In this document: one piece after another, positions 1 through 64,000 of the stretch
Numbering within the stretch: the stretch's first letter is position 1
Layout: each line of letters begins with the position of its first letter
Origin: Lepidurus packardi
Lineage: Eukaryota > Arthropoda > Branchiopoda > Notostraca > Triopsidae
Assembly (NCBI GenBank): GCA_023053545.1
Contig: JAKZAN010000006.1
Coordinates: forward strand, 8,443,851-8,507,850
Direction of reading: 5' to 3'
DNA: 64,000 nt
The notes under the pieces: generated by a model
Seen by the model: the letters and a program-made list of their open reading frames with translations, nothing else
What the model was told of the DNA's origin: nothing
The model's database searches: none
Made by a program: the position numbers and the translations under genes

Positions 1-764
1 AAAGGGACAACTGAGGTATTCCAGTGGTTTTTCAGCGGTTATTTGCATCGAGTGATGAAGCCATAGGGCAACGTGTCGCTGCGTGACGAAATGGCCCGAC
101 TGTGCAGCAGGCCACCGATAGGGTTATGTGGTAAAATGAAAAAAATTTCAATCATCTTGTGTAAAAAATAAATAAATCAAAAGTCGTTGACTTAGCATGT
201 GAGGTAAGAGTGCTGTCGAGCAAGTCCCCAGACAGAGCCCACTCAGTCAGGAGCCTTTTAGTTCGTTGCTCAGAAGCACTATACAAAATGTAAATTGTTT
301 AAAAATGTGCGTTAATAAGACAAGAATTAAAACAAAAACTCAGATGACCTTCGATTTCTTTGCTTGACAATACGCAAACACTTGTATCGAATAACTGCGA
401 ATCTTCTTAGTTTAGGCGTAAATAATTACGTAACTATTAATTTGTTTCTCGCATTGTAGAGCTCGTTAATTCGTATGTTTTATTATATATAATTTATAAA
501 GTATTGCGTCCTTCAGACGAAATAAAAGTTAAATAGCATCACTATGTTATACGGTTAATATATTTGTAGTTTTATATAATGAATTTACGTGAAAATGTTG
601 CCAAGAATATAGTACAAACACGTAAGTCTAGTTGGTCGGCAGCACTATCGCTTACGAGACACTTTAGTCCAAAGGCATGCCCCTCTTTAACTACGGTATT
701 AATTTCAGACACGGCAGGCGTCCACGTGGGTTTTGGTTGTGGTTCGGTTCGCTAGATATTTTAA
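1..764. other. Upstream flank of MYBBP1A gene
   Basis: AT-rich sequence without a supported complete gene. The first 66 bases are open in frame 1 and end in TAG, and an overlapping AATAAATAAA lies about 100 bases further on. This could be the tail of an upstream plus-strand gene, but 21 codons are too few to judge. The last about 100 bases should contain the leader of the MYBBP1A-like gene. I see no clear TATA box there. Confidence 0.4.
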
Positions 765-3700
765 ATGGTGAACTTGGTAGAAATGGACGAAGAAGAAACA
801 AGTGAAGTGAAAACTGCCACCGTAAAGCCCACTCATGGGATTGATCAGCATTTCTTGGATTGCTTTTGGAAATTGGCCGAACCCAAGGAGGATGTGCGAG
901 TTGAAGCCGGTCTTGCTTTAATCAAGCACCTTCTTAAGAACAAACTTGTAAGGTTATTCTAAAGATTGCTGCATAAGAAATATGCCTATTTATCTTGTAT
1001 AGGTAAACACTAAAGAGCTGGATTATGGGCTTTCACGTCTAATCAAGGGCCTGTCGTCTTCCAGAGCCTATGCTAGGCAAGGATTTTTCACAGTACTGAC
1101 AGCTTTGCTGAAAACTTTGCCATCTGATGTGCTCACTAATACAAGTTATGTAGAAGCTGTTAAAAAGTTTCTCGTTCTTAAAGGAGATAAAACGGTATGA
1201 AAATGTTCTATATAACATTTTTGAATTTCCCGGTTGAAATTTAGGAGAAAAATGATATTTACGCTGGGCAAATTCTTGCATATGGAGCGTTTATTAAGTC
1301 TGGACGACTTGAAAACTTAAATGGTTCAGACGCAACTATATTACATGAACTTTTGGAAGGTTTACTTACTGCATCGAAGCAAAAAAACCACTTACATTCC
1401 TTGGCTCTAAGTTTCGTTGCTGAGCTACTACAGGCTGAAGTAATCCGAGCTTGAAAGTTACCGAAGGTTTACTAACTGGATATATCTTAGTGCTCAGAAA
1501 ATCTTGTAGAATCTCATGTGTGGACTTTGCTGCAACCAGAAGTAGTGGTGCCTTGGGAAAAGCAAACCCCGGATACGCTGTGGCTTTTATTCCTTATAAC
1601 TGGCAAATACCCTACCCTAATCAAGTCCAAGCAATTAAAGGAACTTCTTGGATGCAAGCGCCTAACGGATGGAAGCTGTTTCACACCCATCGCTCAGACG
1701 TTAACGGTATTTAAGTTTCTAAATAATTTATAAAATATCCCTAGATTTCAACCCCTTTTGCATCCTTAGAAGCAACTGCCGACTTCCGATGACACTGCGT
1801 TTCATCAAGAATTGATGACCCGACTATCCGAGAAGGGAATGGTTGTCAAGTTTTGGGAAGATGCGTTTATTCCTTGTGCTAATGAACAGAGGGTGAAAGG
1901 AAGTGTCGTTTTGTCGTTACTCAAATTCGCTTTGCTTTCCATCCAAGACAGAAATGAGGTAAACATTAGAAATTTGGAATTGTTATTTTAATAATGAATT
2001 GAATTAGATTCCGAGCTTGTTATCGGATGTTGTTATCCGTATTATTGTATCTACCGCTCGCAAAGAAGAAACTTCGTTGTTACGTCTTGCTGTAGAGTGC
2101 TTGGATGTATTAAAAACTCGTCTTTCTGAGGAAGACGCAAGTGCGGAAACACAGATTAAAGTACTTGATCGGTTAACTCAACCTCCAGCTTCAGTCGTTT
2201 TCGATAAGCTTACTGGTAACATACATAGTTTCTTTTCATCAAGTTTATTTAGATGTACAATCCTGCAGGAACAAACATTTTGGCTGAGTTGACTGCTGTT
2301 TTGAAATCCGAAGCTGTACATCACTTGGCTAGCTTATATAAAAGTTGCATTGAGAACGTCGAAGTCAAAAATCAAGACAGAGTTTACTCCGTGTACCACC
2401 TCGCCAAGTAGTGCTCACATTACCATGACGTTTGCTTTAGTGACATTTGTCCTTTCTGTTTCAGGTTGGTGAGCCACCCGGCAATACAAGGAGAAATAGA
2501 CTGGAAAGCCCAACAGCTGCAATTCTTAATTAAGCTTTCTATTCAAGGCAACGCGAAAAACGCAAATGGAGTTTGGGCTTTTTCACGAGATTTGTGTTCT
2601 GCCCTACGAGAAGGATTTTACAAGTCTTTAGATAATCCTTGCAAAAAGTTACCCGATTTGGCAAAATTACTCTACCAAGTTGTCAGTTTCTGCAACGGAT
2701 TGATAGAAGATTATCCGAAGCTGCTACCCAATGATAAGGCACTATGCTTTTTTCTAATTTTAAGGTCGAATGGAAGGGTTCCTTTATCTGTGCTTCTTTT
2801 GTTGTTTGTCAATAACTCCGGTTGCTCGTCTTCCACATCGATTGTTTATTTTCTTATTCGATCCGTTATGAACTTAGGCTAATTATCTTCTGTTTTCCTT
2901 TCAGATTTCTAAAGCTTGGAAAGCTATGCTGAGCCAAGTGACGTTGTTACGCGCTACCGGCTTGAAGAAGTCACAAAAGCCCCAATCTCAAGACTGGGTC
3001 AATCAGATTTTCCAAGTGCTTTTTTTGCATATGGGCCTACAATTGATTCGCGAACCTGAGATGGCTTCGGAAGTTCTAGAAGAGCTGGAGCTTTGTTATC
3101 AGAAAGCTTCGCAAAAGGCCAAAAAGACACTCCCGGCGCGAAAATCCGCCAGCAAAGTTATCGACAAGGAAGAAGAAACCAGCGAAGAAGAGCCGCATTG
3201 GTTGGAAGTAGTGACAGACATTCTCTTGTCACTTTTGTCTCAGAGCCGTCATTTGCTAAGAAGCTTAGTGCTTTCTGTATGGACCATTATTTTGCCTCAT
3301 CTGACACCCGCAGCTTTACAGCAAATTTTAGACGTACGTAAAACATAAAAGGCTACTAGCGCTCGTTTCTTTTTTTTTTTTAATGGTCCTTTGTTTTCCG
3401 TTCAGGTGGTTGATCCTACTAAGCAAGAGAAGCCGTTAACCAATGCCAATGAAGATGAAAGTGAAAGCGAAGACAGCGACGACGAAGACGCTGAAGGGGA
3501 ACAAATGGAGGAAAATGAGGAAACAATGGAAGCGGACGAAGAAGACGAAGAAATGGACGAGGATGAGGACGATGAACAAGAAACTGTCACTGATAAGCTT
3601 CGCTTAGAAATCCGGGCAGCGTTAGGTGATGCTGCAGCCATGACAGACAACGTAAACTAAGCCAGACATTCTGCCATTGACAATTTTCTCCTTTTGATGT

Positions 3701-5856
3701 GAACCACTATTGATGCTTATTCTCTTTGTGTAACGTATAGGAATCTGTGGATGTTGACGACATGTCCGATTCGGAAATGCAACGAGTAGATCAAGCTTTA
3801 GAAGCCGCATTTCGCCAATATCGAGTGGCTCGACCAGCTCCCTTAACAGCCAAACAACGCTTAAAACAGCCTAAAGATGATACGACATTAATGCACTTCC
3901 GCTTAAGATGCTTAGATCTTCTTGACAACCTTTTAGCCCAAGATGCACCATTGGCCTTAGTGATGATGCTCCCCGAACCCCTTCTGGCATGTCTGGAGTT
4001 TACTGCCAAAGACGGTCGCCAAAAGCCTTTGGAAGAAAAACTTCGGTACGTTTTGCTTCACCTTTTTGTCTGTGAATGTAGTTTCTAAAGGCAATTTGCG
4101 AGTGGGTGAGCCCTTCGTCTATTTAATGGGTTGTTTCATATGTTTTAGAACGCTGGTACGGAAATTAGCAAATGTGAGGAAATTTTCCTCCGTGGGCGAC
4201 ATCACGCTGATTGGGTTGGAGGAGTTATTGGAAATCCTGCTACAGAAACCTTATCAAGGTTAGCGCTAAATTGAGTTGGACGTTTAATGAGCATCCGTTA
4301 ACGTGGACGATGTGTACGTCGCTTTTCCTTCTCTCTTACCCTTATCCCCCTGCAGCTCCATCCCTCATGCCCCAATTAGGTGACGATTTGGCATTATGTG
4401 CCACGCTGGTCGTGCGTGGAGGTTTGCACATTGTAAAGGGCCACGAAGAGATGACTGAAACTCTCCAGAAAAGTAAGAAAAAGAAGAAGCAATCTTCTGC
4501 GAGTGTCGTGTCGCCCACGCTTTTGCCGAAAATACTGAGCCTGTATACCGTAGCTGTGGAAAAATACTTTGCAAAACGGTAAAAGCTGGTTTAAAAGGGG
4601 ACCCTTGAAACCCCGTAACACTTAAATAGAAATCCTTATCTCTTTTTTAATCCTTATCTGTCGCGGTTGTCGTCGGCTAAACAGGGATTCACCATTACCT
4701 TTCGCCTTGTTTTCCCGGGTTTTGCAAATGTCCTGGCCGGATGCTTGGCAGCTGGGCATAACTTTAATCAAGCCCGCTTTTAATATGCAGCTCCCTCCCT
4801 TTCGACGCATCCAGGCTTTGCAATTATTGACGGCTCTTTACCGGAACCATACAGCGTTAGAGGCTGCGAGTCCGTCTACTTTAGGCGAATTGGTCAGAAA
4901 CATCCTGAACGAGGCCAGTAAGGTAAAACTCGTCCATTTCCTCTCTCTATCTTTCTCGCTATCTCTCCATAAAAGGTGTTTTCTTTACCAAGCAAGGGAT
5001 ACTAATGACTTGAATAGGTGTTGATGAATACCACGACGGAGAGCTTCAAACCCAAATATTTTGCGGAACTATTTTCGTTCCTAAGAATTGTGCATCAGAC
5101 CTTAACCAGCGGAAATGTGAAAGCGGATCTTGAAGAAGAGCAAATCTGGAGCGAAATTAAGCAAGCAATTTTATTTTTCCGAGATAATGGAGCAGTGAAG
5201 CAGCAACTAGATATGAAGCGAGCGATAAAACGCTTGGCTTTAGTTTTACGACTCAATTTGAACACTCCCAGGTAAGATTTAAAAGCTTGTTTTGCTTTTA
5301 CTTTTTTTTTTGTTATTTTCTGTCCCGGATTTTTTCCCCTCTCCCTCCCCGTATTTTGTTTCGTTGTGGAGGAACTAGCTACTTACCTCATTTTGTTTTT
5401 CTTGTGTGAATTTCTTTTTATGGCTTAAAAAGTCGTGGCGTAAAACGTGGTTCGGGAGATGATGAGGCCCAAGAGCAACAGACGAAGAAAAAATCAAAAA
5501 CAGATAATGGCGGTAAGGTTCGACCTCCGCTGAATACTAATGAAGACAACAATGGCCGAGAAGAAGATAAGCTGACAAAAGTAGGCGACGAGGACCAGGA
5601 TTCCGAGCCAAAAGAGACAGACGAGCTGCTTCAGAAGAAGAAGAAAAAGAAGAGCTCGGGCAAAGACAGGAAAGAAGCCAAAGCTCTACGACTGACGTCC
5701 CTTTCACAAGGCATGGAGCAAGTACGTTTTGCCGGTGCAACTTTGGAAGAACCCAATGAAGAATTGGAAGAACATCAAGTGGTAGAGGATGATGCCCGAG
5801 GTGCGCCTGAAAAATCCCTAAAGAAGATTAAGAGGAAAAAGAACGCCAAAAATTGA
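765..5856 (+). CDS. MYBBP1A: MYBBP1A / DNA polymerase phi (Pol5)-like nucleolar protein
   Basis: Predicted nucleolar protein of about 1287 aa; human MYBBP1A is about 1328 aa. The family acts in rRNA transcription and ribosome biogenesis and represses some transcription factors. Sixteen exons were joined by splice motif and phase: 765-947, 1003-1194, 1245-1439, 1491-1706, 1770-1958, 2008-2215, 2269-2407, 2465-about 2777, 2905-3333, 3406-3651, 3741-4045, 4149-4258, 4356-4578, 4685-4922, 5018-5271, 5433-5856. The N-terminus has the family-like stretch HFLDCFWKLAEPKEDVR. Helical repeat-rich sequence follows, then a long Asp/Glu tract in exon 10, more helical repeats, and a Lys-rich tail ending KKIKRKKNAKN, probably a nucleolar signal. 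The start has no rival upstream ATG. The exon 8 donor is uncertain: a GTTCCT at 2778 keeps phase, whereas GTCGAA at 2765 does not. Known: domain family DNA_pol_phi. Inferred: exon structure. Confidence 0.92.
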
Positions 5857-6417
5857 AAGAACTTGTATGCCCCTCCTTCCGCCCTTTTTGTACCAGCTGT
5901 GCCGGGCGGAGGGATGCTGAGAATATAATTTGACTCTTAAGACTATATATTTTAAAATCGTCGTTTTTATTGAAGCCCCAACTTTCTCTTTCAACTTCAT
6001 CTTAACTTGGGAGCTTTCATTTTTATTTTTTCTCCAAGTAGATTTGTGCTGGCACAAATGACAGCGCTCAAATTGAGCGCTAGTTAGCTCTCGCTTCAGT
6101 GCACAGCCAGCTGTAATAGTTAATTACCTTGTGTCTGTCTAAATTAGACAGCCATTTATTACCCTAGGTTGAAATAGATCTTTAGACGAAGATTCCACCG
6201 AGGTTTATTTCGACTAAATGAAAGCTCGATACTGATGTGTTTTTTTAAGTTTATTTTTGGTAAAGGTATATTGCATCCGTTAAGGCCCGCTTTTTTCGTT
6301 TCTTTGCAAGTTTGAAGAGATTTCGTTATTTAAACTTCGGTATATATATGTGTGTTTAGATTCTTTGAGCAGTTTTCTTTTTGTTATTTTAACTCCAAGG
6401 ATGCTGTTTTTAGCAAA
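5857..6417. other. Convergent 3' intergenic region
   Basis: Tail-to-tail spacer between the MYBBP1A-like gene (+) and the RASL10-like gene (-). No ORF of interest. Minus-strand AATAAA candidates (TTTATT on plus) occur near 6157, 6205 and 6250 and could serve the GTPase gene. Confidence 0.5.
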
Positions 6418-9400
6418 TCACACAACGATGTCTTCGCCTCCTTCGAGCAACGTTGCTATTACTGCTTTCTTCATTGGGTCGACGGCAAAGCTGTGCTGCG
6501 GTGTACCGATGCTTTTAAGGTTCACTGTTACTGAACTTGCCTGCTCTGGAGTCTCGGGAATTAAGAGTCTCACGGTTTCACGAAATAAGACCATAACGTG
6601 CCAATGATTGCGAGCGCTGCATTCCACATAACGATGTTTGAGTTTTCGCACCACGGTTGCCCAATCGTTCTCTCGTGTTTCGCGTTTGTCCCCGTTCTTG
6701 GCATGGCCATTACCATGAGTCAATTTCTGGGATTCAGTAGAGGCAGTTGGTACCAAGTCGAGCTTATTACCCACGAAGACGATGAGGGGCGGGTCCGTGT
6801 TGGCGGTTGCTACGCTGGCTAGAATTTGCTCGCGAAGACTCCGCACATAGGCAAAAGAGGCTCGGTTTGACACATCAAAGACTAACAGGTAAGCTGCAGC
6901 GTTTCGTACGCTACTGAATCGTCCATTTCGTGTAGTCGTGGCGAAAGCACTCCACTCATCCAAAGTCTCTTTATGGAAGAACGCGGTCCCATCGATGATA
7001 TTCAAGTTGAAGACTTCTCCATCCAGGATGCAAGTACTCTGAAACAGCTGGGGCCTCTTTGTCGAGGAAGGATGCTCACAGTAATCTTGGCACAAGAACT
7101 GCTAAGAGAAGGAACAGAGACAACAAAGAAATAATCAAGAAATATAACAAGTCACGTGGACCAGCATGCAGCTGCGTGCAGATATAAAAAGCCGAATGGT
7201 AAAAAAGGTCGCCTTCTTTATCGGTGGTTTTTTTGCACAGGAATCCGGAAAACAGACCTGTCGGTTGCTGAGACAAGGTTAGGTACATAAACGAATGTTG
7301 GCTTCGTTGAGCGTTGCGCGCTAACTGTATTTGTTGTCGCGCTTTTATGGACTGTGTCGGGACAAAGAAAAGTTCGCTCCGAAAGCAACCTTTCAATCAA
7401 CACCCCGGGACCCGACCTCGTTGGGAGGAGCAACAAACGGATATTGTTAGAAGCGCTTATGACAGATACATTAAAGAGCTAAAAATCTAGATTTTGGTAC
7501 GTAATTTTCCTGTACGTAATGTTCCTTTACGTCACGGGCCAGGTAGAAATTAAACTGTTAAAGAAGGAGATTCCAGGAAATTTAGGGTCACGCGGTTATG
7601 TGATTTCACAGACGTATCAGTATATATCCTATGAAACCAAAAGCTGTGTTTACTGTTTCATGCATGAAAGTAAATAGCAATAAGGTCGGCAAGCCACGCC
7701 ATGCTACGTCTGCGACTTCATATAAGCTAAAGTTTTCATGCCAATAATTCGTGAATGGTTGTTAAAAAAAACTTCGAACGAAGTTAGGCCAGAATAAATC
7801 TAAGCCAAAACCCCAATAAGTCTCAACTGCCATGGTAGCTATGGCCCTTTTTTATATCTCGGCTTTGTTTTATTTAACTTAACGCATCCAAGCAACAGAG
7901 AACAAACCGCAATATCGTAGTGTCTTTTGGTGACCACCCCTTCAACGTCTTACGCGGGTCCGGGTTAAGGGGGCATGAAAACAGTTATACTGCTGGCACC
8001 TTGGCCACGTACGGATATATGAGAGACATCAAGTGACCTACTCGGCTGGAACAGTAGATGGAATGGCATCGTAGTGGGCCAGGCGCGCATCCTTCTGTGC
8101 TTTTTCGATGGCGACATGGGTTTATTGAGATTGAAAGCACGACAGGGTAGCAAGATCGCCACAATCGATCCCTTTCTCAAACTTTCCGAACCTTGCTCAG
8201 TTCGATGATGCGTACAGGAGTCAAACTTTTTTTTAAACTAGGGAAAGCCTGTGACTGCTGACGGTCGTCACACAGCTTGTTTCATATAGTCTTATCCTCT
8301 GAATCAATCTAGAAGTTAACTTCCGTGGGCTATAAACATTGCTCTTTCGCCGTCATAACCATTTTGTCTATATCTACTGGCCCTTTTATATTGCCTATAT
8401 TGGTTTTTCAGCAGATATAAATTGTATATAAGAGGCCCCTGTTGGTTGGAACTTTTCCAATACTTGGTTGCCAGCAAGCGACACTTGGTCCTTTCTATAG
8501 GATTCGCATTTTAAATTACTCCTTGACATGTCGTTGAATCAAGCACAGTCGCATAAATGTAAATTGTAGGCAACATTACCGTTGGGAGCCTTTTCCTTCT
8601 TATTTTGGGTTTGATTGCTTTTGCCGATTGATTCGTCGGAGCACTTACAAGTTTACATTCAAGGTGTATCCTTTTATTCTCTAGTTGAGCGGGTGAAGAA
8701 ACAATTGTGAGACGTTTTATTTCGTGCTGGATTTTGGCTTCGTCTGGATGAAGGAAACGTAGTGTAACACATGGTTTTGGCTAGCATTCAAACTTCTTGC
8801 CGTCAGCTTTTCCGCCCATATGCCCTTTAAATTCTGGAAACTTAGTTTTCTTTCTTTCTATTCACTAGCACGGCCTTGTGTGCAAAGCTATGCAAACGTA
8901 ATAACATGCGGGACCCCATGTAAGTTGGGAATTTGGATCACCCACCAGCTTAGTTAGGGAAAGTAGGGACGGGATTAGGGGAGTACCTAAATTTGAGCTC
9001 CCTTCATTTAGCTTCTCGTGGTCAGATAGAAATCATTGACAGATAACATACACGCAGACCTCTATTCTCTCTCAAATCAAAGTCGATGGCTACTCTGTAA
9101 GCTGTATTTGTAACATAGCTTATACGCGTAAGCAGCTTTCCTTGGGGGGGGGGGGGGGAGAAGGAAACTGTTGAAGCCATTAATTTTCTCTTCCTTCTTA
9201 ATTGCGTCCTCCGTCCATTGCCGCTGTGAGTGGTCCAACTTGATAACAACTCGGTCTGTTATTAAGAGTAGGGTTTGGTAGTCCGAAGTGTAACTTGCGC
9301 GAAAACTCTTCTAAACGAGTGCCCTAGCAGCATTTTTCTTGTCCGTAAGAAGCGAAGGAATAGGTTCGTTCTTGGAAGTTTGACTTTAAATTCTTCAGCA

Positions 9401-10587
9401 GCAGCGGCAAAGCGGCAAACTCTGTGATTAATAATTACTCATCTGCTCGTTCTCCCTTAATACTTGAGAACGCTTTTGGATTGCATGTTTGAGGCGGACT
9501 TTCGGACAAAAGAAATGATTACGGGAAGATGACGCTCCTCCCTCCCCCCCCCCCCCCCCACCGTCACAAAAAAAAATTATATCACCCAGCACTTTGCTGC
9601 CACCAGTATTGTTACTAGCGGCCTCGGTGGGATATGAGAATGCAGGTTACTAGAGGGCGCTTCTCGTTTTTTAGCCGGAGGTTTGCGCTTCACGAAGCAC
9701 GACTATCGATTTAACATTAACGAGCGGACCTCCTCCGTGCATCGAGTGTCGTTCGCTTTTGTTGTCGCTGTTGGTCTTCGCATGGAGGAGTAATGGTTGA
9801 CTGCTAGCTCAATGGAGGAGCAGCAGGTGCTTTAATATACACACCTTCGCTGTTTAGCCGGTATGGTTAGAGTAAGAGTATTTACCCAACACATATTTAT
9901 CTTCCTCCATCTTTGCATATGTACTATTCAAATCCCCCCCCCCCCCCCCAAAAAAAAAAAAAAAAAAAACTACCAAGCAAACTAACACCAAGTCGGAGTA
10001 AATAGACGAGCCCCGGTTACGACCAATATTTGCTCGGGTTACATTTCAACATTCATTATTGTATCGTTGTACTATAAGAAAGGCAGGGCAAACTAACGCC
10101 ACGAGTTCTGATTCCGCCTGACCCTAAAGAAAACATTGGTTGCTTTTATATTTTGGACTGAATAGTATGATTAGTTACGTTACTTTTTTAAAAGTTACAT
10201 CACCTGCTAGGCGTATTTTGATAAACTACTCGCCGTAACGCATATCAAATGATACTTTGCCCTACATAAAATGCTGCACTACCTTTGTCCGTTTTCATAG
10301 TTTGCCGGGTGTTTTAGGGGGTTCCGAAAGATAAGATATGCAAGGCCGCGTATTAGCTATACACATGGTATACAATCTTATTTCAGGGAGCCCCTTCCAG
10401 GAAGCGGGATCAAGGCTAAGCAGTCCATAGAAATGGAATGAAACATCCAAATCGTTGGGGGAAGAAGGAAAAGCTCCAAATTTAATTATAAGGCACGCAT
10501 TACCCGTACGATGGAAGTCTTGCCAACACGGTGGTCTCCTAAGACGACAATTTTGTAAACAGGATGTTGGTGCGGCACCGTCTCCAT
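6418..10587 (-). CDS. RASL10: RASL10-like small GTPase
   Basis: Ras-like GTPase of the RASL10 family, predicted 255 aa (human RASL10B is about 203). Coding exons are complement 10504-10587 and 6418-7101, joined in phase 0 across a 3.4 kb intron. Exon 1 gives a short N-terminus with the P-loop GDHRVGKTS and ends IVR. Exon 2 continues QFLCQDYCEHPS, fitting the family's IVRQFL sequence across the junction. Other motifs are NIIDGT in place of a canonical DxxG (also degenerate in vertebrate RASL10), VGNKLDL (G4) and ECSAR (G5). An in-frame stop lies just upstream of the start. The insert between G4 and G5 (around residues 165-190, rich in Lys, Gly and Asn) is longer than in human RASL10B. The C-terminus ends GGEDIVV with no CAAX box, so lipidation by prenylation is not expected. 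The family is considered atypical and its role poorly known. Confidence 0.9.
9144..9158. repeat. G15 homopolymer
   Basis: Uninterrupted run of 15 G in the RASL10-like intron; G-quadruplex prone. Confidence 0.95.
9544..9559. repeat. C16 homopolymer
   Basis: Uninterrupted run of 16 C, followed within about 10 bases by an A-run. Confidence 0.95.
9934..9969. repeat. C16-A20 composite homopolymer
   Basis: Sixteen C directly followed by 20 A. Read on the minus strand this is T20 then G16. Confidence 0.95.
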
Positions 10588-13500
10588 GTGAATCTATAAA
10601 TCAATCAGTCGTATTATTTACCCGTGCCCAATAAAACCCATAGAGCAGAGCATAGGTATGAGCGTAACCCGTGTCAATAATGTTTGTAAAATAAATTATA
10701 GCCTTTTAACAAATGTAGTCCTCTCTCCCCAGAACCCTTTCAGTTCAACAGCGACTGTTCACGAGAAAAAAAAAAGAACGAACGGGACAACTTGTCGATA
10801 ACTTTGTTCGGTTAACTCATTCTTAAGCGCAAACCATAGTACTTTTCCTCGGGGGAGTTCCAGCATCAGCAATATTGCGCAGTGTAAAATGTATAAAAGG
10901 GCTTCTCAATACCTTGACCTGTAGCAAGGATCTACGCTAAACCTCGCTTCCCATTCGCATTGATTTAGGTTTGTACCGCGCCCTTCCTTACGTTAGGCTC
11001 GAGCCTTGGCTCCTGTGTATCGAGAAAGGCAAGCCAATTTTTTTTCTCTCAATACTATATTTAACTTGCCAAGCCTGGCACACATACTGTGCGTGGCCGA
11101 GTTTATATTATGCCGCCTCATAAAGCTTCCAGTCAAACTAGAAAAAGCTAAGCAACGCCTTTTCCTCAAGCTCGATAACATTTTAGCCAACAAAAAAGCG
11201 TTTAGGTTTACTGACGAGGCCTCAAGACGCTCTATCGAGCTTGGTGGGCGCAGAGCAACAAAAACGGATTTATGGTTCCTTGATCTCGTAGTGATGAGAC
11301 TAATAGCAAATAAAGAAAAGTACTCGAAGAAAAATCTTAATATAAAATAACATAAACCTCATTGGATAAAAACTATAAAGCCAATCTAGTTTTATCAGGA
11401 AGAATTCCAAGCCCAGTGAAGGGTTTTACTTCCTTGTTAGGGTCGTCATGGCTCCCTGACAAGAATAGTTTATTTTTTACAAACGGGATGGGTTTCTTTA
11501 TAATCGTCAGACATTGTCATGAATTCTTTGCACGTTTTTTTTGTTGCACTATTGATAGCATAAAGTGCATGCCATAGTTAAATCAAAACGTAGCAATTAA
11601 CCTGAACGGTAACAAGAAGCGATATACATAAAAACATACAACTATGGTTTATCGCTTCTTCCAAATTCGGAGCCTATTCTTAGACAAATAATTCCTTAGC
11701 AGGAGAATTTAAGGTTAGTTATATTATTTCAATTCTTTCTCGCCTTTCTTTTATCAGTATCCGCGATCAAGGGGAGCTGTGCGAAGCAAGTCTGCACGCA
11801 AAGTAAGCGTTTCATTAGAAGTTCTCATCAAATTAAAACACTACTTGGTCACGATTCCATCTTGGCGAATGCTTGACTAAGGTAGAAATCATAAAAAAAG
11901 AATTAAAAGGGGATTAAGGGGCGTAAGTGAAGAAGGGATCCAAAGTTCAGAACGTTATAGCGGAGTTCGAAATATTTGTTAAAACTCCGAGCAAAGCTTC
12001 TCTGCTAAAGACCAAATAGTACATGGATCCCTTTGGAAATTCTCTTCAAACTATCACGGTTAGAAAACTTACAGCTTAATTCTGAAAGTCTCAATTTTGA
12101 GCGCAGGGTATTGATCGTTGGATCCCTATGAATCAATATTGTTTCTTTGATTGAGACAATTAAAGAAAATAAGTCTTTATATGGAGGTATATGTACACAT
12201 TCTGGGAAATTATATAGTCCAATTACGAATGCTATGGGGAATTTTATTCTTTTATTTAAGCTTCCCCTGTACCACATTCTGCTACTGATAGAAATAAAGG
12301 TCTACCAGAAAGAATAAAGAGTGGGAGGATAAAGCCAGGATTCACTGCTTGGGTCGGGAGACGAAAAAAATAAGTTCTCCGCCAAAGGATACTTTTGTTG
12401 TCCTTGACAAGCAAATGCTTCTTGGCAACATGGGTGGGATCTTGCAGAACGATGTCTGTTTGTCGGCAAACAAGTAATGTTGTGTAGAATTCACTTTAAA
12501 AAACAAAATAAATAAGAGTTACGAATCCAGCACCTCAACTTGCATTTGCATTCTAGTTCTTTTGGGCTGTTCTTATATGAGACATACACAAGAAAGAAAA
12601 AAAAAGAATGTCCATATCGTATAACTTGCTACAGAGCTCTTACGCGTGCTAAAGTTTCTTTGCACTTGTGTTTTTAGTAGCATCGAGGGAAGTATCCCCT
12701 TTGCTATAAAACGAGAGCTGTCTGCAGTTCCTTTAGGTTATCTCTGCTCCATGGCCCTGTTGCTGACACCGGAGACGAGCTTGCAGAACATTTCTGCCAA
12801 CCACAAGGGAAACAGTTTTCCTTCTGTCCGCGTTCTTGACGGTGGAGTAATATTTCTTACTGCCGAAAAGGAATTCGTTTTTTTTTAGATTATCCAGACT
12901 CAATAGTATAAGCTCTGGCACAACAAAAACTTAAGAGGAGTTGAATTTCTTACCTAAAACTTTCCTAGTCATTTGTTGACTACGTATTAAACGGTTTGTT
13001 TTCAATTTGAAGTTACCAAGCCTTTCTTATTTTTTGCCAGTCTCAATTACGGGTTTGTGAAAGGGATCGAATAAAAGCACAGAGTTATACGTTACGAGAA
13101 GGCACGAACGGTGCGAAAATAAATCCCTGTCGACCGATTTTTTTCTGATCGTTATTAATGGGTGTAGGAATAAATAATAAAGTCAGAGTTATTCGCAAAC
13201 AACGTCATGTGATTTTATTGTTTTTGCTTGAGAGGATCCGGAAACTCATTAATTATTTAGCCAGCTTGCTTTTAATTGAAACTATCCCCAAAAGAATTTC
13301 TCCATACAAAGTTTACGGAATGTGGTAATGAATCTTCCTTACCAAGCAATTCCACAGCAGCGCAGTAATGACCGAGCTAGCTTTTAGGATACTACCATAA
13401 GTCGATTAAGACGTCCGGTAGCGTCCGAATGCGAGGCAAAATTCACATGAAGTTCTTGAGACACTGAGCAACCTTGTATTGCTCATGTCATTAGGAAGGC

Positions 13501-15210
13501 TGGGTGTGAAAGACTGAGGTCGCGGAGTCCTTTGAATCGTTGACTCACTCGCCGGAATACCACTATTCCGGCCCACCATAGTCCCATACATGGATATACA
13601 TTGAAAAGACATGCGCGCCAGCTTTTCAGAATATCGTACCCCATGAAGGTCCAGAAATATAAGGTTCCGTGGCATGAATATAACATAAAAAACGTATTGG
13701 AGACCAAAGAATACCAAACTACGAGCAGTCCTTTGTATACTCTCTACTTTTGCTGCCTTATAATGTACCCATTCCGTTTGCGCTCACCGAGAATGCACTT
13801 TTATGAGAAACTCTCTCAATATCCGGCACGCTTTTTCTCCAGAACAGCCTGGGGTTTCCATTCAGCACGTTAGGGAAGAGAGGGGGAATTGTATTAAATC
13901 CAAATGCGTAAGTACAGTATAATCCCTTTTGTATATATCGTGCCCAGGAAAGGATATACGTAAACAAATCCTTTCCATTGCGCTGTCAGAATGTGGAACT
14001 CAATTATTTGGACAGACATACAGCTATATTATTCAATCGCCTAGTGGCTCCACAGGTTGTCGAATTAGCCCCAACTCTATCCGTACAGCAAAATATTGAT
14101 AATATATTATGTATTCTCTAACCCTTTAAGATTACATCTCAACAAGTAAACTTAGTTTGACGTGGTATATATAGGGTTGATTGATCTCTATGAACGTAGA
14201 CTGAGTTAATTTGGTGGTGTGATTGATAGGCTACTAAAGCCTATTTTCGACTACGGGGATAGCTGATTTATTCACTGAGAGGAGGGGGAATAGATCACTT
14301 TTCCCGGGCTTATAAATATGTAGTTCTGACGAAGTAGCTTCGCCTGACCCCTGGTGGCCGGAGTATGCTTCCAACGTCACATTCATATCGCAACAGGTGA
14401 TTAGCTAGGAAGGGTGGAGGTTGGGTTACTGGTTCCGGTATGTGTTAAAAAGTGTGTGTAAGTGACTGAATAATATAAACCTTGATAGTCAACACTTAGA
14501 CCACTCTCAGTTTACACGTTTATTGAAGGTAAGTATGTATGACTATGGAATTGGTATGGTAGAAATTACAACTTAAGATTCGGTAGAAATTACCTAGTCA
14601 TGCAACTAGCCACAAGGCAAACGCCAATGGAATAGCTTCTGGGGAGGTATCTTGAAAGGAAAAGGAAAGTGAAGTAAACGTAATACTGATACAATTAGAA
14701 GTTCCTTAGTAACTTGGTACCTGGTAGCAAGTACGCTTTTCACTTAAGCTACCACAGTCTCGCCTTTGTCCTGTATACACATTTTTCTTTAGACTTCTTC
14801 ACAAGTCTGCGTGCGTGTGTCAACGCAAGTTTGTTTATTGTAAGAAGTTTGAATTCTAGGCAAGGTAAAACTAAAAGTGTATATTACATTTTCTTTTTCC
14901 CAGCTGTGTATACTACAGATGACTAGTTTAAAAATGATCCTTGTTTCGTAACATGAAAAGTTTTCGTGGAGTAAGATGAGTTTTACACAGGTTTAATTTG
15001 TATTACACAAGCACCTAAATAGTCCCTTGTAAGACATTTTAAATTCTTTATTACGTACAAGGCATGCACAGTCAATTCTTCTTATCGTTGTCCTTCATTG
15101 TGTAACCTAGACTAGAGTTTTCCCTTTGGTCAACTCAGAAGGGGTACAGGCGTTTTTGTATTGTGACTTGAGACACTTGTTTTTCGACAAGTTGACCTAC
15201 ATTTCTGAAG
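10588..15210. other. Gene-poor intergenic region
   Basis: 4.6 kb between the divergently transcribed RASL10-like (-) and POR (+) genes. Open frames (for example 11006-11350 +, 12005-12277 -, 13406-13717 -) lack recognisable motifs and convincing splice context. It should contain the 5' UTR and promoter of both genes. A strong leader-exon donor (CTGAAG|GTAAGT) ends the region at 15210/15211 and belongs to POR. Confidence 0.6.
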
Positions 15211-15288
15211 GTAAGTAAAAGTGTGCTCGTTTTGATCTCTTTGTTCTCACACATAAGAATCAAAAATTTTTATTTTTATTTCTTCTAG
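15211..15288 (+). other. 5' UTR intron of POR
   Basis: Donor GTAAGTAAAA at 15211 and acceptor TTCTAG ending at 15288, two bases before the POR start codon. The sequence supports a non-coding leader exon ending at 15210. Confidence 0.7.
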
Positions 15289-15290
15289 CC

Positions 15291-18220
15291 ATGGACGCTG
15301 TTCCGCCACCCCCCATGTTTGGTGTTCTAGATGTAGTTCTATTAGCAGCAATGGCTGGATTTGGAGTTTATTGGGTTTATTTTCGAAATAAAAACTCCAT
15401 TTCCTCATCAACCCCACCAAAGACGTCCTATACTATGCAGTAATTCACCTAGTGATCTTTTCAATTAGGCCTACGTATCTTGTTGTTCAATAAAATATTT
15501 TTTTCCCTTTTGTTCCTTGCCACAGACCCACCATGTTAAACCGCGCTTCCGACTCCAGCTTTATTGGCAAAATGAAAGCGTCAGGAAGACAAGTTGTAGT
15601 ATTTTATGGAAGTCAGACCGGTACCGCTGAAGAGTTTGCTGGACGATTGGCCAAAGAATCTGCCCGTTACGGCTTAAAAGCTATGGTAGCAGATCCCGAA
15701 GAATGTGATATGGTAGAAGCATTTTTATCCCTTGTTATAAATTTGCTGGCAACGAGTTGCTAATATTTTGTATTGTCGTTTTTAGGAGGAATTAGTAAAG
15801 CTCGGGGAAATAGAAAACTCGTTGGCCTTATTCTGTGTAGCAACATATGGTGAGGGAGATCCCACTGATAACGCTCAGCCCTTCTACGAATGGTTGCAAG
15901 CAGGCGATGCGGATTTATCCGGAGTTAACTATGCAGTAAGTTGCGATTCCTCTGTTGCCGTTTCTCTTTCGTTGTTTTTCTTATGGGTGTCAACTTAACG
16001 AAGGTGTTCGGCTTGGGAAACAAGACATATGAGCATTTCAATGCCATGGGCAACTATGTAGATAAACGTATAACCGAGCTTGGGGGTAAACGCGTCATGG
16101 AAGCTGGAGTGGGAGATGACGATGCCAAGTACTGTTTCAAGCCACCTTTGCAGTATTTAACGCTTTTGATTATTTCAGTATGGAAGAAGACTTTGTAACC
16201 TGGAAAGACAAATTTTGGCCAGCCGTGTTAGATTATTTCGGCTTGGAGCTTAATTTGCAAGATATTAGCATGCGTCAGTATCGTCTGGTCACCGGTGAGG
16301 ATGCTCTTCCGGCTCCTGAAAAGATTTTCACGGGAGAAATAGCCCGCTTGAAAGCTTATGCAAACCAAAGACCGTAAATATTCTAAATGCAGTTTGGGAG
16401 TCGAGTTTTATTATTCCTTTACATTACATTTATTAGACCATTTGATGCTAAGAACCCTTTCTTGGCTTCTGTTGTGGAATGGAGGGAACTACATAAAGCA
16501 GGCGACCGATCATGCATGCATATCGAGTTCGACATTACAGGATCGAAATTGCGTTACGACGCGGGTAATTATTCTAAATAATATTTCTTAATGCACTTGT
16601 GATACAAATGTGTCGTTATTTTTCGTTTAGGTGATCATATAGCCGTAAACCCAGTGAATGATACTGATTTGGTTAACAAGTTTGGAGCACTATTAGACGT
16701 GGACTTAGAAACAGTTTTTTCTCTTGTTAACGTCGATGGTAAGTTTTTTATTCCGTACATATAAGAATTGGTTTACATCGAAAGACCACTTTAGAGGACA
16801 GCACCAAGAAGCATCCCTTCCCTTGCCCTTGCACGTACCGTACAGCGTTGATGTATTATTTGGATATCACTTCGAACCCCCGCACGCACGTGTTGAAAGA
16901 GTTGGCAGATTGCACCACTGACGAACAGGTACTAAATTAGTAACGATCAGCTGTCTTAATTGCCGTGAACGCGTTTTAAATGTTGCATGTACATACTGAA
17001 CATTCAGGATAAAGCCAACTTGTTGCTTATGAGCGGCGGAACCATGGAGGGCAAGGAGTTATACCAGCGCTGGGTGCTAGACGAGAACCGAAGTGTTTTA
17101 CATATCCTGGAAGACGTGCCTACCTGCAAACCACCCATTGATTTAGTCTGTGAATTACTGCCTCGCCTACAATCTCGGTATTACTCCATCTCATCATCTG
17201 CCAAAGTAAAACTCGGTCAGAATTGTATGCACCTTTTTCCTCGGATTTAAAAAAAAAAATATGTTTTCCTTAGGTTTCGGCTAACCGTGTGCATATCACT
17301 GCTGTGAAAGTTCATTATACAACGCCTACGGGTAAACAAGTAAAGGGTGTAGCTACCACTTACTTAGCTAACAAAAAACCTGCCCCTTTGCCTGACACTC
17401 CACCCACTCTGGTTCCCGTATTTATCCGCAAGTCGCAATTCAGGTATAATTCTCCTCTTCCAAGCTGCTATAGAGCATGTAAATCTCGAAGTTATGATTT
17501 TATAAATACCTTTTAACTGTTAGGTTGCCAGCCCGCCCTCAAACTCCTATAATTATGGTGGGGCCCGGCACAGGAGTGGCGCCTTTTAGGGGCTTTATCC
17601 AGGAACGTTCTCACTTAAAAGAAGAGGGCAAACCAGTTGGTGAAACTATTCTTTTCTACGGATGTCGCAATCGAGCCGAGGACTTCCTTTATGAAGAAGA
17701 ATTCAACCATTTTACGGGTCAAGGCGTCCTTACAGTAAAACAGTTGGTATATGTTTCTAGATCATTTTTTAACCCTTTGTTGTATTTGGTCTATTAGTTG
17801 CATGTGGCTTTTTCTCGTGAGAAGCTTCAGAAAGTCTACGTGACTCATTTGCTGAAAGAACAAGCAGCGACTGTATGGCGAATACTGGGAGAAGAGAATG
17901 GACACTTTTATGTCTGCGGGCAAGTGTTTCCTTTGTTATTTCCTTAGTATTATTATACGTTCAGGGTACGATTAGTTCGGAACAGTTGTTAAGACGAAGC
18001 AAGATTTAGTCAGTTTTGTATCTCGGTTTGATATTTACTACTAGGGTATGAATTTAATAGTTTCCTTTTTTGTAGGGATGCGCGTAACATGGCACGTGAT
18101 GTCCATGATATTATTGTGAACATCGCACGTGAACATGGGAAGATGAGCGAATCTGAAGCTTTAGCTTACGTTAAAAAGATGGAGACACAGAGACGTTATT
18201 CGGCAGATGTTTGGAGTTAA
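15291..18220 (+). CDS. POR: NADPH-cytochrome P450 reductase
   Basis: Microsomal diflavin reductase passing electrons from NADPH through FAD and FMN to P450s, including those of ecdysteroid synthesis. Thirteen coding exons: 15291-15439, 15526-15712, 15786-15935, 16004-16128, 16179-16373, 16437-16564, 16631-16738, 16795-16928, 17008-17205, 17274-17443, 17524-17734, 17798-17919, 18076-18220; 673 aa, the usual length. An N-terminal membrane anchor lies at about residues 10-28. FMN-binding motifs are [29 protein letters not shown] and [18 protein letters not shown]-binding motifs are RYYSISSS and GVATTYL. NADPH-binding motifs are [23 protein letters not shown] and [13 protein letters not shown]. 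The C-terminus SADVWS has the conserved penultimate Trp. All introns are GT-AG except intron 12, which starts GCAAGT. Every junction keeps phase and family sequence. Confidence 0.98.
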
Positions 18221-20221
18221 TGCAAGTTTACACAGCATTATATGCATTATATGCGCAAGCTGACCTTAAATATCGAAGCATAGATTCGGTCTACTATTCT
18301 TAGATTATGTGGCGGGTTACATTTCCCTTTAACGCAAAAAGCCCGCTGTCAAGCTCTAGAGAGCGCGCTTTTATAATGTCTTTAGAAAAGGTTGTGCGTA
18401 GGTAGGGTTAAGTATTCCAAACTATTGGCTGGTGGTCGGGATTTGCAATCGTAATTTTTAAAATTTTCATTTTGTTTGGAGAATGTTTCTGGGGTAAAAA
18501 GCGTGTGCGAATATTCAAGGTTTCAACTTGAGGAGACTATCTGTAGCCGCCTGGAATGTTACGATAGTTAAAAGCAGTTTTATGCAATGTACAATTAGAA
18601 TACTTCTGTATTTTATAGCTATAAACAATAGAGACGAAACAAAAAGATGTTTTTAGAGAAAGGTAAAACTTTCCGGAACAGTTTGTTGGCGCTTCGTTTC
18701 CTGAGTGCCTTCTAATGTATCCAGTTACCAATTGGCTACGCTTGCCACTTGAATCCCTAATTAGGCATCGTGTATAAGTGGATCCCTGTTATATTTTTCA
18801 CGGCCCAAAAATTACCTGGGCTTATTTCCGTCTTAGCTTCTAGGGTTTTCTATGTTCATCTTAGGTAATGAGACTGTTTAATATTAGGTTGTGCATACAA
18901 GAAAAAAAAGTGGAAATAAAAACTTGCGCACGCATATATGTAAGCCGTAAATCATTAGAATTTCTGTCGTTGTGCCTACAAGAGAAATACGTTACTTGGC
19001 ACTCTGAACTAATTATCTTGCTTGTTCTCACTTATTTTACCAACTATTAGAATTTCGAATGAACAGCTTATATGTGCTATAGTATACCCATCGGGTATGC
19101 AGTTGTAGGTGGCAACCCTTTATGCTTTCGAAACAGCTGGCACTCGATCGGGCAGCATGACTCCTAAATTTCCCATTTGATTTTGTACCTTTGAAAAGGA
19201 AAACTTTGCGTTTAATGACCCAAGAAAGCGGGAAACTTGAGTGATTTATATGGAAAACGTTTTAGGCCGTAACATCATGACTCAGCAAAGTGAAACTATA
19301 CCTGTTCTATTTGATATTGTGATGAGGTGCCGTATAGTTATTAAAGTCAACCATATTACTACTGTGTGATGCTGCAGTTTAAGGAATATTTTGTTTTTCA
19401 CGTTCTTTCAAGACAAAAAAAGCAGAGCCTTTGGACGTCAACGTCAAGTGCTACTATCAAACATTGGTTGCGTTTAAAGGGGCGAGGGACACATTTTTAA
19501 CACCTCCGTTCCGAAGTCGAGTTCTAAAGAAAGATTCTCTTTTAGATTATTAACTTTGAGACTTGTAAGCCTAATTAATAGTTTAAAACCATATCAAGCT
19601 TTAAGGAATGAAGCCAAGTTACAAGTAGACCGTACTTCGACACTCCCAAATCAGCTCTTTGAATTCTTACCTGATGTTCTCGTGATAACAACCGCGTTCA
19701 TGTTTCAACCCATTGATTATAAAGACTGAAATGAAAAAGTGGAAAAAACCGCCCGTTTCTCCATCGAAGCACACGCTTTGGTGTTTACAGCGCGGCGCTT
19801 CTTTATCGTAAACTGAACACGCTTCTGAGCGATTTTTTCCCCATTTTTTTTTAAATTCAAGGTGTGGTGTCCAAATTCCCTTGCGTGAAATAGTTAGTTC
19901 TACCCTGTCAGCTATTGAATCGGTTGGACAGTTTCCCCTAACTTTAGTCTAATCCTTTAACTTAAGATTAGATATTTCCTATCATCGTATAATAATAAGC
20001 CTTTCGTTCCAGTTTGATGCTTATACTGTTCCATTTCTCCCGTAAAGCAATAATTATGGCTCTTTGAAATGCATATCATACTAAAATGAGCGCGACCGAG
20101 CACCCATTCGGGGATTTATATAAGGTTGGGTTTCAGTTTCACATTACATTTTATATGACTGCTCCCTTTCTCCTTTTGCGGTACGATTAACAAAGGGACC
20201 CTCAAAACATTTTTCAAGTTT
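18221..20221. other. Intergenic, nothing recognised
   Basis: POR 3' region and spacer. No ORF with domain motifs. A TATATAAGG element lies at about 20118, upstream of the weak ORF model at 20222. Confidence 0.5.
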
Positions 20222-20682
20222 ATGGCCATGGAGAACTTCAGACACGTTTGCAAACTTTCACGCTATTGTTACTGGATATTAAAAATAAAGCGTATCAGAC
20301 AGCGTGCGTGGGTTATTTTTTTTTCATTTTGGTTCTTGTTGTACCGCTAACATCATTGCCAACTAGGGCACACAGTAGCTCAAATCTAGGTGTAGTGCAA
20401 AACAGTTGCAACCTTAGTTGTCTCACGTCGGCTAAAAGCATGGTAAAGACGGAGAAAAGTAAACTAGAGAAACACGTCAAAACTTTGAATATCGGATCAC
20501 GACAGAAGAATCTTCCCAAGTCCCAGAAGCAGTTCATCCACTGTCATGCATGGCTTGTGCGGTATCTTCGGCACTTTACTTCAACCACTTCTACCTTACG
20601 GACTGCTTCAGTCTCGAGCAGAATCCAGCCCATTGAACGTTCCTTCCAATTTGAATCCTCGGAAGAAAGTTGTGAAATATAA
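20222..20682 (+). CDS. Weak candidate small protein gene
   Basis: Unrecognised. An ATG at 20222 opens 20222-20307; a possible 59 bp intron (donor GTGGGT, acceptor ACTAG) joins it in phase to 20367-20682, giving about 133 aa. The product would be basic, with an N-terminal YCYWILKIK stretch and a Ser/Thr-rich C-terminal half. A TATA-like ATTTATATAAGG lies about 100 bases upstream. Unspliced, the frame starting about 20248 carries a hydrophobic stretch resembling a signal peptide. No conserved motif is seen, and it could be a chance ORF. Confidence 0.2.
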
Positions 20683-23600
20683 TTCGATTTAGTGCCGGCT
20701 TCGCTTGGAAATATAAAAGTTCGGAATATCAAGTTCCTATTTACCATTACCCCTTAACCTCGCCAAAATTTGGTAAGTATAGCCATTTCGCTGCTTTGAT
20801 TGTCTTGAAATTGTAGCGTCCTTTGAGCGTTAAGAAAATTTTCAGTTCCCAACAGTTTCTTCGTATCTAGCAAAAATGTGCTTTCAAGTGCCATTTTTAT
20901 GTGTCCTAATTGTTCCATGAAGAACGTTGTTTAGCTTTTCCAATCCCCCCTCGTATAACGTTTTAAGTGTGCGACAAACGCGAACCTATTTGCAACGTCT
21001 TTTCCTGCTAGCTGTCACTATGAGCCATATTTTGCCGCTAATCACAAACAGATTTGCCTTAGATGGGTAGTAATGAACAGGGATTAAAAGGGAAAGTTTG
21101 AAGCAGTTGCTTACTCTTACTCAGACCACACGTCGCCAAAACTCACCGAAAGAATCCTTTGTATGCTGCTCTAGCAAAGGCTATAATTATGGAGAGATTT
21201 TCTCGAATTTTTTTTATTGCTGTCCATCAGCACGAAGGTACTTGAGTGGAATGTCAATTCTCCCATGCTAGACATTTAGAGCGTGCCTGAGGCGATGCAT
21301 TTGCTCACCCTTTTGCCCGCATATGTGCATATCTTGGCCAAATGGGGTGCAAATGTGGAGTTGTGGACTCGAAATTCTTGCGCTTTCATTAGTAGGAACA
21401 GTTATCTAGACTATGTGGCTTGCCGCACCGCATCCCTGTAGGCCTATGTGATGCCTTCATCTAGTCTAAAGGTCTATGACCATCCACAATAACCTGTCAG
21501 GCTGCTCACGTTCGTTTTATCAGTTTTTCCCGACTTTAGAAATTAGCCAGGACGGTAAAGCGCGGTAAGACCGTTCTTTTTCTTATGGAAGTACTGTAGA
21601 TCCAGCTCCAGCTCCTTTCCCTTTCCATGTTTTCTTTTTTGATAATCCATTCCTTCATATGACCTTCTATAACTGCACGTTGTCCAGAATTCCCTAGGAG
21701 TACAGGTTCTTTTTTTTCCCCTGCTGTCCCGCAACCATCTGTCGAAGTTTGTTACATTCCTGTATTTCACCCAGGACTTAAGAAAGCTTCAAGGCATATG
21801 GTTGGATTGCGTTATTATTTTTTTACGAGTGGCGAGAGTCGTAAGGATGTGCGAGACTCTGGTTTCGTTGGGGCTACTTCTGCCTAATTAAGCATCACTT
21901 GAGCATTCCGTTCGGGGATAACGTTCTGGAAAATTATCATACAAAGCCCCGACAGATGGTCGAGTATGTGCGATATTTGTGTATTACATATACATCTAAT
22001 GACCGGAAACCGACCCATAGCAATCGGTTTGCACTGAGCAAAGAGCAGATTGAACTTGTGTTTCTTATTTTTACGCCCAAGTCGGAATATTTATTAGAAG
22101 TCAACGTCTTCGGACAGGTATAAAGCTTGCTTCACCGTGTGTTGGCTTAATTGCACAGTTTGGTTTGGGTTCTAGGGGTTCCTGCGGGTGAAGAAGTTGT
22201 ATTTCCAGTTACTTTAATTCTTCTCGGTATTTCTCGAGGAGCAACGCACAGCTTCCGCATGCTCTATTTCATCAATGTGCAATTTAGCAATCCAGGACCG
22301 GTGACTATACAAGTCCAGGTTTTCGCATCACTTGCTTTTTTTTAACAAATCATTAAACTTAAGTGGGGAGCAGGTGAGATAGTTTGGGACTACGGGAAAA
22401 CCAGTTTGCCCACCTTCAACTTATTATTTCTTTTTCTAACGACTTTGCCAACCACATAAGGAAGACTTGTTATCTAAGGTTATCCTCTCGTTTCCTAAAG
22501 TCAAAACATTCTGTTCGTTTTTACGACGCTTTGCACAACCCTTAAAAATCTTCCGTTGCTTGTATGTAGTTTTTTATGCTTTTAAAGCTTTTCGGAAACT
22601 AGATGAGATGAAGCAGTCCACTTTTAGTTTGAGTGCTTCTTGGGGGGTTCCGCTTGGTTAGTCAAGACTAACGTCCAGCGACCGTCACACTTAAAGCTCA
22701 TCGTCACAATGTATCGGTCTAACTGAACTTTTAACTATGCCCATCCCGGATGGTTTGTTCTTCCAAGCCGAATTGAAGAAGAGCAAAAGCTCAGTTGGGG
22801 GTTGTGGAGCTATTCGTCGAGCACTTTCCGTTACGCCTCGCTCATTATTTGTCGTATTCCAGGTGTATTAGCTTTTCAATCTTACACGGTGGTTGTATGC
22901 AAAGCGGAGTTCATAAACGAGCTCTCCATTTCCTTGCTAACCATAACAAAAGAGGTCCTTCTCAATCAGTCAACCTTTTTTTACAGTAAAAAAAAGTGAG
23001 TCATTTCAATTTAGCCGCTAAATTTGCCACCCACTCACCCATCAAGGGATGCTTGCACTTCACTTTCCTGTTGGGAAATTGGAATGGTAGCGAAAGATGA
23101 TTATTTAGCCAAGAGCAAGGGAAAAGAACCCCACGGAACTCCATTATACCCCAAGGAGACTCAAAATTTATGTTTTCTGGCGTGTACATCTTTATTTATG
23201 AAGCTTATTGCTGGGCCTGCCATGCGTTTCCCTCTGCTGGGGTCAAGGAACTTTTGAAGGTCAATTACAGCATCAGGCCTGTAGTAAAACAAGAGAAATT
23301 CTTTAGCGTACTTTCATCCTAGACAACTGAAAATAGTTTTCCTTTTTTTGAAGTCCTTGTTCAAAAGCCCTTCCGCATCTTACCCAGTTGTGGGTTAAAG
23401 ATTGGACAGAGACATTGGCCTCTCGCAAGTTGCGATAGGCCAATGTATATTTCCCGAAATAGAGGTGTAGCTAAAAAAGTGAAATTTCAACTTTGGTGCT
23501 CTGGTTTTCCTCTTTAGTTTAATTATAGTTGCCTGATCCCGTTCTCAAGTCCGGTTTCCTTTATGGTATTAACGACCCTGTCATGTCCCTTTAAAGAGTT

Positions 23601-25687
23601 CTCGGCCACAAAAGGTCATACACCAGTCAGAAAAGCTTGGCCCTCTATTTAGATAATCGATTGACGGATAAAATATTATAGCCCCCCACTCTATGAAAGC
23701 TTGTTTCTAATTTTATGGATTTTCTTTTCCATTTTATGGTTTCGTTTTTTTTCTTCTTTTCCATTTTATGGATTTACAAATGTTGGACGTTTTTTGTTTG
23801 TTGTACAAATGTTTGACGTGGATCTCAATTTTTGGGTATTTCTTTTTTAATTACGACCAAAATTTTGCTCTCCTTGGCGACGAAACAATTGCTTCTGTGA
23901 CGAAGCAATTTGCATTGCTGTCGTGACTCACTCGTAATGTTCGGGGGAAATGTTCGGATGAAAGTCATGGTTTTGGTCAAGTCCGGTAATATAACTTGGC
24001 TATTACAACACGAAGACTTAACTAAAAAGCGTCAGGTTGGTAAGACATGGCATATGCCTATTGTTAGGCAAAAGTGTAGATGCGAGTTAATACTCGGGTG
24101 TCTATGGGCACGACAAACGTTAGCTGAACTCTCAGCAGCAGCTGTTGTGTTATTGCATACCGGTTTCTTTTTTGTTTTCTTTTCTGGTGGAGGTCGCGTC
24201 GCTTTAGCAAAACTGAGAGCTATGCCATTGACGATATACACACCAGCTCCACACGCAACAGATTGGGCATGGAAACGAAGGGAACTCCGCTTCTTTAACC
24301 TGTTTGCGGGAGTCGGGATGAGTAGAGGTTTGCGCTTGAGTCAGTGGCCTTAACGTCCTTGATGTTGACCTCAACTACAGGTAAAAAGCCTTACCTCCTT
24401 CTTTTGCAAGGTTTCCAAGACGCAGTGACCAGACCCTCGTAAATAGAGTTGCTCTAGGTCTGCGTTTCTGCTCCTTAAAAAGATTCTGAAATTTCTTGCG
24501 TGTTATCTTTTTAATAATGACAGACTACGTACGAGGGGTGCAACTGCTTATAAGGAAAACATTATGCAGATCATGAGGAAAACTGGGGAATAAATGGACT
24601 CCTTGGCTCAACAGAAGAGGTTATATTGAAGAGGTTATATTGCAGTTATGGGCTAAATTGTGCAAATCACTGTAATAATTCCTGCTGACTTTAATTCCCT
24701 AGACTGTCACTTCCTAGTTTCAACAGCTCAGTTACTTAAGAATTGATCAAATAAGTTACAAACTAGTCATATGTGCCAATTTCTTCGAACTCTCGATTTC
24801 TTCCTTGTATCTCTCCTGATAGCTTTGATGAGCCATATAACTATTCGTCAGAAGTGAGGGGCCAAGTTCCTCTAAATTCAAATGATTTCAGCTTGGAACG
24901 AGAATAAGTACTTGACGTTCTGAATTATAAAGATAAGAAACAAGTTTCGTCCATCTTGTCATGCCAGAGTATCAGCATTAAAAATGCCTCTTGAGATGCT
25001 CAGTAAACTCGATACTTGGCTTCTTTCGGTTTGTGAAACTGTTCTTAAGGCACTTCTTATTTTGGGTACTCAAATCTTCAGAGCTAAAAAGAAATAAATG
25101 AATTGGAAGAATATAAGAGCACAGGTGTGCTTAGCTAGCGAAAATGAGCAAAAACCACCATGGGATTATAAGGTAGATTTGTGGACATCAATAAGTTTTA
25201 ACAACTTTTCCGCTTCTCACAAGTCCCAAGCTAATGTTTGAGCTTCATTAAAAATTTCTCACACAGCATCGCAAGAGCGTGACTGATGTGGTCAGTAAGC
25301 AATTTCCTTATCGTATGCTAAGGAGTCAATCCTTAACGAAGATTAGGGGGGAAAGCTTAGCGGAAGTCATCAACATTTGCTGGGGTATTCTAGCTTAAAA
25401 TGAAGTCCGTCAAAGGGGAGGGAAATCTTGGCCTTCCAAGTTTGAGCAAGTCCTCTTTTAATTTCCTGCTCTTACACCAATTTCCAATACAATAAACGCT
25501 TTTCGCTTTTCTCGCATGCTTTGTCAGCTCGATGACAAGCTTGTAAAGTTTGATTAATAGAAAAGGAATTAATAAGGCGTAGCTAAAGGACGCTGCAATT
25601 TGCCGGAAGACTTTTTTCTTTGCCTCGTATTTCTTTTTGCAAGACCCGTTATATATAAATAAAAAAAAATTTTTTGATTCCTGTTAG
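20683..25687. other. Mostly non-coding region upstream of PTB-domain gene
   Basis: 5 kb without a supported gene. At 20709-20717 there is ATATAAAAG, and 20772/20773 is a strong donor-like AAAATTTG|GTAAGTATAG, so a leader exon of the downstream PTB-domain gene could lie here. Around 21.9-22.35 kb there are exon-like open stretches bounded by splice-like sites but out of frame with one another. Short direct repeats lie at 23.7-23.8 kb. Confidence 0.45.
25652..25659 (+). promoter_or_regulatory. TATA-like element before PTB-domain ORF
   Basis: TATATAAA about 130 bases upstream of the ATG at 25791. It would suit an unspliced transcript starting near 25680, but the same stretch ends in a good splice acceptor, so the two models compete. 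Confidence 0.3.
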
Positions 25688-28600
25688 GCTAAAAGGCATT
25701 GGCGCTCCGCCACTGCCAGTCTTGATTGAAGTTCAGTGGCAGAAGGAAGCTCACGTCTCAACAGAGGGTGACCAAAAAAGTAAGGCTGCCATGGTGCGAC
25801 AAACGGACAACATGCCTGCGCGCAATTACACCTTTCGTCTCCAAGATTCCCCACCGTTGAAACCAGCACTGGAACATTACTCTCGTCATGGGGATAGCAT
25901 CATTTATAAGGAGAAGATTGACAGTCTCTTTCGAGAGAAACACTCTTCTACTCCCAGCTCGGAACTTTCTGTCACGTCGAGTAGCATGGACGCATCCAGC
26001 ATGGAACATCTTCGTTCTCATTTCCAGAAAGTAATTAAAGAGCAACGTGCGGGTAGTGCATTATCGAGTCCAACTTCTCATTCCGACCCTAATACTACTT
26101 CTGGTGGTAAAACTGTGGTAGTTATGAAGCCTCTCGGAGCAGCAGCAGTGACCCCCCAAGATTCCCATCGATTAAAACCTGTGGAACGGGCACATAGTTT
26201 TCTCAAAGCACGGACAGCAGTCCAAGCTCAAATTGAGAAGATGTTCTTGGATGCCACCAAAGCGGGAGAAAATGGGAACCAGAGTGCGGCAGGTAGCACT
26301 ATTAGTTCCGTAGGTGCTGCTGCCTCGGCCTCTTCTTCCTCTGCCAAGATGACTGTTGTTAACGAAGTCTACGCTCCGGATCGCTGTAACCGCATCGTTC
26401 TACCTTCTGCTCAAGTAACTAGTTCTGTTGCTCCGCTTGAGAGAAAACCACCTGCAGACGGGGTAAAGTCGGTAGTAAGCACTACGACTACCAGCAGTTC
26501 CCTGACCATTACTTCTAATAGCATGGCAGCTTTACCTAAATCCGTTTCCGTGGTTCCTATACCTGCCCTTCACCCTTCAACAAGCACGGACCGAGCTGCT
26601 TCATCCTCGCCCAAGTTAATCGATGTTAAATACGCAGTGGATTACCTCGGTTCGACCATCTTGCAAGAACGAGCGACCAACCTGGAAGCATTACAAATCC
26701 CGCTCAAAGATCTGTACTTTAGATACCGAGCTATGCTCCGGCAAGGTCACACAGATTATGAAGCTACTTTGGACATTTCAGCCAATGGGCTATGCATTCA
26801 ACCCTTCAAGGAGAACCAACGTACTATCTTGAACCCTTTCCCTACCATTGCCGTGTGGGCTGCGATCAAGTTCGTTTATCGGAAAGAAATCAGCGCTCAC
26901 GGGAGCCTGGAACGCAAGTTCGCCTTCTTACCCCTGATTTGCGATCCGGAAAACCAAGAGAAACAGTCCCTATTTCATCACCTCAATGTTGATGACGTGG
27001 ATTATGCTGCGGGAAATCATCCACCCATGTTTACTTGCGTAATGAGGAATACCAGCACGCCGAAGCTGCTGGAATGTCACGCATTTGTGTGTGGAAATGC
27101 TGAAGATGCTATCGTCATCGCAGCCACTCTGTACCAAGCCTTGCTAAGAAACATGAAGACCGCAGAGCAGAAGCGATCATCCATGGCCCAAAACCCGCCT
27201 CCTTTGCCTCCCCCTAATAAACCTGCTCTAGCTCATTCGATGGCGGCTAATAAGAGCGATGAACAGCAATACTCGCCCGCTTCAAGTACTTCTGGCTGGA
27301 GCGAGATTTTGTCCGACGGCGAGGGACAACCTGTGAGACCACCTCGCAGGAAGAAAGGTAAGCCCAGGACTTACAATGACAGCGACTCGGAAGATACCGC
27401 CTTAGAACGGCGTAAAAGCCTGCGTAGTAGCACGCGCTCCTCCAGGTCCAGAAGTAGCATGCGAGGCAATTTGCGCAAAAGTATGCGCAGCAGTCAACGC
27501 ACGAGGGAGCGGATCAAGCGCAGCATCTCTGAACGTCAACTCGGAAACATGCTTACCGAACCGGGTGATATCCTCACCAAAGTGGCCATTCCCCGCAGCA
27601 AAAGCTTCATGACTGTGCCCCAAAATTACACCATGGACGAGATCTTCGAAGAAATCAAGCTCAAGGAAGGTATCAATAGCGTGGATGACGTGCTGAAAGT
27701 TATTGTAAACAGAGAGGGGATGTCATTCAACGACTTAAAGCCTGCGTACAAGGAACTCTTGCTCAAACTGGCCTTCACGATGAGCAAAGATGAAATGTAC
27801 CTGCGCAGCAAAAGTATCATGAAGGGCCAACAACCGCCCAAGCTGAAGTCCACCTTACGTCAAGACCAGTCCAATTTGGATCATCACAACAACACTGGGA
27901 GCAGCAGTAAATTCGGTAGCGTTTTAAAAGCAACTAAAAAGTCCTTATCCAAATGGAGTAACAATCGCGACAAAAAATTAAAGTCAAATAATAAAAAACT
28001 TAATAAAGTCGCCACAAAAGGAGTGCTAACCACATCGTCATCATCTTCTTTAGGAACTTCCAAGTCCAAAGTCATAGCTCCACCCACAATTGCCCAAGCA
28101 TTGGACTGTGGGTGTGTAGGCAATGAGTCGTGTATTTTATGTTCGCATAAATCCGGATCCCGAGTCGCTCCCAAAACACCCATGCCGTCTCGCAATGCCC
28201 GCGGTAGTGCAGTGACTTGCAATGACTGTGGTTACGACAGCGAAACGTGTTACTCGGACAAGTGCTATTGTTCTTTACCACGGGGGTCTCATTTAATTAA
28301 TAATAGCCAGCATGCGAAGAAAAACAAATGCGATTGCGATGCGGATGAGAGTTGCACAGAAAGCGAGAAATGCTACTGTTCCTTGCAAAGACTTAAAGCG
28401 AACGGAGTCAAGGTTTATAACATCAACCTGGACTCGGATACGGACACTAGCCAGGCGTCCAGCGTTTCGACGAAACCCAACAACACTTTCGTTCAAAATC
28501 AAGGGACCCGACACAGTAGTATTACGTCTTGGGCCAGTCTGTCAGGCGCTGATTCTCCTATGACAGCTTGGCGCAAAAATACGCGGAATTTTTCGAGCGA

Positions 28601-29288
28601 AAACGCCTCTCAGTTGCGGCAGAAGAGCTCGTCCAGTTCGCAATTTTCCGAAGATCTGTTGCGACCTAAAACGGGTTTTAATCAGAACTCTGAGCTACTG
28701 CGGAAAAAGAGCAGTTCCAACACGGGAGATTCTCTGTCAGCCTTATCCTCAAGTTCGACTTCCACCAGCTTCCTAATGAGCGCCATGAGGCAAACCAATC
28801 ACAACAGTTTTAATAGCCGATTGGATGATTCTGATACTTCTAATTCCACTTTAAGCACGTCCCATCATCGACGTCCGAGGAGCTATTCTACGGATAACCT
28901 CTCCATGACCGAATCAGCCTTTCGACACCTCAACTCGGAATCTTCCAGTGATACAGCTTCAAGGTCAAGTGGAGACTCGGTGAAAACGACCCGGTCAGCT
29001 GAGAGCGCCCAGAAGCGAGTCTTGGTTGTCTCGGCGGTTGATCAACACGGAAAAATCGTCTACCGAGGCTCCCAGAGGGTTGGCCCTTCCCAAAACTCAC
29101 TCTCGATGAAGAAAACTACCGAAATTGCAGCTCTTTTCTCAAACTTGAAATTGGACCAGACAACGGATATAATTGAAAACTTGGAAACATCATCGGAATG
29201 CTCTATAGACGATGCCTACAGTACCATGAATAATCCCCACACTTTCTCTGACAGTAATTTGGAGAATTCTTTAGGTTACCTGCCTTAA
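25688..29288 (+). CDS. Large PTB/PID-domain protein with Cys-rich repeats
   Basis: Long open frame with no intron. A good acceptor (TTCCTGTTAG) ends at 25687, so coding may continue from an upstream exon; otherwise the first ATG is 25791 (1165 aa), served by a TATATAAA at 25652-25659. Numbering an open frame from 25674: the Ser/Thr-rich N-terminus leads to a PTB domain at about 313-495, recognised by VDYLGSTIL, the following amphipathic helix, and the C-terminal helix AEDAIVIAATLYQALLRNMK. A proline motif PPPLPPPNKP follows at about 508-517, then an Arg/Ser-rich basic tract (about 560-625), a helical block (about 630-725), and three Cys clusters (about 810, 848, 885), two sharing the core KCYCSL. 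The last about 180 residues are Ser-rich with a conserved-looking tail. PTB domains bind NPxY peptides or lipids, so a cytoplasmic scaffold is likely. No specific orthologue is recognised. Confidence 0.85.
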
Positions 29289-29664
29289 AAAGGTGCCGCG
29301 TGTGTTTTAAATATTTACAGTAATTTATTGTGTCGTTTCTTGTTTTCTTTACGGATGGGTGATTGTATGCTTTTTGTATAGTTACTCTTCGGTATGCATG
29401 ACCAGTTTCGCCTTACATTCCCAAACTGTAGTACAGATTTGCTTGGCTCTCTCTTTTTAGATACGAGAAAGAGTTTGAAAGCAAAGATTTCTTCGTATTG
29501 TTATCCGGAGAATGCTCCGCGAAAGTTATTTCCTTTGTTGTCCAATTTTTACCTCAGACATTACAGCTATATACTGATTAAACGTTAAACAAAAAGCTTT
29601 TATTTTCTTCTGATACAAAGTAAAAACCATTTTTTGTGTGAATAAACTGTGATAGCTGAACGCA
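29289..29664. other. Convergent 3' region of PTB gene and HGH1
   Basis: Tail-to-tail spacer of 376 bp holding both 3' UTRs. A plus-strand AATAAA lies at about 29641 and a minus-strand one (TTTATT on plus) at 29599-29604, so the two transcripts may overlap. Confidence 0.55.
29599..29604 (-). terminator. HGH1 poly(A) signal
   Basis: Canonical AATAAA on the minus strand, about 60 bases past the HGH1 stop codon. Confidence 0.6.
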
Positions 29665-31138
29665 CTAGTTCTTCTCCTTTGCTAGCTCATCCTGGTCGCA
29701 CAAGTAAGCTTCATCAGCTGTAGAAAACTGGTCACGTAAATCCTCCGGAACATCGATTTCTTTTAAATTGTCTTGGCCGATTTCATGCTCGTATCTGTGA
29801 AACGGGTTAATAGGTACAGAAACGGTGACAACTGAACAATTCAATTATTTACTGTAGTAAAACGGTTACTAGGTTTTCACACGCCAGCAAAACAGCTCTG
29901 TCCGTCTCCCACTTGTGCAATTCGCGTAAAATAACATACGTGTTCTTACCACGGACTATTTCTCTGGCTTTTCTAGTAGCACACAGCTTTGTTTTACAAA
30001 AAAGGGGAGCGTTTAGATGGCGGAAAAAAGGCTAAACAAGTATCACGTTTCGAACCTGGTTTACTGATTCCAACAAAAGTCGTCGGATATCAGGGTCTTG
30101 TTCTCGTTGCTTATCAGGACTGAGATATTGCAAATCAATAGGCAACTTTTCCATCTCTTCGTCCGAGATTTCCTCCGGTCCTGCTAAAGGCAAAAGCAAT
30201 CGCGGAAGTAAGTCGATTTCAGGACCCAGGAGCCATTCATGACATTCTATAAGAAAAAATGGTAGCGATTGACTGGTTTAAAAGGATAAAAAACGAAAGT
30301 TTCTACGTTTTTACCTTCGTCAAAACAGCAATTACGAATGGTTCCAATGACACCACCTCGACGAGTAGCAGCTTCCTGGTACTCTGTGAATGGTATCAGA
30401 CGCTGGATAACACAATGCTCTTTATTAAGCAGGTATCTATAACAGTATAAAAGAAGCGGTTCATACGCAAGAAAACTAAAACGCTCTTGTATAAAACCTC
30501 CTCATTTCCGGTATCTGGCTAAGGTTAGAAAAAACGGGCCCCAAGTAATGCAGCTTGGCGCCTTTGCTATTGTACGTCTCCTGGCAAAATATGCTTACAA
30601 GCCTACTAACGGTCAAATCCCCCGATTTAAGCTGCTCGAATGCTATCTCACTTGCGGCTTTCATTCTGGTGAGGTTTGAAAGAACCATGCAAGCCGGATC
30701 TGCATGTTCAGCCTAATTACGATTAAACAACATTGGCAACTACAATAACAACAATGCAATAAATTCAAACCTTACCTCAGGATTGGCTATTATATCGAGA
30801 AGCTTTTTAATCAAGACTGGAAACTTCTCTAGTTTCTGCAACTTGCAGACATCTTCTTCATTTGAGGAAAGGTTTACCAGTATCAAACAGGTTTCTTTAA
30901 CAACTAGCTTGCTAGGATCGTCCACGAGGCTAAATATGGCTTCAGTAATCAAGGAATTTTGCGAAAGCGTGTGGCGTCCTTCAACAGTTCCAGTTAAACC
31001 TATCGTAAACAAAGTCAAGGGTGGTGTTTTTCAGTCAGCACTAGCAGTCTTACCCAATATATGCTGCAGGGCAATAAGCTTCACATCAAGTCGAGTATCC
31101 CTTTGAAGAAACTGAACTAGTTCATTCAAATCTTCCAT
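29665..31138 (-). CDS. HGH1: HGH1 homologue
   Basis: Seven exons, complement of 31054-31138, 30776-30999, 30498-30712, 30315-30436, 30056-30246, 29853-29986, 29665-29794; 366 aa (human HGH1 390). All junctions keep phase. The protein is armadillo-like. Recognisable family segments are DVKLIALQHILGLTG, ADPACMVLSNLTR, LGPVFSNLSQIPEMRR, RRGGVIGTIRNCCFDEECHE, LPRLLLPLAGPEEISDEEME and a C-terminal LREL-type segment followed by YEHEIGQDNL. Known: in yeast HGH1 assists TRiC/CCT-dependent folding of translation elongation factor 2 in the cytosol. It lies head-to-head with TANGO2, with 301 bp between start codons. Confidence 0.97.
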
Positions 31139-31439
31139 GACGCCCGCTCAACCTAAAGACAATCTTACTGCTAATAGTACAGAACAGAGTATAAAGATGT
31201 AAACCTGTACACTGTGGTACAGAGTTTTACTTGTTTTGGACACGTGTTTTTGAACACGCGAGCTCCAGTGTTTCCTATGACTCTTGCTAGATGGCGATGA
31301 CTAACGGTAACATGTGGCTTTGTTATTGACTTGGGTCAATCTTTTTTCATTTTTGGTTCGAATAAATAGGCGGAGAGGCAGTTTTGATATCATTGTTGGC
31401 CTGCATACTCTATTAACGAAGTACTATTACCTTGACAAA
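31139..31439. promoter_or_regulatory. Shared HGH1/TANGO2 promoter region
   Basis: The only 301 bp between two divergent start codons, so it must hold both promoters and leaders unless one starts far away. No TATA box stands out, as expected for housekeeping genes. Confidence 0.55.
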
Positions 31440-34400
31440 ATGTGCATTTTATTCTTTTCTTTCAAACCAAAGCCGGTGAACAATGGCTACAAATTAATCC
31501 TAGCTGCCAACAGAGATGAATATTTTAATCGTCCTGCCGCCCCAGCTCATTATTGGGAGAAAGATATCAATATTCTTGGAGGTAACAGTTTTCATTCTTT
31601 TGTAACATAATGTACGACGCATTACAATGTATTCAAGGTAAAACTTCATCAATAAGTTCAGAAAATGCGACCATTAAGTCGTTGTTATTCGCCATGGATT
31701 CCACCGAATGATTTTTTCTAAACATATCCTCCATTGTCGATTTCTTATCCCCATCTGGGTTAGCAAGATCGTAACTATTAGACCTGTTAACTTTTTCCAT
31801 TGACATGACCACGGGAAGGGCATAGCACGCTCTCATAACACCTGCGAACGCTTTCTGATCGAGTTCTTTCTTGAACAGTTGCCAGTTCATACCTTTGACA
31901 TCCACGTCCAATTTTTTTAATGTCTCAATAAAGGTTCCGAAATATTCCTGAAGCCAGATGTTAGCTCTGTCACTCCTTAGGGTCGAAGTGACGCTGATGA
32001 ACAGGAATTGTATGATATCAGATGCGGGATGTCCGTAACAAGCAAACTGGTAATCCACTGTGGCGCAATTGATGGGCATATCTTGTTCGTCATACTTGAA
32101 TAAATAGTTATTTATCCAGGAATCACCATGGAGTAGACAGTCCATGATACTTGAACTCGGCTCCTCTTGGGGTTCTTTCACCATAATTGCCATAATTTGC
32201 CCAAATTTCTGGGCGCTTCGCTCGCTGAATCTGGCTAAGGCTTTCCTCATGTTACTTACAACAGTTTTCAAGTACTTTGCTGTCAGCGGATCACGTTGAC
32301 CGGGCGTAGTCGTGTAAAAAACTGACCATACTTTGCCTGCTTTTTTAGTGAAAGCCAAACTAGTTGCGTGAAAATAGGCCAGGTATTTCAGGACACAGCG
32401 TACGTGTGTTTCATCGCAAAAACAAGTTTGTACGTTCTTTGCTTGTATAAATCCCTTCGCTTGCAAATTTTCCATAGCTAAGATGCATCCGTATTCGTTG
32501 GCATTTTCCTTGAGCTCTCCGTAGTACAAACGGGGTTGCGGAAGCATAACGTTGCTATCAAGATTGTGTTCCTTTAAAAATCGGCGCAAATCCGGCAACA
32601 CTTCTCTGTAAATGCAAAGTTCTCGATGGGGCATGAAGTTGGCGTAATGAAACTGGCGTCGAGATAAAACACGGGGCAGTATCTGTTTTGTTGTAATTAA
32701 GAATACAAAGTATTAGCCCATACGCTATTTACACACCGAACTCCGTTCTTGTCAGTTTGTCGTTAAAGTGCTTGTGAAATTAAATGAAAACTAACGCATA
32801 AACATAAACGAATCATTCAAGATTACCGTTTCAGGGTGAAATATTTCAACATTGCAAAAAATTTTCTTTTGCGCACCTCTGGGAATGAATTGATTCAGAA
32901 CCACAATTAAGTTAGGACTCTGCTTGTCTGTTGTGGTTATAAGCTTACTTTCTCATTGTTTGAATTCGCACTGGTTGTTATCAATAGGGGGGCATTCCGG
33001 AGGGTGTCCAACAGAACGCAAGTTTGACGACTTTACGCCTTTGGACACACGAATAGAGTTCGGTGTTTGATTGGAGAGGTATAAAATTTGAATTAAGCTT
33101 GCATAAGCTTTGAATTGCAGATGGCATCAGAGATCTCACAAACGACGTTTAGAGAATATTAGCCCAAAGTTCTTGTCAGTTGGGAAATACGAAAGCCCTA
33201 TAATACTTTTAATATTAGAAAAGCTTGACCACCATACGAAAGTTACAGCTCGTAGATGATCTGGGACATCTTAATTTCTCATAAATTTGGCTTCTTCGGA
33301 CGAGTCCCGGAACATAAAAATCTACAACGACTATGTCTTCAAACACACTTCGTTTTTGAGCCCACAGATTCAGTATTGTTACTGCGCTGCCTGTCAAATG
33401 CGAACAAAATAGCCTAACAATTGAGGACAAAGCCTACACTACACTAGCTGGACGACTTACAACCTAGGATCGAAAGTTCGTTTCCTTCCACTGCTAGGGT
33501 TACATTCCATGTCAAGGGTTAAACCTTGCAGAATCTCGGCATCTTAAAACTACTCAGTTATACTTTTAAATTTTACCTTGATAAAGCAGGAGCTTCTTTG
33601 AGTGTAGTCAGGAGTAACAGTTTCCATCTTAAATACCTCGCTCCCTGCGTGAACGTCGTCTTCAGAACCTTTGCTTAAAACTACACAGTATTGACCGACG
33701 TTCCTCTTTACTTCCGTAACATCAGGTAAAGCAAGCGGTCTTGTTAGATTTTCAATATCACACTTGCTAAAAAAGTCGACCCAAAACTCGGCCTTCTGTG
33801 CCTCCATTCCTTACGTTTTGTTTTCAAGTGAGCTGTAGATACTGTACCACGAACATTGAGAAAAGACCTCTGTACGTTGTAGCGACGATAGCTATGCCCC
33901 TCGTCTCTTGGCCTGTTGTTATCAGTTTTGATGTTTCAATAGGAATGGATCTCACTCCTGGGAAAGAAGGAGGCACCTGGCTAGCCCTCAGTAGGAATGG
34001 GCGGCTTGGGATTTTGTTGAATATGACGCAAAACAAGCGGGAATTAGAAGAAGCCTGTAACTTGGCTGGGAGAGGCTTTTTTATCAGTCAATACCTACAA
34101 CAAACTGGAGTTTCCCTGACAGAGAATTTACGGAGTATTGCGACGGTGGGAAACCAGTATGACCCATTTAAGTTAGTCATGATGGATTTGAAGTAAGTTG
34201 AAAATTCTTTGCTATTAGGATGTTGATTGCTCTGTAGATTGTAGAGGCAGATTTGTAGTAACATTTTTTGTATAGGCAAAACCTATTGGGGATGGTTCAT
34301 AACCACGGTGAAGCAAAGTTCTCGTTGTTGGAGCCCGGAGTGTATGGCATGGGCAATAACTATCCGCATTTAAAGTGGCGGAAAGTTGAAGCGGGCACTG

Positions 34401-34831
34401 CTATGTTTGAAGAAATTATCACTCAGAATCCGCCTAAGGACACATTAATTAAAAATCTTTTCAGAATGCTGAAATGTAACACAAAGTATGAACTTATTTA
34501 ACTATTTTTTGAACAGAAATAATTTGTGTAATTATAGGTATCACCCTGATCCAGTTCTGTTAGCTCAGACCGATGGAAGGAGCGCCACTTTCCAAGAAAG
34601 TATTAGCTCCATATTTGTGGATATCGCACCAATAGCGGGGACGCGGTAAGTGTCGTCTGCGATTTTCCGTTAAATACAAGTCTATCACCATTTAGAACTC
34701 AGACGGTGGTCTTGGTGGATGCCAATAACCTAGTCACTTACCATGAAAGAACTCTACCTGATCCTTTGACAGATAGAACAAACTGGAAAACAGAAACGTT
34801 TGAATTTCAGTTGAGTCAGAACACAGACTAG
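31440..34831 (+). CDS. TANGO2: TANGO2 homologue (NRDE domain)
   Basis: Five exons: 31440-31581, 33943-34192, 34276-34485, 34538-34645, 34696-34831; 281 aa (human TANGO2 276). It begins MCILFF with the defining motif AANRDEYFNRP, then KEGGTWLALSRNGRLGILLN. Later segments are YGMGNNYPHLKWRKVEAG, PIAGTRTQTVVLVDANN and a final YHERTLP-type stretch. Known: TANGO2 proteins are cytosolic or mitochondrial, implicated in secretion, lipid metabolism and haem trafficking, with biochemical role debated. Intron 1 is 2361 bp and contains a complete opposite-strand kinase-like gene. The other introns are 50-90 bp. Confidence 0.97.
31633..33807 (-). CDS. EcKinase-like (CHK kinase-like) protein
   Basis: Two exons, complement of 33577-33807 and 31633-32682, joined in phase 0 at CFIK/ILPRVL; 426 aa, normal for the family. 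Kinase signatures are the HGDSWINNYLFKYD catalytic loop (HGDxWxxN type) and the following VDYQFACYGHPASDI metal-binding segment. An N-lobe KV-type lysine lies in FIKILPR. Known: the EcKinase/DUF1679 family includes silkworm ecdysteroid 22-kinase, but most members have unknown substrates, and family expansion in arthropods is often linked to detoxification. Here the whole gene sits inside TANGO2 intron 1 on the opposite strand, with an 894 bp intron of its own. Its start codon is 135 bp from TANGO2 exon 2. Confidence 0.95.
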
Positions 34832-35337
34832 TATACGCAGCCATCTTTTGCTAGAATTCCACGTCCAGTGCATAATTTCAGGGTAAGATTAAGAGATATT
34901 ACAGTAAGGAAAATTTTTGCGGGCTACTCGAGCCATAGGTTACAATAGAAAATTCTTACAATGTTTATTATGGTTTGAAGAGACCGTGTCGCTTAATCTG
35001 GTTAATTTCCTAATATGTGAAGTGAAGTTTCGTGTACTATAGTTCTTACTTGAAATTTGTTTACTCGAAGAAATACGGAATGGTCCTTATGAAAAAGGAA
35101 ATTCTTGTTTTATTTCTTTACTTATATTCCCGCGTCGGGAGTGTTACAGTTTACCTCCCTAGATGTCCTAAAAGCACGTTTATAATCTTTACTTATATTC
35201 CCGCGTCGGGAGTGTTACAATTTACCTCCCTAGATGTCCTAAAAGCACGTTTATAACCGAAACAGCACGTGTTTGTTTTTGTGGAATTCTGTTTCGTTTC
35301 ATTTCGATTATACAAGGTCTGGGATTTTCTACCTACC
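34832..35337. other. TANGO2-NLE1 intergenic region
   Basis: Half a kilobase between same-strand genes, containing a 71 bp tandem duplication (listed separately) and the presumed NLE1 promoter. Confidence 0.6.
35115..35256. repeat. 71 bp tandem duplication, two copies
   Basis: Copies 35115-35185 and 35186-35256 match at 70 of 71 positions (G at 35149 against A at 35220). Each contains TATTCCCGCGTCGGGAGTG, with an imperfect palindrome CCCGCGTCGGG. It ends about 80 bases before the NLE1 start. Confidence 0.97.
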
Positions 35338-37733
35338 ATGTAAGTACACAATATATTTCTTAGTTTAGTTTCTTATCTGTGCAACGTTTCAGGGTAAAAA
35401 GGAAAAATTCCGAGTCAGACTCCATTGAAAGTGAGTCTGAAGCACGAAGGCATGTGTTGGCACAGTTCAAGTCTGAAACGGGGGAACTTTTAGCAACACC
35501 TTTTGACTTGCCCTTTTCGGTTACCAGGGAAAATCTTCAACAGCTATGCAATACGCTGTTAAATAATGTAAGTGTGTGTTTGACTCGCTTCTCGCTTAGG
35601 GTAAAGGCTTACGGTATCTTGTGTAGGAGGACAAAGTACCCTACACATTCTTCGTCAAGGACCAAGAAGTCACTACCAACCTTTCAGAAGTTTTAAAGAA
35701 CTTAACTGCCCTCGATACGGAAATAATATTGGAAATTATCTACCAGCCACAAGCAGTTTTTAAAGTCAGAGCTGTCACAAGATGCACCAGGTATGTAGTG
35801 TAGTGTCCAAGCCAAAGTTTAAGTGAGGAAGGTACCCGCTAACCAGAAAGGGAATTTGCCAGTGTGCCTTTCCCCAACGCTTGAGCTGATGCTTACTGTT
35901 AGCGCTTCGCGAATTTAAAGCGTAAATACGAAATGCTGCAAGGTTCGTTAACAGGTAAAGGAAACCATTGGTTCAAACGTTTTTGGGAAGGGCTAACAGG
36001 CGCCCTCGTTCTCTGTTTGTATGGGTATCATCCCTGTGTAAACGTTCACTTTAACATAAGTTGACAAGCTCATTCCTTATAAAAATCTAATGTTTTCGTC
36101 CACTTCTTTTTTAGTTCATTGCCCGGTCATGCAGAAGCTGTTATATCCGCATGCTTTAGTCCAGATGGTCGCCACTTGGCTAGTGGATCTGGAGACTGCA
36201 CAGTTCGTTTTTGGGATTTAAGCACAGAAACTCCTCTTTCTACTTGCAAAGGTAAGTCTATAAAGTCTTCTTTTACACAGATCTAATGGCCAATTTGCAG
36301 GACACAATCATTGGGTCCTTTGTATTGCGTGGGCTTCAAATGGGTTAAGATTAGCTTCGGGATGTAAGAATGGACTCGTGTGCATATGGGACCCTGAGAC
36401 AGGCAAGCAAGTTGGTCGCTCTTTAACAGGACACAAGCAGTGGATAACGTCTCTGTCATGGGAGCCGCTGCATCGGTAAAATTCGCCGGTTTTACATAGT
36501 TGTAAATAAAACGCATTGTACTGTACAGGAATCCAGAGTGTCGTCACTTGGCATCTGCTTCTAAAGATGGCGATATTAGAATATGGGATGTCCTATTAGG
36601 GAATTGCTTAAGGACGTTAGCAGGGCACCAGCAAAGTGTGACCGCTGTCAAATGGGCTGGGACGGGGCTCGTGTACTCGGGCTCGCAAGATCGTACCATT
36701 AAAGTCTGGAGACCAGAAGATGTATATAGATTGCTTTCTTTATTATTCGAAAACCTAGTTTGTCTTTATCATAGGGTATCTTGTGCCGTACATTGCAAGG
36801 GCACGCCCATTGGGTGAATTCTTTAGCGCTAAGCAGCGACTATGTTTTAAGAACAGGAGCATTTGACCCCAAGGACGCAAAGATTGTTTGCACCCAAGTG
36901 ACAGATTCTCGTAAGTATTGTCAAAGTTCAATCAAACTGTCTTTATCTCATGTACTTTGTAATTGCAGTCGAGGAAATCCGCCGAAAAGCTCAGCAACGT
37001 TACGATGCCTTAAGAGGTGTAGGAGAGGAACGTTTGGTTTCCGGGTCAGATGACTTCACACTTTTCTTATGGCTTCCTGAGAAAGATAAAAAACCCATTG
37101 GTAACAAAATTAAATTAAGTCTTTAATTTTAAGTTAAAGTATTCAGTCGCCTTGTTTGTTTTTGTCTTTAATATTATCATTTATTTATTTTTATTCTTTT
37201 TTTTATAGCGAGGATGACGGGTCACCAGCAGTTAGTAAATGATGTTAAGTTTTCTCCAGATAGTCGTATTATCGCATCAGCTAGTTTTGACAAATCAATC
37301 AAGCTTTGGGATGGTCGAACTGGAAAGTATGCTGTTTTCTTCTTGACCAAATTCGTGAAATTAAGATCACGTTTAATTTTAGGTATATTTCTTCCTTGCG
37401 TGGACATGTTCAAGCAGTTTATCAAGTCGCTTGGTCTGCAGATTGTCGGCTATTGGTTAGTGGCAGTGCGGACTCAACTTTGAAAGGTATAGGTATCCTC
37501 GAGTAGTTTCATCAGTTTATTGGCGTCTTTTTTGTAGTGTGGAATATGGGAACTTACAAGTTGGAATTGGATTTACCAGGACATGCTGACGAGGTTTACG
37601 CTGTGGACTGGTCGCCTGACGGTCAACGCGTAGTTAGTGGAGGAAAAGATAAAGTCTTGAAAATGTAAGTATCACGTGCTCGTAGCTGTCAGAACTGAAC
37701 TTTTTTCTTTGTCTAACTAGATGGAGGCATTGA
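35338..37733 (+). CDS. NLE1: Notchless homologue (NLE1), WD40 ribosome assembly factor
   Basis: Exons 35338-35339 (start codon part), 35393-35567, 35627-35790, 36115-36251, 36301-36475, 36529-36721, 36775-36910, 36969-37100, 37209-37326, 37383-37486, 37538-37664, 37721-37733; 491 aa (human 485). An N-terminal ubiquitin-like NLE domain (about residues 15-100, [17 protein letters not shown]) is followed by eight WD repeats, for example [31 protein letters not shown] and SADSTLKVWNMG, ending LKIWRH. Known: NLE1/Rsa4 is a 60S pre-ribosome factor whose UBL domain binds the AAA+ ATPase Midasin/Rea1; it also modulates Notch. The only suitable start is an ATG whose AT lies before a GTAAGT donor and whose G is supplied by the next exon. 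The terminal exon is 13 bases. Confidence 0.97.
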
Positions 37734-38881
37734 GTTATTGAGTGGCGCTTGCGGGAACATCGTACGTTTAGTGCGAAGAATGTTTTGGATTGTGACCTAA
37801 ATTTTTATTACTTTGGGTGTATTACGCAAGCTAAGATGTGCGTAAGCTACAAGAGCTTGCTGTAATACAATAACATTTATTTAAGTTATTCGAGTTATTA
37901 GTTTACTCCAAGGTATGTAATTGTGATGAGACTGAAAGTTGAGGAGATCATAACGAATGGTTTACCTAGCGTTTTGCAAGTCAGTCTTATAATCAAGTTG
38001 CGGTGAATTTTCCAATTACAGTATATTTTTGGAATCTCTTGCAATCCAACCGATAAAGCACGCCATTAGCCTATAGCGAAGTTCCCTTCTTCGTAGTCAC
38101 TGCAATGTATGAAAAGCCATTTCTAGACATGTACAATTTTAACTTTCATCACTTGTCTGCTTGCAGTACGGTTATAAGCACTGATAAATTTTAAGTTCCT
38201 ATCAAACCAAAATCAATTTAGCTCCCATTCGAGCTCTAACTGGTATACAACGTGGTGAGCCAGAAATGTTTCAATAGAAGTTCTAACGTGGATTTAAGGG
38301 CACCTAATTCGGATAACCCAGTATTCACTTGGAGGGAAGCACTACGTAAGCGTAATCGACACATGGGTTAAGCCGTGTCCTGACCAAAGACAAGGGCAGG
38401 GCATTGCTCCGTGCACCTTTTATTCCATGCACTTTCTATTGTTTAGCAATAAAATTTTAAAAAAGGAACAACTATTTAATTCCGACCAATCATTCCCAAA
38501 CCATTACTAACGTTTAGCAGGTGCAATACTTTGATCTCGTCTATCATCTCCGACATCACAAATGCCCCTATGTGTGTCTGTCTCCTGCTGTGCCTCTTTA
38601 ACCTTGTGTTCCCAAGCAGACCAAGCCATTTTTGCTCCATGAGGGTAGATTATGTCTGTCTGTCCCATGGCTGTCCAAACCCGCACCTGCCCGTGTACGC
38701 CATCGAGTAGTAGTATTTTCGCATTTCATAACTCAGTTGTTCTTCAACTCCTTCACCAGTGCACACCTAATTCCCCAGTCGAGAGTCTCCAAAGTGTTCA
38801 GTCTAACCTGTAGCCCTTTTTGCCGTTATAATCTCTTTCAGCACTCTAGACGCTGATAAATTAACAACTTATTCCTTATAG
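37734..38881. other. NLE1-ETH intergenic region
   Basis: No gene-like ORF. The last bases (TTCCTTATAG ending 38881) look like a splice acceptor before the ETH start, so an ETH leader exon and promoter should lie within this 1.1 kb. Confidence 0.5.
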
Positions 38882-38902
38882 CGCGGAATCTACTTCGATA
38901 AG

Positions 38903-39484
38903 ATGGGTTTTCCGCTATTATTGGTCGTGTCGCTAATGACGATCTTGGGAAGCAACTGGGCCATGGAGCCTCATGGTGCTTACGGCAAAACTATTCCTCG
39001 AATCGGTCGTCGGGATGGTTACTATAATTACGACGATTATGGTGACGGTGTCCCTTACGCCAGCGCCCCCCAGTACTTCTTGAAAGCCTCCAAAACCATC
39101 CCACGACTTGGACGTAGACAAGAAGGCCCTGACGTGAGAAAATAAAAACTTAAAAAGTCTTATATTTTCATCAACCGGGAAATAATTTGTTTATCTCGAG
39201 AAGGATGAAATATCATGGGACGCGTTGATGCAGGATGTGAATACGTACTTGGATTCCAGCTCCAAACATTCTTCCTCGCGTAAGCTACCCATCCGACAAA
39301 CCCTAAACGGACAAGGTCCATTGCATGAAGGTAATACACAATAAACTGCTCAGCCTGAAATAAAAAAGCGAATAAAACGGAATTTACAATTCATACTCTT
39401 GTCATAGACGCTTTTGACGACAATGCTTTAGCTTCCAGGTTTTGGTCAACTCTTTGGAAAAAGCGAATGGAACACCCCGTTTAA
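38903..39484 (+). CDS. ETH: Ecdysis triggering hormone precursor
   Basis: Secreted neuropeptide precursor, predicted 145 aa from exons 38903-39133, 39201-39330 and 39408-39484. A signal peptide (residues 1-20, hydrophobic LLLVVSLMTIL core) ends at NWA. The first peptide, MEPHGAYGKTIPRI, is followed by GRR (amidation plus dibasic cleavage). The second, 33 residues from DGYYNYDD to FLKASKTIPRL, is also followed by GRR. The shared KTIPR(I/L)-amide end matches known ETHs (Drosophila ETH2 ends KTIPRI-amide). Known: ETH from Inka cells triggers the ecdysis sequence through ETHR. Exons 2-3 encode an acidic, non-amidated tail ending FWSTLWKKRMEHPV. Without splicing the frame stops at 39145, which leaves both hormones intact but truncates the tail; intron size (67 and 77 bp) and phase favour splicing. 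Confidence 0.88.
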
Positions 39485-42400
39485 AATCCACAGTCCCCTT
39501 ATAAATGTCACTGCAGTGCCCATATTTCAAATTTCACTCTGCCGTTGGCCTTTGCCTTTCCATTTTGATCTCTAAAAAAAATCCTTTTTACAGTCGCGGG
39601 GTATATCTCTTATCAACCTTTTCTAATTTGATTTCCTGTTATTATATGCCTTTGGCACCTCTTGGTGTGTACGCGATTCGAGAATACAAATCGTGGACGG
39701 GGGAAGAGTCCAGACTTTTAGGGTGAAATATATAGCATTCGATCATTGACTAAAAAGGGGGTGGAACTCTCTCGATATATCAAAGGGGTCACCACAATGC
39801 AATGTTATAGTCCCGGTCGGAAAGCAAGGAAATCCTGGGGACAGAAGTCCACCCCATTCCCAATTTTATGGTTGAAAAAGAAGAAGAAGAAAAAAAACGG
39901 AAGAAGAAAAGAGGGGAACCAGAATCGCCTATTTTCCAGTAGTAGTGGTAAAGTGTGGTGGCCAAATTTCAGGGCGTTTTCATCGTGGCACCTCGTAAAT
40001 TCTACTCTCTCGTTTATCGCGTTTCCTCCCTTCTGGCACCTATGTCTTCTGACCTTTGAACTTCTTACGTCATACGCCGTAAATAATTTATTCGTGCTTT
40101 CAAGATTTAGTACATTTAAATCGAGCAATCTGGATATTCATTAATATCCATAAGCCCTTCAAATAAAATTGGTCTTGTTAATACTTTTTTTTTCATTCCG
40201 ACCAAGTAAAAAGTTCTAAATTGATGAATATACACGCCTTTTTTGTATAAGATATTTTCATGCGTAAAAAAAAAACTAAGCCAAAAGGGGTATAAATCCC
40301 GTACTCAGTCCATGATCTTTCTGAAGGTTTTCTGTGAGTGCGGATCTTTTGATTGCGAATGACAAACTACGGGGTAATGGAGTGACGCGACTGACTGCCG
40401 GAAATGGAAGGCCAAGTGCATTTCCCCCTGGTCTCCCCCAATATCTGCACAAAACGCCCATTACGGTCTCATTAATTGGCTGACTGATCGAGCTAATGAA
40501 CTGTGACAAACGTAGATGGATTCAAAGTAAAATCTACTAAAACCCCTAAAAAACACGCTGCGTCCCTTCGTATTGGCTTATTAATATAGAATACAGTAAC
40601 CTAAACCAGAACAGACGTATTATTAAATTAATCACATTACCATAGACTATGCTAAAAAGGCAGCAAAAGTGATTACATAGGACAGGATTTAATAGCTGGT
40701 GTGAATGTTTACAACATAGCAGGCTCCCTTTTTCGACGAGGTTACGGTCGTTTCTTTTATGTATCGTATATATGCATGATAGGACAGGACAGACTGCCAA
40801 AAAAGGGGCATAAACGACAATGCGATGCGGTTGCCTTAATGGGTCAGCAATTCCTGCCCATTCTTTGCTCAAGCAGAGCGAGTACCAAACTACACTCGAA
40901 CCGAATCCCTCGTTTCCCGATTCCCACATTAAGCGTCCAACCATCACAGCTTAATATGCCCGGGTTGTTGCCGGTTGCTGTTTTGTCGCCAGAAAAAGCA
41001 AGGGTTTGGTGAGGGCAACTGTGGAAAACAATCCCATTTCCCCCCACGCTCGATGCTGGCCGGACGCAAAGAGTATTTTCTCCTTTTTCAGATCGGCCTG
41101 CACATTTCCATAATTCTAACAACCGTACTTGAGCCCAAAGAGCCGAGTCTTTTCTTGTGGCAGTAATAGAAGCGCGCCATGACACCCCTAGACGAGGGTT
41201 GAGAAGCTCTTGATGTCCGTTCAATTAATTCTGATCTGTGATGGGTAACAACGTCAGGAGCAATGAGTTTCTGAAGACCGCAATTCTTTGATGGAAAGTG
41301 AAAAGAGGGCGTGTACATAGACGGCGCCGTTTTGTCTTGCTTTTCTAAATCCAGCTATTCCACATAGCTAAAGTTATACAGCGTCCATTTTGGGGATACC
41401 GCGCGAAAAGGCGCGGAAATTAATGGGCTTCCGGTATAAAGGTGCCAACTTCAGCTGGCCAAGGAGGCGTGTGGTATAGCAGACTTCTTGTATAACTGGC
41501 AAGACATGTGTAGTGCTTGAGATAAGCTTAAAGTCCGTATCGAATCTCAACGACCCATTAAGAAATTGCGGCATGAAAAGCGCGTCTCAAGACTTTTCCA
41601 GCTGGGCATATAGCCATTAGGTATTCGCCGATTTGGACTCCTATAATGTACATTAAAGCGGTGTTAATTCTTGCCGTCTTTTTCTCAGCTTTGTTAGATA
41701 GGTAGTTACCATTAGCCGGGGTCGCATGACTGACATTCCTTTAACTTTTTTATGTGGAAGCCGAAGGCGGAGTTTCAGGAGCAAGGGTTGACAAGGGAAC
41801 CAAATTTATAAACGTGACACGCGTTCCGGAGGCGTCCAACCGGAAATTATCACCTTACTTTATTTTCAGCTGTGTTCAAAAGTACTGAAGTAGTAGTGTT
41901 TGCCAATGCTGAGTCTTTCACTTCTGGGGATTAAAACCCTTCCCCATATATTTATCCTGTACACGAGAGAGATGCAAAGGCAAAACATACAAGTAAACTC
42001 GAGTTTATATCTTTCAGCGATAAAAGAAAATCTAACGCATATTACAAGAAGTGGGCGTTTAGAAATGTTAGGAGACGGCTCGGCTTACGGTGTGCAAAGC
42101 CGAAGAAAGAAATCATAGCATTGTGCTGCCTTCCAAGGGCGACTGAATTACTCATCATGAGGTGAGAATATCGCCGCCCTTTTGCCCATTACTAACGATG
42201 TGTAGCGACAAGAGTTGTCATCACGGTCTTCATCAGCCCGACACAACTCAATGATCCTTAATGAGTCTTGGAACCCCTCAACAAAAGCGTTTCTCTATGA
42301 TATACACACAATTACAGATATTCTCTCGTAGACAGGAAATAGTAAATGATGATTAAGCCCCAAGGGACCCAACACGGCAAATACGAACTCGAAAGTCGTT

Positions 42401-45400
42401 GGGTTGCACGCATTAGTTACTTGACCCAAATCAAATCATAGTCTTATTCTGTTGTAAAGGGGCAAACCCCACCAACATGGCACCACTGAGAAAGGGCGCC
42501 CTTTCTCCGATTGGCTGGCGGGGTCCTAAAGCTGCGACTTTAATCACAGGTAATGAAACCTATAATATATCCAATTACTCGGGCATCAAGCGTCTGTCCG
42601 AGAGGCTTCCCAACCCATGGCGACGCAGGTGTGATCGACACAATTCTTGGGAAATGGAAGGGAGAGAACCATGTCAATGGTCCTAGATCTGCTCTCTCAT
42701 ATCCCCCTTCACATCAAATCCGGAAGATTTTATTTTTTAATATGTAAGAGAGAGAGGGAGAGGGTCATAAGAAGATGAGATTAGTATGACTTGGACGCAT
42801 TTCTCGCCAAGTTTCCTATATAGACAGGGCGAGGAGAGAGTTTGAACTTAAATGAAGGACCCTTGTCGACTAGTGGGGGTCAAAGGGCAACGCGTCAAGC
42901 ATGAATGACAGGTTGACAGGCGGCAAAGATTCTTCTAAGTCGTTCCAATTGCGATGACAAGGCAAACCGCCTGGATGGTACATTTCGCAGCTTTTCCAGT
43001 TTATGCTCAGGATTTTCATACTTAAATCCCAAATTCTTCACCTTTGACGACCTCCCAGCACGTTCCGACTCGGTGCCATTGTGTATCCAACGGGGTACGT
43101 TTTTCGTTACACACCAATACGACACGGCCCAGAATATTCCCGCCAGATTTCTTGCGAAAAACAATGCGACAAATTTATTTATCGGTTTTCTCATTTGTTT
43201 ACAAAAAGTCGCGTGACAAGTCTATCTGTTATCAATATAACATTGATCTGAGCATTGTTTTAGAGGAACTCTGAAAATTACAATAGAATATATCCTCACA
43301 GTAATAAAATAACAAACCTTCCTGTCTATCATTCTTAGATACGAAGGTCTATTTCTTGCCAGAAAAAATAAGGGGCTTTTACCATTGCGAGATACAAGTT
43401 TCTTTGAGGTTTTCAGTCTAGGACTTGCGAGATGAGACGCCAATTATTGTCCGACTGAGAGTATAAGGCAGAAAGCGCCAAAACTGCCAAACCAAAATGA
43501 CAAGGGCCATACGTGCGTATCTGCCTATTGTTTTAATGCGAGGGGCGTTCTAAGGCAACGGAAATGAAAGGTCGGTGGGCCCACAGTCAAACCTTTGGGC
43601 CCTAAGCAAGTATTTACCTGTGATGTCTGTCTGTTTTGTTATTATAAAGCTACAAAACCTGTGGATTCTCTTTTCATTTTTTGTGTGTCGGTGGTTTCCC
43701 TTTTTCTAAAGTTATAGATTATAGTATGCTGCGCTAGCCTTAATCTGTACGCGAAGCCAAGTAAAAACGTGTCGAGTATGCCGCAGGGGCCGCACAAGAA
43801 GACCCCCAAACTTTTCAAGTCAAGTTTGTCAAGTTTGTTAAAAATAGAGCAGTAATAAACGCTTGTCTTGGAGTAGTTAAAAATCTGTATCGTGCCTCGA
43901 CGTTTGCTGAGTTAGAAGAGCGCGACACCATGTCCGCGCGTTGTTGGCATCTCTTGTTTTATGTGGCGGCAACGAATGCATTTGCTACAAAGCTAAGCAT
44001 GCGTGACCACACTTTTCGCTCTGGAGATGCTCCCCTCACCCCCCTTTTTTGCATAGCGTAACAAGCAACACATGCGAAGATGCATAACAATGTCTTCCCG
44101 TTGTCTTTTTCTAAAAAGTTGTTTTCAAACCTTAATAAACTGTTGTTGGTGTAATAGAAGGCCACTATCGTCTTGGCAATCGCGCGCTGATGACGAACAG
44201 AAGACAACGGGGATAATATTATTAAGATTAGCAAGTCAAGAGCCTAGTTTATGATGCTGTCGACACCGGGGCGTCATCCATATAAGCTTGTAGCTGATGA
44301 CGAATGAGTTGTCATTTCAACGTTCAAGTCCTCGTCTTTATGGCTTCCTTCGGCGGCGCAATTGTAACGTAACACGCCCCCTTTTCCGTGTGACTTGTGC
44401 GGTTTACATTCCACTCTCAAAGATATCAGCTCAAGCAAGTATGAGTGATCTTATAGCTATACACACACCCACAAGACGCTTCTTATTTACATTACACAAG
44501 TAACTGTGCAGCATTTCAAGATGTAAGGAAGAATAAATTGGTCCCGTTGCGTCGAACATTTTCTTTCTTTAATAGATTCAGCAAATCGTCCAATAGTTGT
44601 TTGCTTCAAGAAAGATAACAGACAAAAAGCACAACACACAATAAGAGCTACCGTTTCTGTTTGCCACCGCAACATTAATTAGAGCTCGTTAAAAATCTCG
44701 AGGTGGACTGCAAATCAAGCAGACCGGCCCGGCACCTCTTCTCTACATGAGGCGTGATAATTACGACCAACATAAATGAATGACTCTTAACTTCGCGAGG
44801 CGAAAAAAGGCATGGTTAGCTTTTTTAGCAGTAAGTCTATATAAAATGCGTTTACAACAGTCTAAACTTGCTGTAAACAGTCGTTTACAACAAGACCTCA
44901 AAAAGGATCTATCCAGAGGTTTTATATAATTTGCTCTGACTTATTCTAACACCATGGTTCAAAATTACAGGGGATGGTTTTTTAGCAGTGTGGTTTTAAT
45001 ACGTAGAGGTGAGCTCGAGGATGAAAAAGAAAAAGCAGAGTGGCAATTTGATGCATAATAAGCGGACTACGCGGTCCTTGATGGTGTGGGCTTTATACAG
45101 TTCGGAAAAAGTCGGTGTGTTACATGAAACTAGAGAAGTCAAAAATGATGAGCGATAAACATCCCTCATGATCTCCAGCAAGACGGCAGACAAACACCAA
45201 CCATCAAACGCTCTTTCAAATTTGAATTGTAAAATACACGGTTGAGAGTGTGCCATTGTTGGAGACGCCTAACATGGGCGCTTGCTTCTTTTCTTAACTA
45301 CATAGCCAACTCTTTTCTTAAATGCTTGGTCTAATAATGAGAATAAAAAGCAAAGTTAGGCATAAAAAAAAGTTACACATAACGGCACGTGGGCTTGCAA

Positions 45401-46049
45401 CCTCCCACTTGTACCTTTCGGGGTCCGCGAGGAGAGGGACTTCGAACACAAGAAAATCATTTGCATACGAGAGGCTGCCGGACCATCAGACCAACAAGTG
45501 TGGTGCAAATTATAGAGTTCCTGGGGATAGATTGGGTTGTTGGGCATTTCACAATGTCATATGGTAAAGTTCCACACATCAAACATACAGCGAAGAAAGA
45601 TCTTCGAGTTTTTCTGTGTGCAGCAGACGGACTTGATTTACATACCAACACAACGTGTTAACGTCTGAAACCATGAAAATTTCCAGAGATGATATATCCA
45701 TATTATGTTTGTTCCTTTAGGGGAAAAGAAAACTTTTATATACAAAGCTTTTTTGGTGGGAAAAAAAGGATCATGTCTCATTGTACGCCCATTTGTGTAA
45801 ACTCAATAACTTCTTCTATAGACTTTGGAACCTTAATTTGTCGCATACTTGTCTTTCCTTTTGTTTTGTGGGAGAGCAACATGTATTTATTTTCATTTTC
45901 GTTTGGCTTTTGGAAGAGAGCACGGGAACATGTCAAGCAAAACAGCCAAGTTCAAATATGACAACCTAAAGAGATAATTTTTTTAAAATGTATTTACAAG
46001 AAGACTTTCTTTTTGCACATGTTCCATTCTTGTTCATGGTTTTTGGTCG
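39485..46049. other. 6.6 kb gene-poor region downstream of GBX
   Basis: No ORF here has recognisable motifs or consistent splice context. Long overlapping frames at 39.8-41.2 kb and 45.3-45.7 kb look like chance. As flank of a developmental homeobox gene it may hold enhancers, but nothing specific can be read. A minus-strand AATAAA (plus TTTATT, 45886-45891) about 160 bases past the GBX stop is a likely poly(A) signal. Confidence 0.5.
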
Positions 46050-47270
46050 CTATAGTGGACGATGGGTTAAGGGCATAAAGGGAAGAACGCGCTGAAAGCT
46101 TTCGCTGTTTGTATGAGGCAAAGACATTAATGGATTAAACGCGGATGGTTTAGGCCCCGACATGGTGTTGTTTGGTTGCTGTTGGTGACTCAAATAAGAT
46201 TTTTCCAACTGTTGGTGTTGGCTCCGAATGGCTAAACGATTCACGTGGACGGGTATGGGTACAACGATTTTGGTAACTGAGGAAGAATGCGTAGGTTTGG
46301 TTCCTTGGTCACTGGACGCGACTGCTGGGTGGTGGCTATTATTGACAAAATCTTTGGCGGCAGTAGCTGCGTGATTATGTACGAGTCCTGCTTTCACGCG
46401 TTTCCATTTGGCTCGTCGGTTCTGGAACCAAATTTTCACTTGCACTTCGCTTAACCGCAACGTCGCCGCGATCTGAGACCGCTCGGTCAAACTGAGGTAC
46501 TTTTTGGCCACAAATTCACGTTCCAGTTCCATGAGTTGCTCACTACTAAACGCCGTGCGTCGACGACGTCCTTTTAGTTTACTGTTACTGCCATGGGACG
46601 AATCTTCCGTTTTTGGTTGGCGACGGACATTGTCCGCGTTTCTTGCACCATGCTGACCTCCAGGTTCATCCTCGTCTTCCCAGCCACTTCCTTCGGACAT
46701 AATATCCATGTCGCTCCCTGCAAAGACAAACAGGATGAAAATCAGTTTAAGAAATGTGTGTCTATCAAATAATTTACTTGGTTTGTACATTTAATTATTA
46801 CCTGTGAAAGGCTGAGGTGAAGAAGGCGTGGACTTTCCGCCCGAATCATCCGGTAGTGGAGAGATAAGTCTGTTAATGGAGAAATTGGACGAACTGAGTT
46901 CCGAAGCTACCGTTGCTGGTGGTATTAGACTTGACTGAGCTAATCCAGGAGGATACAGGAAGGGGGGTTTGGCCATCAAGTCGGGAACAATATTGGTCAT
47001 GCCGGGTACATTAAGATAAGGTAATCCTCGTTGCCATAAGAGGTAATTGTTGTAGAGCAATGGCCAGCAGTGTGGAGAAGCCAAATATGTCGCGACTGGA
47101 AAAGCAGTTGGTGCTGGTGGGGTATTGCCCAATTCAGTGTTGCTTTTTGATAGAGGTGTATGATGAGCTAAAATTGCTTCCAAGGAAAAGTTACTGTTCT
47201 TGTGTGAGGCCAAGTGAGGATTTTGGTGCAGATTCACACGGTACTGGAGTTGGTCCTTTATGGATTCCAT
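46050..47270 (-). CDS. unpg: GBX/unplugged-class homeobox transcription factor
   Basis: Two exons, complement of 46802-47270 and 46050-46717, joined in phase 1 across an 84 bp intron; 378 aa. The homeodomain lies at about 205-265, with [19 protein letters not shown] in helix 1, [13 protein letters not shown] in helix 2 and [20 protein letters not shown] in helix 3. [12 protein letters not shown] plus VKAG after the helix is typical of Gbx. N-terminal FSLEAIL (about residue 28) resembles an engrailed-homology repressor motif. A proline-rich centre follows, then an acidic Ser-rich stretch before the homeodomain. Known: Gbx/unplugged patterns the anterior hindbrain/deutocerebral-tritocerebral boundary and tracheal development in flies. 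Only helix 1 departs from vertebrate Gbx (FVAKK against FHCKK). It sits alone between gene-poor flanks of 6.6 and 4.4 kb. Confidence 0.96.
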
Positions 47271-50200
47271 GCTGTCTTTTTTTTTTGTGGGTGGAGGGGG
47301 GAGAAAAAGACTAGAAGATCAAAGTTGATGTGACACACGAGTTTAGGATGTTGCCTTCAGGAGACCTAGCATCCAACTAACTGGTGTTGGGTCGGAGTGT
47401 CTCGTCGTGATCCTGATGCCTGATGCTGGCTGATGGTAGGAAATAGACGTCCGCTGGTCCTTTGCCGTTCAACTTCTCTCCTCCCAACTAAAGATAGCCC
47501 AAGTCACGTGGGTCCCCATCCCGAGCTTTCCTATTGGCTCTGGCTTGATCATAATGGTTGATTGATGGTCTGTTTTTATGTCCTTCCATCCACTTTGGAT
47601 TGGCATATTCCCTTCTGGCTTTACATTAATCCCCTTACTATCAGTCCCAACAAGCACCCTTACCGCATCCTTTAGGGGGGGGGGGGGGGGAGGGGAGTTT
47701 TAATTTTTTTCCCATATAGCGAAAAATAAATGTGACTTGAAACTATGCTGTCCAGTTAACATTTTTCGTCGAACTTTTCTTCTTAGCACAATATAGACCA
47801 ATCAGTTAAACAATAAATTACTGCAGTTGGAATGTTAAGTCTTTATTGAATAGGGTTTAAATATTATGAGGTTTTCAAGCTAATTTTAGTAGCATGAATT
47901 GTGATGCCATTTCCGTATACAGATGATTTTCGTAAAGAAATGACTCACTCATATCATGTTCAAGTCATAATCACCAAACAAAAATAGAATACAAATGTTA
48001 TTTTACGTTACCATACTGGCAAAGCCACAGAGGTATTATTATTGTCAGAATATGTGTTTGTTTAGAGGTTAGGAAACCCTTTACTTTTTAAAGAATGGAG
48101 ATGAATTCTTTGTACAGCCAAAATTGGCAAGGAACGTGCTATAGCCAACATGAATCGTTATATAAGTTCCCGAATTGAAATTCACAGAATTACCATAAAG
48201 CTTCCTTCAAGGAATGTTCTCGGTGGATTACACAAGGGATTTTATCGGGCTAAAGTGTGAAGTAATTTACACTTTTATCCCCTTCCAAACAAAATTTTAT
48301 TTTCTGTATTGATTCATTCTCTACAATATAAGTTTGATGTGTTGAAAGTTTCGGTGAATATTTTTGAACGTTTTTCGTTCTAGAAACGACGATCATCGAC
48401 GCAGCTGACCATAACCGTACCTCTCATTAATCAAGAGCAATGCGTAATGTCCTATTCAAGCTTCACGTTCTAAGCGAAGCCGAAAATTGCCTAGTGGCAG
48501 CTCAAGCTCATAAACTTCCAAATTACAGCTTGGGATTGTGTCCTTTAACCATTAAGGAAGTTATTCTACGAGCGGGACTCAACATTTGCAATTGACTCAG
48601 TAAACGATCAAGGGTTTAAATGGGGTCTTTTCTTTGCCGAGGGAATGAAGACATTGTAACCCAAATGGCAAGCAAGCGACCCCAAGACAATCGTCTATCG
48701 TGTTCTCGTATTTAGACCACTTACTAGCTCCAGAAACCCAAAGCCAGCTTCCCCTCAAATTCAGGAAGTGCTCCGATCATCACAGTCGCTATAATGAGGG
48801 ACAAGCGAAGGGGCATGGCTCTCAAGACATACATCACCTTGGAACCCACCTTCTCGCGCTTGCAGGTTCCCAACTTTTCCAGCATCGAGGGACCGATTGT
48901 TATATGAACTTCCTTCCCTTTTCCTTTCTTTTTCTTTTTTTTTTGGTCTCTATTTCTGTGTGTATAACAAGACGGCCGCTGACTGTACCAACTCTCCCTA
49001 ACATTTCACTATGGGCGAAACCCTTCGTAATCTATAAAAGTCGCACTGGGTCGGTGATTTTCTTTGATAATGCGATACAAGATGTATGACATGAAATGAC
49101 ACATTTAATCCTTTTGAGCCTCCACTTTTTAAGACCTGTTCTTTTGTGCAACGTATACAACAAGTTAGCTCAAAAATACGAAGGGGATTTAACGCTTGAA
49201 TAGGTGTAACTTATCCCCTGACCCGCCCCCTTTTCTTCCCTAGCTCTTATAATTCTGGTCGTGGGTTTTCGTCGCCTGTGCGTTTTCATTGATAGCCCCC
49301 GTTGTCGTTTTGGCTTCTTTTGTCACTGAAAAAGGCGGCCAGTCAGAAAAGTGCGTATACAAGCGAACCGTTTTATAAGCCTCGTTTAATAACAATATCC
49401 AAGGAGATTTACAACAAAAGGTGACCCAGGGGCATTATATATAAACGTAATGGATGACGAAATTGTGCACTGAGAAACTGTGCCAAAGTCGTTTGTCATG
49501 TTTATAAAGCTACTGATATGACACTCACCGATTCCTGTTTATAACCCAAGTTGCGATTAACTTTCCGAACTGCAAAAATAGTCGTGTTTATAGCTCCGTA
49601 GCCTTTTCGGCGTTTGCCATCTGCTTTCCAAAGAAGTACAGTTCAATCTTTTATACAATCAAGAATTCCGGTTATGTTAGTTAATGCACAAGCACACTTT
49701 CAAGGCATTGTCTTGCCGGCATAGCACAGCACTAGGTAACCTCAATGCGTCAATGCATCCCCAATCCCAATCATGAAAATGCAACATATTTTGCATCCCA
49801 TCATTGTAGGAAAGTAGAAATGCATGTGCACCACCTGTTTTGCCTTAGCAATTTCAGGGCGAAGGGAAAGGGTTAAGTTTTCTCCCAACGGATACTTTAA
49901 AACCAATTGTAACAGGAAATGTCCCATGAAGCGTGTAAATGGGGAAATGCCGGTTTGATGTTTTTCTTGCCGCCTTTTCAAGCTAAGTCTTAGTCCTAAA
50001 ATTTTCTATTCTCTATTAATGTCTCGTATCAAAACATTCGTTTTTAAACAGGTCATTTAAAGCGCAGAGATAAAGCCTTAGAGACAAACCGTTGTGTGAG
50101 AAAATTTCGAGGACTGTTTCACTAAGCTGCTCCCATAAGGGGTGTGATGCAGGAAAAGGCATAGAATGTCAAATGCATCATTGCTTTCCTGTTTGGGCTT

Positions 50201-51680
50201 AAACGTGCATGGGTGGGCGAAATTTTGAAAACAATTGATTTTTATGCGTCCCCACGATTGCCAACTTGGGGTATAAAAGCGACGGCCTGTTTGGGCATCT
50301 TTCACACTTGTTCAAGTTAATCTTTGACCAGTCACATGGAAATATTCCTTCTCGCAAGTCGCAAGTGTTGGTTAGTCAAAATCACGTTATTTTTGCGAAA
50401 CATAACATAGTGCTATTATAGGTTCCTTTTGCCAATTTAAAAATTGCCACCTTCCTGAAACTCGATTGCACCTAGGTTTGGCCCTATCAAGAGAGCTATC
50501 CGTCGACAGTCAAGAATTACCGATACTGTCATGGAGCTGCTCTCTTTATAGACAGACCTACACTCGACTATTTCATACGAGTAATCAGTATTTTTTTGTG
50601 TAAATTCGTTAAGTTGTATTTGTAGGTATGTTACTCTGCGACATAATACATTGCGAGCAAAATCTTATCTAAGCTTGCTTTCCTTTGGACTCGTTTGGGC
50701 CGTATTTCGTACTCCGTAAAGGTCACGTTCTTTAGTTTTTCAGCATTGTCTTGGTATCGCAATCGGTAATCGCAATCCTTCGTAAACAGGCGTATAAAAA
50801 AGAAGCACAACTTTTTAATACAATTTCTCGACCTTATTATTCGATTATTCTGTCATTATTGCAAAAGTAACTGACAGGTTTCTTTGGTGGCATGATTTTG
50901 CAACGTACTTTTCCTATTACTGCAATGGTACAAAAGCGGAGACTTATGCAACGTTTTTTATTGTGTGTGTATTTGTTAACTAATTAGCAAGTGTAGGCAG
51001 CAGAGGCCTATTGCTATGCTTTTATTGATGGAATCATTTTGTAAGAGAAAACATAAGCTATTGCTCTCATAGAGAAACTTATCAGCATCGGACGACTTAA
51101 ATTTCAGACAGGCTACATCATCTATTCATGGCCTTGCATTTTTGACATACGCTGCCTCCCAAAGTCTCAACACAGCCTTTCAATATTTAAATCACGTAAG
51201 AACCCTTATCATTTTCCTGCGTTGTAAACAATTTCCGATTCCCGTTTCGAAAAGAAACTTTTGGAAAGTTACGATGAAAACTGTAGCATTTACAATTCAA
51301 AAACTTAATTTGGTGGCCATTGCAATTCCTTCTTGAAATTTTTTATATTACAAAAATAAATATTATAAACGGTTTACATGGGTCATATAAACGATTAATA
51401 TGGTTTATTAATTTTTGATCTCATAGAAAATATACATAAATTTAATGTGGATACACGTGATAATTTATTTTAGCAGCAATGCCAGTGGAGTGGGAGTCTC
51501 ACCAATAGGAAGCCTCAACGCTTGATGCCAATTGTAGCGCCGCGATAACACGATACGATGAAAATGAAACGTGTAAACAAACCGTGGTGCATTGCACATT
51601 GACCTGAAATGTCGGTACTTGAATTATAGCAGAAATTTTTAACAATAGTAGAATTAAACCATGATTTGCAAATTTTAGTT
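47271..51680. other. 4.4 kb region upstream of GBX and EXD2
   Basis: Divergent intergenic region between GBX (-) and EXD2 (+). It includes the GBX promoter, a G16 run at 47675-47690, and no ORF with supported content. A TTTTAG acceptor-like site lies two bases before the EXD2 start, suggesting a leader intron for that gene. Confidence 0.55.
47675..47690. repeat. G16 homopolymer
   Basis: Uninterrupted run of 16 G, about 400 bases upstream of the GBX start codon; the fourth 15-16 base G/C run in the window. Confidence 0.95.
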
Positions 51681-53839
51681 ATGACTAGTGCACAAGTTAA
51701 AGTCTTTCTGGTTACTGCTGGAGTTGGTGTAGCAGTCATGGGTGGTTTGTTTTGGTTTCAGCGAATGTTGGCAAAACAACGGAGGATGTGCTGGAAAAGG
51801 ATATTGCAGTGTGAACATTCATGGGAACGACTCCAAGACAAGGTTCATGTTATTAGTACAGTCAAAGAATGGGAGGCTATATTTCCTCTTTTGAACAGGT
51901 AAAAGCTTCCCATACCATGTACCAACGAATGAGTGTCTTTAATTTGCAAGATTGAAAACTTTCCAAATGTAGGGATATTCAACGTGTTCAGATGCTTGGC
52001 TTTGACTGCGAATGGGTCTCGAATAAGGAATCAGAAGCTAAAAAAGTGGCTTTGCTACAATTGGCATCCCACGAAGGCCTGTGCACGTTAATTCGGTTAT
52101 GCAAACTGCAGGCTATTCCTCCTAGCTTACAAGTACGTGTGTATTTTAAACTTTAATATGGATAAAAATTTACCTTTCGAAGTAGGCAATATTGACTGAC
52201 CCTTCGATATTGAAAGTTGGCGTGGCTTCTTGTGAAGATGGCTGGAAACTTACGCAGGGTTATGGAGTTAATGTGAATGGCTGCTTGGATGTAAGACATA
52301 TTATCCTTCGACACCCTCAATCCGATTTGCATAAGGGGCGAATGGGATTAGGAGGTAAAAAGAGTTAACAATAACAATGACAAAAGTTAGCCTTTTTTGC
52401 CTTTCTTCTAGCCTTATCCGAAAGAGTTTTGGGACTTGTGTTGGACAAGGATTGGCGGATAGCATGTAGTAACTGGGAAGCTGACAAGCTGAGCCCAAAA
52501 CAGATAAAGTACGCCGCTCTAGACGCGATTGCCAGTTTGTATGTAACTTTACTTCTGGGAGAAGAAGTTTTCGTCACAGCGTCGATCTTTCATTTAATTT
52601 CGAGACCGACACTACATCAAGTAGACTCTGTTAGACAGGCAAAACATTTGGTAAATTTTTTAATCTTATAGGCTGCCAGCGTGATAGTAGGAAATGTTCA
52701 AAACCTACGAGACATACCTTTCAAAGACAAGGTCAGGATAAGCGCAAGAAATTCCATCGGAGGAGAAAAGACGACGTTTAAACCGTTCAAAAATCCTAGT
52801 CGAGCCTACTCCACACGCAAGTCACCTATGTACGAAAACTGCTACTTGCAAGCTCCAGATGGACAACCGTTATGTACTTGTGACAGAAAAAAAGCGACCT
52901 GGTAGGTTAAGGCGTCTTTATTCAAATGGCAGAATCCTTATGTCTAAAAATGGTTGACAGGTACGTTAGTAAAGGCATTGGTACAGTAGTTGAGGAAGAT
53001 CCATTGACAGTACGGCTTCATTTTGAGCCTGCCGGAAGGCCCAAAGACGAATGTGACCAGTATTACGTTATGCGGAAGGATAACGCTTGCGTGGTCTGTG
53101 GTCGAGCTGACTCATACATTAGGAAAAACATAGTACCTCATGAATACCGCAAGCATTTCCCAAGTAGGCTCGCGTATATTCGATTTTCATGTAAGGTCTA
53201 ATGAACCCAAATTTTTAACATTATAGCTTATATGAAAGACCACAAATCACATGACATCCTGCTTCTTTGTTTTCACTGCCATCAGCAGAGCAATATTCAC
53301 GATATAAGCATGAGGAAAGTCTTGTCTTTGAAGTGCGATGCGCCTATTGGTATTCAGAACGACGTCAAGGTAAATGCGAAACAGGGAAAGTGCATTTAAA
53401 ATACCTTTTTAATTTATAAAAAATATATAGGTTAGGGAGGATACAGACTTGAAAAGCGTTCGTTCCGCTGCACGAGCTTTATTAAAAGACGGAAATAATT
53501 TGCCCCAGACCAGAAAGCAGGAATTACAGTCAGTACTCGATGTCCATTTCGAACGAGAAGTTACGTTCGAATTATTAGACAAAGCAGCTAATCTTGATAT
53601 AAGGTTTTATATTACACATAGAATTTTTTAAAAAACGTGAATGAGTAAACGCATATTTTGTTCGTAGAATATTCAATGACAACTACATCGCTCACGGATT
53701 GAAAGTTGTGGAACACTACACGGCAACCGAGCAGGGCTTGTTCAAGCTTGAAAAGCTGTGGCGCGAACATTTCTTACTAACTATGAAACCCAAATTTTTA
53801 CCCGCCTTGTGGTCCCCTGATCACTACAAGGAAAAGTAG
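51681..53839 (+). CDS. EXD2: EXD2-like 3'-5' exonuclease
   Basis: Nine exons: 51681-51898, 51973-52132, 52186-52354, 52412-52620, 52672-52901, 52961-53163, 53227-53369, 53431-53603, 53668-53839; 558 aa (human EXD2 621). An N-terminal membrane segment (about residues 6-25, VFLVTAGVGVAVMGGLFWF) is followed by a DEDDy exonuclease fold: LGFDCEW (DxE), the VGVASCEDGWKL segment, and KYAALDAIA (YxxxD). Conserved C-terminal blocks are YSTRKSPMYENCYLQAPDG, PLCTCDRKKATW, RADSYIRKN, VPHEYRKHFP and a CFHCHQQSN zinc-type pair, then HGLKVV. Known: EXD2 acts at the mitochondrial outer membrane and in DNA end resection. The exon 4 donor was set at CAA|GTAGAC because the downstream GTAAAT would leave a 21 bp intron. 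Confidence 0.96.
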
Positions 53840-54454
53840 AAGATAAACAAGTGCCCGAACATATTTATCCTTTTTTCCGTTTTAAGAGTGTCATTGTAAT
53901 ATCTCACGGTACAATATGAGTAAAGATTGTTTATCCCATCAAATGTACTGGAACGCAATTTCTGAAAAACAAGTAGCGATGCAGCTTTAAAATGTAAGCC
54001 GACCTCTTCCGGTGATGTCTGGTAATAAAGCCACGCCTCAGCATCTGAAGGCTCGTTTCCTAGCGTTCGCCCATGTTATTAGAAAATACAACAATTAAAG
54101 CTCCTCCTTCAGCTCGCAACTATCAACAAACAAGTTTCATTCCCGTTAGCAACTGACAAGTGCTAATGAAGTTTCTGGTTGTCAAAAGGTACGATATTAA
54201 TCAGGAGCATTTTCCATCTTAACTTTGACCGGAAACGTAATTAGAGTGCGTGAATAAAAACTTCGATGCAGTGATAAGCATTTCTTTTTGTGCTTGACAT
54301 TCACACATGTTTCGTGTCCTTGTTAGGACGTGAAACGCTGGCCTAGAGGTAGAGGGAAGCCTTGCATGTTTCATGTATGTACTAGCTTTACGTCACAGTT
54401 AGAGCGCTGTCTCGATCATGTAAAGAGAAAGTAAGCAACAGTAAAGAAGAAACA
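53840..54454. other. EXD2-ZC2HC1 intergenic region
   Basis: Same-strand spacer of 615 bp. It holds the EXD2 3' UTR and the ZC2HC1 promoter. Nothing else is seen. Confidence 0.5.
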
Positions 54455-57400
54455 ATGGATCCAACTGGTAAGCTGTCCTTTTTTTAGCCCCCTTTTGCAA
54501 GAATGTGTAATTATCTGGCATCCAATCATATACGAAAAAGAAACTCTTACCCATTTAACGTTTTTTTCGCAGATCCAACGAATTCATCACAGCTTCTCTT
54601 ACCGTGTTCAATTTGCTTCCGTACTTTCAAACCCGACTCGTTATTCAAGCATCAAAAAGTGTGCGAAAAATCGTCGAAGAAGCGCAAAGTTTTTGACTCC
54701 GCTAAACAAAGAATCGAAGGAACCGACATCTCTTTAGTCCGCCCAGTTAAACCATCGTCTTCATTAATTCCTAATAAATCCAAACCGACCCAGCCTGGAC
54801 CCTCACGATGGCGAGAACAACATCTGAATTTGATTCAAAGTGTGCGGGCGGCCAAAGGTGTGAAGGTAGAGCGTGAACCATCACCATCAATCTCTCGGGT
54901 GTTTCAATCACTTTCACAAGATGTTGAGCGCTGTCCGTATTGTGAGCGTAATTTCGGCATTAAAGCTTACGATCGCCATGTGGAATTTTGCCAAGAACAA
55001 AGGTCCCGGATTCCCAAAACCCCTACGAGTGTGGAAGCGTTGGAGAGACAGGAAGCTCGCACAAAGGTAAGTGACTTATCCGAAGGCAAGATTGATTCCT
55101 TGACACCCTTCAAGGTGCTTCTAAAAGGAAGAAGTGAAATAGAGATCATGGTGTAACTGGGCACGCATGTCAGCATGTTCTAATAGTTTTCCTTCCTTTA
55201 TGATAATCTTATTCATTCTATTCCAGGTATTTATAACCAAATCGGTAAAAGCTAGCGTAGCCATGAAATTCATCACACGTGCAGCTGTCTTCGTTTAGGA
55301 ACTCTTTTCCGCGGTTTCACCACTTGGGTTTCATAGAGTTGCCTGATAAATTTACATGAAACAGCACGGCCTTGGCGGCACGCTTTTTAGGGGTTTATAC
55401 TGTCACGTTTCCATTTTCTGTGATCTGGGGAACTGGCGGTGATATCTTAGATCATTAGCGATCTCACCAATGCGAAATAAGAAAAAGAACTCCAGAAGGC
55501 CGACTGGGAACGAAAAGACGAACTTTTTCTTTTTCAAACCCCGAAACCACCAACGTTGAAAATAAAATAAACGAGAAGACACTGGCGTTTTTATAATGGG
55601 AACAGGTTTTTTCTTGTGTGCTTTTTGTACCCGAGTATGGCATCAAGGCCGCCAGCCTCCGAAAGCCAAGCCTTGGTCTGAAAGCAACGCATTTGCATAC
55701 GCTACATTGCTACGCTGTAATGCATAGTTTATGGAGAAAGACAGAGAGACCGCGGAATGCTATGTGGCAAACGCTAACATTGGCCCCCAAGTCTTTTCGT
55801 GAGTTTGCCAGGCTGGCGAAAGACGTATATTAAAATTAACAAAAAGAAAAAAGGAAAATGAGTCTGATGAAGATCACGTATATGCTCGCCGGCGTTGCCG
55901 ATGTGTCATTGTACTTCTGCTGAATGTAAAGTTTGCAGAAGCCCAAGCATGCAAACTGGTTTGGAAATGCAACTTGAGCTTGAATTTCTTTTTGCGCTTT
56001 GTTTCCGTGGTGCCTCTCAACTTTTTTTGAAGGATCGTTTGGATTAGTCGTGTCAGTGAATTTGTTAGTATAAACAGTCTAACTATTTTCTTGCTGAATA
56101 TTTCACAGTATCGGGCTCCGCCGCCTCGTCGTTCAGTACGAGCAACCAATCGAGACAAGTATTCGCCAACGCATAACAGTCCTCATCAAAGTTTTCTATC
56201 GCCACCCAGCCCACCTCCGTCGCTGGGGGGGAGTCGGACCTCGTTAGACTCCCGCAATTCAGAAGCGCGCAAATCTGTCCGGGGTTTTACGTTAGAGTCA
56301 AGAACCAAACCTGTAACGAATGCAGCCAACAACAATAAGAATGTCTTGAATGGCCTTGAACGCGCTACTGGACAGCACAACTTTCTCAGAAATAATGGTA
56401 ACTTATTGTTTCTTTTTTTTCGTTTTATGATAGCAGTATCACATGGGAGCTAATCCAGGTACATGTTGCTTTCTAGGGGAACGGAGGTCCCTTCGAATGC
56501 CAAATAGGAACTTGTCACCTTCAAACCTGGGGCCGTCACCGTTGAGAAACAGTTTCCGGGGTCCTTCATCCAAATATAGCACCGTCAAACCCATCGTCAA
56601 CTCACACAACAAAGCACCCACCCGCCCATCCGTATTGCATTTGTTCCCGACAAACACATTGTCATCTGGGCCCGGCCGAAGAATCGACCCTGAAGGCTTA
56701 GAAGCGAAAAGCGTTTCCCATTGTAATACTACGGCTCCAGTAATTGCTACCAATGATCAGAAAAAGAAAGCAGAAAAAGTCAAAGGGTAATTAGAACCGC
56801 TTCCACGGTTCATTCGAACTTTCCCTTTCTTAATACCCTACCAAAGGGCAATAGCCACCAACATCAGACGATTGAAATTTTTATAGATGTTTGTAGTCTA
56901 TATTATCTTAAAAATGAAGAATATTGTTTCTGAACGCTTTTTTGTTCAATTTTTTATTTTTTTGGGAGGGAGGGGGGATTAGCCGTTCAGAAGATATTGG
57001 CCATGCACAGTTTTGCTCGTGACGTCTTTGACGTATCATGATGTGGCTCATTCGTCTTTGAATTTGCTTGCTGATTTAAACATGAAATGAATGAAAGCAT
57101 GGTAACAATACCATGCTTGCAATTTGTTTCATGTCAGTAAACAAACTCATGTATCCCATGTATGTAGATGAGTCTATGACATCAGTAATCCACTTTCTTA
57201 TATGCCTTTCTTTAATCGCTTATTTAGTACTTCGTGCATGATGGACTAGTTTGTTGTGTGTTTTAGACCCAGTTGTGCTTTGGTGACTATTGTCTTTTAA
57301 CAAGTCTAAAATGTTAACCACAAATTATGGGTTGCATTGTTTTTTGCTTGTTTTAAAGAGCATCCGTGGCTCAACGATTAAGGCGTAAAGTGACGTTTCA

Positions 57401-58527
57401 AGCTGATGGTCCCCTATCCCAATCCATGGTACTAACCCGGTCTGATGAGACCCGTCATAACATGTCTAGCATGTCTAACTTGTCACGGTCCCTCGTTTTG
57501 TCGACGACAGCTACAACAGTACGTTCGCGGTCCGTCTCGTTGGCTTATCCCCGAACATTCAATTCCCGTTCGGGTCCCGGGCAGTCAAACCCAGAACAAC
57601 ATGCTTTGGTTAATAGTCAATCCTTTCCTAATCTTCAGTGTGTGGAGGAACTGGAATTTTCTCACTCGGATGTCACTAACTCCCGAATCATGCCAATGCT
57701 TGCGTCATCTACCGATGATTTGCTTATGGCCCTGCGTACCAGGTGAAGGCGACCTTTTCCCTTTTCCGTGAACAACTGCCTCGAAAACCCTTCCTTTTGT
57801 ATTAATTAAGCCTTGGAACTGGCTTAGAACTTAGAATAGCATATACTTATATATTTTGCTTTACTTTGTAGTGTTGGAAGGAACGAGGGATATGATCCGT
57901 ACATGTCCGCGCAAAAACAAATGGAAGAGTTGCTAAATGAGTTTGGGACGAACGATATTTCAGCTTCTCAGTATCGGAAACTTAGTCAAGATACTAATGT
58001 ACCTTACTCCGTCACCTGTCCCCGTGAACGGGAAGATACATCAGTTTCAGTAGCCAGGGAATCAAGGATAAGTCCTTCGAAATTAGCTCGTACTTACGTT
58101 CAGCAGCTGGACAAAGCTGCTTTGTTGTACGGGAATAGTCCTTCACGAAATATGAATTCGATGCAAGAAAGTGAAGACAACGGAACGAGCCTGAATCTCG
58201 AAGATTTCGAAAATGACTTGCAAGATATTCTATCCAGCATCCACAGCATGGATCCCACAACTTCTTCAGCTCCCAGCACGAATTCTGATTATGGAAGGTA
58301 ACGTTAAGATAGTTTGGGACGCTTTTTGTATACTCATCTTGTTTGTTTTGTCCCGTAGTTTGACGAGGACTAATAAGGAAACTCGACGACAATCCAGCGT
58401 AAGTTCTCTGGATTCTAGTGACAGGAGAAGTTCTTACAAATTCTGCCATGCCTGTGGTAGTGTCTATCCACCCAAAATTCAAGCCAGGTTTTGTTGTGAA
58501 TGTGGAGCAAAGCGGTTATATTCTTGA
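54455..58527 (+). CDS. ZC2HC1: ZC2HC1-family zinc finger protein
   Basis: Seven exons: 54455-54467, 54573-55066, 56109-56397, 56477-56786, 57359-57742, 57872-58297, 58359-58527; 694 aa, about twice human ZC2HC1A (325). It opens MDPTDPTNSSQLLLPCSIC. The first C2HC finger is CSICFRTFKPDSLFKHQKVC, followed by the family signature KRKVFDSAKQRIEGTDI. A basic WREQH / RAAKG stretch leads to the second finger, CPYCERNFGIKAYDRHVEFC. A long low-complexity Ser/Arg/Pro region in exons 3-6 has no match in the human protein. The last exon encodes the conserved terminal ribbon FCHACGSVYPPKIQARFCCE. Intron 2 is 1042 bp. Function is poorly known; in animals family members are linked to cilia or testis expression. 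The start rests on a 13 base first exon. Confidence 0.92.
55067..56108 (+). other. Long intron 2 of ZC2HC1 gene
   Basis: Donor AAG|GTAAGTG and acceptor TTTCACAG before TATCGG, phase 0. Internal frames are chance. Confidence 0.7.
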
Positions 58528-58835
58528 TTATAACCTTGGCTGCATTAGCCCCGTTCCAGAAGAAAATTCCAAACAAACCTAATTCCGTCCTGTCTCCAAC
58601 TGCTTAGGTAAAACATGTCTTGTCCTTTGGGTTGTGCTTATAGAATTTATTTTTTATCATAACTAGAGTTCTGTAATCTCCCAATCATGCTTGTTATACT
58701 AGTAACGTGTATCGTGCTGCTCACACTGTATGAATCGCAGCTGCACTGGGAATTACACCTCTTGATCCTCTAAACTTCTCTGCGTGTACTCGACGTTGCT
58801 ATCAAGCATTTCACTGGAATAGTGTAAAAGATATT
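58528..58835. other. Convergent 3' spacer ZC2HC1/GGACT
   Basis: 308 bp tail-to-tail spacer between ZC2HC1 (+) and GGACT (-); contains the 3' UTRs only. Confidence 0.5.
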
Positions 58836-59447
58836 TTATTCGACTAGTTCTTGGCGGGTGTTGTAACCAGGATCTCGTAAATACTTTGGTTCATATTGTA
58901 AACCATGGGATCCAGTAGAGGAGTAACACTCGAAAAGTTGCCCTTCCAGTAATTCCGGCTTGAATTTCTTTAGTAAATAAATCCAGCACTGGTATTCTTT
59001 ACCAGTGTCGTCTCGCACGACCCGGACCATGCGTTCATAGAGACGAGGATGATCTTCTAAAATGTCTAAGTTGGAAAGCATTTGATCATCAACTTCATAA
59101 ATCTCTCCTTGAATGTTCTGGAAAACAAAAAAAAAACTTATCAAAGAAAAGAACATCCCAGCTATAAGTGTGCGATAATTGCCAATTTACATATCCTGTT
59201 CCTGGTTGGTCTAATAAAACTGGGATGTTGTACTTAGAGGCGATACATAATGGTAACTTTTCTGTAGTTATTGCTGTCGTAATGAAAGAAGCTTGGCCGT
59301 TTTCAGGGTTGGATAGCCAAGGTTTATGGTTTGGTTCTCCGGATTTAAGCGTTCCGTACACAAATACTGATTTTTTGCCAACCTATAGGAATACAACTTT
59401 ATTACAGTATTGCAGGATATCTGGAAAACAGTTCTCACTTGGTTCAT
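58836..59447 (-). CDS. GGACT: Gamma-glutamylamine cyclotransferase (GGACT)
   Basis: Three exons, complement of 59439-59447, 59191-59382 and 58836-59117; 160 aa (human GGACT 153). It begins MNQVGKKSVFVYGTLKSGEP with the VYGTLK substrate-loop motif, then NHKPWL, NIPVLLDQPGTG and GEIYEVDDQML, and the catalytic Glu in LDILEDHPRLYERMV. A C-terminal HGLQYEPKYLRD matches the human HGLRYNP segment. Known: the enzyme converts gamma-glutamyl-amines, chiefly gamma-glutamyl-epsilon-lysine released from transglutaminase crosslinks, to 5-oxoproline and free amine. The first coding exon is only nine bases (MNQ, then GTGAGA donor), supported by phase and the good TATAG acceptor. Confidence 0.93.
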
Positions 59448-60168
59448 TTCTCCACACAAGCACGACGGGGTTCTTAAAACTGTCTCTCGCAAGTGGTTGG
59501 ATAGGCAGTTTGCTTTGACAACAAGACGACAGGTTGGACTGCCGAATAAGCTGTGACAACGGAATGTTAGTAGTGGTGAACGTGGGTAGGTGGCTGTTCT
59601 GGGTTCGTCTGTTGGTGGTCTGTTGTGGTCGATTTTGAAATGTGTAGAGGTTTTTAGCTGTGCCAGTCTATGATTTTTATTTACTGTTGATTTTTAAAGA
59701 AACGGCTTTGTTTGATGTCATGTCATTATTATGGCATTAATTATGGTATTCTGTAAGTCCTAAAACTATTTGATATAGAGCAGAAAACGGACTTGACTGA
59801 TAGGAGAAAAGATGGTCAGTAAAAATATGAAATGTTATCAAGTTATATGTATCAAAGCATTTATCAATAGATATTAAGTTGTATCAAAATTTATCAGAAA
59901 TGCGAATTAAAATGCGAACCAAATGCGAAACGATAACGAACTGAAATTGCATGTTTTTTTTTTTTTTTTTATTGGCATGTTTTAATGGTTTGCTTTTTAG
60001 CTGTGATTTTTATTAATGTTATTAGCTGTGATTATAATATCAGAAGACATTTGCGTTATTGGTAGATATATATTTTGTAAGTTTTTCGCTAATACAGTGA
60101 ATTCACTATTACATGCAATGCAAATACAAATCTAGGTTATTTAGAATAAAAATGTTGACAAAACAATA
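59448..60168. other. AT-rich spacer
   Basis: Upstream flank of GGACT and 3' flank of the OB-fold gene. AT-rich with a long T-run near 59952. No gene. Confidence 0.5.
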
Positions 60169-61224
60169 TTATTTTTTCTTGGTGACGTTGACGATTTCTT
60201 TTTTTTCTAGGTCTACCGTGAAGTCGAAGTCTTTTGTCGTTAGTAATTTCACGATGACAGCATTCGCAGTGTCTGGAGTCAGTTGTAGAGTTTCTTCTTG
60301 TTTGCAGAAGTCTTTTAGTATGGTTTCTGTCATCGATGCTTCGATAATGTTATTATCGTTGAAGAAACCGACTGTGCCTTGGAAAGTTAGTGGAGTCGTT
60401 TGTCTAAGTTGAATTTTTTTGTAGTTTGTGCACGTAATGGTAGGGTCATCGTTATCTGGAATGGTCGGTTGTCGTTCTGTTTTTTTTTTGCAGGCTAGGC
60501 AGGTTTGGAAAATACCAATGTTGCAGTGGGCTATGGCTTCCAGTATGATGGGCTCCGTTGTGTCGTCTAAAATGGGTTGCTGGATGTCCAGTTGGGCTTC
60601 TGTTCTTGTAAAGAACGATTGCTGCGTCAAGGCGAAGTTTTGATAATCTTGATTATAGATGACATCGGTAATTTCGTAAACTTTGTTTTTTTCGATAGTA
60701 ACTGTTTGGTTTTTCCAGGTAATTAGTGTGGAAGTACAGGTATCGTCTCCAATTGTTATTTCGCGGAACGTTTGCCCTTTGTTCGTTGTCTTCTCTTCGC
60801 TAATGTTTTGGATTTGAACGATGATTTTGTAACGGGTGTCGGGAAACTCTATACAAGTTTGAAGTGTGGCTTGTTGCTGTTTTCTTGGCGAATAATTAAA
60901 TTTGAGCGTTTGATTTGTCTCGCTGATTTGCGAAGATTGGGTAATCTTAATAAGATCGTATTTAGTTCTTTTTTGTGGAGTCTGACCTGAAGGTGAGCTA
61001 TTCGGTAGGATTTGGATGGTGATGGGTATCTTGGCGGTCGAATAACGTTTAATTCTGCTATAGGAGCCAGCAATAAACGACAAACATTCTTCGTATGTAT
61101 TGTCCGACGTCTGCAGAAAAAAGCGAAAATTTTGGCCTGGAATTTTGGTGTACTTCGATGGACTCTGGTTTTGGCGCAAAGGGGTTATGTCATGGACGTA
61201 CCCGGTGTAAGCGTCTGCTCCCAT
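60169..61224 (-). CDS. RPA-like OB-fold protein, orphan
   Basis: Single coding exon, 351 aa, in a region of otherwise intron-rich genes. The middle region (about residues 110-225) reads as an RPA-type OB fold: TFREITIGDDTCTSTLITW, then NKVYEITDVIYNQDY. The N-terminal 85 residues (GYVHDITPLRQ...FRFFLQT) look like another OB domain. The C-terminal part (about 235-345) resembles the RPA70 zinc-bearing OB domain, with a CLACKKK pair but a second pair reduced to TCTNYK, so the zinc site may be lost. Known: such proteins bind single-stranded DNA. Similar compact multi-OB ORFs occur in transposon-linked families, but no transposase or terminal repeats are seen here. A TATA box and 5' UTR intron upstream argue that it is transcribed. 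Confidence 0.72.
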   Translation of the reverse strand: MGADAYTGYVHDITPLRQNQSPSKYTKIPGQNFRFFLQTSDNTYEECLSFIAGSYSRIKRYSTAKIPITIQILPNSSPSGQTPQKRTKYDLIKITQSSQISETNQTLKFNYSPRKQQQATLQTCIEFPDTRYKIIVQIQNISEEKTTNKGQTFREITIGDDTCTSTLITWKNQTVTIEKNKVYEITDVIYNQDYQNFALTQQSFFTRTEAQLDIQQPILDDTTEPIILEAIAHCNIGIFQTCLACKKKTERQPTIPDNDDPTITCTNYKKIQLRQTTPLTFQGTVGFFNDNNIIEASMTETILKDFCKQEETLQLTPDTANAVIVKLLTTKDFDFTVDLEKKEIVNVTKKK

Positions 61225-61235
61225 GGTTGCCGTTT

Positions 61236-61323
61236 CTGGTGGAAAGAGAATAAGACATGATGAGAAGAGTTGCAGTGGAGAACTATTGGATTAAAAAGTT
61301 GTGAAATGAAACTATTTACTTAC
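61236..61323 (-). other. 5' UTR intron of OB-fold gene
   Basis: Minus-strand donor AAAA|GTAAGTAAAT and acceptor CTTTCCACCAG, 11 bases before the start codon; 88 bp. Confidence 0.55.
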
Positions 61324-61459
61324 TTTTGCAATAGGGTGTTTCGGAATGGTGAGGTGAAATTCCTTTCAATTTCTTTTTTGGAACTGTATGATGAATATTG
61401 ATTTGCACTTAGTGTTTGGGAGCTGTGAGTGGACTGTTTTCTGTCATTCCGTGTGAGGT

Positions 61460-61467
61460 CTTTTATA
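61460..61467 (-). promoter_or_regulatory. TATA box of OB-fold gene
   Basis: TATAAAAG on the minus strand, with ACAGTC (initiator-like) about 30 bases downstream near 61434. Consistent with a leader exon ending at 61324. Confidence 0.5.
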
Positions 61468-62153
61468 GTCGGGTTCTATCGTAGAGTTGATGCCTGGAAG
61501 AGTAGGTTCTTCGTAAAGTCAAGTTCGGTCAAAGTCCAATCATGGAGGCAAAGGTTCAAGTCAATTAGTCAGGTCATTTTCTTCCTTTTGTTAATGAAAA
61601 GGGTACAATTTAGAAAGAAAAAATTTCAAAGGTGTACCAGCAGTTAGGGATGGTCAATTGAAATTTGTATCCTTAGTTCGAGTGTCAAAGCACATTTTGA
61701 AGTTTTCTTGCTTAGTAGCTGGATGCAGTTGTCTTATTGTTTGCCGCTTTTGGTGTGTTTTTAAAAGGTGTCACGTTGTGGAAGGCAGTTAAATTGCAGT
61801 TGGGTTATGCGTATATCGAGTTAAAATAGAGAAAAATACATGATGGTTTTGTATTATACGGAAATCCCAAACTATTTATCTAAAATGCAAGAAATATATA
61901 TTATGTACCTGAGGTAAATCTTTGAAAATGAAAACATCATATTTGTTTTAAAACATACCAATATTTTGAAATGTACTAAAATTGGTAAAAAAAGTGTTGA
62001 CCGTTTAATTGGGTGGGGAAGAAATCAGTTCACAAAACTAACGTAAGTGCTGACATAAGAAATATCAGCATAGAAAGCTACCAATAAAAACAGAATACAA
62101 TTTTAGCAATTGATCTTATTTTTACCTATGAGTCCTCAAAATTCAAACTCTGC

Positions 62154-62185
62154 ACGATATAGTAAGCTTTTGTCACAGCTAATAA
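62154..62185. repeat. 32 bp dispersed repeat, copy 1
   Basis: Matches 62467-62498 at 30 of 32 positions; the shared core is TTGTCACAGCTAATAA. Confidence 0.85.
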
Positions 62186-62466
62186 CAAACGTTTACCAAC
62201 GTTGATCTGCTACCCTGTCCTATTGATCCTACAGACGTGACGTCACAAGCCCAAAAACTATCACGTGCTGGTACGTTCTAACCCGTTTTGTGATCCAATT
62301 TGCCCACTTCTGAGAATCTCATGAAAGGAGCACGAACGACCTGGCCGATGGCAATATGTCCTTATCTCCCACCCACCAAACCCACCCCAAAATAACACAG
62401 CCCTTATGGGAAAAACCCGAGCCAAGCTCAGCAACCCACCCTCCCACTGGCAAGGCTAAAGTCTGG

Positions 62467-62498
62467 ACGATATATTAAGCTGTTGTCACAGCTAATAA
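62467..62498. repeat. 32 bp dispersed repeat, copy 2
   Basis: Second copy, same orientation, 313 bases from the first. Confidence 0.85.
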
Positions 62499-64000
62499 GT
62501 TTGGCAGTATGAGTATAATCTTAGGATCAAAGTGCGGAGTTTGATATCGCCTCGAGTTGGATATCGCTTTAACCTTTAGATTACATAAGGATATGCCTGT
62601 ACTAACAATGCACTTAACACAAGATTAATTAGCAGGTAATATACTTATTATCATGATAATTACTTTAAAACGAAGATATACGCATAAACCCTTATTTGTT
62701 CATTTCGATCAAATAGACTGGCACAGCTAACAAATGAGAAAACAAAAAACCCAACGTAACTGGCTTGAACTTGGGGGATAACGGTAAACGGCCCGAATTG
62801 CCTATGCTGAAGGATGAAAAGACAATTTTCTTCCTTTTTAACCATGCAAATAAGTGTCGTAAGATACGACGGGTAAAGAAGAAGGGGGTAATACATTGCA
62901 ACAATTGCAAAATATGGTTAGTTGCACCATTACTTATTTGCATTTAAGCAACACAAAAGATGTGTAGTTGGCTTATCTTTCCAAAAGCCAATTTGCTTAT
63001 TCGCACTTCACGCTGCGAGGAAATAATTGATGTTCAGTCAAGGTAATATATATCTTGGCGTTGTATGACCTTGTGTCCTTGTCCTGAACACGAAAGGCCG
63101 AAGCTTATGTTCGGGTCATAAGTTATAAGACACAATCTGTCCGATGAACATTAAACCAGTTTGGTCTTATCAGGAAGTCTCCTTGGAATTTCTTCAAGGC
63201 GAGCGAGCACACATCTTTACCTCGAAGCTATCAACTCGATGTAAAATGTGGATTGCTCCTTTCGCCAATATCTTTACCAAAAACCCTTCCGCTTGCACCC
63301 AGGCAAGATCTCTTAGCAAAATTAGATATTGGTAATGATAAAAAGATGTACAACTTTAAAAACTTCAGACAAAAGAAAGGAAAAACGGGGTTTCGTAGGG
63401 AAACATCTCTTGCAAAAGTTGGTGAGGCTTTTTCCACCCTCGGGGAAACCAGAATAGCTTTGAAAGAAACACTCGATGGCGATGCTGAATTTCTTAGCTT
63501 TATTCATTCAAAGAAATGCCGGTCTTGGCTTAGGCTCGAGGGTGAAGATGCTCACGCCTTGATCAGTTTCGGCCTTGGAACTGCGGGGAAATTTCCCTTT
63601 CCTTGTCTGCATCTTTCACGTGGAAATGTGCCATACCAACCTACTTCGTTCTTTTTGTTATGTCGGTTTCCCTGCTCCCTTAATTAAAACATAAGTTGTT
63701 ATTTAGACATAGATAAAGGCCGACCATATTTGGTCAGAGAAAGGTTGGCCCTTGTGAATGTTGTTTCATTGGGAAAATATGCCAAAGACAGGAACTGCTT
63801 TGCTTAACATTACAGAAGAGTACACCATGATTATGCAGATTTGGTATGTTTTCCAATGCTGACAGAGTTACTATAAAGCACAACGAGAGAAGTATGAAGA
63901 AAAGCCAAGGAGCCTAAGCTTTGGTGCCGAAATTCGCAGCATGCGCTATATGATGAAAAGATAAATTGATTCCAGAAATTTAAAAAATCTTTGCTTTGAA

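Follow-up and report, generated by a model that had tools for sequence, protein, structure and literature searches.

Does the compact locus at positions 38903-39484 (+) of the window, the whole 64,000-nucleotide stretch of Lepidurus packardi DNA analysed here, encode ecdysis triggering hormone (ETH), the peptide that in related arthropods signals the start of shedding of the old cuticle, or does it encode a precursor of the pyrokinin or CAPA type? The peptide motif, the layout of the precursor, and the genome context all support identification as an ETH precursor. From its sequence, the locus is almost certainly the eth gene of this small-genome arthropod, predicted to yield two ETH peptides and an associated peptide.

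Gene structure and predicted precursor

A 145-residue precursor is encoded by three exons at 38903-39484 (+), beginning with the ATG at 38903. The joined exons leave 438 bases open (145 residues and a stop) and are separated by GT...AG introns; the coordinates of the original prediction are right. The coding part of exon 1 (38903-39133) is open from the ATG to the donor GAC/GTGAGA (slash at the boundary) and holds the signal peptide and both hormone peptides, including both KTIPR(I/L)-GRR blocks, as originally claimed. Intron 1 spans 67 bases (39134-39200) and is followed by exon 2 (39201-39330), which carries the first part of the associated peptide in an open frame up to the donor AAG/GTAATA. 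Intron 2 spans 77 bases (39331-39407, GT...TAG). Exon 3 (39408-39484) is open and in phase after splicing, and encodes the last part of the associated peptide (FWSTLWKKRMEHPV), closing with the stop TAA at 39482-39484. We infer the splicing of both introns from these features of the sequence.

Intron 1 has a tandem acceptor, GAGAAG, whose AGs end at 39200 and 39203. As GAG is a poor splice acceptor in animals and a second AG is available in the tandem, intron 1 may well extend to 39203 instead. Exon 2 would then start at 39204, dropping one Lys (PDDEISW versus PDKDEISW) and leaving the frame unchanged.

Residues 1-20 of the precursor (MGFPLLLVVSLMTILGSNWA; 38903-38962, +) form the predicted signal peptide. 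Mean Kyte-Doolittle hydropathy reached 2.58 over 13 residues (3-15), compared to at most 0.17 for stretches from residue 23 onward, and the signal peptide claimed originally was thereby upheld. The cut after Ala20 is an assumption; alternative cuts after Gly16 or Ser17 are possible, in which case peptide 1 would be longer, at 18 or 17 residues. Cut after Ala20, peptide 1 (MEPHGAYGKTIPRI; 38963-39004, +) comprises 14 residues and is followed by the first predicted GRR amidation and cleavage site (39005-39013, +). Peptide 2 (DGYYNYDDYGDGVPYASAPQYFLKASKTIPRL; 39014-39109, +) begins DGYYN and ends YFLKASKTIPRL, directly before the second predicted GRR site (39110-39118, +); it comprises 32 residues, not the 33 given at first. 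The C-terminus required of an ETH is present in both, as KTIPRI-GRR in peptide 1 and KTIPRL-GRR in peptide 2, each with a Gly and a basic site, and both peptides are expected to be amidated. The FF(L/M/I)K-type lead occurs in peptide 2 as YFLKASK, with Y for F, and is absent from peptide 1.

The precursor contains two hormone copies, the usual number for ETH precursors (PMC9853942), plus a C-terminal tail of 73 residues. This tail had been described as spliced and acidic. Its frame is indeed open and in phase across the introns, but its acidity is only mild (12 D+E versus 9 K+R).

Peptide identity and alternative readings

To compare ETHs with pyrokinins and CAPA peptides, we scored the last nine residues by right-anchored BLOSUM62 comparison, with 5000 shuffles of each peptide. 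References were seven known ETHs and six other PRXamides (pyrokinin/CAPA), taken from PMC8291126 and PMC6158917. Peptide 2 had a mean score of 29.6 against the ETHs, reached by none of the shuffles (0/5000), versus 5.8 against the other PRXamides (3735/5000 as high). The corresponding means for peptide 1 were 20.9 (42/5000) and 3.2 (4625/5000). When positions -12 to -4 were scored against the ETHs, omitting PRx, peptide 2 yielded 24.3 (0/5000) and peptide 1 yielded -3.1 (568/5000). Because of the latter weak score, we consider peptide 1 ETH-like only at its end; it matches ETHs over the last six to nine residues only. The comparison with pyrokinins called for by the original prediction, run here at the peptide level, thus came out with both peptides scoring higher against ETHs, peptide 1 over its last nine residues only. 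Together with layout and genome context, the motif supports the claim of two GRR-terminated KTIPR(I/L) peptides of ETH type.

The motif is also rare. Across the 64 kb window, read in all six frames, PR[ILVM]G[KR][KR] occurred twice, both times at this locus, compared to a mean of 0.07 in 60 Markov-simulated windows; with an upstream K, the same word was found in none of the 60. Genome-wide (108.6 Mb), a strict KTIPRxGRR-type DNA pattern gave two matches, both here, and none in the reversed control. A loose K..PRxG pattern matched 28 places, and is of little meaning given the 19 found in the reversed control. Six of the other 26 loose-pattern places were read as potential second eth genes and rejected, all of them lacking both a signal peptide and a further motif in the frame of the first. 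The eth gene is apparently single-copy. The precursor matched no Pfam family, and its single PDB match (E 0.17) is not meaningful. Neither peptide surfaced when open-licence PubMed Central text was searched by fragments; the papers returned were unrelated or dealt with ETHs of other sequence. This absence carries little weight, since predicted genes seldom appear in print.

How far do these data leave room for other readings? A pyrokinin- or CAPA-type precursor would equally end its peptides in PRx-amide, a terminus common to all three families, and the genome does contain a receptor that looks to be of the CAPA/pyrokinin type (L026, its class judged from motifs). However, the FxPRL-amide or FPR(V/I)-amide end of those peptides is absent here. 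In both peptides Lys-Thr-Ile precedes PRx, without the Phe of FxPRx, and scores against the six pyrokinin/CAPA references were no better than those of most shuffles. On these two grounds we rejected a pyrokinin/CAPA identity, which is hardly conceivable for this gene. A loose FxPRx pattern matched 21 places in the genome and 15 in the control.

Other readings accept an ETH precursor and concern its products. The original prediction raised FWSTLWKKRM as a further processed product, which would make the tail a source of a third bioactive peptide, released at KKR (39458-39466, +). The site is present, and an eclosion-hormone paralogue of the same genome ends in the loosely similar FWSYFWK, yet no Gly precedes KKR, so that amidation would not take place, and only MEHPV remains after it. 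When the tail was used as a query across the genome (E up to 10), it matched only its own two exons. For the 47-residue associated peptide of Manduca, the relevant passage of PMC10455322 names no hormone role. A third hormone is therefore very unlikely, the suggestion having gained no positive support, and the tail ending in FWSTLWKKRM is probably best read as an ETH-associated peptide. Less remote, though still not to be expected, is occasional retention of intron 1 besides the full form. Read-through of the exon 1 donor would add VRK and then a TAA at 39143-39145, past both hormones, giving an 80-residue precursor with the same two peptides. Such a form is plausible because Carcinus has long and truncated ETH precursors (136 and 61 residues) with signal and mature peptide common to both (PMC6158917), but the downstream exons of the present gene are open and in phase. 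The spliced, 145-residue ETH precursor is thus the reading we prefer.

Candidate receptors and genomic surroundings

A seven-helix search of the genome returned 95 matches, 30 of which were scanned. Two genes of the genome are candidate ETH receptors, putatively named from their motifs. The first, on C2, has exons inside 12140292-12140858 and 12147267-12148376 that form one open frame from TM3 to the C-terminus; it carries VAHASVLTILAISFERYYAICRPLRAGYVCTKKRA, which we take to be an ETHR-like motif. The second lies on C4, around 10537.2-10539.6 kb (10537259-10539578). It keeps ETHR-like motifs and is 67% identical to the C2 receptor in the TM3 part, 34% in the middle, and 56% in TM6-7. A protein search with the C2 receptor found 18 places: the gene itself (one), the C4 gene (three), and 14 others at 28-44%. 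Among the best 60 of 409 PDB matches to the C2 receptor, those for ghrelin and TRH were nearest. Receptors for orexin, cholecystokinin, neurotensin, and motilin followed, and the PRXamide receptors of vertebrates, those for neuromedin U, ranked lower.

We saw no sign of alternative 3' exons of the insect ETHR-A/ETHR-B type in the C2 gene, and near the C4 gene a protein search returned no additional 3' exon resembling the one in the C2 gene. According to PMC13234976, only single ETHRs are known from crustaceans, except for Daphnia pulex and D. magna; for Daphnia, PMC6073494 names ETH receptors only. Two ETHR-like genes would fit a branchiopod. Conceivably each of the paralogous receptors serves one of the two ETH peptides (PRI or PRL), with gene duplication as the counterpart of the insect ETHR-A/ETHR-B splice forms, but we regard this as improbable.

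Other genes of the ecdysis system were sought in the same genome. Two eclosion-hormone genes scored 95.2 and 64.7 bits, with a cut-off of 25. They lie convergently on C4 (4860650-4861243), where about 600 bases hold the matched parts of both. A long tail ending PVFWSYFWKQSLAESI is present in the second eclosion hormone; the loose likeness of its FWSYFWK to FWSTLWKKRM in the ETH precursor may be due to chance. For CCAP, exact patterns gave no match in the whole genome, and patterns with two mismatches gave four places versus three in the control, with L046 and L048 unlike CCAP. The Pfam family PF11105 gave one match, below the cut-off and with internal stops. This is not evidence of loss, as the peptide may be split by an intron or variant. 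Upstream of the eth gene (36903-38902), ecdysone-response elements of the IR1 type were no better than in base shuffles (37/60 as good), and the same held for FTZ-F1-like sites (60/60). A DR4 element was weak (7/60 as good).

Within the window, an ecdysteroid kinase-like gene (31633-32712, -; PF02958, E 6e-40) lies some 6 kb away from the eth gene, probably by chance. A homeodomain gene (PF00046), presumably Gbx/unplugged-like from its motif, is found at 46053-46790 (-). A long open frame at 60169-61290 (-), without a Pfam match, recurs on another contig, about 6 kb beyond the C2 receptor gene (L043, 9797-10000), the common stretch being SFIAGSYSRIKRYSTAKIPITIQILPNSSPSG. It is perhaps a dispersed element.

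Predicted action and comparison with known ETH genes

By analogy with insects and Carcinus, the signal peptide would bring the precursor into the secretory pathway. Cuts at the two GRR sites, whose glycines would provide for amidation, would release a short PETH/ETH-like peptide (KTIPRI-amide), a long one (YFLKASKTIPRL-amide), and a probably non-hormonal associated peptide. On the same analogy, both amidated peptides would bind ETH receptors, for which the two genes above are candidates, and elicit pre-ecdysis and ecdysis behaviour alongside eclosion hormone. The gene is of a well-known type and is an ordinary new example of it. As a clean two-peptide ETH gene accompanied by eclosion-hormone genes and receptor candidates, in an arthropod not among the species compared, it would make this lineage usable for comparing the onset of moulting.

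The eth gene of Manduca sexta is alike in having three exons and two introns, a signal peptide, a short first and a longer second peptide, and a C-terminal associated peptide (PMC10455322). The three peptides measure 14, 32, and about 73 residues here, and 11 (PETH), 26 (ETH), and 47 in Manduca; known ETHs range from 11 to 34 residues (PMC10455322). Because the Manduca gene follows the same plan, the layout is not odd, and on this comparison nothing in the gene plan is unusual. The original prediction had called the first peptide unusually short. Its length of 14 residues stands, if cut after Ala20, but "unusually" does not, given a first peptide of 11 residues in Manduca.

Peptide order differs from that in Drosophila, where ETH1 precedes ETH2. 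ETH1 ends PRL and ETH2 PRI, whereas the order here is PRI, then PRL. KTIPRI is common to Drosophila ETH2 and peptide 1, and the core K-x-x-K-x-(V/I)-P-R-(I/L)-amide is common to peptide 2 and the ETH1 and ETH2 of Drosophila, Anopheles, and Tribolium (PMC8291126). Compared to these insect ETHs, peptide 2 has YF for FF, and peptide 1 keeps only GKTIPRI.

Among crustaceans, the ETH precursor of Daphnia pulex has two peptides, of which the first is shorter and ends PRI and the second is longer (FFLKASK...PRL); their sequences differ from those here. Its accession is EFX73380.1 (PMC6158917). From krill assemblies, PMC3749230 reports that no ETH was found. The ETH of Carcinus maenas (carcikinin, DAGHFFAETPKHLPRI-amide) comes from a 136-residue precursor, close in size to the one described here (PMC6158917). 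Unlike the present precursor, it holds a single hormone peptide, which had the lowest score of the seven ETHs over the last nine residues of both peptides. In Carcinus, changing F5 to Y raises the receptor ED50 from 0.4-0.6 to 3.5 nM (PMC13234976). Peptide 2, with YF where most ETHs have FF, is a natural case of the substitution tested there. The Y at a comparable place may therefore mean either that the receptor is adapted to it or that the potency of peptide 2 is lower.
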